Positions 1-64,000 of a stretch of DNA of 64,000 nucleotides are shown here, one piece after another. This stretch comes from Volvariella volvacea V23 (lineage: Eukaryota > Basidiomycota > Agaricomycetes > Agaricales > Pluteaceae). The stretch is from assembly GCA_000349905.1 (NCBI GenBank), contig KB722737.1, positions 2,470,925 through 2,534,924 on the forward strand, read 5' to 3'. The notes beneath the pieces are model-generated. The model worked only from the letters and a program-made list of their open reading frames with translations, was not told where the DNA came from and did not search any database. Made by a program: the position numbers and the translations under genes. Every line of letters starts with the position of its first letter. Within the stretch, counting starts at the first letter, position 1.

Positions 1-1955
1 AAGCCCCGCGTCGACGAACCAACCCCCACATTGACAACTGAAGCTGCACCCCACGTTTTGTCAGAAGTTCGCTTTTTATTTCTTTCTCCACTGCACATGC
101 TAAAACCGCACGACAGAATCCCTTGAACCAGACATCACTTGTAACACGACCCTCAGACACGCAAATCAATGTTAACATTCTCTACAAAGATATGATTCTG
201 CCCATTCAAGGGCCTGAAAATCCATTTAGCGACAAGAACCGTTTCCTCAACCAAAATGCTCTGGCTGGTCACGTCGAAGAGCAGTCGATGTCCGACCATG
301 CATTCCGCTCCCAACACCTAACCCACTCGATCCTTGGGTACTCCGCAAACCCTTCCGTTGATCCAAACGCTCCTGCCATTCTAGGTTCAGTGGCTAACGC
401 AGAGGCGAATGGCTTCGCAACAATTGACACGCTGCGGGCGTCTCGAGCTCAGAAGAAGGAATTGAAGCGGAAACGCAAGGACAGAGGCAATCTTGAAATC
501 GTGGATGGCGAGGGAGCCTATGTAGGACCATGGGCGTCTTGGGAGGGCGAGGAACCGCAGAGTACGTTCCTGTCAGGAGTTGTTGCCAACGAAGAAGAGG
601 AGGAGGAAGAGGAGGAAGAGCCCACTTATGTTCGTAAGGTAGCTAAACCCAAGAAGGGTGCTCATGGTCAAGAGACTTCAGTGTTCCATGGCACTTCTAT
701 GGCGGACTACCAAGGGCGAACTTATATGTCTCCACCGGTAGCAGAGGCGCCGAACCTCTTACAGGAGGCTGGATCCCAGGAATGCTTCATTCCCAAAGTA
801 TGCATCCACACCTGGACAGGGCATACACAGGGCGTGTCGGTTATTCGTACATTCCCAGAAACGGGACACTTGTTCATTAGTGGATCAATGGACACAAAGA
901 TCAAGGTATGCATGCTGTTGTACTACTAGAGCTTACGCTTAACGCACGTCACGTCAGCTCTGGGACATTTATACTCATGGAAATTGCCTCCGTACCTTCC
1001 ACGGCCATGTAAAAGCGGTGAAGGACATATGCTTTTCTAACGATGGGCGCCAATTCCTATCTTGCGCGTATGACCGGACGATGAAGCTGTGGGATACAGA
1101 GACTGGACAATGTATCAAACGCTTCGGAAATGGAAAGATTCCATATGTTGTCCGGTTCCACCCCGACCCGGACAAACAGCATATTTTCCTTGCTGGCATG
1201 TCGGACAAGAAGATCATTCAGGTGGGTCATGAAGTGAATGTCATTCGGCGGTTTTTTAATTGTTCTACATAGTATGACATGAATTCAGGAGAGATTACTC
1301 AAGAGTATGACCAGCATCTTGGCCCAGTCAATACTATCACTTTTGTGGATGAAAATCGCCGGTTTGTGACAACGTCAGACGACAAGACAATTCGTGCTTG
1401 GGATTTTGATATTCCCGTCGTCATCAAGTATATTGCCGAGCCGCACATGCATTCAATGCCAGCTGTAACACTACATCCATCCAGTAAGTAAGCACTTGGT
1501 GTGTAAGCATCACCTGACGCCCCCTTCAGAGAAATACTTCGCTGCACAGTCGCTGGACAATCAAATCTTGATTTATAGCACGGACAATTTTCGACAAAAC
1601 CGCAAGAAGCGATTTGCGGGACATTCGGTGGCAGGTTATGCTTGCCAAGTAGGGTTTTCTCCAGACGGTAAATGGATAAGTAGCGGTGATGGAGAGGGCA
1701 ATGTGGTATTCTGGGATTGGAAGACAGGGCGAATCAAGTCGAGGCTGAAGGCGCATTCCAAAGTGGTGATTACACATGAATGGCTTCCCCACGAGACCGT
1801 GCGTGCACCACTTTTCCTTCTCGTGATCATCCATAACTTGATTACACACCAGTCGAAAGTTATCACTGCGTCATGGGATGGTCTAATCAAACTTTGGGTC
1901 AGTGTTCCATTATCTCCTGCCAGAAACGACGTCTAACCCATTGCTGTAGGATTGA
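1..1955 (+). CDS. PRP17: Pre-mRNA-processing factor 17 (PRP17/CDC40), 5' end cut by window
   Basis: WD40-repeat spliceosome factor needed for the second step of splicing. The window starts inside the gene. Exons I can place are 1-66 (frame 1, donor GTTCGC), 132-905, 958-1221, 1273-1483, 1530-1798, 1853-1897 and a last exon 1950-1955 that holds only GAT TGA, so the protein ends IKLWD as the family does. Family blocks seen are GPENPF near the N-terminus, DYQGRTYM before the propeller, then WD40 blades including [44 protein letters not shown] and GYACQV. A ten-residue glutamate run sits at about 594-623 in the linker, where the family is charged but variable. The true N-terminus and start codon lie upstream of the window. 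Identification is confident; the first partial exon is less certain. Confidence 0.93.
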
Positions 1956-3231
1956 GTTCGTTGTATCCATAATGACATCATTCACTTGTGAAGGTAATTC
2001 CCAAGGACAGCCCAGTCTCCGCTCCCATTCGCCGCTCAACAGCTGTGTTCTACCAAGCTGTATAGGAGTCCGACAACTGCGCTTCGAGTTTCTCCGGCTC
2101 CTTCCAACCTCGTACTCACCGACATGTAGATTACGGTCACCTTGGACGTCAATCGTATAATTATAGAATCTCCGCTGTTGTACCTGCCGGTCAGTACTTT
2201 GGCAAGTCAAAATGCAAAATGCACCGGAAGAGTCGCACAGGTAAGGACCGGCCCCTTTACACGTGTAGGCCTTTGGTTGCTGGAAACTGCAGCTGCAAAT
2301 GGTATATCTCATCAATTTCCACCTTGAGGACAGCTGTTCGCTACGAATCCCCCCAGATGCGCCCTTTCAGAGGTTATCATGCCACTCAGTCGTAGTCATG
2401 GTGGGTCCAAGTTTAGTTATTGCATACTCCCAGAAATTCCTTGAAGGCACACCCGCATGACCCCTGGAAAGTTTCCATGCTGCACCGTGTCCGCCTTAAG
2501 TTGTGGGAACAGACGTACTTGAACGGGCAAGTTGTGGGATACGCCATCTGACAGGGGACCGGTATCAGCTGTTATCCACATTGACAGCACCACGCATGCA
2601 GGACCACACTGTACACTCGGTCCACCTGCTTTATCCATCACTCTATCACCTATCTCAGAGCGAAGGAATGCGGCCAGCTGTCAATGACGAAGGCTGAAGT
2701 GCCGATGACCGACGGGGAGGTGAAATACGTGTGAGTATTGGAATCTAAGGCACAAAGAACTTTGAAGGCGCTTAGGCTGATATACGTAGTCAATCCTTCC
2801 ACGGCCAGTCCATTTTTTCCGTGGTAAGTGATGTAATGATGTGTTGACGGTTTTAGTGTAGGACGGACAGTTCTAGATAGGTGGCAAGGACGCTAGAGAA
2901 CGCACGATTTCCGGAAGGCCATCGGCCACCATCTAGAGATCTAGGTGGATGACCCCGTAAGTTAGCCGTCAGAATCATCCTCCCCCTAATTTGCCCCTTC
3001 CTCTGCTCTAACAATCAGTGATCCTTGCAAACTGTCTACCAAAATAAGTGCCTTTACGTGAGTTCAGTAATGGAACTCAACCTGCACGCGGGAAAACGGA
3101 TCGACAGCTTTCCCCTGCAAGGTGCCTAAAACCTGGGTCACCTCGGCTCGATCTTCCAATGATGAAAGTGCATAAAGGGCGCTAGTGCGTCAGCTAACTC
3201 CCCGCTCTTACCATAATACCTCCCGACCGAG
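1956..3231. other. 1.3-kb stretch without a recognised gene
   Basis: It follows the PRP17 stop and precedes the small secreted repeat gene. Short open stretches exist on both strands (for example 1899-2315 minus and 2417-2641 minus), but none gives a known motif or a convincing exon chain. Plus-strand frames around 2440-2730 read fairly protein-like between stops, so a decayed gene is possible. A TATA-like CATAAA lies near 3172, about 60 nt before the next start. Confidence 0.4.
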
Positions 3232-3543
3232 ATGTTCAACTTGAACCGTCTTGTTGCCTTCTTCGTCCTCTTTGTTGCATCTGCCGCAGCCCTTCCTGTC
3301 AGTCATCTAGCCCTGGGCGCTTGCTTCTATGCCATTCGTTGCTAACGCTGGACGTTTTGGTTGCACTCTTATTAACAGGTTGCGGAACCCATATCTGACG
3401 AAGTCCTCCCCAGGGGAGGTGGCGGTGCTGACTGGCGTCGTGGTAGTGGTTCTGCTGATTGGAGGCGGGGAAGTGGCTCCGCTGACTGGAAGAGAGGTAG
3501 CGGAAGTGCAGACTGGAGGAGAGAAAATCCTCTAGTCGATTGA
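3232..3543 (+). CDS. Small secreted repeat precursor, predicted Kex2-processed (KEP-like)
   Basis: Predicted 76-residue secreted precursor, not assigned to a named family. Exon 1 is 3232-3297 and exon 2 is 3379-3543, joined across an 81-nt intron (donor GTCAGT, branch-like GCTAAC, acceptor AACAG). Exon 1 encodes 22 residues with a classic signal peptide: hydrophobic core VAFFVLFVASAAA, then a likely cleavage site. After a short acidic pro-region come four head-to-tail 9-residue units at residues 35-43, 44-52, 53-61 and 62-70 (nt 3415-3522). Three read GSGSADW plus RR or KR; the first reads GGGGADWRR. A tail ENPLVD ends the protein. Each unit ends in a dibasic Kex2-type site, so processing would release four short peptides ending in ADW. 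The units use different codons almost throughout, which argues that the peptide is conserved and not a recent DNA duplication. No CAAX end, so it is not a basidiomycete lipopeptide pheromone. Function unknown. Without splicing the frame stops after 38 residues. Confidence 0.72.
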
Positions 3544-4254
3544 GGCTACATACCGGAATACATTCCACACCAGCCGAATGATGGTAAGAAATTCACTCGA
3601 TGTTTTCTGCTGCAAGCGAGCACTCAGACATGATCCTCATCTCTGCCTTATAGTATCTTCACACCTATTCTGTACCATGCGGGACGATGATCAGCGGTCC
3701 AATGGCACCACTCCACTCGGATTATTGTCTGGCACCCCAAAACGCTCCTTATCTATGCATTGCATCTCACTTCGTTCCCTCTTACATATCCCTCCTTCCC
3801 AACAATTTAACGTTATTTTCTTTGACCTCTGTACGGACATTCATTCAGTTATTCTCGTTAATGCAACAGGTTTGTGGCTTGGCATTGAGCTGCGATACAG
3901 CGAGGATTGGCGACACAAGAGCTGAGGTAATTTCAAAGATAGCATATGTAAAGGATGAAAAGATAGATGCTTCCTGGCTCACCCCATAGTGAAATAAGGG
4001 GTAAAAGAAGTATCCAAAGCCTAAAGAGCGTGCGACACCGTCGCTATCCAAGGAACGGTGGTCTGACTGGCGGCACTTTATCCCCTCCAATTCACGTTAA
4101 GCTGGGTGCAAGAACTCTAGCAAGTTTATCAAGTTGAGCTCATTAGTACGCATAGCCTTGTCCAGCGTACTAGTGAACACATTATTTGGCGCTGTTGACG
4201 CGCTTATTGGACGCGTGCACGTTCCGCTGTGACATTGTTCCCATCTCATCCAGC
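3544..4254. other. Intergenic, no gene recognised
   Basis: Between the small repeat precursor and MCM3. It should hold the precursor's 3' region and the MCM3 promoter. Open frames at 3578-3925 and 3687-3989 show no recognisable motif. Nothing else seen. Confidence 0.5.
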
Positions 4255-6972
<2,718 letters not shown>

Positions 6973-7828
6973 TGTATGGGTTTATACGACCTTATTATTG
7001 TACTTTTATTGTCAAAAATGCATTGCGGTCTCTCTTCTCCTTGGGTCATGATGCTAGAAAGATACACCCACAAGATGTTTACCTGCAGATAGAATGGCAT
7101 GTTTTGTGGGTATTCACTTAGACGCCTCCAGATTAACACATTGCACACGAAATATTTCCGGCCATCAAACAACGTGGATGAGCGAAAATCCTGGATATTC
7201 TTGTGCGATTCTGAGAGGAAGATTCTGCTAGTGCACAATGGATAAACTTCTCGAGATTGTATGCATGGGAACCGTCACGCAGGCCGCGGACATCCATTGA
7301 TAACTCTCAACAATCGAAGATACCTCGGAAGGGATTATGCAGCTCACAGTGTGGAGCGGGTCACATGATCGTATCTGAGGTAGCGATAGCTTCTCAGGAC
7401 ACTGCACCCCGGACAAGCAATGGGAACTTGATCATTTTCAGAACGGTCGGAAAATGTCGGGAGACTTGGGACTTTCAATGTGGGTGAGGTTAGCTTGACT
7501 TACTTCTCGTGTTCCGAAGGCATCAGGTGAATTGGAGAGACAGGGGGACAGGGAAGTTACAGGGGTTTTGTCAGATCTTGTTGTGTTTATCGCGTTATTA
7601 TCTTAAAAAAGCGACAATGTGGCACCTTGTCAAAGTCTTCAAGGTGGTGATGGGGTATCAAGTGGATTCCTATCATGCGTTTGATGGCTAACTTTCCGAT
7701 AGGACTTCTTTTAACGGCTTAATTCAGGCTAAACAGCCATGAGGCGCGGAAACAACATGTAGGAATGCTTATTCACAAGCGATCAATTACGGAGTAAACA
7801 GCGGAATTAAATGCAGAGAGTAAGGACT
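6973..7828. other. Convergent intergenic region, no gene recognised
   Basis: Between the 3' ends of MCM3 (plus) and the RINT1/TIP20 gene (minus), so both terminators should lie here. The open frames seen (6816-7238 minus, 7257-7487 plus) show no motif and overlap the MCM3 end in part. Nothing else seen. Confidence 0.5.
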
Positions 7829-10800
7829 TTACTGTTGACAATCCACTCTTCGCCTCAGAATTTGCCCAACCTCCATGCGTGGAATCTCCGAAAATCCGGA
7901 AACTTCTGTCATCAAACTCTCCCATTCTTTGTCAGATTGCGGGCCAAATGTACCATCCACTATGCTTGTCCATGTTTCGCCTTCCGCGCTTACAAGACTC
8001 GCAGCCTGTAGGAATCTTCTCCAGGGTGCTTCAATCCGATTGCGACCCCCGGTAAAGCCACCACCCAAAGCCCCAACGCATGTCTCGATCCAAAGCCGGC
8101 ATTCTGCGAGAGTCGTTTGGCCCTCTTGGGCGCTGAATTGTCCGCGGTAAAGTATTTGGCGCTGTAATAGGTGATCTGACAAGCGGGAAGCGATGCGCCT
8201 GTACATATTGGTCACGATATTTTCAAGAAGTGTGGAACGTAGATAAGTTAGATGTGTGGACAATAAGGCAACTGGAATGAGCAGTGTCTGTGATACAGCT
8301 GTATCCTCGTGGTCTGTGTCTCTCCTGCAGGATTTCCGTTAGCTACTGCCTCGCATGGAAAAGAAGATTGGGATACGAACATTGCAGCATTCAAATGGGC
8401 TTTAATGACACCCTCTAGCTCTGCACACACTTGATGAACAATGATTTCTTCGGATCGGCGTATTAGTTGTTGATATTGTGCTAGCAGACTATCAAATAAC
8501 ATGTCTGAGGGTGGCGTTTCGGAACTTCTTGTAAGAGCGGGCACCAGCGCGTTTCCCTCAATTTTTTTCCTGAACAAGTCCGTTCGGTTGATCTCTGTCC
8601 ATAATTCCAGGAATAGCTGCGGTAATGCGTCAGAAAAGACGAAGAAGCGCCTCAAGAGTTTATTCTTACCAGGTCTTCTCCCCACTCACCCATCGCTTCA
8701 CTAACGAACTTCGCACTGACCAGTGCCTTACAGAGGCGTTGTACTCCTTCCACCCCTGAAGTTAGCCTCCCGGTGTCTACTTTGACGGTTGTATCATCCC
8801 CGCCACCTAAGGCTATCGGAAGGGCGCCAGGCACTGCACGAACCAGCGAAGAAGAAAGCGTTTCAAATGCATCTAATGAGGCCGCAATTCTCCCGCGATA
8901 GGCATCCAACAGTGGCAATTGCACTACTGTCAAGAACTCGATTCTCTGGCCAAGGCGGGGTAGCGGCGAATAACGATCTGGAGAGGGGAAGAACTTTTTG
9001 GTACAAATGAAGCATAGTATATTGGAGTGGCCTACCTGTGACTTGCTCAACAAGTGCTTTGAGCCTTCGAGCCGAGTTTGTGGTTTTAAGATTATGTGGT
9101 TGATTTTCAGAGCTATCGTCTACGATGGACCAAGCATCGGTAGAGCTTATAGCTTCATGATATTGATCTTCAGCAACTATGCAGGCCTTTAGTACAACTA
9201 AACTAGTCACGCCAGAAGAATGACTTACACTTCCTTTCACCAGCTACCCATGCATCGAACCACGGCTTATGACCTAAAATAGTCTCACTAATCCCTGGCC
9301 ATGTGTCAGACCCACTGTCCTTCGTTGCATCGGTGATCGCGGAAGTGCCCTGAATAACGAAGCCTTCCTCAATAACGGCGGCATCGAACGAAAGCGCTTG
9401 GTAAACCGTGTGTGCAAGCAGTGAGGGATGAGAAAGAATTTTGGGAATGGTGTTTTTCAACTTCCGCACGAGAAGTGGAAGCGAAAGGTAGGTAAATTCA
9501 CGCTGTATGGAGTCAATGTTAGTGATCTTCGCTGAATAGGTTAAGACTAACCCATGCATTAATTGCTCTGTACTCAGTACTGGATATGAAGACCTGAATG
9601 ATAGAATCCATAAAGTTCTTCTGTTCGTGAATTACGTTCAGAATGTTTGTAAAGTACCATTCAGGCTATCCCCCAAAGATTGGTAATTAGCCTTTCTTTT
9701 TAGTATTTCATTAGCATTTACCTTGTCTATCCGATTAGTATTACGGTCTCCCTCGAAGTGATACTTGAAGCGCATAGATACAGCTTGTACCAATGTCTGC
9801 AGTGGGTATAATCCCGGCTTCTCAGATATAGATTGAGTTACACCAATTTTGCTTCCACTAGAAATGAGTGGGCATTTAGTGGGAGATTGAGGCGGTGAAA
9901 TAAAAACTCACAGTGACTGAAGAGTGAGAAGGTCAAGAAAAGCCTTCTCAAAAGTATTCCGATCAGGGGGTTTAGCCGAGGCGTAGTCGACTGCCATTGG
10001 CCACCCCAACTTCTCCGAAGCGGTTAAAAGGGCACTGGGCAGTAAGATGTCACTATGGTATTCATGCAATGATGAATTTATGTCGCACCTTGAGAGGACA
10101 CCCTTGATATTGATCCATGTCTTATCCAGGATTCTTTGAAGGAATTTGACGAGGTGCAGTTCTTGTTGACCTGCACCGTCCCCAACCGTAGAACACGCCT
10201 TCGAGACCTTTAAAACAAAATCTTGAAGGGATTGATAGCCTTGGAGGGTCGCGACTGAGATAACGGTCGACGAACGGAATTGTTGAATTGCTGCTTCACT
10301 GAGCACACGAAGACATGAAGGTCTAACATATTGGGAGACGGTCACCACTCACCTCAGCCTTAACGTCCGTTCGATTATTTGTAGATACCCTTTGACACTC
10401 TCCAGTTCCTTTAAATTTCGATGAAGTGTTTCAATGTCCTCCAACAATGTAGGCTGAGTATCCTCATCCGATAGAGGCGATATAAATACGTCATTGAGGC
10501 CAGCTAGTTCGTCTGCTAGCGAATGACGGAGGAGTGAAAGCTCTTGCGCAGTGTGCAGGTACGTGGCGGTGGTTGTCCGTGTCTCTCCAATTAGTTTATC
10601 AACTTCGAGCTGCGAAGAGGCAGCCTGAGCTACCAAAGATTGAATTCGTTAAGTCCTTCTCTCGAAATAAGGCAGAAAGACGAACTTTATGTTGGAGTTC
10701 ATCGTTGTGGTGTTGCGCCTCGTTGATGGCAAGCTCAAGGGTGCTCAGATCGTCCAGGGACTTGAAAACCGCGTTCAAGTACGTCAACGCTCCTGCATCT

Positions 10801-10853
10801 GCTTCGCTAGTACTGGGAGATGCCAAAAGAGTTTGAATTTCCTGTGAGGACAT
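7829..10853 (-). CDS. RINT1/TIP20 family vesicle-tethering protein
   Basis: Subunit of the Dsl1/NRZ tethering complex for Golgi-to-ER retrograde vesicles. The reading ATG is at 10853 (MSSQEIQTLL). The N-terminal part is predicted coiled coil (blocks around HTAQELSLLRHSLADEL and LEDIETLHRNLKELESV). The family core follows: KLGWPMAVDY, YPLQTLVQAVSMRFKYHFEG, KPEWYFTNILNVIHEQ, a block around EFTYLSLPLLVRKL, HKPWFDAWVAGER, and a C-terminal RNRIEAPWRRFLQA motif near the stop at 7829. One clear intron removes about 10298-10346 (GTGAGT...CTCAG). The join at about 10630-10690 needs a 61-nt intron with a weak GTTCGT donor and is the least certain. At least seven introns in all. The 3' end faces MCM3. 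Confidence 0.9.
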
Positions 10854-11321
10854 GTCGGCAGTCGACAGGAAAGCCACAGCGCCAGCCTGAGTGCTGGGAG
10901 GACCACGTGACCACCACCAGCTCTTAGCGCAAATCGACTTCAGTGCGCTATTTAGACCACTACCACTACCAACACCAGCCGATTATGAAGGACAAACAGG
11001 GCATTACCAGAACCGGTTGTGTTAGTTGGCACGGCTCAAGACTTCTCAGTCGTTGGTCTTGGACCATGAGATCCTCGTACCCCACGATCTGCTAATACTG
11101 GGACTAGTACGTTACTCTTCGTGGTACTTTTTTCACAGACAAGAGAGCATGTGCCTTTGGCCCAGCAATTTGCGTCGTCCTCCATGGATGACTATTCCAT
11201 GAGGAAGAATTGCGCAATGTATTCCCATCTCCACACTTCCGTTCCTAGATCTGAGGTCACCCTTTTAATACCTGCTGTGCATGAATTCAATCTACAACCC
11301 TCGGATCCCTACATCTAGTTC
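10854..11321. promoter_or_regulatory. Divergent intergenic region (RINT1 / carbonic anhydrase)
   Basis: This 468-nt region separates two divergently transcribed genes and must carry both promoters. The short open frame at 11121-11318 shows no motif. I saw no specific operator or TATA box that I would defend. Confidence 0.4.
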
Positions 11322-11996
11322 ATGGGCCATCAGCACGAGCACGAACATTTTGTATCGAAGAATGCAGACTACGTTTCTACCTTCGGTGAAGGTGGTTTGG
11401 CGCTGCCTCCTGCCAGACATCTAGTAGTCGGTGCGTTTTCGAGACTCTTTTGTTGCCGCATAAGATCTAATCATGGCCCCTGAAGTAACCTGCATGGATG
11501 CTCGAATCGAGTACATATTCTTCTCTCTTCTCCGTGCTATAATACTGACGTTGGTGCCAGACCAGCCCGGCAGTTGGGCATTAACTTGGGGGATGCCCAC
11601 ATTATACGTAACGCAGGTGGTTCTCCACAGGAAGCCATTCGCAGCATCGTCATTTCACAGCGCCTGCTAGGCACTAAGGAGATCGCCGTTTTCCGCCATA
11701 CTGGATGTGGCATGCTTACATTTACCACTCCTCAACTCCAGCAAATCGTTCGGGACGCTGCTCCAGGGGACTCAAGCATCGCCAGTGCGGTGAATAAGAT
11801 CGATTTCTTGGAATTTAGTAATCTTGAGGAGGCTGTGAAAAGTGACGTCGAGTTTTTGAAAAGTCACCCTCTGGTCTTGAAGGAGACTACGATTACTGGC
11901 TGGATTTATGATGTAGAAACTGGAAAGGTCAGTCTATTGTTTTGACGATGGACCTGTTTTTAATCCACGAAAACACAGGCTACAAGAATTGCCTAA
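11322..11996 (+). CDS. Beta-class carbonic anhydrase
   Basis: Zinc enzyme that interconverts CO2 and bicarbonate. Exons are 11322-11430, a 25-nt exon 11486-11510, 11561-11927 and 11979-11996. The small exon carries the first zinc cysteine in CMDARI; exon 3 carries the block GINLGDAHIIRNAGG and HTGCGM with the zinc histidine and second cysteine. The protein, about 172 residues, is the length of the short fungal beta-CA type with no organelle presequence, so a cytosolic location is likely. The last exon adds only ATRIA before the stop and is inferred from the splice signals GTCAGT and CACAG. The promoter region is shared with the divergent RINT1/TIP20 gene. All active-site residues that I can check are present. 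Confidence 0.92.
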
Positions 11997-12231
11997 TGCA
12001 AACATCATATAGTTAGCAATTGAATGTTGTACTTTACGTGTGATGCATGGGTGTAGTATTTGTAGCTGTACTATGTGTTGAATGCAATTATTCATGGTGT
12101 ATGATTGGCTCATGACCAGGAACCCAGGAAGCCGGACCGCCATCACCAGTCGGCACCATTGCTTCGAGCTGAGTCACTTTCTTCAGAGTTCGCCACCAAC
12201 TACATATCACTCAATCTCGGGAGCAGAAACA

Positions 12232-13393
12232 ATGTCCTATGCTGCGTCTAAGCTGGAATTAGAATCTCCGAGGTTGAGCGCTACTACCCCCGGTGGTGAC
12301 GAAGAGATACCAGAGCAAGAACATGTAGCTCTTAAGGAACTGTTAACTATCTCACCACCCACACAACAAGGACCTGTCATCGCGATAGATCTCGATGATG
12401 TATTGAGCCAGACCAATCACAAGGTTGCGGAGTGTAAGTCCGTACATGTACTCATTCCTGTTGGCAGTTCTTAAGCCTTGATTAGGGCACAACCAAAAAT
12501 ATGGAACCAATATGGATATTTCCCATTTCTATTGTAAGAGATATATCACAAGCCATCGTTAATCGCGCTCAATCCTATTCGACGCACAAGATTATTACTA
12601 TTGGAAGGTATGTGGCGCCTACATATCTGGACTTGCTCCTGAACCTGCTTCATAGAACCCGTTTTGGGGAACACCCAAAGAAACATTCACCAAAGTACAG
12701 GATTTCTATGCGGAAGATCATATATTCCAGGCAGATCCAGTTGTTGGAGCCAGAGAGGGTGTCCAGACCTTACGAAATATAGGATTCAAGCTCATAATTG
12801 TCACTGCACGAGGGGAGAATGTTCAAGAACGTAGTTGGAAGTGGGTTAATGATCATTTCCCAGGTACGTAAACCGTAGTTGATTGCTTTTGAGGAACTCT
12901 ACGACGTCATTCCTACTTCAGGGATATTCGATAGCGTCATCTGCACGGGTCAATTCAAGGATGCCCATAAGAGGGGACACGAGGTCGTAACAAGACTCAG
13001 CAAGGCGCAGGTATGGTGTGGCCCCTGCTCGTATGGTATGCTATTCACGCTTATTTTTAGGTTTGCAACGACCTTGGTGCACAACTATTGATTGACGACT
13101 CTGCGGAGAACTCAATACAGTGCGCAACAGCTGATCCACCTGTTAAAGTGTTGCTTTTTGGAGATTACGAATGGAATAAAAGAATTTCTGGACATGGTGA
13201 CGCCACAGACGAAATGGCGTTCGATAACAGGCTGAAGGCGAACGGTGGCAAGGAATTCTGGAAGGAGGAGACCCTTGATATACCCGATGGCGTGCCACTT
13301 TGGAGAGTAAAGGACTGGGGTGAGGTGATAAGATGGGTACGCCAAGCGATCAGCGATGGGACTATACCAGGTCCTGCATCAGAAAACCCGTAA
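12232..13393 (+). CDS. HAD-like phosphatase/5'-nucleotidase-like protein
   Basis: Predicted HAD-superfamily hydrolase. Motif I with the nucleophile aspartates is AIDLDDVLSQTN, motif II is LIIVTARG, and a late motif LLIDDSAEN fits the acidic motif IV position. Conserved blocks between are a WHNQKYGT segment, a tyrosine-rich FYYYYYWKNPFWGTP-like segment and GAREGVQTLRNIGFK. At least five introns: donors at 12434, after the TATT at about 12533, after TGGAAG at 12608, and near 12863 and 13009. Start ATG 12232 gives MSYAASK; an in-frame ATG at 12082 is possible but less likely. The fold is clear, the substrate is not. This resembles a fungal family usually left unnamed, distantly like mitochondrial/cytosolic 5'(3')-nucleotidases. 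Confidence 0.8.
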
Positions 13394-13847
13394 ATTCCAT
13401 CGGCTGCGACCATACTCAAGGTCAGCGGGTCCGTGAATGAGGATCTTGTTTCTGACCTACAGTTCTTGAAAGGCTTGATGCTATTGTACATGTATACGCT
13501 GTATTTTTGGAATAAATGGCTTGAAGGCAAAGGAATACTAGCTGGGGCATCTTATAGAAATAACGACGCGAGAGGTGTGCCAAGTTGTGTGAATGGCTAA
13601 TATTAGTTATCTGATAAGATAATATGATGGTGATCTGCATGAGATCATGTTGTCGATTTCACGTGTTAATGCCATTGGCTTAATGCAGCACCACACCGCA
13701 TCTGCTGGCGTCCATTCCTCCTGCTTTTTGCTCGGTTCCATACGTGGTCGATTCTACGGCAATCCTCCTCATCGAGTCCCCGTTATCCAGGCGCCGTTCT
13801 CCGCAACTCCAGCCCCTATCTAGCAGCCTTGCAAATCCGTTCCGACT
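13394..13847. other. Intergenic, promoter of the ABCD transporter gene
   Basis: A 454-nt gap between the HAD-like gene and the peroxisomal ABC half-transporter. No gene or RNA recognised. It should hold the upstream terminator and downstream promoter. Confidence 0.4.
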
Positions 13848-16790
13848 ATGGCTGTCCTCTCAACCCTGCGGACGGATTCTATACGAGAAAGATTCTCACA
13901 GTTTTCAAAGGTTTATGCTTCTCATCGTCCCTTGGTTCAAAAGGCTTTGAATATATTATTTGTATTATACGTCTTGGGAACCACCTATCGAGGATTTGCT
14001 GCACGGCCGGCCGGTTCCTCGTCTAAATCTAAGGGTAAAGGCAAGGGAAAGGACAGAGGAGATGGGAAAGATGGTGACTCTGGTAGACCCCCTCGAGTCG
14101 CGGTATGTCGGTCGTGTATTGCTCTGCGTGTCTTGACATAGACGCCTTGCAGGTTGATGGGCTATTCTACCAACGACTAGGAAGCATCTTGCGGATAGTC
14201 ATCCCCGGTATTCGTTCGAAAGAGGCGTTGCTATTGATGATGCACTCCAGTCTGCTCGTTTTCCGAACTGCTATCTCCCTATATGTGGCTGCTTTGGATG
14301 GAAAGTGAGGCGTCTATAGTTTCGAAGCCAGAACAGTGTACTGATCGTAACTTCAGGATTGTGGCGAGCCTTGTACGGGCTCAGCCCTTGCAGTTCTTCC
14401 TGAATATCCTTAAGTGGCTACTTGTAGCCATCCCTGCAACATGGACGAATAGTTGGCTTAGCTACGTTCAAAATAAGCTTGCAATTGCCTACCGGACACG
14501 ACTAACTCAGGAAGTCATGAAGAACTATCTCGGCGAGGAGGGGGAGACCGCAGAAGGCAAAGTATACTATAAAATCTGTGAGTTACTCTTGACCATGCGT
14601 CGGGTTGCACTCACGCTTCCGCAGCTAATTTGGACGATCGGATAAAGAACCCTGACCAGTAAGTGGTCATTCTATATAGGCAGTAAATCCTAATTAAAAT
14701 TCTAGAATGATAACACACGACATCCAACGCTTCTCGTCGCATCTAGCAGCTATCTACTCAAACATGGCGAAGCCGGTACTTGATGTCATTCTGTACAACT
14801 ACCAGCTATCACAAAACGTTGGTGCTGAGGGCTTGCTTGGTCTGACCATCCTAGTACAATCCACTGCAGCGCTCTGTAGGTTCGTCTCATCTTCCAGAAC
14901 TCTACGCTTATTGCTCCATCAACAGTGAGATACCTCACGCCACCGTTTGGCATGTACACTGCGCTATCTGCCCAACTAGCAGGTTCATTACGACATACGC
15001 ACTCGCGCTTAGCAGAATTTGCAGAAGAAATTGCCTTCCTAGGTGGGGAGGAAACAGAGAAGATGCTTGTCGAGAGAGAATATGCTAGTCTCATTAAACA
15101 CGAGAACAGAGTCCTGACACGGCGATGGTGGTTTGGTTGCATTGAAGAAGGAATCATCAAATGGCTCTGGGGAAGTTTTGGTGTACGTGGTTAAACAAAA
15201 TATCCCGATTCCTAGTGCTTATTGATCTGGAAATAGCTTGTGCTTTGTGCCATTCCAGTATTCTTCAAGATCCCTGGCACTGCAATGGTTGATTTAGGAG
15301 GGCGAACGGAAGGCATGGGTTCTATCTGACATCGTTGAACCGGAAAAGCTGAACTATAGGGCGCAGGATTTGTTACTAATCGCAGGCTGCTTTTGTCTTC
15401 GTCTGGTGAGCTACATATCCTCCGCTGCTGATGGATACTAACTATGGGTAGATGCATTTGGTCGGGTGATGTACTCGTATAAGGACTTATCGGAACTAGC
15501 AGGATACACCGCCCGCGTGTCCTTACTATTGGATACAATGAATGACGTGCAAAAGGGGAAGTTTGAGAAGGCCTTAGTTAGCAGTGCATCTACCGAGGTC
15601 AACGCACAAAGTAAGCTTGCTCCATAACTCGTAAGAAAGTCGTGATGCGATACACCATAGTACTTCGGGGACGAGGCCAGGTCATCGAGTCGGAAGACAT
15701 CCAATTCGAAAATGTACCTATCGTTACTCCCAACGGCGATATACTCGTCAGGAGTTTGAGTTTCCAAGTCAAGCACGGAGTAAGTTCGAGTGTAGTTACA
15801 TTGTGGTTTTGTGACCTAATTTCCTATTGCAGCAACACCTCCTGATTGTCGGACCTAATGGTGAATCTCCTGCTTCCATGCGCCCCACGGTATGACGCTC
15901 ATGACGGATTGAACAGGTTGCGGAAAATCATCACTATTCCGCATTCTTGGTGGCTTATGGCCAGTTTATGGAGGCATCGTCCGAAAACCCCCAGCATCTG
16001 AGTTTATACTGATACCCCAGCGCCCTTATCTGTGTCTTGGGACATTGAGAGACCAGATCATTTATCCGCACTCAAAAGTAGATATGGAGAACCGTGAGTT
16101 TACGATAAACTTTTACCTTGGCTTTCCCTTATGTTTCTTAGGAGGTATTACGGACAACGACTTGTTGAGAATATTATCCTACGTTCAGATGGAAGGCGTG
16201 GTTGAGCGAGAAGGGGGTTGGGATGCCGTAAGAGAGTGGAGAGATGCGTTAAGCGGCGGTGACAAGCAGAAGATTGCATGGGCGCGTTTGTTTTACCATA
16301 GCCCCAAGGTGATGCGACTTCATTTCCGTGTGCTGGATTTGGCTGACTTGTTTGACCAGTACGCCATTCTAGATGAAGCTACGTCATTAGTACCACCAGA
16401 CATGGAGGGCTTGATGATGGAGCGCGCAACCCAACTCGGCATTACTCTCTTGACCGTTTCTCACCGACCTTCCCTATGGAAATACCATGCCCTTATCCTT
16501 CATTATGATGGTCAGGGGGGATACGTTTTGTAGGTGTTTCCATCTTATTCCAGTCGGACTCGTTCTTAATCAAGCCGAAGTACCAAATTGGATGCAGAGA
16601 AGCGACTCGCCTTGCAGGAGGAGAAGCAAAGCTTGGAAGCCAAGTTGCTTGAAGTGTGAGTAATCCTGAATTAGTTCCGATGACCATCGGCAGGTGACGC
16701 ATTTCCTCTGGCAGACCCAAGATGCGTGCTCGGCTTGCTGAGTTGAAGGCACTTGCTGCTGATCAGGAGCAGCAGTCGACGTCGACGTAG
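13848..16790 (+). CDS. Peroxisomal ABCD-family fatty acyl-CoA half-transporter (PXA-like)
   Basis: Half-size ABC transporter of the ALDP/PXA family that imports long-chain fatty acyl-CoA into peroxisomes as a dimer. The start ATG 13848 gives [12 protein letters not shown] basic [10 protein letters not shown] linker follows the first hydrophobic segment. The ABC_membrane_2 domain has [31 protein letters not shown] and the EAA-like block [14 protein letters not shown]. The nucleotide-binding domain has Walker A split by an intron (GPNG / CGKSS, about 15859-15930), the signature [14 protein letters not shown] near 16250, Walker [10 protein letters not shown] and the switch histidine TVSHRP. A C-terminal coiled coil ends in STST. 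About a dozen short introns. One of them, 15313-15366, starts with GC instead of GT. Signature and Walker residues are intact. Whether it is the PXA1 or PXA2 type is unclear. Confidence 0.9.
15313..15366 (+). other. GC-AG intron inside the ABCD transporter gene
   Basis: The conserved protein reads LGGRTEG then [10 protein letters not shown]. To join these, a 54-nt intron must start at GCATGG (15313) after AAG and end at GCGCAG (15366). No GT donor keeps the frame. AG|GC is the usual context of non-canonical GC-AG introns. Confidence 0.7.
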
Positions 16791-17104
16791 CATTGTGCAT
16801 TTGTTCTATGGATGGTTGGATTCATGTATCATACGCATTTCATGGCTGAATGACATCTCACTGAGCATGGATTGGTGGACTTAATGGGCGTGATTTCATG
16901 TGATTTCAAGCGAGACTCCATATTTGGAAGGTAGGGTGTCCCGTAAATTTCCGGCAGTTTGCGGTGCAGATTTCTGCCAGGCCGCTGGCTGAAGACAGTC
17001 ACAAAACATCAAGTCCACTCCCCCTCACACGACTCCGTCTACGCGTTGTCGCCTTTTCTTACCTTTATCGCCACCTTTGGCACTTAATTTTCTCTCTTTC
17101 TGTT
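16791..17104. other. Short intergenic region
   Basis: 314 nt between the ABCD transporter stop and the first PRELI gene. Pyrimidine-rich sequence around 17050-17100 lies just before the ATG, as is common in basidiomycete promoters. Nothing else seen. Confidence 0.4.
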
Positions 17105-17761
17105 ATGCATTTCTTCTCTCAAGCATTCAACTATGAGTGAGTTCTGACCTCTCTCCCTACTGTTAGGAGACCCGGGCTGACCTAGGCTCCCCCAGCCATC
17201 CTTGGTCGCACGTCGTGATTGGGATGTGGCACAAATACCCCAACCCCAAATGCTCTCATGTCGTCAGTATAGATGTCATTGATCGTTCTGTCGACCCCAC
17301 AACTGGCATAATACGAACGGAGCGAGTACTGGGGTGCAAGCAAAAAGCTCCAGGCTGGATTGTGAAGGTACGCCTCATCACTTGGTCTTGTCAGGTCCTT
17401 GCTCATTTTTTTCTTGCAGCTGTTTGGAGGCTCAGAGGATGCCTTCGTACGCGAAATATCATTCGTCGACCCAGCTACACAGAGTGCAACTATCACATCT
17501 GTGAACCTATCCCTATCGCAATTCGCAACATGTTACGAGCAAATACGATATCTACCAGTATCCGGGGACCGAACAAGTTTCACGCAAACAGCGGAAATAC
17601 AAGCAAGAATGGCTCTATGGCGACACGCCGCAGATGGACTAGAGAAGTGGTTAGTTCAGAGATTTGAGCAGAATGCCCAGCTGGGAAAGTCTGCTTTCAC
17701 GGATGTTCTACGAGCGTTGTGGGAGGAACGACACGGAGCTCACGCACACGCACCTTCATAA
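17105..17761 (+). CDS. PRELI/MSF1 domain protein, UPS2/SLMO-like
   Basis: Intermembrane-space lipid-transfer protein of the Ups/PRELI family; the UPS2/SLMO branch moves phosphatidylserine between mitochondrial membranes with Mdm35. Exons are 17105-17136, 17196-17367 and 17420-17761. The first exon gives MHFFSQAFNY; joining across the intron gives the diagnostic FDHPW-like block as NYDHPWSHV, then HKYPNP and SIDVIDRSVDP. The following blocks RTERVLGCKQ, the short loop after GWIVK, and SFVDPATQS fit SLMO better than PRELI. A C-terminal amphipathic helix (ARMALWRHAADGLEKWLVQRF) matches the family. Length about 181 residues, normal for the family. A second family member lies at 39552. Branch assignment is from similarity in memory and is less sure than the domain. 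Confidence 0.86.
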
Positions 17762-18423
17762 GAGATATTCTTCATCCCCTGGTTCTGCATTGGTCTTACT
17801 GGAACTTTCTGACTCTGGTTTCTTGACTTATTTTTCTACCTATCTCCACCTCCCTGCCCCACTTTCCCTTCTACAGTCAGTGTCGAGGGGTAGATTGTCC
17901 ATTATGCGACGACAAAAGCCATCACCAATCGCATTTAGAGTTACCTGGCACCATCAGTAGATTTCCGCAAACTTCGTACAGCCGCACCCCACGCATATAT
18001 CTGCGGCTACTTGCATCGCATTATTACCCTGTCGTTAGTCTGTATCGCATCATACATTTGCACCCACCACAATGGGGCTCTTAGAGCTTAATGATACACG
18101 TTTGATCCACCGCTCAGGTGCTGCGCCTCAGTGCGCTTTCAATTGCCATGAAACCCCTCGAAGGGCGGTGAACATCATAGCCCCCGATGACTCAGCGGAG
18201 CGCGTGGGATTTGATCATCAACTTCCGATAACGACTTGGACTCTTACCACTCAGCCACTAGGACCTTGTAAATCCGTGAAGCACAAAACCCCGCGTTCAA
18301 GGCGTTCCATTGGCAAAGATTTCTTGCGTCTCAGAATTTGCCAAACCTTGATTCACCGCACTCCAAATCGTTGCGGCTTTGTTTGCGGGTTGAAGTGCAT
18401 ATACTCACTAGCTGCTCGTAATT
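17762..18423. other. Intergenic upstream of the TFIIIC gene
   Basis: 660 nt without a recognised gene. Sequence at about 18195-18275 (minus) contains a D-arm-like GGCTGAGTGGTAAGAGTC, but no complete tRNA cloverleaf could be formed. The plus-strand open frame at 18072-18431 has no motif. Confidence 0.35.
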
Positions 18424-21400
18424 ATGGATGAGCTGTTACATCATTGCCTTCGTGAATTGGCTTTCGATGGGGATTTGGGTGAGTGACTGGTCTTATTTAT
18501 CATGTGATGGCGTTAGCCTTCGCCTCCTTGCTAGGGTTGGTGTTGGTAGAGGGTTCGAACCCCTACTTGGCGAAATAATTTGCACAAGAGGGCTTATCAA
18601 AGTTTTTGTTTTTCCATTGATATTCGACCTGGGTTCTGACGACGTTCTTCTGCGAATCCTTACCGCGCCACATCTTCGAAACGAAATGCATTTTGGCGTC
18701 CTTTTCAACACTACCCAGGTTCAAATGTTATCCGCTTGAAGGACTTCATAGACGGATTCTATTCACATAATGTTCAGCAACAAAACATCGACGACGCTTT
18801 CTGCGCTTTTGTATGGTCCATGGTTGTTGAGCAACCCAATGTACAAGTTGGCACCGTACCACAGGGTGTTACATCAGAAGTATTCATTGCACCTCAAGTG
18901 AGTGCGAAACGAAAAGCCAAGGCCAAAGGCGAAGAACCTGTGGAATCGATACCACCGAAACTGAATATCATTTCGGACGCGAAGCAGAGACCGTTAGAAA
19001 GTCTCAAAGCAGAGTACGGCGACAATTTGAGAATTGCGTTATCCCCAAATGCGATTTATACTGCCATCACCGGCTCCCATATTCGGGTTCGTGTTTGGGA
19101 ATGTATAGCAGTATTAGGGTGGTTGATATTGACCCAATATTCTGCAGTTCGCCAAGTTGAGTCCAATGGTGTACTCCGCCCTGCAACTTATAACAAGGGG
19201 GCGAGATAACGGGTTGTCCGTTGTTGCACTTGGTCAACAATCTGGTTATGACCAGAAGACCTGTTTCTACCTTGTTCGACAGCTAACCGAGCTGGGATTA
19301 GTGTGAGCATAACTGGTGCTACACCGTTTCGGCAACTGATTCGAGGTCTTTATCGAATTTCAAGTGTCAAAGTCAGGCGTGGTGGCGTTGGGACGCATTT
19401 TTGCATTCACAAGTACTTCTTTGAGCGTAGCCCATCTTGGCAAGCAATTCGGGATGAGGAACTACAAGCCGAAGAGGATGCACAGACTATTCCCGCTCCA
19501 GAGCCGAATGAGTTGGAAGACGAGAACACCATCACGACTCAGCCACTAGACTTCACCCCAATTGATGCCCGTCATCTTTCGAGCCTGCCCCTAGTCCGTG
19601 CACGGGTCATTAAGCTACTTAAGGCATCCAAAAGTCACATCCATGCCTCCCAAAACATGATAGTCACGATTGTATGCGTGCTCTCCACGAGGTCTTTGGT
19701 CACGTAAGCTTACACATAGAATAGGGCTTTGCGAATCCAACGAAAACGGATCGAAGGTTCTTTCAGAGTCGGATCCGTGAGATGATACAACAGGGGCTCG
19801 TTGAGAAGGTTATCGTCCCCAGTAATAAAAAGACTGGTTCCGCAATCAAGTGTTTGCGGCTGGTGGAGGCAGAGGGTTCAGCAGACATGGATAGGGAAGA
19901 TAATATTATCGTTCAACCAGAACTCGATGACGACGCGGAGCAGGAGGAAATTGAAAAAGGTAACTTCAGCAATTATGATAAGAATCTGATTTTTCATAAA
20001 GCATAAGCATCGCTAGGACACGATGGGGTTAAGCTCAACTTAACGATTCATAAACAGATTGTTGATCTGCTTCACGAATCGGGGACGAAAGGAATGACTT
20101 TGACGGTGAGTACCCCTATACGAGCAAACTCGGAATGGCTAATTTGAGTGCTTCAGGACATCTCTACGGCATTGTGCCAATTTGATAGGCGTACAATCGA
20201 ACTTCTTCTCACACGAGCAGAAAAGTTTCCTCCACCCCCTCACCTGAGCGATCTTGGTATCGTTGCCCTGATGGAAACCAGCGGACGGGAACGACGGCAT
20301 CGATACTTCACTGTCTCAGGTTATCGCAGCCTTGTGTCGAAGGAGAACCTCCATAACGAAAACGTAGACTTCGCTCAAGTGGACTCTATTGCTGCTGGAG
20401 GATTCATGCTCGTAAACGAAGGTGCGATATATGACAATGAAATCGCACTACTCCGGCACCAGGATTCCTTTAAACTACCAGTAGAGACTTCGACAAAGGC
20501 AGGAGGGAAGGCGACAAAAACCGAAATACCAGCCAAACGCGGAAGGCCTAGGAAGTACCCTGTTAATGAGGATGGAATGGTGGTGCTCGGTAATGGGAAA
20601 CTCAGACGTATCACCTATAAGCGCAAGAGTGAGGTTTTTGACGAGGATATTGGGCAGACCCCGTCCAAGAAACGAAGAGTCGAACAAGATGGAAGCGAGG
20701 TTATTAAGGCAGGTAAGGTGATTGTGTGCTCAGACTTGTGTAGAACCGTTACATAGCACCACAGATACACCTCCACGGAAGAGGGGTAGGCCAAAGAAGG
20801 TCGTATTTGAAGTGCCCGAATCCACCGGACAAAGTGAAAAGCCTTCTACTCAAACGCCAAGGAGGACAGGACGATCCACAAGAAAGGCAAAGGAACCTGT
20901 AATAGAGGGGGAAGAGGACGTCCATGAGGAAGGAGTCACCGCAGAACTGCCCGAGCCACGGTCCACCACAAGAAAGGGGCCTTCCGCAAAACGAAAGGCT
21001 GCTGACGCCGAGATTGGTGTAAGCACCCCTGTGCCAGCCGACATGTCTCCCCAGAGGAAGCGCACTGCCGCCGTTAAGCGGTCGCGCAACCTTGAGTCTC
21101 CCGGAACGCCCCCTTCCACGGTTCAAGAACATGAAACTGTACCAGAAGTAGCACAAGCTGATCGAGTTGGGGAGCAAGCAGGTATTTCGGCAGAATTGAT
21201 ACCAGAAGCAGCCGTACAAGGAGTGGTCATTGATCCAGCGCTGATTTCTGGAAGTGCATCCAACGCATCACAACCACAGATCCCTATTGAACCTGACCCG
21301 ATCATGAAGGTCCTAGATCCAGCATTAAAGGACATGGCAAGTGATCAACCACCCAAGGTCGTGCCCCGGAGCGAGGTAAACGAGCTTTAGAATTTGTTTC

Positions 21401-24400
21401 AACTGAGTACTGATATTTTATTAGACACCCATGCAACTTGTAGCACCTGGGGACCTCCCGACCATGAGCACTACTGGAAGTTCTGCCCCTAAGCAGACTG
21501 ATCGCGGCAAAGTCAATGTTTCACATTTGAGGCGAGAAAACGAACTGTACAAGGTCATTGAGAATCATGGAGGAATAATTAATATTCAGACGAAAGAGAT
21601 CTACGAGGCCCACAGCGCCCTCATTGAGAAATTGGCTCAAGCTGGGGAACCCACAAGTGCGCCGGTTGGTACCAAAACGGATAAACGGACGATAGCGGGG
21701 ACATTCAATAGTCTGGAAAGACGCGGAAAGGTAAAGCAGCTACGCACATCAATTACGACACACACGGGAGTCCAGAAGCCAGCTTGTATTGTTTACTTGC
21801 CAACTATCTCTCAAGAGCAACTGAACGAGTTTCTGGCCGAATTGAGCCGTACGGGTGGCCAGCAGCCCCAGCCGGCCTTACCGCCAGACTACGTCAAGAT
21901 CGATGAACCAGTAGAATTTGGTGCTAATACAGCATCTTCATCCATATCGGCAAACCCTGTAGCACAACCAAACGAACCACTACACCCAGAGCGGTGGAGT
22001 AGAGATGCCTCTCGGGCAGAACAAATATTCTCAAATGAAGATGCAAAAATCAGAGAAATTCTCCTTGGGGAGCGAACCACTCTTGCTCAACTTTATAGCT
22101 TTATTGTCGGTAGGATGGCTCGTGCGCGCGCTTTGTATCTAGCCGTCTTGGAGGCATTCGAAAAGGCGGTACCCTCTCTTCATATCGTATCACATGAAGA
22201 AAGAATACTGGATACAGCGTTTCTTTCCTCTGATATCACATTGCAGACATATTGCAAAGTCGTCTCTACCCTCGTCTACGATCAAGAAGTCCTCGATTAT
22301 TTGCGTTCGCAAGAAGGATCACAGACTCTCGTTCGGGACATCCCGCAGAAATATCAGGACCTTTTACAAGTCAACCGCGCGAGGCCACGCACGAGGGTGC
22401 TTGATAATCTCGAATTGCTGAAGGCTCTTAAACTCATCACGCCTCTGCAAATTTCAACTTCGGTTAACCCTTTCATCCAAGTTCAAGAAAGCCCATCTCT
22501 GGCCTTCGATATTGCACCTGCCGATCACCTGACATCCACTGCTGCATCAGCAATCCCAACCTACTGGCAATTCAACAAGATTGCGCCTATATACCTATAT
22601 GGCCTACCTACACCCTCACCACCTTTTCATAAAAATATGGAAATCAATACAGTCCAGGATGCGATAAATTATTGGGAGACGATAAAGGGGGTGTCCACTA
22701 GGGCTCACGTTCCCCTCAATGTTGACGGTAATCGCATTATTGCCAGCGATTATCAGAACATCAACACCTCTGTTCTCAAGACCATGCGACGTCAATCGTC
22801 CTGGAGCGATGAATACGTCCTCACTTGGCATCAAACCCAGTACCTCAACCGATTCGCGAGCCTACCAGTTGGAGATACGCCACTCCAAATCGAGGACGAG
22901 AACGAAAGGCGACAAACAATTGAAAGACTTGCCTGGGTTATTAGCGCACCGCAAAGTTCCATACAGGCGCACTACGAGCACCTTCGAAATGAACTCAAGA
23001 AGGAAACTACCAGAGCGGTCAAGATAGCCAGGCGTAACAAGGAAGAGAAACGCGAGCGACTTGTGGCTGAGACTAAGGCCTCTCTTGCGCGGAAGGCTGC
23101 TGAAGCTAAGGCAGAACGAGAGCGAGAATGGGAGGAACTGATCACTCGCGTGCATCCAGCCCCATTGAAAGGTTCAGTTGCCGTCCGTATCAAGCGCGTA
23201 AGAGCTCGTTTCCTTCAAGCGGGAACTACAAAGGACAAGGAGAAATGGGAGAACGAAATCCAGGGTGCCATTCATGAGGCAGCGGTAGCGGCGCATAACC
23301 TCCTTCGAAATACATCGAATCGTGGGCTAGCCCTTGCTGTTCCTCCACCGGCTGTCTCCAACCCGCCAGAGAAGTCAATCCAGGAGTTGATCGCAGAACA
23401 GGGTCCCGCCCTACCACCTCAGGTTAAGAAAAAGAAGAAGCACACGGGAGATACGGAAGGCGAGTGATTTACATACCCTAAGCGTTGTCCACTAACCTTC
23501 CGAGCAGCTACCCCGGAACCTGGCGCGAAAGCACAGCGACGCAGTCGGACATTCTGGAGCAGAGACTTTGAAGAACTTGCTCGGGATGCTTCTGTCATTA
23601 TCCGAGCTCGATGCCGGAATTTACCTCGTCTTGATTGGGGTGCTCTGGAACAAGTGTTTCCGGCGATTCCTCGAAACTCGGTTCGACAGAGGTTGGGGCA
23701 CATACGCGAATCACCGGGGAATGATGCGTATCTCAAACGGCTGGAAGATAAGTGGTATGAGTTGTGGGTTCAGCATCGCGGCACTCCATTGTTACCGGAC
23801 GATGACCCTCAGAGTCCCACTAACTTTGACTTGATCAAACATATCGAGTTTCTAAGGAGACATGTTGACAAGAATGCTATGTGGGTATTTTCGTGTGAAG
23901 TTCTTTGGAGAAGCTGTATTTAATGATGCTCTGTAGCCGTGTGGGCTTCGTACAGCCTAGGGAGAAGAGTGCCATTACGATACCGGACTCGGTGGAATCG
24001 TTGCACAAGGCATTCACTGTCATTGAAACGCATGCAACTGCTCCTACATGGGATTTCGTTTGGAATGCTACAGTCGAGGAAGGACGCGAGAAGCGCATGC
24101 TTATTCACCCGTTCTTGAACAATGTTGAAGATCCTCCTCGGTCGAATGAAACCCTTGTTGAGTCGATCTGTGTCGCCGAATCGGCGTTGAAGGTTTGTAC
24201 CAACACACATATGCCAGTGTGACGTGCAAGGACTAAGATCTTTGAGTAGATGGTATTCGGAACTTCCAACGACCGATATGATGCTGACGCAGCATCATCA
24301 ATGCTCCATGACGTCGGTGAAGGCCCGGTCTCAGCCGCTACCAAGAACCTACTCGCACGGGGTGTTGTGTCAAAGATCGTGAGAGACCCCTCGAAACCAA

Positions 24401-25769
24401 AGCCTGGCAGGCAACTCAAGATATCGGAAGCGTAGGTTTCCTTTTCTATGCGTTTTTCCCGCATTGACCGGAATTTCTCATGCACTTGTAGGAATCAAAA
24501 TGCGCTAGGAGGCACGGTTTCTCGTGATTTATTCACCGATGCTGTTGCATTGGAGGAAATTGCTATACAGCAGGAGGGCTGGAGGGAGTGGCCGCTGCTG
24601 GCTACAGATGGGGACATTGCTGCCTTGGTCGAGTTGGTCTCGGACCACAAGGTCGCTCCACTTGATCGTTATGTTATATGACCTGCTCATTGCATACTCA
24701 GGTTGAGTTCAAGGTCGATACAACCCAGGCACAGCTCGCTCGTCCGGCTCTTGAGTGGAATAGCAAGAAAGCTGGTTTGTTTTCCGTTGTTTTATGAGTC
24801 GTAGTTTGACCTCATCCCATCTCAAGACGATGACGACATCGAGACCAGTATACATGTCCGGTATCATGGCCTACCAGTCAATCAGACTGGCGAGGAACCG
24901 ATAGGACATACCATCGCCCAAACTCCTAGCCCCAATCTAGACGCTACAACAGGGCACGGAGAAACCGAAGATAGGAGTTCTGCATGTTGTAGACGACTGA
25001 CAGAGGAGGGGTTGGTGGATTGTGCAGCTTGCTTGAAGCAAGAATCGGAAATATGCTTGAGCACGTTTGGAGAATCGCAAAGGAGGCTCGCCGAACAATT
25101 GCTTGATCATCTACGCCAAGCACGATCAGATGGGCTGTCAAAACCACGAATGAAGGTTGGTCCTCCGCCTAATTGAGTGATCGTCTCTGTCCCTAATGAC
25201 ACTATCAGGAACTGGGCCTCGACCTAGGGCAAGAGGAAATCCAGATTGTCGTTGGCCAAATGACTGATAGAACAATTCCTCTCTGCTCTTGGGTTGGATG
25301 TGAGGCGGTTGTGTTGGTTTCGACCAGTTTTCTCAAGCCTTGGACTGTGGTAGTGTCCGAGAACCCCATGATCAAGATACTACCAAGACGGTGGATCGAC
25401 ATAACGGGGAGCAAGATTGTCGATGTCTGGGAGGGAGCCCTCAGGGCCATTATGGGAATTATAATATTCCACCCTGGTATCACTCAGGTGTGTGGGCATA
25501 TATGATGCGAAAATGAGCTATTTGTGCTAACATCGAGACACTGCAAGGGTGAAGTCCGCTGGAGATTAAGAGCTATATACGATCGACAAGAGGTGAACGA
25601 CTTGCTGCACTATCTCCAGGAGGAAGAATTTTTAAAAGCCCGGTCGACATGCGGTGGGATTCCTGCCTCGTTGCGCAGTCCATATCACCCGTTGTATGTT
25701 CCGAGCGACGAAGAAGAGCAGGCCATATTCTGGTCAGTCAACACTGCGAGGCGCTGGTACCAAGTGTGA
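18424..25769 (+). CDS. TFIIIC B-block-binding subunit (TFC3/tau138-like)
   Basis: Largest subunit of RNA polymerase III factor TFIIIC, which recognises the B box of tRNA genes. The start ATG 18424 gives MDELLHHCLRELAFDGDLG. A 240-nt first intron (18479-18718) leads to SNVIRLKDFIDGFYSHN, the expected continuation. The B-block winged-helix domain lies at about 19180-19420 (SVVALGQQSGYDQKTC and RQLTELGL). A large central exon, 21431-23467, holds a repeat-family winged-helix block beginning VNVSHLRRENELYKVIENHGG. Two AT-hook-like motifs, KRGRPRKYP (near 20540) and KRGRPKKV (near 20780), and basic NLS-like stretches (KKRRV) lie in a long disordered linker. The C-terminus ends EEEQAIFWSVNTARRWYQV. 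At least fifteen introns. At over 7 kb it is the longest gene here, normal for the family. Single-gene status rests on continuous frame and shared family content. Confidence 0.88.
18551..18562 (+). promoter_or_regulatory. B-box-like palindrome in intron 1 of the TFIIIC gene
   Basis: GGGTTCGAACCC is a perfect 12-nt palindrome and contains GGTTCGAACCC, which fits the Pol III B-box consensus GGTTCGANNCC. Flanking GTAG...CTAC adds a T-arm-like hairpin with one mismatch, and TTCGCC...GGCGAA forms an outer stem (18519-18572). T5 runs follow at 18603 and 18609. No full tRNA can be folded. The motif is seen directly; a role in binding TFIIIC is inference. Confidence 0.4.
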
Positions 25770-26443
25770 ACGAGCAGGGTATATAATGGACTGGCTGGTG
25801 TATTGTACAATTCAGGGGAATAATTGGGAAAGACCAGAAGGCCGGATTGATACTAGCATGGCTGCATGATTTCGTTGTCAAGTGAGGTTCTGTGATCGCC
25901 TGGAACATGCGATTGTATAGCATGTACGGAATAGGCAATTGACAGCACCATAGCAATGATGTCTCTGGTCTGGGAGGTAGAACAGTAGGCCGGTGTGAGT
26001 GGTGAGGATGGGCAACAGCGAAGGACAGACGGGGAGGCTGTGAAAGCCCCTGGCGACACGGTCGCGTTGAGGTTGGGACGAGGGTGGAGTTGTGGGTGGC
26101 CCACGTGAGAAATTGATGGAGACGGTGTTGAGGTCAGACCGTTAATTGGCTCTCCAAAGGCGGTCTTTGCTTCCCCCTCGCTTCTTCTTCCTCTTCCGTT
26201 CTTTTTCTTTTCCCCTCCTTATCGGCAGGTCCGTTTCACGGCCGTGCAACCAGTTCCCAAATCCCATTGAGTGTGGAGTAGAGGTCGATTTTATTGTTCA
26301 TACGCCCCAGTGGCATTTTTTACGTTCTTTGCCATTCACACCTCCTTTGATTAATCTTATTCTTTAAGTTTTTGGCTCGTTTGGTGAGTCTGCAGAGTGT
26401 ACTGCAGCAGCAGCATTGGTGTTGATTAGCAGGCAGCCTCAAG
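25770..26443. other. Intergenic with a pyrimidine-rich tract
   Basis: 674 nt between the TFIIIC gene and the membrane-protein gene. A strongly C/T-rich tract runs about 26163-26220, a common promoter feature in basidiomycetes. No gene recognised. Confidence 0.45.
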
Positions 26444-28880
26444 ATGCGTATGGCAATTCGGGGTGCTATCGGTGTGCCTTCTAAGGCAAAGCTTGTAGTG
26501 AGTACATGTCCCTGTCTGGATGCCCACAACCCCAGCTTTCAGTATTTTCGATCTTGGCTTGGTATCTCGCATTTAATAATTTCATTCACGTCTGACGTAC
26601 ATTGCCAGTGGGAACGAATCACCTTCTCTCGCTTGACAATCGCATATTTCATCTTCTCTCTCCTCCATTTCGTCCTCCAAATTTCGTTCCAAATCAAAGC
26701 TTTCACTATCAACGCCTCGGCCGCGTCATTCCTGTCCGATATCGTAGAACAAGGAAACGCGGTCAACGCAAGTCTGCCCTTCTTGGATGGCGACACTCTT
26801 CGCTTGTGCAGTTGGGTACCTTCAAATCTCGACGTTGATGTGGATTCGTGCCAAGTCGTGTGGGATGGTTCTCGCGGCACAAACTGGATCGGGGATGAGC
26901 AACCTCATCAGGATAGTAACAATGCTGGTGCCTTTGACATCCCAAGTTCATCGAGTTCTGTGACGTCGTCCGCAACATCAAGCACCGTTAGCGTCATCAC
27001 AACTCCAGCAAGCTCGTCCTCAACACCCGTTGCATCGATTGTCCGTGCTGCTTCTACCACTACTGTCTTCGTCATTGCTGCACCGACACCCACTATTGTT
27101 CCTCGCCCTGGACAAATTGACGTAGTGGATAATTTGGAGAGTGATGACGACGAGAGCGAGTTGCGCAGACGTTTGGTAGTCAGGGATGATCATGAACCAC
27201 GACTCAAGGCATTTGTCGACGCCGGTCAAGTCAAAGTGAACATTTCCGGTATGGGCTATGATGAAGATACACCAGCTACACTGGATTCGCGTTGCCTCTG
27301 GTCCCTCAATTACCCACTGTCGATGTAAGCCTTTCTCCAAGCATAATAGCAAAGGTACTTACTTGCCCCAGATTGAACAACACAAAGCGCGAGGACATCG
27401 TCTTCATTTCGTTTCAGTTCTGGGTGCTTGGGATGTCGGTCGTCGCTCTTCTGAACGAGTCCATCCCCCATATTCTTGCCTCACTCCTCACGCACGTGCT
27501 GGCAACTAGCTGGTCTGCCTTCCAAATCACGCACACAGCAAATTTCCGAGCAGATTTCAATCGCGTTATAACCAACGGTGCATGTGATGGCATTTCTATC
27601 TTGCCTAACTACTGGCAGGCCAGGGCTGTGGCAGAGATTCCTACTCTTGCATTCAATGCCTTCACTCTACTTGTATCGTCTTTCTTAACGTGGAAGTTGA
27701 TGAAGGTATGTTACTAGCTCTTCAAGCATATTGTGCACGCCATCTCACGAGCGAGTTAAGTTGTATGGGTGGCAAACCTTCAAGCGTGTTGGCGCATCAC
27801 TCAGCATCAACCGCGTCTACAAGCTTGTACTCACACTTTCTATTTTCATTCAATTATCCTTCTTCTTTATGGTTGTCACCGTTGGTCTCTGGTTAGATCA
27901 GCTGTTGAACAGCGTAATCGGCGACATGGTGACCTTCCTAACACTATACAAAGTATCTTCTATCATCACTCTTGTGGTACGTTATTTCCCTTGTTTCTTG
28001 GAGCTTGAGCCTGATAGACCTCTCCGATCAGCTTTTGGTTCCATGGCTCGTCTCAGTAAGTCGCGTCGCTCATAGTCTAGTGCCATGCTGACAAGCTCTG
28101 TCAGGGGTGGTTCGGTGTCCGTCGCGAACTTCGCCTCCCGATGTTTGTATTCTTGCTCCTTTCTGTCCTTTACCTCGGTGGATGGAGTGTTATGTTTGTT
28201 TCAACCACTTTCCGCTGGACCTTTGTTACTTGGCGCTTCTTCAGCGTGATGGCTAGTGCATCAGTCTTCCTCACCGTGTCATCATTCATACTCGGTATTG
28301 TTTGCCGCCTCAACTTTGGAAAGGGTTTGCTCCGCTACCGTAAGCGTTTCTTTCACTACCATCGAATGTTCGACAGCTCATTTCCGGTCACCTAGTCAAT
28401 GCCCACGAAGCGCTTTCCGAGGATGATAAACCCTACAACGGCAACTCTGACGACTTTGAGAAAGTAGAATTCCCGTCCAGCGAGAAGCCCATCCCAACAT
28501 ACTCTGCGGCATTTGGCACAGGTTCAGAAGTCCCCCCGCCAAGCCAGATGTTCCCCTCCGCAGTCGGGCCTCGTTTCTTCAACCGCTCAGCTGCGCCCTT
28601 CGAACGCCAGGTCCCCGATCGAAGCATGTCCCCCGTTTCGACGGGCTATGGAAGGAGCTCGCCTATCACTTCCCCCTCAGCAATTGCTGCACCCCCTGGA
28701 TATGGTCTAGGCAGGAATAACTCGGGCAGCTCTTCCTACAGTGGAAGAAGTCTTGCACGAAGCAACACAAGCGGAAGCCAGTACAGCGTGGACCGCGAGC
28801 CGAGCTATTACTCCTATGGCCGCAGTGGCGGGAGCGACAGTGGCCATTCTACCACGCAGAAGCGATGGGTGATTGAGTAG
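26444..28880 (+). CDS. Unrecognised multi-pass membrane protein (about 8 TM)
   Basis: I do not recognise a named family, though the exon pattern and protein composition look like a genuine fungal gene. Start ATG 26444 (MRMAIRGAIGVPSKAKL); the first intron runs from 26498 to about 26608 and joins to WERITFSRL. Then come: one TM helix (TIAYFIFSLLHFVLQISF), a long extracytosolic-looking region rich in Ser, Thr and Ala (about 26940-27110) with N-glycosylation sequons, and about seven further TM helices between 27400 and 28340, including LVLTLSIFIQLSFFFMVVTV and LPMFVFLLLSVLYLGGW. The cytosolic tail (28390-28880) is disordered, rich in Ser, Gly, Tyr and Pro, and ends RWVIE. At least six introns. 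The layout resembles a sensor or cell-surface integrity protein, but that is a guess. Confidence 0.75.
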
Positions 28881-29296
28881 TCTGTTGGGCCGTATTTATT
28901 TCATCCACTCGTGTGTTGTTTGTTCTTCATACATTGTATTCTCCCCACCTTCTTGCCTCGCTCGTTTCGCTCAAATCGTATATAGTTGTTATCATCATGG
29001 GCTGTTTCATCCGTTGAACAATTGTCTTGGTACATCGGAGGTTGTAGCACGGATCGCATGCATGTCAAAGTTTGGGAAAAGGAAACCACTTGTATTCACT
29101 ATCATACAAAGTGGAGCAGGAGCACTGTGAAAGTTAAGAGAGAGCAATGACCGAACCTAAACGAACAAGAATAATACAGTGTATCCTAGGAATTAAATTA
29201 CATTTTCCTAACAGAGCATGGAGCCATTACACGACAAATACACGAAAGCACAGAACGAAGTCCAGGATAAATGAAAATGCCGCCACTTGTGAACCC
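28881..29296. other. Convergent intergenic region
   Basis: 416 nt between the membrane-protein gene (plus) and the MAPKKK gene (minus). Terminators of both should lie here. No gene recognised. Confidence 0.45.
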
Positions 29297-32200
29297 TTAA
29301 ACACTTTCAGACGACGAAAACTCGTCGTCAGTAGATGGTTCAGAGGAGTCATCTGAATAAGAAGAGTCGCTTTCTGAATCAGTGTAGTCTGAAGAGTCGT
29401 CTTTCTCATCGTCGGACTCCGTTCCCGGCTTTTCTTCTCCCTCTTCCTCCCCCTCGTCGTTGAGAGACTCCGTGATGTCGTCCTCAAGGTCCGAGTCATC
29501 ATCAGAGAATGGGTCTTTAGATTGAACATGATTTATCATGGGCGCCGCTGGGAGTGGTGGTGGTGTTGGTACAGGCGGTGATTGGGCATTGCCAGTGACC
29601 CTGTTCAAGGCTTCTGATTCTACTTGGTGTAGAATCTGGGCCTGTCTTGATATTGGTGTGCCGTCAATCCCGCCATCTTCTTCGGGATAATTTGTCATGA
29701 ATGCTTCACGGAATTGTACCATCCATGGGTGCTTCATCAACTCCAGAGCGGTCGGACGGCTCATGGGATCAATGGTCAAGCATTTCTTGATAAAATCTAT
29801 GCCGAGTGGGCTGAGCTGGCCTGCTTCGGGCAGGGGTGGATGTTGGGTTGCAACACCAATGTGGAACATGATAGCCCTAGAGTTCGGTCAATTGGCGGAA
29901 TGCGCGAGCACGCGATGCACAACGCTTACCATTCATTGTCAAGGTTACTCCACGGCTTCTTGCCTGTGGCGAACTCGAGAACGACACAGCCTAATGACCA
30001 AATGTCCATTGCTCCATGCCTGCCACGTTTATCGTTTTTGATAACCTCAGGAGACATATACATTGGTGTCCCTGTCAAGCTGTGTCCCACTCCAGGTCCA
30101 TTCACACCAGGTGCGCCATTGGGTACGGTGATATCATTCGCACCACGACGAGACCGCTGGATAGAGCGCTGATTCTTAGCAAGTATTTTTGCTGCACCGA
30201 AATCGACGAATTTGAGGACACCATTAGCATCGAGAAGCAGGTCTACGATGTTGAAATTTTTGAGTAGGTGGATCGATATAGCGCGAGCGACTTACTATCC
30301 GGTTTGACGTCCCTATGCACAATACCACGAGAGTGCAAATATGCCAACCCCTCGAGCATCTGCAAGGTATAAACCTGAATAATACCTTCGTCCTCTATGC
30401 GACCATTCTCCAACAACGCGGCTAAACTCCCGCCTGGACAATATTCTTCGAATATGTAAACCTTGTCTCGATGAACCTCAATACCGTAATATTCCACCAC
30501 GTTCGGGTGGTGCAGCATCTCCATAACGCTCAGTTCGTCCTTGATCTGCGTATAAAGATTTGGCAAGCCGGAGAGCTCCTGGAATTTTATCTCCTTCACA
30601 GCCATAAGGGATCCTGTATCAAGATTGACGGCCATGTAGACCAAACCAAAAGCACCAGCCCCTATAAATTTACCCTGCTGCCATCGAATCGAAATGTTGG
30701 AGCTTGAAGAAGCAAGGAACACCAAGGAGCGGTCTTCTGGCTTTTCTGTATCTAAGACCCTACCCATCATATGATGCCTCATCCCAACATCAATGCGGGA
30801 TTCCTCCACCTCTCGCAGTGCGTCTGAGACCTTGGACCAGTACAGCCTAGCCCTCGCGTCTATAAATCCCGTGTGTTCGCAAGATAACGGCGTATTGAGT
30901 TCTTCATCAGCAGTATCCTTCAGATCCTTTGGACGCAATTTCATCATCTCTTCTTGTTTTTCTCTTAACCTCCTCGCTTCAACTGAAGATCTAGCACCCA
31001 AGACATCAAAGTGTTCAAGCAACAGTCCCATACACCTAGACACCTTGACTCCAAGCTTTCTAAAGTCATCTTCCGGAATGTGGAGAATGACATTGCCTTT
31101 TGTGCGTGCCTCGGTGAACTCTAGTGCATGAACCGCCCATTTGAATGTCCTGCGGTCTTGAGGGTCACAATCATCCGCAATGAAAGTAACCCAGGAGATT
31201 GCAGTATTGATGAGCATACGATTGAACTTCTGAATGCTTTGGCGATCAATGTATTTTTGTGCGTGCAAACCGTGTTCAGACGCAAAAACAAACCAATTTG
31301 CCAATAGCTCTTGGCAACCATTGATGCGTCGCAGGAAGCTGTGAACACGGGTGACGGACTCCACAATGGATTCTGCCAGTCTGTTCATCGCTCGAGTAAT
31401 TTTCGCCAATTCGCGATTCACGATTGGTAAGTGTGCCTGGAATTCGTTGGTGGCCTCCAGGGGTCCGAACCTGTCATGCAACTTCCCCTCATCGTCCTTG
31501 AACTTTAGAGCATGTAAGAACGCCTGCTTCGCCATTGACAGACGGCGCTGTGGACCGTCTGCTACAATTAGGCATCGATCATCCTTGAGGTCAAAATCGA
31601 TTTTTGGCAAGTCGTAAAAGATCGTGCTAGTTAGCGAGAGAAAGGGGGAGCGGGGGGTGAGGATGAGGATATATTGGCTAATGTCGTCATGATCACGGAT
31701 GGGTCGGCCATGGCCAGCTAGCCGGTTTCCATCATCGTTTCTATGTTCTTCAGCGTGGAAGGCTTCTGTGAGGAGACGCCGAATAACGTTTGGTTGGTCT
31801 GCGAGGGACGGCGAGGCGATGATATACACCCCCTCTTCCACGTACGAACCACTATGAATTAAAACGTGACCCGAATCCCTAAGAGCGATAAGGAGGTCGT
31901 TTATAGGATAATTTTGGATGCTGTATTCAATACAGTTTGTGAAGCGTTGCATGAGCATTCTATTGAAACCCAGTTAACATATTTCCAACGTCAGTAGGAA
32001 GGCAAATGGGTGCTCACTTTGCGAATCGCTGCAGCTTTCGATACCGTAGCCGCACACTCTCCAAGACCTTAGCATACCATCCAACAATTTGTTGGTCCGT
32101 CATTTTCCGCTGAGGTTTATCGTCTGCCGGTTTCCGTAGGTATCTTTGCCGTTGAGCTTGTATGAAGTCGCTCATGTTTTCCCCATCAGGTACACGGATC

Positions 32201-33979
32201 TGATTCTCGAGGTAGTTGATCACTCGGACGATCAATTTATTTGTCAATGAACTGGCGTAGCAGCTTCAATACGAGATAAACACCAAGAAATGAAAATAAG
32301 TACCAGAGGTGCTCAGCAACGACACAGGAACCACCCGCCGCTGTGAGACTGACGTCATTATAAGTAGCCCATTGTGCCTCCAGTACATCTGTCTCCTTGA
32401 AATATATTCCTTTATGCCCGCTTTTGAGTTTCAAGTGAATTAATTTGAAGAATATTACGAGTGCTTCGAGGATAGTAGAGTCGTAGTCGTTTTTGATACA
32501 GTTAGGAACGTTCCAATTACCGTGAGGATCAGGGGCAAGAAAGGCTTCGTACTGCCGTTTTAGTGTGCATGCAAGACCAATGCTAACTTTGAGATCATCG
32601 ATCATCTGGTCAACAAGGATGAAATCTCTCGTGTCAGGTTCTTCTACCTTGCGAACGTACTCGAGTCGGAGTCGAAGCGCTGCTTGGGCGAGGTTGGTGG
32701 GGAAGGATATGAGGGGTACCAATTCTCTCTCAAAGGTCGGCAGATTCATTTCTTTAAACATCGAAATAGAACTGACCTGAGCCTCCCGAGCAGAACCGAT
32801 GAAAGAATATACAGTGCCTAGGAAGCCCTTCTCAAATGTACGCTGCATCGACTCTTCCTTGAGTATGCGTTCGACAAAGCTGCTACCATCCGTTAACTCT
32901 GTACCGGGTCCTGAATGCGCATACGTGGGTATCGGGACCTCCGCACTTGTGTTAGGTTGTGTGACATCTAGCGTCTCGCTGTTCGTCCAACGACGTAGAA
33001 GGGTGATCTGATGTCGAAGAGAGGTGACAATCGTCGACCACGTTTCGAGCGCGTCACAGCGTTCCTGGAAGGCCGCTTGGCTTGCCATAGGCTTGTCTAT
33101 CGAGAAAGCTTTCAGACTCGGATACAGTGACTGTACAGCCTCCAAGCGATTGAGAAGGCTTCCAACGTGTTGTAGGGCGTACCCTGTAACTTCGTCTGGT
33201 TTGTGAACTGGAAGATCAGGGATGCGGAATTTTAGGATTTCATTGATGACTGGGTCGACGTTTCTTAATCTCCTCTCCTCAAGCCTTTTGCGCTCCTCCT
33301 CTTCAGTCCATCCATGGAACTTGGCACGAATACCCAACCAGATATTAAGGCGGACGTTGTTCTGTTCTTGGGCCGCGTTTTCTAACACAATCTGGATGCG
33401 TGCACGCTCTGACTTCAACACATCCCCGCTCAAGACTGATGACAGCATACTTGACCACTCCAGACGATCTTGGTTCACCTGAGTGAACGGGAACGTGGTC
33501 TCCGAGTCCGACTTGTATGCAGCCAGCCGGTCCATGTTGTCTCCTCCAGAGATAGAACCCCTCCCTAAATCGTCATCATCACTTCCATCTACACCCTCTA
33601 TGTAACGGTAGTAGTGGCTATCTGGGTCATCTCGTGGGTCGTCTATTTCGTACTGGTTAGGATTGCGGTATCGCTTTATAAATTGGACGTATGGGTCGAA
33701 GACTTGGGATTGAGAGGGTGGGCGAACCATGGGAGGGTGGAAATTTGGTGTGGAGCGGGAATAAGAACGCTGTGACCGTTGGTCATTGTCCCGATGTGGA
33801 GGGGAAGGAGAGGAATAGGGATGGTCCCATATAGAATTGGCGCTGTACTCGTGGGTCTGGCTCGTGTCATCGTCGTCTTCTTCGCCGTCGTCGCCGTCGT
33901 CACCGTTGTTTTCTACGTCACTGTCTTCGTCATTGTCTCGCTCTTGATGGGTGTATAGGGTGGGAGTATGTCGACGCAT
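29297..33979 (-). CDS. MAP kinase kinase kinase, SSK2/SSK22/Wis4 type (HOG pathway)
   Basis: Protein kinase at the top of the osmotic-stress (HOG/Sty1) MAPK cascade. Start ATG at 33979 (MRRHTPTLYTHQ). The N-terminal 500 residues begin acidic and disordered, then give the SSK2-type regulatory region (WLGIRAKFHGWTEEE, the block CSLTNKLIVRVINYLENQIRVP across the intron near 32240-32300, and QIVGWYAKVLESVRLRYRKL). The kinase domain shows P-loop GAGAFGLVYMAV, catalytic lysine MAVKEIKF, the HRDVKPDNIL catalytic loop (intron after KPD near 30290), VDFGAAK, and activation segment LTGTPMYMSPEV. After the kinase domain comes a poly-acidic and Ser-rich tail of about 70 residues (29297-29510) ending SSSESV. 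About five exons. It diverges from DRG2 with only 132 nt between starts. Confidence 0.92.
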
Positions 33980-34111
33980 CTGGGAGACTCAGCTCATTAT
34001 GCAATAACCATATTTTGCACAGTACCTCGTTGATTTTTGTTTGCACTTGTGTAACCCGAGATATTAGATGCGCCACATCTCTTGCTCATCCAGCATCCAG
34101 CATCCGTCAAC
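33980..34111. promoter_or_regulatory. Compact divergent promoter (MAPKKK / DRG2)
   Basis: Only 132 nt separate the start codons of the two divergent genes, so the 5' UTRs and promoters overlap or an upstream non-coding exon exists. A direct repeat CATCCAGCATCCAGCATCC sits at about 34087-34105, just before the DRG2 ATG. No TATA box I would defend. Confidence 0.45.
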
Positions 34112-36166
34112 ATGGGTATTCTAGAGAAGGTGCTTACATTATCGTCTTTATCAATATATGCTCAGATATCTACAGATTAAAGAAATAGAGGGTAAGCACC
34201 ACCCTCGTAAAGATGTGCATTACTGAAATAAGGTGGAATAGAGGAGATGGCCAGGAGTACGTGAACATGATACACCAATATCCTCAGCCATACTAATTTA
34301 GATTAGCCCAGAAAAACAAGGTACACACTAATTGCTCCCTCGAATGAGTTGACGCTGCATCTGCATCAAGTAGGCCACGGAATACCACCTGGGCCTGCTG
34401 AAAGCCAAGCTTGCTCGATACCGTGCCCAATTACTGGAGCCCACTACTAAATCAAGTGGAGGGGGGACGGGATTTGATGTCCAGAAGTCTGGTGATGCGA
34501 GAGTGGCTTTGATCGGGTTCCCGTCTGTAGGGAAGGTACGACCTCTGTTCAGGGCTCGAAGATAGCACTTGATTCTCAGGTTTCTGCAGTCCACTCTTTT
34601 GAGCAAGACCACTCATACTCAGTCCGAATCGGCTGCATATGAATTCACTACCCTCACCGTGGGTAGTTTCTGGTCGAACAATAATGAGCCAGACTGACCA
34701 AGCACTAGGCTATCCCTGGTGTGATTGAACACAAAGGGGCACGCATACAGCTCCTAGATTTGCCCGGAATAGTTGAAGGAGCAAGTCAAGGTGTGCCCGA
34801 TGTCTTTTTTGGTGGCAATTATTTCATTCGTGTTACAGGTCGTGGAAGAGGACGTCAAGTGGTGGCAAGTAAGTGCAATAAACGAGTGATATGCGCATCA
34901 ACTAACGCTGAAACCAGCCGCGAAGACCGCAGATTTAATTGTCATGATGTTAGATGCTACGAAATCAGACGAGCAACGAAGGTTGCTAGAGATCGAACTA
35001 GATGCTGTAGGCATTCGATTGAACAAATCTAAACCCGACGTCGTGTTCAAGAAGCGGACTACTGGAGGGGTAAGTAAATTTTGTTGCAGTCTTCTTGCTT
35101 CTCGCATTTATGGTATTCTACAGATTACAGTAAGTCCCGTCCGCTATCACACTGGGCATGCTCTCATCTCGTTTAGCTTAATATGACGGTGAAGCTAACC
35201 AAGACTGATGAGAAGACGATAAGAACCATCTTAGCTGGCTGTGCGTAGCATTAGCCTCTGTCGGGTCTTACTACAAAACTTACATCTTGCAGACAAGATA
35301 CACAATTGCGACGTCATGATACGAGAGGATGTGAGTGCTCACAGATTTCCTTCAGGAACGCCATTGACAACCCCGCTTTAGATCACTACGGATGAGTTCA
35401 TTGATGTTCTTATTGGTGAGCCAGATAATTGTGGCAATGGATAATTGGTGACATTATTACAGGAACCAGGAAGTATATCCCATGCCTCTGTAAGTTATCC
35501 CTGACGCGATGTCCACTTCCCCTTAAGCCTGACACTGTCTAGACGTTTACAACAAGATAGACGCCGTCAGCCTTGAGCAAATGGACAAGTTGGCTAGGGA
35601 ACCGAATACGGTCGTGATTAGCTGTGAGCTAGACTTGAAGTACGTCGATGACTACTCAGCCAGTGCCTTCGCTGACTTAATTCAGCTTGGATTACCTTAT
35701 TGAGCGTATGTGGGATAATTTGAAGCTCGTCAAGATCTACACCAAAAAGAGAGGCGCACATCCTGATTTGACGGATCCGATCTGCTTGAGAAAAGGAGCA
35801 ACGATAGAGGTTTGGTCTTAATTCCTATACGTGACTCGCCTTGACGCCAGAATTTGATAGGATGTCTGTAATGGAGTGCACCGATCTCTGGCTACAAACT
35901 TCCGATACGCACTTGTCTGGTAAGTGAAGAAGTTGCCTCGACGTGCTACAGCCACTGACAAGTATGCATACACAGGGTAAGTCCCGGGAATACTCGCATT
36001 GTCGAGGTGTAAATAACGAAGTACAGGGTAAATCCAGCAAGTTTGCCCCACACGCTCAAAAAGTTAGCTTGAATCACCAAGTCCAAGACGAAGACGTTGT
36101 ATCTAGTAAGTGAATTCCCCCCTGATAGAACGTATATTTACCCGTATCTCAGTCTTTACAAAGTAA
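34112..36166 (+). CDS. RBG2: DRG2/RBG2-type developmentally regulated GTP-binding protein
   Basis: Translation-associated TRAFAC GTPase; RBG2 partners with Gir2 and polysomes in yeast. Start MGILEKI is diagnostic of DRG2. Blocks in order: [31 protein letters not shown]1 GFPSVGKST, switch region [14 protein letters not shown]3 [27 protein letters not shown]4-like YVYNKID, and the TGS domain ending ALVWGKSSKF...DEDVVSIFTK. By requiring this frame I count about 19 introns in 2.05 kb. The first four exons are 34112-34129, 34176-34191, 34242-34256 and 34307-34320 (18, 16, 15 and 14 nt). A 6-nt exon ATTACA at 35124-35129 encodes the IT of GGITLN. Near the end, a single G at 35976 between two introns (35920-35975 and 35977-36026) is needed to read VW-GKSS; otherwise the frame stops after 18 residues. 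The last exon begins at 36153. Apart from this splicing the gene looks intact. Confidence 0.9.
35976..35976 (+). other. Candidate single-nucleotide exon in DRG2
   Basis: Upstream exon ends CTT GTC TG at 35919. Intron A is 35920-35975 (GTAAGT...CTGAC...CACAG) and intron B is 35977-36026 (GTAAGT...ATAAC...TACAG). Both are of normal length with good sites. Only TG + G + GGT AAA TCC restores VW followed by GKSSKF, the family C-terminus. Sequential splicing through a regenerated donor is an equivalent reading. Confidence 0.6.
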
Positions 36167-37575
36167 CTACGTGTACCTCTACTGCCACGATTACTCGATA
36201 CCGCGATTCCGAACCCGGAAATGTATATGTCCTTGTACCATTTGGCGGTGCCAAAAAGCCATGAGTTGTGTGATGGCATTGCAGACGTTGAATCCCCTGA
36301 GTGTGGTTGCCAGTGATGTCGATAACCCAAAGGATCAGGTGTACATTCAAGCAACCCTTGGAAAACGGTGGCCAGCCGCAACGCAGGCGGTTACAGTCAT
36401 CATGAGTGCATCCACACGACTATTCGGAATATGTCCACTCTTTCATTTATGGGTAGTATGTCTAGGGGCTTTCTGATGTGTGCCAGCAGGCACATGAGGT
36501 CGGTATCAGCCGTAAATGTCATATGGGCAACGGACTTTTCAATTGAGCTGAAGTACGTGTTTCATCTCTTGGACGTAAGCTGTGAGCCATGTAGTGGGGC
36601 GATTATTGTTTGTGGGCAGCGGAAAGGAAATAACGATGTTACGAAAAGCGTCTGATTGGGTATACTCCTAACCACGATACCGACCCTGTAGACGGGTTGT
36701 AATCTCAGTCCATGATTCGTCCACAAGTCCGGTGGGTGGCTACAGCCATATAAGCTTGAGTGATCCCACGGCGATTCCAACAAAGCGCATTGTTGGTCAA
36801 ATCCAGTGGGCGGTATCCCACTCCCTCGACGCCTGGCTCCAGTGTGATGTCTCCCGTCGAGGACTCCACCTCCTTTAAGTGTTGCACCCCGAAATTCCGA
36901 TAACTGTACAACACGGCGGGTTAATCTTGGATTATCGGCGAATTGACATTCCGTTATTGCCTTTTCCCCTCAGATGCCAACACTGCACTCGCAAATCGCT
37001 TCCTGCCTCAGTGCGCGCCGTTTTTGTCTATATTGCTGGGGGAAATGCCAGCAAGGTGTTGATTGATTATGATTTAATTTCAATTTTCGAAGGATTAGAT
37101 CCCGCGGCGTCGATTTGTTCATAAAGGGTGGCAGAATAACCCCATTGGGATACAAGCTCCATTTCAGCTCCGGGTCGAGCTAATCAAATTTTACACCGAA
37201 AACGACACTGCCTGCGCAATTCCATCCTTCCTCCGAACTGCTCAGCGCCCATCCATAGAATTCCTCCACTATTTGTTCGCCCGAGGGCACATATACCCCA
37301 TTTACTCCTCCGTCGTACACACGCCACCCGCTGCCAGCTTCTGAAATAGAGTCCCTGCTTTCCTTTGGCCAAAGAAAAGGCCGACTGGACAAAGCCTGTT
37401 CATCAATAGCCGGAGCCTCTTTGACATCATCGTGATCCAATCGCTTATATACCCCAAACGCACGCACCTCGATACCCTCTCTGCATTCAAAGCATAATCC
37501 CGTTTTCCAACTGTTGTTCCTGCACATACCCACACCCCACCTACCGCAGACAGGACATACTCATATACCCAACAC
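36167..37575. other. 1.4-kb region with no recognised gene
   Basis: Between DRG2 and the MBL-fold gene. Small frames on both strands (36103-36381 minus, 36171-36476 plus, 36705-36914 minus) give no motif. Minus-strand fragments read protein-like between stops, so a decayed gene cannot be excluded. A separate low-confidence minus frame near its right edge is listed on its own. Confidence 0.35.
37180..37533 (-). CDS. Hypothetical small protein, doubtful
   Basis: 117-residue open frame on the minus strand with a plausible start MGMCRNNSWKTG and a composition that looks protein-like (acidic N-terminal half, aromatic C-terminal half ending VFGVKFD). No domain recognised. It lies just upstream of, and divergent to, the MBL gene, so it could also be chance coding potential in that gene's promoter. 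No splice structure could be confirmed. Confidence 0.25.
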   Translation of the reverse strand: MGMCRNNSWKTGLCFECREGIEVRAFGVYKRLDHDDVKEAPAIDEQALSSRPFLWPKESRDSISEAGSGWRVYDGGVNGVYVPSGEQIVEEFYGWALSSSEEGWNCAGSVVFGVKFD

Positions 37576-39157
37576 ATGTCGCCAGCAGTTCTTCAAGGCC
37601 CCATTAATGGTGCACCCACAACCAATGGGGTGTCCTCACAGCCAATGGAAGTCATTTTCCTTGGGACAGGAACATCGTCAAGTCTGCCTCACCTCGAGTG
37701 CTTGACTGCGCCTCCAGAAGACCCACCGTGTAACACGTGCCTATCGACATTGACACCGCAGGGGAAGAAGAATTTCAGACGGAATACGAGTGCTGTTGTT
37801 AGAACAAAGGCAAAGGATGGTCGAGACGTGTAAGTCTTTATCTTTATGTACTCGTGTCATCGTTTTTCTCTTTCATCTGGTGTCTTGGTTTGTGGTGTGG
37901 TATGGGGCACGTTTATACGAGGTACTTACTCGGTTTTTTCCACCCCTTTCACCTCTTCGTGCGCATCTTTTTCGGTCCGATAGGACTATTGTCATTGATG
38001 CTGGGAAGAACTTCCAGGCTGCGTCGTTGGAATGGTTCCCAAAGTACAAGCTGAGAAGGATAGATGCGCTATTGATTACGCATCCCCATGCAGATGGTAG
38101 GCCGGGGTCCTTGCTAGATTCAGAGATGGCTTATCTCGTTTCGTGACAGCGATGAATGGGTTGGACGACTTAAGAGGTTCGTCTCTGTCCAGATGACGCG
38201 AAGACCAAGACTAAATTCATTGTAGGGTGGACGCTGAATGGGGCGATTCAATCACATATAGACGTTTACGTCTCGCATACAACCTTCGTGGAGGTGCAGC
38301 GGTCATTCCCTTATCTTGTTTCAAAGGAGTTTGCCTCTGGTGGTGGTGACGTATGTATGTTCTCTCATCTCTTTGCTCTGGCTGATAGTGTGCCCCATAG
38401 GTACCAGAATTCAAATGGCATATAATTAATGACAAGGTTCCTTTTGAGATTCTAGACACCGGAATTATGGTTACTCCTTTCGCTGGTGAGTGAGTTGAAC
38501 TTACCCGGGGCCATAGGGGTGAATTCGTTATGGGTAGTGCATCATGGTCGGATATTCTCAGTGCTGCCACCTCCCGCTTATACCCCCACACCGACGACTA
38601 CTTCACCATCCACGCCGACAAAGACTGGAATCCCTTTGCCACCCCCTAAGCCAGAGGAATGCCCAGATGGAAAAACGGGAGGGTTAGGGAAGAGCGATTC
38701 GAATTCAGAGATTATACACCCATACCTATGTTACGGGTTCAAGATCGAGAACCAGCTGATTTACATCTCGGATGTGTCGCATATTCCGGAAGATGTTTGG
38801 CCCATCCTTACAGAGCCACGGCGTGCAGCCATGGTTGTGCTAGACTGCTTGCGACTTCGACCGCATACGTCGCACTTTGGGCTGCAAGCGTCGATTGAGG
38901 CGGCAAGACGGATAGGGGGCGTACGGACATATTTGACGGGGTTTGATCACGCGGTGTCGCATGAAGAGTATGTTACGATCGGAGAGATTGCAGGTGGGGA
39001 TAAGAGAGATGTGGGGAAACTGACGGAATCAGAGAGGGCGGGGGCTGAGCTGGTCGGAAATGGGCAGGAGCAGGAGCTGTGGGTGAGGCCCGCATATGAT
39101 GGGCTACGTGTATTCATAGGTGGGAACAGTAAAGACATTAGAGACGAATGTTATTGA
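37576..39157 (+). CDS. Metallo-beta-lactamase-fold hydrolase (PhnP-like)
   Basis: Predicted binuclear-metal hydrolase. The N-terminal MBL strand [16 protein letters not shown], then [16 protein letters not shown] and IVIDAGKNF, lead to the metal motif LLITHPHAD, followed after an intron by [13 protein letters not shown], the pattern of PhnP/LipB-associated MBL proteins (HxHxDA...GLDD). Later metal-ligand regions are VHHGR and YISDVSHI, and the C-terminal [10 protein letters not shown]. Start ATG 37576; the stop is at 39155-39157. About five introns (for example near 37831-37983 and 38096-38148). An unusual Pro/Thr-rich insertion (about 38565-38710) interrupts the fold after VHHGR, before the conserved [15 protein letters not shown]. 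Homologues are common in fungi but the substrate is not established here. Confidence 0.83.
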
Positions 39158-39551
39158 TAGATAGAGATTGTACATAATGTTCTGTGGTAATATACAGACT
39201 GGTTTGTTGTACATGGGTGAACTCTGGATGTAAGATATTCTCATGGAAAGCTAGAACTCTATGTGTGCTTCGAGGCATTGAATTCGACCAGCCATTTGAC
39301 CAGCCAGCTGATCTGGACTGGGGATCTACTAATCACCGCTTCGTGAGAGGATGGCCCGAAAAGGCAATCAAAGGGTCTGGGATTTCACCTAACCACACTT
39401 CCCGTCCGCTGCGACATCCTCCTTCCCGACCTCTCCCATTTACGGTCACTTTGCATTTAATCCGCAGGACTTATCAGGAGGACTTGTGTTACGAGAGTGG
39501 ACGCTTCATACCCTCTGCCGTCTTGATTTCAACAGCCGGGATCGTTCCCTC
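39158..39551. other. Intergenic, upstream of the second PRELI gene
   Basis: 394 nt with the tandem direct repeat CAGCCATTTGAC / CAGCCAGCTGAT near 39289-39313. No gene recognised; should carry the promoter of the PRELI gene. Confidence 0.4.
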
Positions 39552-40497
39552 ATGAAGTTTTTCTCCCAATCCTTCTTGTACGAGTACGTGTCTCTCCATA
39601 TCTCATTCCATTGCGTAAATATCACTTCATCTCATCCATTCCCTGTTCGCCTTTTGTGCCTCGTGTGCCCGTCATTCATCTAGCGATCCCTGGTCAATCG
39701 TCTCGTTGGCGTTTTTCTTGCGGTATCCAAATCCTTATGCGGCACATGTTGTCTCGTGCGATGTGATTTCGCGTGAGCAGACCCCTCAGGGGACATTGGT
39801 CACGTCGCGACTCATTCTCAAACGCGGGGCGTTGCCTCGATGGGCCCCAAAGGGCATTGTGTCAAGAGCAGAGTCGTGGATTATTGAGGAGAGCGAGGTG
39901 GACCCGTTCGGGAAGACTGTGAGATGTCGCACGAGGAACCTGGATCACGTAAAGGTTATGCAGGTGGAGGAGTGGGTCCACTTCAAGGAGACACCTGAAG
40001 GGTATGTTTGAGTGTGTGGGTGTGTGCTAGACCTCAACCTCTGTCGTTGTTATAGGAAAACTATGCAGACGACCGAAGCTAGAATTCTATCTGGATTTGG
40101 TTGGGGTCTTACTAAAAAGATCGAAAGTCATGGATTGGCACGATTCAAGGCCAATGTACAGAGAGTGCGTAGTGCACTCACATGTAACTTACCAGGCTCC
40201 GCTGACATTGATCTACAGTCTCGGGAGGGTGTCTCGCTCATACTCAGCATGTTGCGTCAGGGGCGTCTCCAACCAATGGCGCTAGGCGCTGGAGCGGATG
40301 TTCCAATGCTAACGCCCCGTGAATTCCATCGTACCCAAAATGAAGACTATGCTCATCAGCACTCCCACCCCGTTGAGGGTGGCCAAAATGAGTCAGTGGC
40401 TCATCCTCAGAGGACATCAGCATGGACAAGATTCAAGTCCTGGTTTGCCCCTCCGCCCTCTTCCGCACCCCCATCTTCCTCGGCATCCTCAGTTTAA
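39552..40497 (+). CDS. PRELI/MSF1 domain protein, UPS1-like
   Basis: Mitochondrial intermembrane-space lipid-transfer protein; the UPS1/PRELI branch carries phosphatidic acid for cardiolipin synthesis with Mdm35. Exon 1 from ATG 39552 (MKFFSQSFLY) joins across an intron ending near 39681 to DDPWSIVSLAFFLRYPNPYAAHVV. Family blocks follow: CDVISREQTPQGTL, RLILKRGALPRWAPK, DPFGKTVRCRTRNLDH and EEWVHFKE, then FGLARFK-like HGLARFKANV. Two more introns fall near 40001-40056 and 40165-40219. Compared with yeast Ups1 it has a longer C-terminal extension (about 40260-40497) that is disordered and ends in a Pro/Ser run before the stop. The paralogue at 17105 is the UPS2-like one. Assignment of branch from remembered similarity. 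Confidence 0.88.
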
Positions 40498-41349
40498 TCC
40501 CTAATAATAAGACCATGCAAGGACAGCACCCTGGCTTCTGAAAGCTGTTGTGCTGGCTCTGATTCCACAACTCCGGGCTTCTCTTCTTGTTGCTTCTATT
40601 GGCACGCGGACACTGGACCCTTCTGTTGTTGCTGTCGAAGCTCGGCCTGTTCTAGTCACACCGGGAACCTCCTGTCCGTAGCCGCATTTGGTGTTCCTCG
40701 AAACTCCCAGATTACGATACCGGTACATACTCATTCTCCGTCTGCGCCTGTCTTGGTCGTATCTTGTTTCCTTTCGTACTTTCGCAGCAATCCCATTTTG
40801 CATTTGTATTACTAGTAATAATATAGTGCCAATCCCCACACTCACAATGATACTTCCCATGTCGTGTCATCGTTGTCGTCTTTGAGGCATTTTATGTCAC
40901 CAGGTCTTCCTGCGAACAGACAATAGGTCGTGATGCACATTCTATTTTGTCCCAGTGGTTTGTGGGGTCTGCCACGGTGACGCAGCGGACCGGGTGTAAC
41001 TGGAACTTCCGGAAATGGAGATTGAGATCTCGACGGACAGCGGGCGATCTGGATTACCTCGTTCCAGATTTTTTGTTGACACGTTGGAGGACGCCGATGA
41101 GGCCACCTCACACCAACCACTAACCCAACCGCGTCAAGCGCACTCCCGACTGGACGACCTCCCAGGGCTTATTGGAGGACTTGTACCACTCAGCTCTAGG
41201 TGACACGTCCGACCAACTGGCATCGCAATCTTGCCACCCTCTGCAGAGCTCACCCACCGCAGGGCCACCCTCCACACGTGTACGCTGTGCTCGCACCCGA
41301 AAACGACATCTGCACTGCTCCGATATCTTCTGGTTGGCACGGGGCAATC
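40498..41349. other. Intergenic between UPS1-like and RIC1 genes
   Basis: 852 nt. Overlapping open frames exist on both strands but none shows a motif, and they are mutually exclusive. Nothing I would annotate; the RIC1 promoter and possibly a 5' UTR should lie at the right end. Confidence 0.45.
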
Positions 41350-44300
41350 ATGTACTTTCCTACCTCCGCCGCAATTCAGTTGTCCACGATCCCGGCTTTA
41401 CCGAATCTTCCACTGGAGCAGGTGATATGTCTTACTCCCAGCCCAAGGAAGACGTTGTTTTGTGCTTTGACGAGGAACGGGTTGGCGGTCTGGCGTGTTA
41501 GGGTATGTATTTTGCTCTTTCAATCGTAGTTGATTCGTGCTTTGGTATACGGATTGACCCCATGGGGTTGTTGGCAGCCATAGGTTGTGTGGATAGGATG
41601 GAATTGTTGTTCGCAATAGATGATTGGAGGATTGAGTGTGTGCCAAGCTTGGGAGCCAGTCGTCTCGTATCACCATATGCACTCGCAGCACTCGGATTTC
41701 CGACTGTTCGCAGTGGGCTGACCCACTTCCCCTTTTCGTTATGAATGTTAGCCGCCTGCCGTGCTGGCTTTTCTGTCAAGGACACCAACATCGCTCATAG
41801 ACCATGGGGAAAACGTCAATGCATTCTGGAGTCCTGATGGAACTAGGATCGTGATCCAAGTGAGTTCTGGTATCTGCATGTGCTTGACAGTGGTTTATTC
41901 GCTTCGCCTATACTGTACTGACTCTCTTAAGACGGCGGATTCATATCTTGTGCTTGTGACAGCCGAATATAGACCGGACGAAGCGGTTTATCAGCCTCCA
42001 CAACTGCCACCGAATGCTAAGAGGAACTTTTTGGCTGGTCCGGGTGAAGGGGTGCCATTTCAATCCCTGAGTTTGCATTTTGAGGGAGTGATTAGAATTG
42101 AGGGGACTTTGCTGAGGTGGGTATCCTGTTTCTCTATGCCATTGTGAGGTCATCGATGCTGAATTGTGCCGGGATACGATTCACGTTCCTGGTCTGGAAT
42201 ATAGTGTGTCGCCGAGGAGATATTATATCCTGTTCTCGACAAAGAATCCGCCTGTGGTGCAACGAATACCCTGGCCTATTGATGACGACGAACAGGTTCA
42301 TGGGTCAGGTAGACCCAAGGCGCAATTTCAGGGTTTCGATTCCTGGTCAATAAATGAGCAGGATTGTCCATGGCTGGTTGAACCAGATGGTGTGTTGCAC
42401 CCTCCTTATACTCAGAGTTTGGCTTAATGAAGCTTGTCATGTGAACAGTGGCTGTGGAGAAGATTCTGTGGTCAAGAGTCACAGGCGTTGATACTTGGGT
42501 CATGACTGATGGAAGGGCATATTTCGTTCGATTATCAGAACAGACTGGTTATAAGGGGACAGGTACGAGTGAATACAACCCAGAGGATGAAGGACGGGTA
42601 TGTGCACAATTCATGGTCTGCACGCGGTATTCAGGACTTTGCATTAGGTCAGTGCAGAACGTACATCTGCGTCAATAGATGAGCAGGATCCCAATTTGAG
42701 ACCCCAACTCATGTGGCAGGGTACATGCGTGCACAATTTCGACACACCGAAATGGGTACAGAAGCAGCGACAGTTGGATCCAGACCAAGTTGACGCCGAC
42801 AGAAAGGTTTATGACGAACCTAGACGCGCGGTTACGGTGGCTGTCAATGGAAAGTTTTCGTTGATTGCTATTGGTACTAATGGGTATGACGCCTCTCTTC
42901 TGATTAAGGCAATTCTGACATCCTCGAATCCTTGTGGACGATAATATAGTGGCGGTGTGGAGTTTACCAACTTTCCTTCTCAGAATGGGATAATACCAAA
43001 ATCACATAGCATTCAGATACCCAACCCCTATCAGCGACCGACGGGGGAAGTGTGTGCGATGGAATGGAGTTCTGATGGCTATGTGTTAGCTGTAGCCTGG
43101 AAGCATGGGTGGGGAATTATCAGTGTAGGTGGGAGGTGTCTAGCTTGTTGTTTTGGTGTTGAGGATGCCGTCGATGAAGCAAGGTAAGTTTGCTCTGTTT
43201 CTGCATCGCAGAGCTAGAATCTTAGGAGTGTGGTTAAGGTTTCAAGATGCATTCATGTATGGTGTCCGAAGCTTGGTGAGTTTGTGCGCGCTACATCTAG
43301 TTGCGCAGAATTTGATTGTATACTGTAGTTCTGGGCTCCTGGTAATTTTGAGCTGTTCGTATTGGCGCAAGCGTCCCCCAAGAGTGCGTGCCTTTCTTCT
43401 AGGTTCAACTGCATTAATTAAATATCTAGCAGAGGTAGATGGCCAGCTTTTTGCAATACCCTTTGCCAAGAGTGCTACAACTGGTCAGCTGTCACCTGTA
43501 AGATACATCCTCCTGGGTCGTAGTTTGTGTTCGACTGCTTATGTGCCATAGGATAATACTCGCTATGCTTTCCTGCAAATGGATGATCGGGCACTCATCT
43601 ACAGGGGAGCGGACCAACCTGATATGAGCGTTATTAATCCAGAGTCTGATGTATGGCAGCACATAAAGGTAGTCATCTCGGTGTCCCTCATATTCTATCT
43701 CATGCCTAAAAGTGCCATTCGGTAGATCCCACAAAGCTACCTGGCTACCAATTGGCCTATACGATACTCTTCCATGAGTAGCGATGGAAGGCTGATTGCT
43801 GTCGCAGGAAGGAGAGGGCTGATTCATTACAGTTCAACATCAGGACGATGGAAAATATTCATGGACGAGATGCAAGAGCAAGCATTCTCTGTCCGAGGAG
43901 GTTTGCTTTGGTTCCACCACGTCTTGATCGCTGCTGTGGAGGTTCAAAAATCCTTCCAGGTGTGTATTCACTTGAAATTTGATTTCTCAATCTAACTCGT
44001 TTTGGTAGATACGGTTATACTCCCGCGACATGGAACTGAGCAACCAGAATGTCTTGCATCGTGAAATACTTGCAGCTCCGGTTGTCATCTTATCGCTCGT
44101 TGACAACTCTCTTCTCGTCTACACTGCTGACAACAACCTACTCCATTACCTCATTGTTCCTACCACTGACACCATCAAGCTACACCTGTGTGGGAGTATT
44201 ACTTTCAATGGCATTATTGTCGCACCGACGGCTGTCAGGATGCTGAGTTGGATGATACCAGCAGCACAGAAGCGTATGCGTTTGAGTTCCTTTGATAATA

Positions 44301-45583
44301 ACATGCGCTGACGCAGCGTTACAGAACTCGGAGACCCCGTTGACGATTTAGCTGTCGCAACTGTTCTCATGGTCGTAGGTGGTCAACTTATTCTGCTACG
44401 CCCGAGAAAGGTGCGACGTGGTCTCTTTTGTTGTAACTTGCGATAATAAGTGTTGGTATCGCAGTCTGGAGATCAGGAGGTCAAGTATGACATGCAAGTA
44501 TTTGCAGATAGGATCGAGTTCTGCTGGATCCACCTTCGGGGCATCAATGCCTTGGAGAATTCGCTATGGGCGTATGATGGACAAGGAATCAGAATCTGGT
44601 TGAATGCGCTGGCCCTTGAAACGCAACAGCATGCAGATGGAGAGGAAGTGGCCCACAGTGTTAAAGAGAGCGTCAACATCCCACTGGACTTTTATCCGTT
44701 GTGTAAGTATAACATTTCTGCTTATCGAGAAATAATTTGACGGGTGAGGCCCTAGCTGTGCTGATGGATAAAGGCATTATAATCGGTGCCGAGCATGAAG
44801 CTGCGACTAGGCTGAATTTGCCTTTCGTCATGTTTAGACATGCTACGAGTGTAAGCCCCACTTGAATCAAATGACACCTGCCTATTCACTTTCTGAATAG
44901 TCGCACTTGTTCCTTCACCATATCCTGCTCTACTTGCTAAGTGGGGGTCAAGTCAAGGAAGCCGTAACATTCGCTTCGCATTACAAGGACCTGATCTATT
45001 TCGCTCATGCACTTGAGATTCTGCTTCATACTGTTGTGGAGTCGGAAGCAGAACTTGGAAGTGACGACGAGTCAGACGAACGAGATGACGGTGTTCTCCC
45101 TACAGTTGTGGAGTTTTTGGATCATTTTGATGCTGCACTTGATGTAGTGGTGGGATGTGCCCGCAAGACTGAGTTGACTAGGTGGAGGCGCTTATTTGAT
45201 ATCGTTGGCAATCCCAAAGCTTTGTTTGAAGTAAGACTCTTGCATGACTATATGTCCACCTACTCATGTCTAATATTTCATAGATTTGCCTTGCATCTCA
45301 CAGGCTCAAGACAGCCGGGTCTTATCTTTTGGTTCTGCATAATCTCGAGCAGCTGGACGAGAACAATGCGGATGCAATCCGGTTGCTGAAGAGCGCCGTT
45401 GAAGGAAAAGATTGGCAGCTCTGTCGAGAACTTCTCCGCTTTTTGCATTCAATTGACGATACTGGGGCTGCATTACGAGATGCATTGACGCAGACGCATA
45501 TTCTTCAGCTTAACAAGGGGATCGAGATGGGGAATGCCGAGGAAATCTCCCTCGTCTTGGCACCACCTACGCCATCCTCATAA
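41350..45583 (+). CDS. RIC1: RIC1, Ypt6/Rab6 GEF complex subunit
   Basis: Ric1-Rgp1 activates Ypt6 (Rab6) at the Golgi for endosome-to-Golgi recycling. Start ATG 41350 (MYFPTSAAIQLST) matches the usual fungal start. The N-terminal WD40-like propeller is spread over many exons: NVNAFWSPDGTRIVIQ, ECSSDGYVLAVAWKHGWG-like block near 43070, and SSDGRLIAVAGRRGLIHYSSTS near 43790. The C-terminal RIC1 domain has LLYLLSGGQVKEAVTFASHY, FLDHFDAALDVVVGCARKTE and SAVEGKDWQLCRELLRFLHSIDD. The stop is at 45581-45583. About fifteen introns are needed, most 50-60 nt. An acidic insertion (SDDESDERDD) lies at about 45060-45090. No break seen in the family blocks, though I did not resolve every exon border. Confidence 0.88.
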
Positions 45584-46083
45584 TACCCACCTCGTTTCTG
45601 TCTCTCGTGTAACATACCCGATATTCTCCTCACGGACAGTTTTCCTTTGATTGTGTGTTGTCTGCGTAGTAATATCTCTTCCATGTGTTTTTGTGTATTT
45701 ATTGCTCAGCTATCAAGCCAACAGAAGACTTGATTGGCATGATGATCACACTAGCTAATCATGCTTGATATAGATCCTGCCGTCTGCGTACTACATCCAT
45801 ATGGTTCCTTAAAAAAAATAAGAAGCCCCCACACTGACTGTTGTCACTAACCCACTACCCATTACTCATCTTGGGAGATCTGCCAGAGCCTGCCAGTGGC
45901 TTGAAGGATTACCTAGTAATTACAAGGTGACCCACCTGCTCACACGACAAAATTACATATCATGCTATCCACATGGAGCTGATAGCCTTGTTTTTGTCCC
46001 ATCCGTATTTAACCACAAGCTAGCCAGCTCACCAAACGTCTATATACCAAGTATTCCCTCACTTGAACGACTCCCCTTGGAAA
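45584..46083. other. Intergenic, no gene recognised
   Basis: 500 nt between RIC1 and the dioxygenase gene. A short A-rich run (TTAAAAAAAATAAG) lies near 45817. No gene, RNA or repeat seen. Confidence 0.45.
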
Positions 46084-47627
46084 ATGGCAAGAAACATACT
46101 CACACGTTCCTTAGCTACTGTAACCCGACAGATGCAGGCAGTTCAGCGTACACCCGAAGGAGCCATAACTATCTCCTACAAAACCTTGTTTTCCGACCCT
46201 CTTTCCTTAGGAGCGTCCATTGGTAAGTGTGTTTATCTTATCATGCTACACGCAAATGCAATGTCGATCCTGGAACTTTAGAGGAGGGATTTGGATCTCA
46301 TCCTAAATCGTTGGGCATCATTATTGTCCGGGACTTACCATCCGAGTACAAGGCCTACCGTGAACGACTGCTGAAGCTATCGTACAAGTTTGCAAAGCTT
46401 CCAGAGGATGTGAGAGAGAAATACACGCATGCGGCTAGTCGATACAGGTGGGCTTGCATTACCCTTCGTGATAAACTTCGAATTTTTTGTAACAAAATAA
46501 CGACCAGCTTTGGGTGGTCGCATGGCAAGGCAGGTTAATCTCTACTCGCTTCAATGAGAATATTGGCTTACCTTCCCAAAGGAAATCATGAATGGGAAAC
46601 CTGGTGAGTGCTTCAAGTAGCTCCGTCGAATCCGCATAGCTAACGGATAACAAGACACTCTCAAGGGTTCCTATTATGCTAATCCAACTGTTGATGAGCC
46701 CACTATCTCCGAAACCGAGCGTAATGCATATCCTGAATATTATGGGAACAACATTTGTCTGTCATTCTTGTCCAGTTACCGAAGGAGGAAGGCTTATACA
46801 AATTGCAGGGCCTGCAAAAGATGAAAAGGGCGTGGAGGGCTTTGAAGATGCATTCAAGGACTTGGGGAGGTGAGTAATCTAGCTCAAGTCTGCACGATAA
46901 GCTCCATCGACACGCACTAGCTTCATCTACAAAATTGGAATCCAACTGGCCGTGGCGTGCCAACCTTTTGGTACGTCCCAATTATCGTCTATGAATCAGG
47001 TGCCTAAAAGCATTCATGCCCGCATCTTAAAGCCGAAGCCCGTCTCTCAGACACCACTATCTCGCTTTCTAAGTTCATCAGCGAGTCTCAAACCACGAAG
47101 GCTCGCTTGTTGCATTACTTCCCTCCAGGACCCTCTACAGCCCTCCCTGCTGAAGATGAGCCAATTGATAGTTGGTGTGGCTTCCATTTGGACCACTCCG
47201 TCCTCACAGGTTTATGCTCTGTAAGTTTACCACCGCTATTTTCGCGTTCCCTTGCCGACATTTCAAGTAGGCCATGTACCTGAAAGAGGAGGCCGCAGGG
47301 GTTGAACCAACAGTCGTTTCGTCTCCTTCTCCCTCTTCAGGATTATATATCCGTTCTCGAGGCGGCGACCTAACCAAGGTCTCAATCCCGGTTGATTCTT
47401 TGGCCTTCCAAACGGGCGAAGCCCTGCAAGTCGCGACAGGTGGCAAGCTTCGTGCGACTCCCCATTGCGTGCGAGTGGGTGCATCACCCGGAGCAGAGTC
47501 CGTCTCTCGCGAAACGTTCGCAGTGTTTATGCAACCCAACACTACTCATTACCTTACGGAGAACAAGACATTCGGACAATTCAGCAAGCAAATATTCGAC
47601 GAGCATTACGACAATGTATCTATGTGA
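46084..47627 (+). CDS. 2-oxoglutarate/Fe(II)-dependent dioxygenase-like protein
   Basis: Predicted non-heme Fe(II) oxygenase of the isopenicillin N synthase-like type. Start ATG 46084 (MARNILTRSLATVTRQM); the N-terminal region has basic and hydroxylated residues, so a mitochondrial presequence is possible. Exons join to give ISYKTLF, KSLGIIIVRDLP, YRERLLKLSYKFAKLP, SRYSFGWSHGKEIMNG and ARLLHYFPP. The metal-binding pair is seen in FHLDHSVLTGL (H-x-D), with the distal histidine in TPHCVRV and the 2OG-binding arginine plausibly in SRETFAVFMQP near 47510. About six introns; the most certain are those ending before 46284 and 47272. Intact, about 400 residues. Substrate unknown; the position next to ATG26 carries no clear meaning. 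Confidence 0.82.
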
Positions 47628-47853
47628 GAACAAGAATCTACCACAAGAGAGTTGGTACTCTGGGTGCTTGTGTAGCGCGGCGAATTAATAGGGTGAGAGG
47701 GAATTAATGGGGTGCATAAGGGTGGAGGCTTAAGGAGATGCGAATGTATGAGAATCGTGAGCGATATCAAATAGCTATCCAATAACAAAATGATACAATG
47801 AACAGATGGCAATGTTGCCAAATCGTGCCACGACGTATGGCTACAAGGGAAAA

Positions 47854-50800
47854 TCAGGGTCTCGAAGAAGCGGATAAGGAACGAAGGCGTGAATTCTTGG
47901 GGGAACCTGTTGAAGTAAAAGCATCAGGTAGGACGGACCAGACTGCGGCTACCAAGCTAGTGCGTTTCGTAGATGAATCCCTAGTCTTCTCGCTGGTTCG
48001 GGAGCCAATGGAAGAACGGCGTTCATCTACGTCTGAAACAAGACTCCAGTCCTCACTGGGCGCACCTCGTGCAGATCCACTGGAGCTATATCCAGAATAC
48101 CCATCTGGTGCAGATTGCGATGGTAATATTGTTGATTGCTCTGCCTCCAACTCTTCTGGCTCGTCTGTATCGTCCGCAGCCGAGTCGTCAGCATGATTGT
48201 TACGCTTAATTAGCGATCGGGCGTATTCAAGGTCACGGTATATTGATTCGATGGCCGTGCCAACGCCATCCTCCTGTAGATTCGAGTGAATAAATCACGT
48301 GTGGAGGTATGATTAGTTTTATTTCTTACTGCTCGGATTCGCTCGCCCAGAATCCTGGCACGGTCTATCTGTTTGGGATCTGTCGTTGCAGACACCAAGG
48401 CATCTGACAGAGCCTGAACTGTCAACTTGCGGACGCCTGTGCCCACTCCAAGCGCCTCGACCCGATCTGCCCAGAAGAATTGATCTCCGAAGAAAGGACG
48501 AATGATAGTCGGAATCCCAGCTGACAATAAATAAGCACTCCCACTAGACGTCCAATATCCAATATCATAGCGAACATACCTCTTAAACTTGCACCAGTAG
48601 TACCTGCACCTCCGTGATGACATGCAGCATCTATGCGCGTAAATAACCAATCATGAGGTATAGACGAGATGGGATATATCTGGGGTGGCAATGGCTCTTC
48701 GGGCTCGGCAGCTTCTCCCGTCTTTACATGCAACCGATCTGACCATCCCTTTGAAAGAATCGCGTAGACACCACTTTGAACGACGGCGTCGATGACACAA
48801 CGTGTCATACCCTTGGGGTCTGATACCACGATACTGCCGAATCCAATGTAAACAACTTTCTTCCCTAGCTTACGAGCGTTGTCTAGGAATTGCGAGAGGT
48901 CGGGTGGAGGTGTCCATTTCTTGGCGCTAACTTCCGCGTCATTCAAGAACCAGTAGCCTATACAAGTTGATATAACCACCCGAAAAAGTAGTAGGGTTTT
49001 GTATAGCATACCTGTCACCCTGATCCATTCCGGCCAGTCTAGGGGAGGGGGGACGACATGGGGGCTGAAATTGTATAAGAAAGGGATCTTATGGGGTTCC
49101 ATTTTGTCCAAGCTTGTTGGACCCAAGTTTAGGGTGTTGCGGCGCCAGCGATTGATCTGTCCAGCAGTGGCACGCCAGAAGACTTGATCAAACATCACAT
49201 AAGACTATACAAAGGAGGTTAAGCCACCACACCCGACAAAGGTATCGCACTGCAGGCTAACCATATAATTATAGCTTCCACCCATCTATTGGGGAGATTA
49301 GCTTCGGGATATAGATAAAGAAAGACAGCAGTCTGACCTTGCGCTCGGGTACAGCGAAAGCATGGGGGTATGCTCTATTGGACGTTTTTAGTGACACATG
49401 CTATCTTTCTGGCATGAAGCCTACCTAGTACGGGACCAGGTCATGGTGAATGCCCTAAAGTAGGGTATACCCAAAGCTTCGGCGATGTGATAGCCCCCCA
49501 TCGCGCTTGGACTCTCAATCAATACATCGGTGCCTTGGCAGGCTATCCACGAGGTCTTCAATAAATCGTCGATCCAGCCCCGGAACTATTTGATGGCAGA
49601 ACGAAGAACGACAAGACAAGCATCAGCACGCGTCATCACTTTATAAGAAAAGCTTAGAATAAACAAGGAAAGCAAAGCGACCTTCAGCATTCCCTCCTTC
49701 AAAAATGACACAGTAAACGTGCCATTCTCTACACATATTCTCATCAATTCCGCAGGGTCACCGCCAACATAGCCGAACTCAATTCCGTGCTGAAAATGTA
49801 TCATCGGTGTTAGCGCCACTAAAAGCAAGTGAAAACGGGTGTTGTGACAGCAAGCGTGCCGGCAACACGACTCTTACAGATTCGACCCATTCTTTGAATT
49901 CTCCATGTGTGGCAATCCTGCACTTATGGCCATGTGCCATAAGACCCTTGGCGAGAGAAATGTAAGGCTGGACATCGCCACGAGATCCAATCGTTAAAAA
50001 TGTGAAGTGCAAGGGATCCGTGGGCTTGAATGTCAAGAACGTAGATGATGCAGACGTGAACATAACGGCAGGCAGCGAGTCCGTCATGCTCTCGGGGACA
50101 GGTGCTGGTTCGGAGTCGGCGGAATCTGATCTTCTTGGCTCCAGCTCTTCGAGGATTAAGGCATCGCGTCGACCAGGACTCGTAGCATTGCTATCTCCCG
50201 ATGATATACGTCGCCTGACATCTTCCATTTGACGGTTGAGAAGTGCCTCAAACGCGTTGCGCTTTTCCTCGTCGTTGAACTCAAAGAATAGCTCCTCGTG
50301 CCCTTTAATCATAACAATCAACCCATGGTGCCCAAATCTAGTCGCCTTGGATCGTTCCGTAGAAAGGATATCCCGTATAGGGAGAGCCATCTAGAAGTCA
50401 TTCAGCTCATCGCCCGCATAATGGATCAATCGAGATCTAACCCTTGTTCGAGCTGTAAGCGGGCCACTTGACTTAAAACAGAAAAAGTTGGTCGAAACAT
50501 AAAGTCTGCCAAATACTGGCAGTAACCTGAACAAGTAGCCCGGGAAGTCTGACAGCGCATATATGCGTATAAGCATCTCAACAGAATATATGAGCACAAC
50601 GTACACCCCAACAATGTCTCCTTGTCATCATAGGCAAAGGCAGTCCGGAATTTCTCGATCATCTCAGGATCAACCACGGTATTGGGAGTCTCCAGGATAC
50701 TAAACGCTAGATCGTTCGACCTGGTAGGTGTCGGTGCTAATAGCGTCGAAGAGTACATTTCCCGTATTCCTGTAGGGCTAGATGTAACAGTCTCTCCAGC

Positions 50801-53291
50801 CGTCACACCACCAAACACCCTTCGGGTGCCCTTTAACCAGGACGGGACACTAGGGGCCCACGACGTGCTTTCTCTGCTTAAGGGAAGTTGGTCAGGACCC
50901 ATTAATGAATTGGAAGTAGATGGTGGGTACGTGTGGTCAGTGCTGATGCTCTCTTGCACTGTCTTCGTGCTATCTGTCGACGGAAGTGATCCAGACGTTC
51001 GCTTTGGGGATGTCGAAAACACCATGAAACTTGAGTCGGGTTTGCGGTTGATATAGGTAAACTCGTCCGTCTCGGCTGGACGCTCCGTTGTTGGAACGGA
51101 GGCACTCGAGCGCACTATTCCAATGCTCTCCAGTGGGCGCAAGAAAGAAGTGAAGCGCGAGAAACCTGTGGCCGATTTGGGAGATGCCGCTTCGAGGGGT
51201 AGTGATGATGTGCGTTCGGAGACTGTCCGTGAAGTCGTGGTGTCCAGTACAAGTCTGGGTGATGGGTTCTCGGATGAGTCCCGATACGCTTGAAGAGCCT
51301 GGCGGATTGAATCAAGTGCTGCGGCCAAATCATGGAAGTATGCAAAAAAGTAGGAATCGACAGCGTAATGTTCTTCCTCCTTGTCAATAACCTTCACTTC
51401 TATCGTTTCGCTGAAATCCATAGCAGTAGACTTGTCGACATCTAAAACTGCGGAGTATGGAATAGCAATCTACAAATGCTTCAAGTCACAAGCCCTACAT
51501 GAGGGTGCAACTACGTACCTTCACACTGTCGCCCATATTCTGAGCTTTGAAGATCACCTTTCGAATGGCTTTTACCCATTCATCCCGGCTGGGAACTGAA
51601 TCCGCCGACAATATCACAGTCTTCGTGTTTGTGCGCAGATGGAACTCTTTCTCCCCAACGGGCTCGCATGATATAGCGTAGCGCAAGTCGACAATCCCAT
51701 GCGGGAAGTACGGATCCTAGCAACAGTTGCAAATTATGCATGTATACGGGGCAAGTCAACATTTGCACTTACGGAAGACGAATGATACCATGATAGCGCG
51801 TCATTCTTTAGCACGAACCAGTGTTTAATCCATCTTTTGGTTCTCTGAGCTTTCTTGTTCAGCGAACCGGACTTTAGTACTTGATCCTATATTCGAGTTA
51901 GCAGTAAGGGAGCCGCAGTAGTCAATTGACTCACCTCTCTTGAAGGCATATGTGCAAAGAAGCAGATATATGAGTTTGTGAGATACATATATCCTTGTAG
52001 CACTGTCGTATATTATATATCTCAAACCGCAGCTATGCGCAGTGGGATGAGGCTTACATATGGATCGGAGCAGCCAGCACGGTAATTCTAAGTCCTGTGT
52101 AAGGCTGAGCATTCTTCTGAAGCGGATTTGCACATACCAGCCCAAACTTCTTTAATCCCGTCAAGTTCGAAAACATCCTTCAACTTCTCTGCAAGTCGTG
52201 CTCTTCGACTGACCCTTACAGTAGCCATGCTTCCTGTCCGCGTGGGATGCACCCTGATTGTGCCATTATCTTGCTGCGCAAGAGTAGATTGCGACAGTGT
52301 GACCGTGTTTTGACTTGCAACGTCAGATGACCTATTGGGTGTGGTCTCAAAGTCCTCATCCTCAATATCGCCCTCAGAACCAGCAGTATTGTCAGAATCG
52401 CGCTCGGTATCGGTATTGTCGTTGTAAGAGCTGCGGGATAATCCCGAGGGGACGTTGAAATGGCGCGAACGTACAAGAGGCCGATGAATTGTGTGTATTG
52501 AGGACGCGAGGGGAACTAATGAATGATTTATGAATTGCGTCAGCAGTAATTACATATGCCGTGACACACCTTTGTGGCTGTCGGTATCTAACATGTCTGG
52601 TAATGGCGACTCGGGTCCACCTGCGTCGTCGTCGTTGTCTGGATCGTTCCATGGTATAGCTTGCAGTGCTTGAATCAGTGTTTGTGTGCCAGGCCTCATC
52701 TGGGGGAGATAAGGATAGCTTCATGACATATTTAGTCATACTCACCGATCCTGTGCCCCGAAACGAGATTGAAGGCATCTTGTTTGATTCTTCAGTAGGT
52801 GAGGGCGGACGGATGAAGGGCGAATCATCATGAGGGGCGTTCGAGGATGCCGAAGTACGCCTTGGGGAGGTCGACCGTGACATACTGGGGGTTTGTGTAG
52901 ATGTAGGTGAACGAGTATCTACGGGACGAAGCTGAGAAAACCAACACCGGCAATAACCTATTTATGTACCTTCTGTATCACCAGAGGTTTGCCGACCCTT
53001 CCCTTTGCGATTGATGCTAAACAAGCGTTTGGAACCTGCAGAGGGTGGAGTGGCTGGTGCGGATGCAGAAGCTTTTCCGCCAATACTTCTATTGAGCTTA
53101 TCTACTGTCTTCTCGACGGTCTTTTCAACTGCGTTTGAAAGGCGTTTAACACGGCTCGTCGTGGAGCATGTGGCATCTTTAGAACGGTCTGGGGACTGCT
53201 GTGTTGGAAACGGGGTGGCCAATAAGGGCGGATTTGGGGGCGGTGAGGACGGCGCGTAATGGGACTGCTGGGCAGAATTGGAATCGGCCAT
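47854..53291 (-). CDS. ATG26: Sterol 3-beta-glucosyltransferase (ATG26/UGT51)
   Basis: Membrane-associated enzyme that transfers glucose from UDP-glucose to ergosterol. Start ATG 53291 ([15 protein letters not shown]). Order of domains: disordered N-terminus ([14 protein letters not shown] near 53110); first GRAM part with REIWA-like DGIKEVWA and [15 protein letters not shown] domain ([21 protein letters not shown] near 51800, [11 protein letters not shown] near 51570); a long Ser/Thr-rich insert (51300-50650); second GRAM ([14 protein letters not shown] near 50490); then the GT1 catalytic domain with [20 protein letters not shown] near 49960 and the nucleotide-sugar block [20 protein letters not shown] near 48600. 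A Ser-rich C-terminal tail ends SASSRP. This GRAM-PH-GRAM-GT layout is specific to ATG26. Many short introns. No break found. Confidence 0.93.
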
Positions 53292-53722
53292 GGTCGCACG
53301 AAGACGTAAGCAGGGAGTGCGGGATGACGAGGAGAGGGATGAGTGGCGGTGGAATTGCAGACACTGCCGGTCTCGCCCTTCAGACTAGCGTTTGGCTGTA
53401 ACAGGAGCCTTCCGTTTTCGGCAGTTTCGGCGCTTGCCGTGCCTCCCCACGTTTCTCACCACGTGGATGTCGGTTTGGAATGAAGTCTTCAATCCATCGC
53501 CAAGCAGCCACACTCGCCTCGATGCTGCTCGGTTTTTAAAGGCCCTTAGATTAACGACGCCGCATATCTACATCTTCCCGATCCTCTCCTCCCTTCACGA
53601 TCTCAAATGCGCGGAGAAATATTCCTTGTCACCTCTGCAATCCTCTCGTGCGTATATCCGCAACTCTCGCTGTGCGCAGCAGGCCATTAAGCTCTCGTTA
53701 TAGCTTAGTGGCGACTTTGCTG
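53292..53722. promoter_or_regulatory. Divergent region between ATG26 and the SUR7-like gene
   Basis: 431 nt shared upstream region of two divergent membrane/lipid genes. No TATA box or operator I would defend. The frame at 53392-53703 has no motif. Confidence 0.4.
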
Positions 53723-54764
53723 ATGATCTTCGTCCATGTAAGTCTCTTGCTAGCTCCCTCAAGGTTCCCGCTCTGAGGATCCTTTTATCAGGTGGGACAA
53801 ATCAACCTTTCAAGAGTGCCTCGCAGTATTTCCATGGTTAGTACCACATTAAATGATTTGTGGGAGCTGCTTCAAATTTTGTGCGCTAGCTTGACATGAA
53901 TGCAACGGGTTATGGGTGCGTCAGTCGTCAGTCGCACTGCTTGCCATATTTTTTGCGCTTACCCAGTGCGCCTCTCATACAGTGACGCTCTTCATGACGC
54001 TTTGCTTGTGCCTATCGAAGGATTGTACACGGATAATGCCTCTATACCACTGCAGCAGCGCCTTGGTATCCGAAATTATTACAATTTTGGCCTCTACTCG
54101 TACTGTGGTTACATCAACGACACCGTGGGGACATGCACGAACAGAACTACAGCAGCACTATTTCAACCCTACGAAGCTCTGACGATGGACATGCGGTCGA
54201 ACTATTCCGTGATCACAAGAGCCATTTTGTTCGACAATACCCGTTTCGCGGACTCGGAAAATCTAGGCACATTGACAAGAGCGGCATATTACACTCTCTT
54301 ACTCGGTACAATTTGCGCCGCCCTTGCTTTTATTCTGTAAGCACAGCCTCATTACTCTATGGGTTATCCGCTGAGTTGCCTCTAGTGGGGTCCTCAAATT
54401 TAATTTGACTTTCTTTGCCTCGGCAGTACTAGCCATCCTAGGCAGCATATTTCTGCTTGTTGGAGCCAGCATCTGGACGGCTATGGTCAACAGGGTATCT
54501 GATGTCAATAATTTCATGATTGGTACAGACTCGAATCCGTCACTTGTTGGTATTTCTGTTTCCGCTGGAAACGGGTTACACCTCGCATGGGCATCATTTG
54601 CCTGCCTTCTTGTTTCTATTGTTCCATACATGATCAGGTGCGCCTATATGTCCGGTTTCTCAAACAGATACAGATTTGGCTTACTGTCCTCTTTCCGTGA
54701 CACGACAGCTGCTGTACTCTTCGATGACCGTTGTGAACATACCCACCGATTTAGAACGGTGTAG
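53723..54764 (+). CDS. SUR7/PalI-like four-TM plasma-membrane protein
   Basis: Fungal plasma-membrane protein of the SUR7/PalI (claudin-like) group, found at eisosomes or in cell-wall and pH signalling. Small first exon 53723-53737 (MIFVH), then 53792 onward (VGQINLSRVPRSISM) and a join through LDMNATGYG to DALHDALLVPIEGLYT. The extracellular loop holds paired cysteines in YSYCGYINDTVGTC and sequons (NRT, NYS). Then TM2 (YYTLLLGTICAALAFIL), TM3 (FFASAVLAILGSIFLLVGASIWTAM) and TM4 (LHLAWASFACLLVSIVPYM). After MIR the family usually ends in a short CC-rich tail, while here the open frame runs on to 54764, so the exact C-terminus is uncertain. The gene is co-oriented with a cell-wall glucanosyltransferase downstream. 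Confidence 0.78.
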
Positions 54765-55247
54765 ATGAACTGCACGGATGTAATCAACATATACTTGCCA
54801 CACTACGACCACTCTATACCTAGCTCAAATTCGACTCGTCTTTGCATATCAAGCATCAGCCATGGAACTCCTGGAACTTGCCATGATGGACCGCTATCTA
54901 TTATCAGTACAGTAGCTTATGAATTTAACGATGTGTCTTGTGCCGACCACCATGTATTTATGCGCTTCGCAAATGACTCATTGATGAAGCTTTTAGCACA
55001 GCTAGCAGGGCCCAGGGACTCGATGTTGATGGCTTGGACAATCCACAAGGCTTGGGCTTCCAATATTCCTGAGCGTGGGAAGTTGGGCACTGGCTTTAGA
55101 AGTGGGCTCCGCAGAAACGCGGCTTCCTGTCCCCCCTCGTCTCCATTACTATTTTACCTCCAGAAGCCTCTTTAAAGGGCACCCTACACACTCTCTTGTA
55201 TCACAACTTCATCCTTCTTCTGGACTCTTTCTTTTCTTTTTCCCATT
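54765..55247. other. Intergenic with an unassigned open frame
   Basis: An open frame at 54765-55175 starts directly after the SUR7-like stop and contains several cysteines, but has no family match I know and no separate promoter. It may be 3' UTR of the previous gene. The right end is T-rich (CTTTCTTTTCTTTTTCC near 55228) just before the next ATG. Confidence 0.35.
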
Positions 55248-57279
55248 ATGCTTCCTATTCCACGAGCTGCAACGCTCGTAACCGCACTTGCGTTATGTAC
55301 ATTGTCTGCTCGAGCTATTCCCAAGATCACTCGCACTGGTCGTTACCTGTATGATGATGCGGGTAATCGGTTCTATATTAAGGGCATTGCATATCAAGAA
55401 CAGGGTATGTCGTCAAATTTTAATGCCCTTTACTCAATATTTATCGACACTCTTTGTCATTCCGCACTACCCCTTTTGAAAATTTCGTCGGGTCGTATAG
55501 GTGAAGTCGTGGAGAGCGATGATAACCACTTTGGAGAACCTTCCAGCTTCATTGATCCCCTAGCACTTCCTGATGCCTGTCGTCGCGACCTGCCGTACTT
55601 GCAGCAGCTCGGTGTAAACACCATCCGAGTCTACAGCGTAGACTCTAGCCTTAATCACGACGACTGCATGAACCTATTCAGTGAGAATGGCATCTACACC
55701 ATGTGAGTTATTGTTCAGCAACGTGTCCCTCGTACATCTCCTAAAGGACGACGACGGCCTTGCTTCCCCGTGTAGTATTGATCTTGCACTGCCCCTCAAC
55801 GGCTCCATCGACCGTCAAGTTCCTACCTGGTCTACCAACATCCTCAACCAATACATCAACACCATTGACTCGTTCAGTCAATACGATAACGTCCTAGCTT
55901 ACAACATCGGCAATGAGGTCGTCGTCAGTGATCAAATTCACCCTGCACCGTTCGTCAAGGCTGCAGCTCGTGACACCAAGGCATACCTGTGAGCTTATGA
56001 AATTTGAATTCGTCATGCTGACCTCTAACTCCGTGCTTGCAGGAGAGCCCAGAATCTTGACATTCTCGTTGGATACGCAGCCATTAACGGAGCTGCAAGC
56101 TTCCGCAACACCTTGGCCGACTACCTTTCTTGCGACGCTGATGGTAACAATAGTGATGCCAATGCTATCGATATTTATGGTTTGAACGATTAGTAGGTCT
56201 CAATCTTACCTGTAGCTCTCCACCGCTAACCCGTGGATAGCTCCTGGTGTGGAGATTCTTCCTTCGAATCCTCTTATGCTGGTGTCACAAGTGACTTTGC
56301 CGACTATAACGTCGTCGCCTACTTCGGTGAATTCGGATGCATTACCAGCCCTCCCCGACTTTGGACCGAGGCTGTCGCGTTGCTTGGTCCCCAGATGTCT
56401 GATGTTTGGTCGGGTGGTATCGCGTTTTCGTATTTCCCTGCTTCGAGTGTCCAAGGCCAATTCGGCATGGTTGAAATCTCCGAAGATGGTTCTACAGTGA
56501 CAACTAGTGACGACTTTGATCGATTGGTGACTCAATACGGCCTCGCGGATCCTCCTAATACCCCTGCTCAATCTTCAGCAGCTACTTCGACATACCCTGC
56601 CTGCCCACCGGAAACCGATAGCTTCCCCGCCACTAATACCCTTCCTGCTACCCCTAACGAACCTGCTTGCGACTGCTTGTTCTCGACACTAACATGCCAG
56701 TACCGACCAGTTATTGCTAACTACAGTCCCATTGTTGGTGAATTGACTGATCTTACTTGCAGCCTTTTGGGCCAAGTTGGTGGTTCCTGCGATGAAATCT
56801 CAGCAGATGGAGAGACAGGTGTTTATGGCCGTATCTCTGGTTGCGACCCCAGTAAGCCTTATTCGTTATTTTAACTCGGCATCCTAAAGTACAAATTCTC
56901 CTTAGCAATCAAGCTCTCCTTCATCATGAGTCAATACTACGAAGCCGAATCTCGTAACTCAGCAGCTTGCGACTTCGCTGGAAACGCTACCATCAACACC
57001 TCTGCACCTTCCACTGTTTCTGAGGCCGATGCTGCAGCTAGCTCCTGCCTATCTAATCCCGACGCTGTGTTCACTCCTAGTCCACCTGCAAATCCTCCCT
57101 CCAGCGGCGGCAATGGTAATGGTAACGGCGGTGGCAACGGCAATGGTGGCAATTCCGGCGGCAATAATTCCGACAACCAAGATAGCGCTGCATATCCGGT
57201 CTTTGAGGGTCAAGCCGTGGTTGGTCTTACACTCATGACATTCGTTGCTATCATTAGCGGAGTTATGGCTGTTTTCTAA
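55248..57279 (+). CDS. 1,3-beta-glucanosyltransferase, GH72 with X8/CBM43 and GPI signal
   Basis: GAS/GEL/PHR-type enzyme that elongates cell-wall beta-1,3-glucan; anchored outside the plasma membrane. Signal peptide from ATG 55248 (LVTALALCTLSARA). GH72 blocks: FYIKGIAYQEQG, CRRDLPYLQQLGVNTIRVYSVD, the acid/base glutamate in YNIGNEVV, and the nucleophile glutamate in YFGEFGC, plus SGGIAFSYF. The X8 (CBM43) module follows with spaced cysteines (CDCLFSTLTCQ, TCSLLGQVGGSCDEI, FIMSQYYEAE, ACDFAGNA). Then a Gly/Asn/Ser-rich linker and a hydrophobic C-terminus (VVGLTLMTFVAIISGVMAVF), a typical GPI-attachment signal. Introns interrupt at about 55405-55499, 55705-55775, 55989-56040, 56193-56239 and 56851-56905. 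The X8 domain places it in the GAS1/GAS2-like subgroup. Complete. Confidence 0.94.
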
Positions 57280-57591
57280 ACGCCAAGGAGATGTGGGATG
57301 AGTGGTGGTGCTTGGATACCTTTTCTCTGGATTTAACCTGGACCGTAACAGACAATTTATATAATATTTGTGATAGCCTAGGTAGCATCCTCTGGTTAAA
57401 ATAATGTCATCCTGGCTTATTTGCGAAGGTTCGAGCAGTGACAGTTTCTGTCGGTCCAACGGGTCTCCGGCACGCACGGGCCATATCGGAGTTTGAAGAT
57501 GCCTGTCCTTTTCCGGATTTGGACGCTTGGCCAAACCAAAGGTCCAAAATTCCTTCACGTTTCACGTTTCTTGTTGCATCTACCAGCGCGC
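57280..57591. other. Short intergenic region
   Basis: 312 nt between the glucanosyltransferase stop and the RRM gene. No gene or repeat seen. Confidence 0.4.
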
Positions 57592-59658
57592 ATGGCTGCC
57601 ACTGCTCCCTCACAGGACGATCTGTCTACCCAAGCTGGCTACTCTTCTCAAGACGACCGTGCTTTGGTTCACGCTCTCCGGTCCTCGACTCTCAGGTCTC
57701 CTCGCGCAGACAACATTCACCACAACGGGCAGGACGCCCATAACCCAGCAGACTACCACCATGGATCCAGCAGCGAACACCCCTCGGCTGGTCACATCGA
57801 CGACGCCTCACGCGACAAACAGGGCAAGGTGCTTAGGTCTTTCCTTCTTGCTTCCCTCATCGTAACCCTGTGTCATGTGCCAATGGCTCTCTGTTCCACC
57901 TTGGCGATGGAGGCTATTTTAAGATGAGATTCTACGCGCTATCTCCTCTGCGCGCGCTGCCTCCGGAATCTTGGTTGTTGAGCACACTAGACTGTTGTTA
58001 ACGACCTAGATTGCTTCTCATCGCTCACACCCATGGTCTGTCTTGGTTCAAATCAATGCTGGTGTTTAACCATTAGCTGGAAAAGACAAAGACGTGGAGA
58101 ACTCCTGTACGACATTAATCTGCTTGTTCATTATATATCGTCGTTCGTTCGGGGGGCTCCTCAGCGCATGGATTTGGACAGAACCTCTGTACCATATGAT
58201 TCTTCTGCTGTTTCCTCCTTGTCTCCGACGTTTGGTGTTTACTGTTTGCTTGCTGTCCAGCCGAACAAAGTATATATCGGTGGCCTTCCCGAGAACACCC
58301 AGGAAAAAGATCTAAGAGATTGCTTCGGTAAACTTGGAAACATCATAAATATCGAACTCAAGTATGTGGCATTTTCAACACTGTAGTATCACAACTGGCT
58401 TATGTTCATATTGTCTTTTAATTTACAGAAAGGGCTTTGGATTTGTGGTACGTTTTCAGATGCGCATATAGTCATGGTTAATAATAACGTCGTCTAGGAA
58501 TTTGACAACAGAGAGGCGGCAGAAGAAAGCGTAGCCAAATATCATGAAGGGAAATTCATGGGGAAGCAAATAGTTGTAGAAATCTCAAGAGGCGGTAGCA
58601 GAAGTAAAGTTGTTGGCGATCCTGGCGCCTGTTTCAAGTGTGGGCAAATGGGGCATTGGGCAAGGTAGGTGGAACACGTGTTCATACCTCAAACCATATC
58701 TCACAACTGCATGAAGAGAGTGTCCAAACCATGGAGCGTGAGTTACTTGTCCTTTTTCATCCATCGCATGCGTTGTCAACTCAACTTCTAGGCCATCTCG
58801 TCATACACGGCCTGGGTACGATCCACCACCCCCAGACAGGTTGCCTCCAAGGGGGTACAGTCCTCCGCCACGACCTTATTATCGTGACGATTACCCGCCA
58901 CCACCCCCACCTTCTCGCTACCCACCCAGAGACGTCCGAGATGAATACTATCCGCCGCCGCCACGGGACTACCGCCGACCACCATCACCACCATATCGAG
59001 AGCCCCCACCTCCTGGACGCGGTCGCGACTATGAAGAATATCGACGCGGCCCCCCTCCGCAAGACCGATACGGACCCTCGCCTCCATTGCCCCCAGATTA
59101 TCGTGGTCGCTATCCGCCACCCCCGGACCCTGGCTATCGTAGCTACCCTCCTCCCCCTCCTAGTCAGTATTACGACCGTTACGACAGAAGGCCAGCTGAA
59201 CGCTATCCGCCTTACGCCCCACTGCCACCTGCCTCTAGACCGCGTTCCCCTTCCCTCCCTTCCATGGAATATGACGACTTCAACAGGCCTCCCCATAGGT
59301 ATGCATATAGTATTTCCTATAGGTGCTTCTCCAACTGAGTTCTATATAGAAACTCTGGCAACTACCGTCGTCCAGTGACACCCCCTCGGTATCCTGAATA
59401 CTCAAGGACTGGCAGTATGGATCCACCCCCTGGCCGATATCGGTATGCCCGCATGCACTTAAGAAGTTAATTGTCTGAACTCTCTGTAGGCGTCGCTCCG
59501 AAAGTCCTCCTGCCCGGCCTCCGTCCGGCTATGATAATCCTTACGGGAACCATGGGTATAATGGTTACCCTCCCCGAGGTGGTCCGCCTCCACCTCCACG
59601 CGATTACCCTCGTACGGGACGAGACTCTCCACCTCCAAGCTCCTACCGAAGGCTCTAA
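57592..59658 (+). CDS. RRM plus CCHC zinc-knuckle RNA-binding protein (SR-like)
   Basis: Predicted RNA-binding protein of SR/RSZ type, likely nuclear and splicing-linked. The first exon, from ATG 57592 (MAATAPSQDDLS), is disordered and ends at DKQGK (57827). A long intron of about 430 nt leads to the RRM: RNP2 VYIGGLPE near 58270 and RNP1 KGFGFVEFD, split by a small exon at about 58430. The RRM is followed by the zinc knuckle CFKCGQMGHWARE near 58635. The C-terminal half (58840-59658) is a low-complexity region of Pro, Tyr, Arg and Ser (DYRRPPSPPY, RRSESPPARPP) ending SSYRRL. Joining first exon to the RRM is inferred from similar fungal proteins; an internal start near 58167 is an alternative. 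The PRY-rich half also opens long shadow frames on both strands, which are not genes. Confidence 0.82.
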
Positions 59659-59843
59659 GTTGAATGACAACTTACTCGAACTTACTCGATGCTGCTCTGC
59701 TTTCCACCGACTGCTTTGTCTGATGGTAACTCTGACAATTAAATCTAATGTTTAGGAAAATATGTCCGTCGTATATACAGATTGCTATATAAAATGGATG
59801 GAAGGTCTCACTATTCTATTCCGGGTGTGATGTGAATTACTTT

Positions 59844-61604
59844 TTAACACCAGCCGGCGTAGAGGACTTCTCTGTCACCAGACTCATCGACAAGTGCGTG
59901 AAGCTTACCACCCTCGATTCCCAGCAGTGCTTTGGGACTGTCAAATTCAACTATTCGACCTGCATTTAGTATCAACTAAGTTGCCATGTCAGTATATGCT
60001 CGCCACCTGAACAACACCACGTACTATCTTATCGGCATCCATTATTGTCTGCAGACGATGGGCGACAGTGATCAAGGTAACGTCTCCACGAAGTTCGTTT
60101 CTTAGGGAAGTTTGTATGATAGAGTCGGTCTTGTAGTCGATAGCAGACGTGGCTACGCGAACTGTCAACGACTGGCGATAACTCCGAAAGCACCTAGTAA
60201 CGAACCTTCATCCAAGATCAAGAGTTTGCTTCCACGGATGATGGCACGAGCCAACGCCAGGACTTGTCGTTGACCAACAGATAAGTTGCTTCCACCGCTG
60301 GCAATTGCGCTATCTAGCGTTAGCCTGCCCTCGTCCAACTCGCTCCGGAGATTGAACAAGCCGGCAGCGCGCAGGGCGTCGTTTAGAGTTGCATCGTCGT
60401 ACTGATCGAATGGGTCGAGGTTGTGCCGAAGCGTTCCACTGAGTAATTCGGGCTGGGCACAGAAAGTTAGGTTTGTTCGAAAGAGCGAAGTCGAATTTGG
60501 GAACGTACTACTTGGGGTATAATTATAATATTTGATCGAAGCGCATCCAAGTTGGTGCTGCTGGTCTTGACCCCGTCGTAGTATACATCTCCTTCGGTGA
60601 ATATACATCTTAGTAGCGACAGAGTCAATGAGCTCTGCGAGTTGGGTCAGCTCACAGGTTTACTAGCAAACGTGCAAATACTAACCTTGCCAGAACCTGT
60701 CCTTCCAACTGGGCGTAATGAAAATTGAGCAACTATTCATGAACATGAGCTCTGTTCCCATTTACTTACCAATACCGATCCATTCTCCAGATTTGAAATG
60801 GAAGGAAATATTATGCAGGACTTTAGGTCCATCCGGAGAGTATCGGGCTGATAAATTGGCTACTCGAAGGTTGCCACTCATAGGCCACACAGCTGGTGGC
60901 TTTCCGCTTTCAGTTGGTTTAGGTTCTTGTTCAATGTTCACATAACCTTAGATTCGTTCCAAGCTGTGCTATTTCACCCCCAGATCGCGCAAACAACGAA
61001 GTGTGGAACATACCTGTTGCCTTGGACCTCGAAGTCGTTGAACACCCTAACCCACCAGAGAATCATACTGCTGAACCCAACTGCCATGTTAAGTGAGAAG
61101 CCAGTAGTGCTAGCTTGAAGGCCTTGGAAGTACACGAGCCAAGCGGCCAATGCTGCTGCGAAGAGGCCCCCGATAGCATCGATACGGACAGAGATCCACC
61201 GATTCAAGTGGTAGAAGGTCGTAGCAACTCGAGTATAATGGTTGATCCGTTTCAAAGACTCTTCAACAAACATGGACTGCGCGCCATACGCACGGATGGA
61301 AGCTAGCAACTAAGTAAACAACCGCGAGGTAAGATTTGGTGATACATACTGAGTCCCGCAATAGCAGCACCGAAACTAGTCAGGCAATGTCAATATTATT
61401 CGAGTAGAGAGCATGTGGTTCAGACGTACTGTCCTAAAACAGGTGCCTTGGCGTTTGACATTTCTTGCTTGACTGAGAGCTGGGCAGTGATATAAATTTA
61501 TCCAGCAAAGCCCCCAATGACGGCGGTCAAGATTCCAGGAATAAGAAAGATTGGCGTGAAGAGTACGACTGCACCGAACTTGATGAGCATTGACGTAGAC
61601 ATCT
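59844..61604 (-). pseudogene. ABCC-type (MRP) transporter, truncated with in-frame stop
   Basis: C-terminal half of a full-size ABCC multidrug-type transporter. The second membrane domain reads SMLIKFGAVVLFTPIFLIPG, then IYITAQLSVKQEMSNAKAP and SIRAYGAQSMFVEES. The second nucleotide-binding domain has NITIIPQ-like and PELLSGTLRHNLDPFDQ, the signature LSVGQRQVLALARA, Walker B LLILDEATSAID (across an intron near 60165-60215) and TVAHRL, and ends near 59844 (LYAGWC). Two faults: a TAA at 61498-61500 replaces the codon between GGFAG and IYI where homologues have a sense residue (usually Gln), and no upstream exons exist beyond about 61604. The first nucleotide-binding domain and first TM domain are missing. 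Sequence just upstream is a transposon end repeat. Introns and the rest of the frame are well kept, so decay looks recent. Confidence 0.8.
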
Positions 61605-61614
61605 CTGAGAGCTA

Positions 61615-61638
61615 CAGTGGCGAGCAAAAGCATTGCAC
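61615..61638 (+). repeat. Extra copy of the Tc1-type terminal repeat at the ABCC break
   Basis: The 24 nt starting CAGTGGCGAGCAAAAG and ending ATTGCAC are nearly the reverse complement of 61806-61829, with two to three mismatches in the shared core. TA precedes it at 61613-61614. CAGTG start and TA flank fit Tc1/mariner ends. With 61806-61829 it encloses a 215-nt unit without coding sequence, possibly a MITE or a relic of a second insertion. Confidence 0.55.
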
Positions 61639-61805
61639 AGTCACGTGCTCGCTCGACACCTTATCACTGGCGACAACGAAAATGTATCTAGATGATGAAA
61701 CAACATGTATTGAGGAGCTACACTAGGTCTAAATCTAAATCTAGGTAGCCCCGAGCTGCGAAAAGTACCAAACCAAAGAAAATCTTATACCAATCGAAAA
61801 GCCGT

Positions 61806-63003
61806 GTGCAATTCTTTTGCTCGCCTCTGCCACAAATGGAAGTCAGTGTCAATGACGAAGAATGAGCGAGAAAAGACAAACCGGGACATCAGTACTTGGT
61901 GTGCCCACCTCGAGCCGCCAACAGGGAAGCAACATGACGAGGCATGCTCTCGTATAGCTTGTCCAGAGCCTCCTGGGAGAACAAGTACCACTCCTCCTGT
62001 AGTGCCTCCCAGAATTCCTCTTTATTGTGTGGGAGGGGGTTGCAGGCACAAATACGAGCATCGAGCTGTTGCCAAACGTGCTCGATGATGTTCATATCTG
62101 GGCTGGATGGTGCCCAGGGCAACCGACAGACCTTTTTCTTCTCGAACCAGGCCTTCGCAACCCCACTGGTGTGCTTGAGATCATTATCTTGCTGGAATAT
62201 GGGTGCAGTCTTCCCAGAACACTTCATGCCAAAGTCCTTCAATATCCCAAGATATGATTCCTGCAAGATATTGACATAGCCAGGTCCATCCATGATCCTG
62301 TCAATGCAATGAAGTCGGCCCACCCCCTTTGATGTAATGCACCCCCACACCATCACCTTGCCATCACCATGCTTCACCATCTTCTTTGTGAATTGTTGAT
62401 CAAGTTGCTGCCCAGGCTTAATCCAGCAATATTGGTGGCCATCCAACTTGAAAAGCATGAACTTCGACTTGTCTGAAAAAATGACCTGCTTCCAGTCCTC
62501 AACAGTCCATGTGGAATGAGCAAGTGCCCAATCAAGGCACTTCTGGCAGTGGACCTTAGAAAGGTAGGGCTTGGACCTCTGGACATGGCAAATAAGTTCA
62601 TTCTCCTTCAAGTGACATGCAATCATGAATTGCAATAGATCTGGGAAGGCCTTCTGGACCTTGGTCACATTGGCTGCCTCAGTTGTAGCAAGAATACATG
62701 CAGCAACCCAGACCTCACAGGCATCCATCTTGTGGAGACGACCAGTCTTGGGACAGACATGATGATAGTCCTCAATTTTCTCAAAGCATTGGATGATGTG
62801 AGTGACTGTGGTGTGGTGGAGGATGAACTTGTTGGCAATGAGCTGGGTCCTGTCCCCACAGTGGTGGGACTCACCAATGCATGCAACCTTTGTTGGGGAG
62901 GTGTAAATCATGAGTATGCAAAAGATAGAGCTGTCCAAAGCAAATTTGCAAGTAGGAGAGCAAGGAGGCTGACCTGATCCCCCCATGAGCATAAGTATTG
63001 CAC
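61806..63003 (-). mobile_element. Tc1/mariner-like DNA transposon
   Basis: A 1.2-kb element bounded by imperfect inverted repeats: 61806-61829 on the plus strand reads GTGCAATTCTTTTGCTCGCC inward, and 62987-63003 reads GTGCAATACTTATGCTC inward from the right. It contains one transposase gene on the minus strand. Clear TA target duplications are not visible directly at these two edges, so the outer limits are uncertain; the left end may instead be the CAGTG repeat at 61615. Confidence 0.65.
61889..62992 (-). CDS. Tc1-family DDE (DD34E) transposase
   Basis: Cut-and-paste transposase, about 367 residues, with an unbroken frame. Start: ATG at 62992 (or 62986) lies within the right terminal repeat; the longer open frame to 63109 runs outside the element and is not used. 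The N-terminal half is the DNA-binding helix-turn-helix region (around VTKVQKAFPDLLQFM). The DDE domain shows the first catalytic Asp in QVIFSDKSKFM, a WGCIT block, the second Asp in FQQDNDLKHT and the Glu in SPDMNIIEHVW, with 34 residues between the last two: DD34E, typical of Tc1. A C-terminal LYESMPRHVASLLAARGG matches family ends. All catalytic residues are present, so the protein could be active. Codons are not broken by introns. Confidence 0.88.
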   Translation of the reverse strand: MLMGGSGQPPCSPTCKFALDSSIFCILMIYTSPTKVACIGESHHCGDRTQLIANKFILHHTTVTHIIQCFEKIEDYHHVCPKTGRLHKMDACEVWVAACILATTEAANVTKVQKAFPDLLQFMIACHLKENELICHVQRSKPYLSKVHCQKCLDWALAHSTWTVEDWKQVIFSDKSKFMLFKLDGHQYCWIKPGQQLDQQFTKKMVKHGDGKVMVWGCITSKGVGRLHCIDRIMDGPGYVNILQESYLGILKDFGMKCSGKTAPIFQQDNDLKHTSGVAKAWFEKKKVCRLPWAPSSPDMNIIEHVWQQLDARICACNPLPHNKEEFWEALQEEWYLFSQEALDKLYESMPRHVASLLAARGGHTKY

Positions 63004-63094
63004 CTGTCAGCGACCGCGTCAAGCACTCGCGTGACCAGGGATCAGGAATATAAAGAATAGATAAAGGATAATAAATAGAGAGGAAATAATAATA

Positions 63095-63170
63095 TGTCAT
63101 AAAGGTCATAAGAGGTCATAGGCGTCATGGAGGTCGTGAGGGTCATAAGAATCGTGAAAGGTCATGAAGG
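63095..63170 (+). repeat. Degenerate tandem repeat of GGTCATAA-like units
   Basis: About seven imperfect copies of an 8-10-nt unit (GTCATAAA, GGTCATAAGA, GGTCATAGG, CGTCATGGA, GGTCGTGAG, GGTCATAAGAATC, GGTCATGAAG) lie end to end on the plus strand. No coding potential. Possibly part of a retroelement LTR or its flank. Confidence 0.6.
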
Positions 63171-63333
63171 GGAATAATATAATCTAACGGGTTTTACCCC
63201 ACACATGGAGGGACAGGCGTCAAGCCACCCACATGAGAAGCAGACAGGCGGTCGACGGATGCGTGCGAAGCATCTCACTCCGTTGACCAGGTAAATAGAA
63301 TTATATCTCGATGAACTACTTACCACTATGAGT

Positions 63334-63351
63334 ACTCGCATCGTAGCGAGT
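63334..63351. repeat. Hairpin ACTCGC / GCGAGT
   Basis: Perfect 6-bp stem with a 6-nt ATCGTA loop, lying between two direct copies of ATATCTCGAT (63303-63312 and 63354-63363). Confidence 0.6.
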
Positions 63352-63435
63352 TCATATCTCGATTGCTGGAGTAAAGGTACTGGGGATATCACCTACGCGG
63401 CTTGACGAGGGCAGGGGAGACCAAATCTAGACTGG

Positions 63436-63458
63436 GGAGCTACTTGCCAGGTAGCTCC
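63436..63458. repeat. Hairpin GGAGCTAC / GTAGCTCC before a TATA run
   Basis: Perfect 8-bp stem with a 7-nt loop TTGCCAG. A TATATATATA run (63461-63470) follows at once, as in an LTR promoter. No gene follows within 170 nt. Confidence 0.6.
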
Positions 63459-63536
63459 AGTATATATATATCTATCTATTACATGCGCACAGACTATTGT
63501 GCTAATACTTGCATCATGATGATGTGATATGGCATC

Positions 63537-64000
63537 TGTCAGGGCTCGTAAGAGCCCTCGACATAAACGCCCGATATTCTGATGCTCACCAAACGTCTAC
63601 GTTTCACCAACAAGCGCTCACCAAGCGTTTACACTCACGTTGACGCCCACCAAGCATCTCTATTATTTCATTTTCATTTCTCTTTTTCTTCTTTCCGATA
63701 CACCCTTTTTCATTATATCTTCGATACATAATGCACATTACCCCATTTCCTCTCTTACACATCACCCTTACCTACATACATCCGTTTACCCGTACCCTAT
63801 ACCCTCATCTACAATCTCCCATCTCACTTCCCCCATCTCCGTTCCCTCTTTATGGTATACCCTTTGTTCTCTACTGCATCCGATGATTTGATCTTGTTCT
63901 AGATGAACATGTGTTAAGTCAGAAGATCGATTATGATTTCATATGACTCCGTCCCCTCCCACATTGACTGCGCATGACATGGGCTTACGCGTACATGCCA
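63537..64000 (+). repeat. LTR-like start and G-depleted tract
   Basis: TGTCAG at 63537 opens into a perfect hairpin GGGCTC-GTAA-GAGCCC (63542-63557), then imperfect repeats of CTCACCAARCGTYTAC (63588-63653). From 63661 to 63840 only 5 of 180 bases on the plus strand are G. TGTCAG also occurs at 63005, right after the Tc1 end. This resembles retroelement LTR or 5' leader sequence, but no gag, pol or second LTR is in the window. Confidence 0.4.

Follow-up and report, generated by a model that had tools for sequence, protein, structure and literature searches.

Gene structure and precursor layout

The window, a 64-kb stretch forming the terminal part of contig C2 (G000:C2:2470925-2534924) in the Volvariella volvacea assembly searched here (35.4 Mb, 54 contigs), carries near its start a short two-exon gene for a repeat precursor (Table 1). 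Its spliced product is a 76-residue protein, 100% identical over its full length to AX16_005664 (P0001), a hypothetical protein of V. volvacea WC 439 that is itself an NCBI gene prediction and is therefore consistent with the splicing rather than proof of it. To that extent, the single 81-nt intron given in a preliminary description of this DNA was recovered. Seven GT-AG joins (45-150 nt) could bring the frame of the repeat together with an ATG lying upstream, and the join at 3298-3378 is the only one of the seven with a GTNNGT donor, while its acceptor and its CTAAC are common to four of them. This branch-like CTAAC begins at 3342, 36 bases ahead of the last intron base, and moving the intron boundaries by one base leaves the protein identical. 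Judged from its sequence, the locus is a well-formed gene.

Table 1. Features of the AX16_005664 gene in window coordinates, with the parts of the precursor listed in their order from start to stop
Feature	Position	Strand	Sequence or content	Basis
Exon 1	3232..3297	+	MFNLNRLVAFFVLFVASAAALP, signal-peptide-like, cut perhaps near ASA/AALP	sequence, hydropathy
Intron, 81 nt, phase 0	3298..3378	+	GTCAGT donor, CTAAC, TTAACAG acceptor	matches NCBI prediction
Exon 2	3379..3543	+	leader, four repeat units, tail, stop	
Leader	3379..3414	+	VAEPISDEVLPR, single Arg at its end, immediately ahead of unit 1	
Unit 1	3415..3441	+	GGGGADW-RR	sequence
Unit 2	3442..3468	+	GSGSADW-RR	sequence
Unit 3	3469..3495	+	GSGSADW-KR	sequence
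Unit 4	3496..3522	+	GSGSADW-RR	sequence
C-terminal tail	3523..3543	+	ENPLVD and stop	sequence

The core ends in A-D-W before KR or RR in 4/4 units, and both the units and their four dibasic codon pairs are exactly those given in the preliminary description. All units begin with GS or GG, X-Ala and X-Pro (the STE13 signature) being absent after the dibasic sites. Neither GSGSADW nor GGGGADW contains Tyr, and the computed [M+H]+ of GSGSADW is 679.268, with m/z 619.247 for GGGGADW. Searches of Pfam and of PDB sequences with the precursor gave no match, and in our judgement a short repeat precursor of this type would be largely disordered.

KEX2-processed repeat proteins (KEPs) were defined in 2019 and are common in fungi (PMC6339444), with 7878 of them counted in 1345 of 1461 surveyed strains (PMC7329392). 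We applied the criteria given in the methods of Le Marquer et al. (PMC6339444), leaving out their FIMO step. Cutting the precursor behind KR/RR produces five fragments, at least four being asked for, and the three GSGSADW copies (21 of the 76 residues) provide the at least three similar fragments that should cover at least 15% of the length; cutting at KR/RR alone leaves unit 1 (GGGGADW) attached to the leader. The criteria also include an N-terminal signal peptide without any other membrane segment, for which hydropathy gives a putative signal peptide, a hydrophobic core, LVAFFVLFVASA, with a mean hydropathy of 2.77, preceded by an N-terminal Arg.

Conservation of the repeat

Compared in pairs, the units are alike at 17-20 of 27 bases and at 2-5 of nine codons, yet at 6-9 of nine residues. 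Because bases and codons have diverged between units while residues agree, the repeat is no recent DNA copy and is kept at the peptide level, as first proposed; the earlier wording that the codons differ almost everywhere was slightly strong, in that they largely differ but are shared at 2-5 positions in each pair. Between units 2 and 4, eight of the 27 bases have changed but none of the nine residues, which speaks against the recent copying that the preliminary description had named as a refutation. None of 200,000 random sets of eight base changes kept all nine residues of this pair, under a model that presumes equal substitution rates and serves as a guide only. A clear excess of silent over replacement change was found in 5/6 unit pairs (pS 0.71-1.00 vs pN 0.05-0.20), the pair of units 1 and 3 being without it (pS 0.38 vs pN 0.32).

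A scan of all six frames of the window for at least three consecutive similar fragments delimited by dibasic sites returned one place, AX16_005664. The same type of scan returned none in 60 first-order Markov windows and none in three 10-kb stretches upstream.

Relatives and other loci

With AX16_005664 alone as query, a protein search retrieved only the protein itself among 1193 candidates, up to an E-value of 1. Probes holding published -AADW cores gave two matches among 1036 candidates, one of them AX16_005664, and a further search with -AADW probes gave four among the best 8000 candidates ranked by shared words. The relatives comprise P0002 (JGI), with three copies of SGTGDSSAADW; P0003 (Lentinula edodes F5051DRAFT_437315), with three of SGT[NS]EGSAADW; P0004 (JGI, ENA), with cores ending in ASW, ADW, AEW and AQW; and P0005 (Stygiomarasmius scandens), with FRSADW repeats. 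P0004 and P0005 also carry cores without the ADW end. The ADW-KR of these relatives is there by construction, as they were selected by probe, while the probes contained nothing of the signal peptides, the leaders or the single Arg.

All four present the same order as AX16_005664, namely a signal-peptide-like start, a short leader, a single Arg and Trp-KR units. In an alignment of the five precursors, in which the first unit of P0005 is our own reading, 5/5 have a hydrophobic start that closes with A-x-P and a lone Arg adjoining the first core, and R34 is an invariant column in all five. P0002 is listed with an N-terminal extension, and a start at its Met40 would fit the others. The annotated P0003 ends inside a fourth SGTNEG unit followed by unrelated sequence, perhaps a gene-model error, and its cores differ from the published core of L. 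edodes KEP 2599.

The single Arg points to a monobasic cut at the end of the leader, by which the first core (GGGGADW in AX16_005664) would be freed. Compared with the -ADW peptides of Lentinula and Pleurotus, AX16_005664 suggests a core in which the N-terminal half varies while A-D-W and the cut site are kept. Proteins with ADW-dibasic repeats exist, the lack of homologues with this spacing having been named beforehand as a ground for rejection; common descent of P0002-P0005 with AX16_005664 is not proven, since AX16_005664 alone retrieves only itself and the relatives were found with -AADW probes. Used as queries against the genome, P0004 and P0005 gave nothing convincing (best E 0.185 and no match, respectively) and missed the window gene too, so that paralogues could escape such queries as well.

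The genome was also searched for tandems of the pattern D-W-[KR]-R ... W-[KR]-R, with the pattern read backwards as control. The GACTGG form gave 20 matches against 19 in the control, and the GATTGG form 19 against 10. A second W was in frame in 14 of these 39 matches, and 6 of the 14 passed a dibasic filter: three correspond to the window gene, one to a second KEP on contig C25, and two are further candidates.

This second Trp-ending KEP (C25:345204-345767, minus strand, L020) starts with MRTNFLALILASVLAATHVAAAPV and has two likely introns (GTACGT...CTAG and GTAAGT...ATAG). Its cores end in PPW, PAW or PDW (e.g. GPPAW, AAPPPW, IPDW and PSPPAW), and X-Ala starts occur behind some of its KR sites. 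As in AX16_005664, its first intron is of phase 0 and falls where the signal-peptide-like stretch ends, two genes being too few for a claim of conservation. It resembles the Coprinopsis cinerea KEPs 490115 and 447393, whose cores are given as GPPAPSW and QYKAPSW in PMC9769878.

Processing machinery and gene neighbourhood

Contig C3 carries a kexin gene, with S8 and P-proprotein matches 0.4 kb apart and with the catalytic motifs DDGLDY, HGTRCAG and HGGTSAAAP, which we take to be marks of kexins. S10 carboxypeptidase matches are also present in the genome, as is one gene of the DPPIV type (DPPIV_N). With this equipment, the signal peptide would bring the precursor into the secretory pathway, where kexin would cleave behind each RR or KR and probably behind the single Arg of the leader, and a KEX1-type carboxypeptidase would remove the basic residues. 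STE13 trimming would not be expected, because no unit begins with X-Ala or X-Pro. The predicted secreted products are three copies of GSGSADW and one of GGGGADW, linear and with a free C-terminal Trp. When KEPs were expressed in Pichia, products of single-Arg cleavage were observed (PMC9769878).

Neighbouring genes that were tested gave WD40 (one a Prp19 WD40), TPR/SGTA, Myb and carbonic anhydrase domains and, for a gene downstream, an MCM domain. At the other end of the window, near the contig end, a 408-residue open frame on the minus strand (61889-63115) is DDE-transposase-like; its Pfam DDE_3 match (E 1.3e-5) scores 25.5 bits, where the curated cut-off is 28.6.

Discussion

We consider it probable, at roughly 85%, that AX16_005664 is an agaricomycete-type KEP from which linear -ADW peptides are secreted; the gene, its layout and its conservation at the peptide level are seen in the sequence, processing and secretion being deduced. 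Its predicted layout of signal peptide and Kex2/Kex1-cut repeats is that of yeast alpha-factor and the ascomycete alpha-pheromones, from which it differs by the lack of a Pfam match and of STE13 spacers. In L. edodes, KEP 2599 holds seven copies of SGTGEASAADW. Mass spectrometry of fruiting bodies has revealed this peptide and likewise MSGVAADW and SGVAADW from Pleurotus ostreatus KEP 1091723 and P. eryngii KEP 1439342; the identical -AADW ends of the shiitake and oyster mushroom peptides were remarked on by the authors (PMC9769878). The L. edodes precursor shares with AX16_005664 the tandem cores, the KEX2-type organisation and the C-terminal -ADW, whereas its core has 11 rather than seven residues, ends in -AADW rather than -SADW and occurs in seven rather than four units. 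The Pleurotus KEPs likewise have a short core that carries S-G close to its start and ends in A-D-W, but they have X-Ala/X-Pro spacers (STE13 motifs; PMC9769878), which the Volvariella units lack. In addition, an XSDW repeat has been described in Basidiomycota KEPs, likewise a repeated core ending in D-W, with S-D-W instead of A-D-W (PMC6339444).

The peptide had been called new-looking, without a known precedent for its core, and this holds for the exact core only, given the published -ADW endings (SGTGEASAADW and SGVAADW, PMC9769878) and XSDW repeats (PMC6339444). GSGSADW and four related strings led to no fungal paper, judged by title, in a full-text search whose reach ends short of supplementary tables, and Volvariella volvacea together with AX16 led to no paper. 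Volvariella is unnamed in the main text of PMC6339444, PMC7329392 and PMC9769878, whose supplements may list the gene. The GSGSADW core is thus apparently unreported, while its kind is already known from the published -AADW and XSDW examples.

According to PMC9769878, little is known of what KEPs do. For GSGSADW and GGGGADW, we give about even odds to a role outside the producing cell, as an extracellular signal or as peptides for interacting with other organisms, in which the shared C-terminal A-D-W would be the recognised end. Such a role fits best because of this common end, the variable N-terminal part and the C. cinerea KEPs without axenic phenotype, the latter being taken by their authors as a hint at the biotic environment (PMC9769878). 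In the same work, knocking out six C. cinerea KEPs had no visible consequence for phenotype, and the synthetic peptides tested were not antibacterial (PMC9769878), which gives a signalling role no direct support.

A special case of the KEP reading is a quorum peptide that acts inside the cell after re-import by an oligopeptide transporter, the route that Opt1 provides for the Cryptococcus peptide Qsp1. Like GSGSADW, Qsp1 (NFGAPGGAYPW) is small, comes from a basidiomycete, contains Gly and ends in Trp (PMC5959073, PMC7537855), and an OPT oligopeptide transporter gene lies upstream on the same contig (C2:2461722-2463735), its last match about 10.4 kb from the start codon and its exons giving the two best of the 40 OPT matches listed for the genome. 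However, four or more unrelated genes stand between it and AX16_005664, OPT matches occur at no fewer than nine places in the genome, and the linkage is a single one in a neighbourhood inspected after the fact. Furthermore, Qsp1 differs in sequence and is matured extracellularly by Pqp1 (PMC7537855). We regard such re-import as improbable.

The product could also be a modified, cyclised RiPP of the dikaritin type, comparable to ustiloxin, with UstYa or tyrosinase supplied in trans. Dikaritins such as ustiloxin and phomopsin have the same precursor layout, and the genome holds at least four UstYa (PF11807) matches among those listed, on C12 and C23, and at least nine tyrosinase matches, on C1, C4, C6 and C28. 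A Tyr in the core is a defining dikaritin feature, which AX16_005664 does not have, and among the best candidates scored no UstYa or tyrosinase match falls on C2, leaving the gene without a linked UstYa match. Moreover, of 1680 Basidiomycota KEPs just 103 have a DUF3328 gene nearby (PMC7329392), and the agaricomycete KEP peptides detected, -AADW peptides included, were linear and minimally modified (PMC9769878). Cyclisation is therefore very unlikely in our view, and a linear peptide would most likely be the product, as the UstYa and tyrosinase matches found are all on other contigs. The preference for a free linear peptide over a cyclised one, already expressed in the preliminary description, is supported by this genome-wide placement; the window by itself had been a weak basis for that argument, with the gene a mere 3.2 kb inside its edge.

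That description had left the choice between a signal and a surface-active peptide, and here the signal or interaction role is favoured. A surface-active or wall-coating function is suggested by the Rep1 peptides of Ustilago, which come from a precursor of the same kind, and by the Gly/Ser-rich core of AX16_005664. That core has only seven residues, with one Asp and one Trp, whereas Rep1 peptides are amphipathic and, at 37 residues (PMC6339444), far longer, so that we give this function very low odds too. Finally, it is hardly credible that the open frame is spurious or the gene dead and the repeat a product of chance, even for a short gene known here from sequence alone, in view of the absence of similar repeats from 60 simulated windows, the dominance of silent differences in 5/6 unit pairs and the other precursors that share its layout.

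Beyond the secreted linear peptides proposed here, the -ADW peptides might form a conserved family of mushroom hormones, with a species-specific N-terminal part, a common A-D-W end and a dedicated transporter or receptor, by which they are taken up or sensed; the Volvariella gene, free of STE13 spacers and with the strongest OPT match of the genome about 10 kb away, would represent such a system at its simplest. We offer this as a speculative and rather unlikely extension. AX16_005664 adds a short core, from a cultivated edible mushroom, to the -ADW peptides so far seen in shiitake and oyster mushroom. The ADW end with its cut site provides a precise search motif, and 679.268 a precise mass, for probing this class of peptides. 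A receptor or uptake route, if found, would open peptide signalling in mushrooms.
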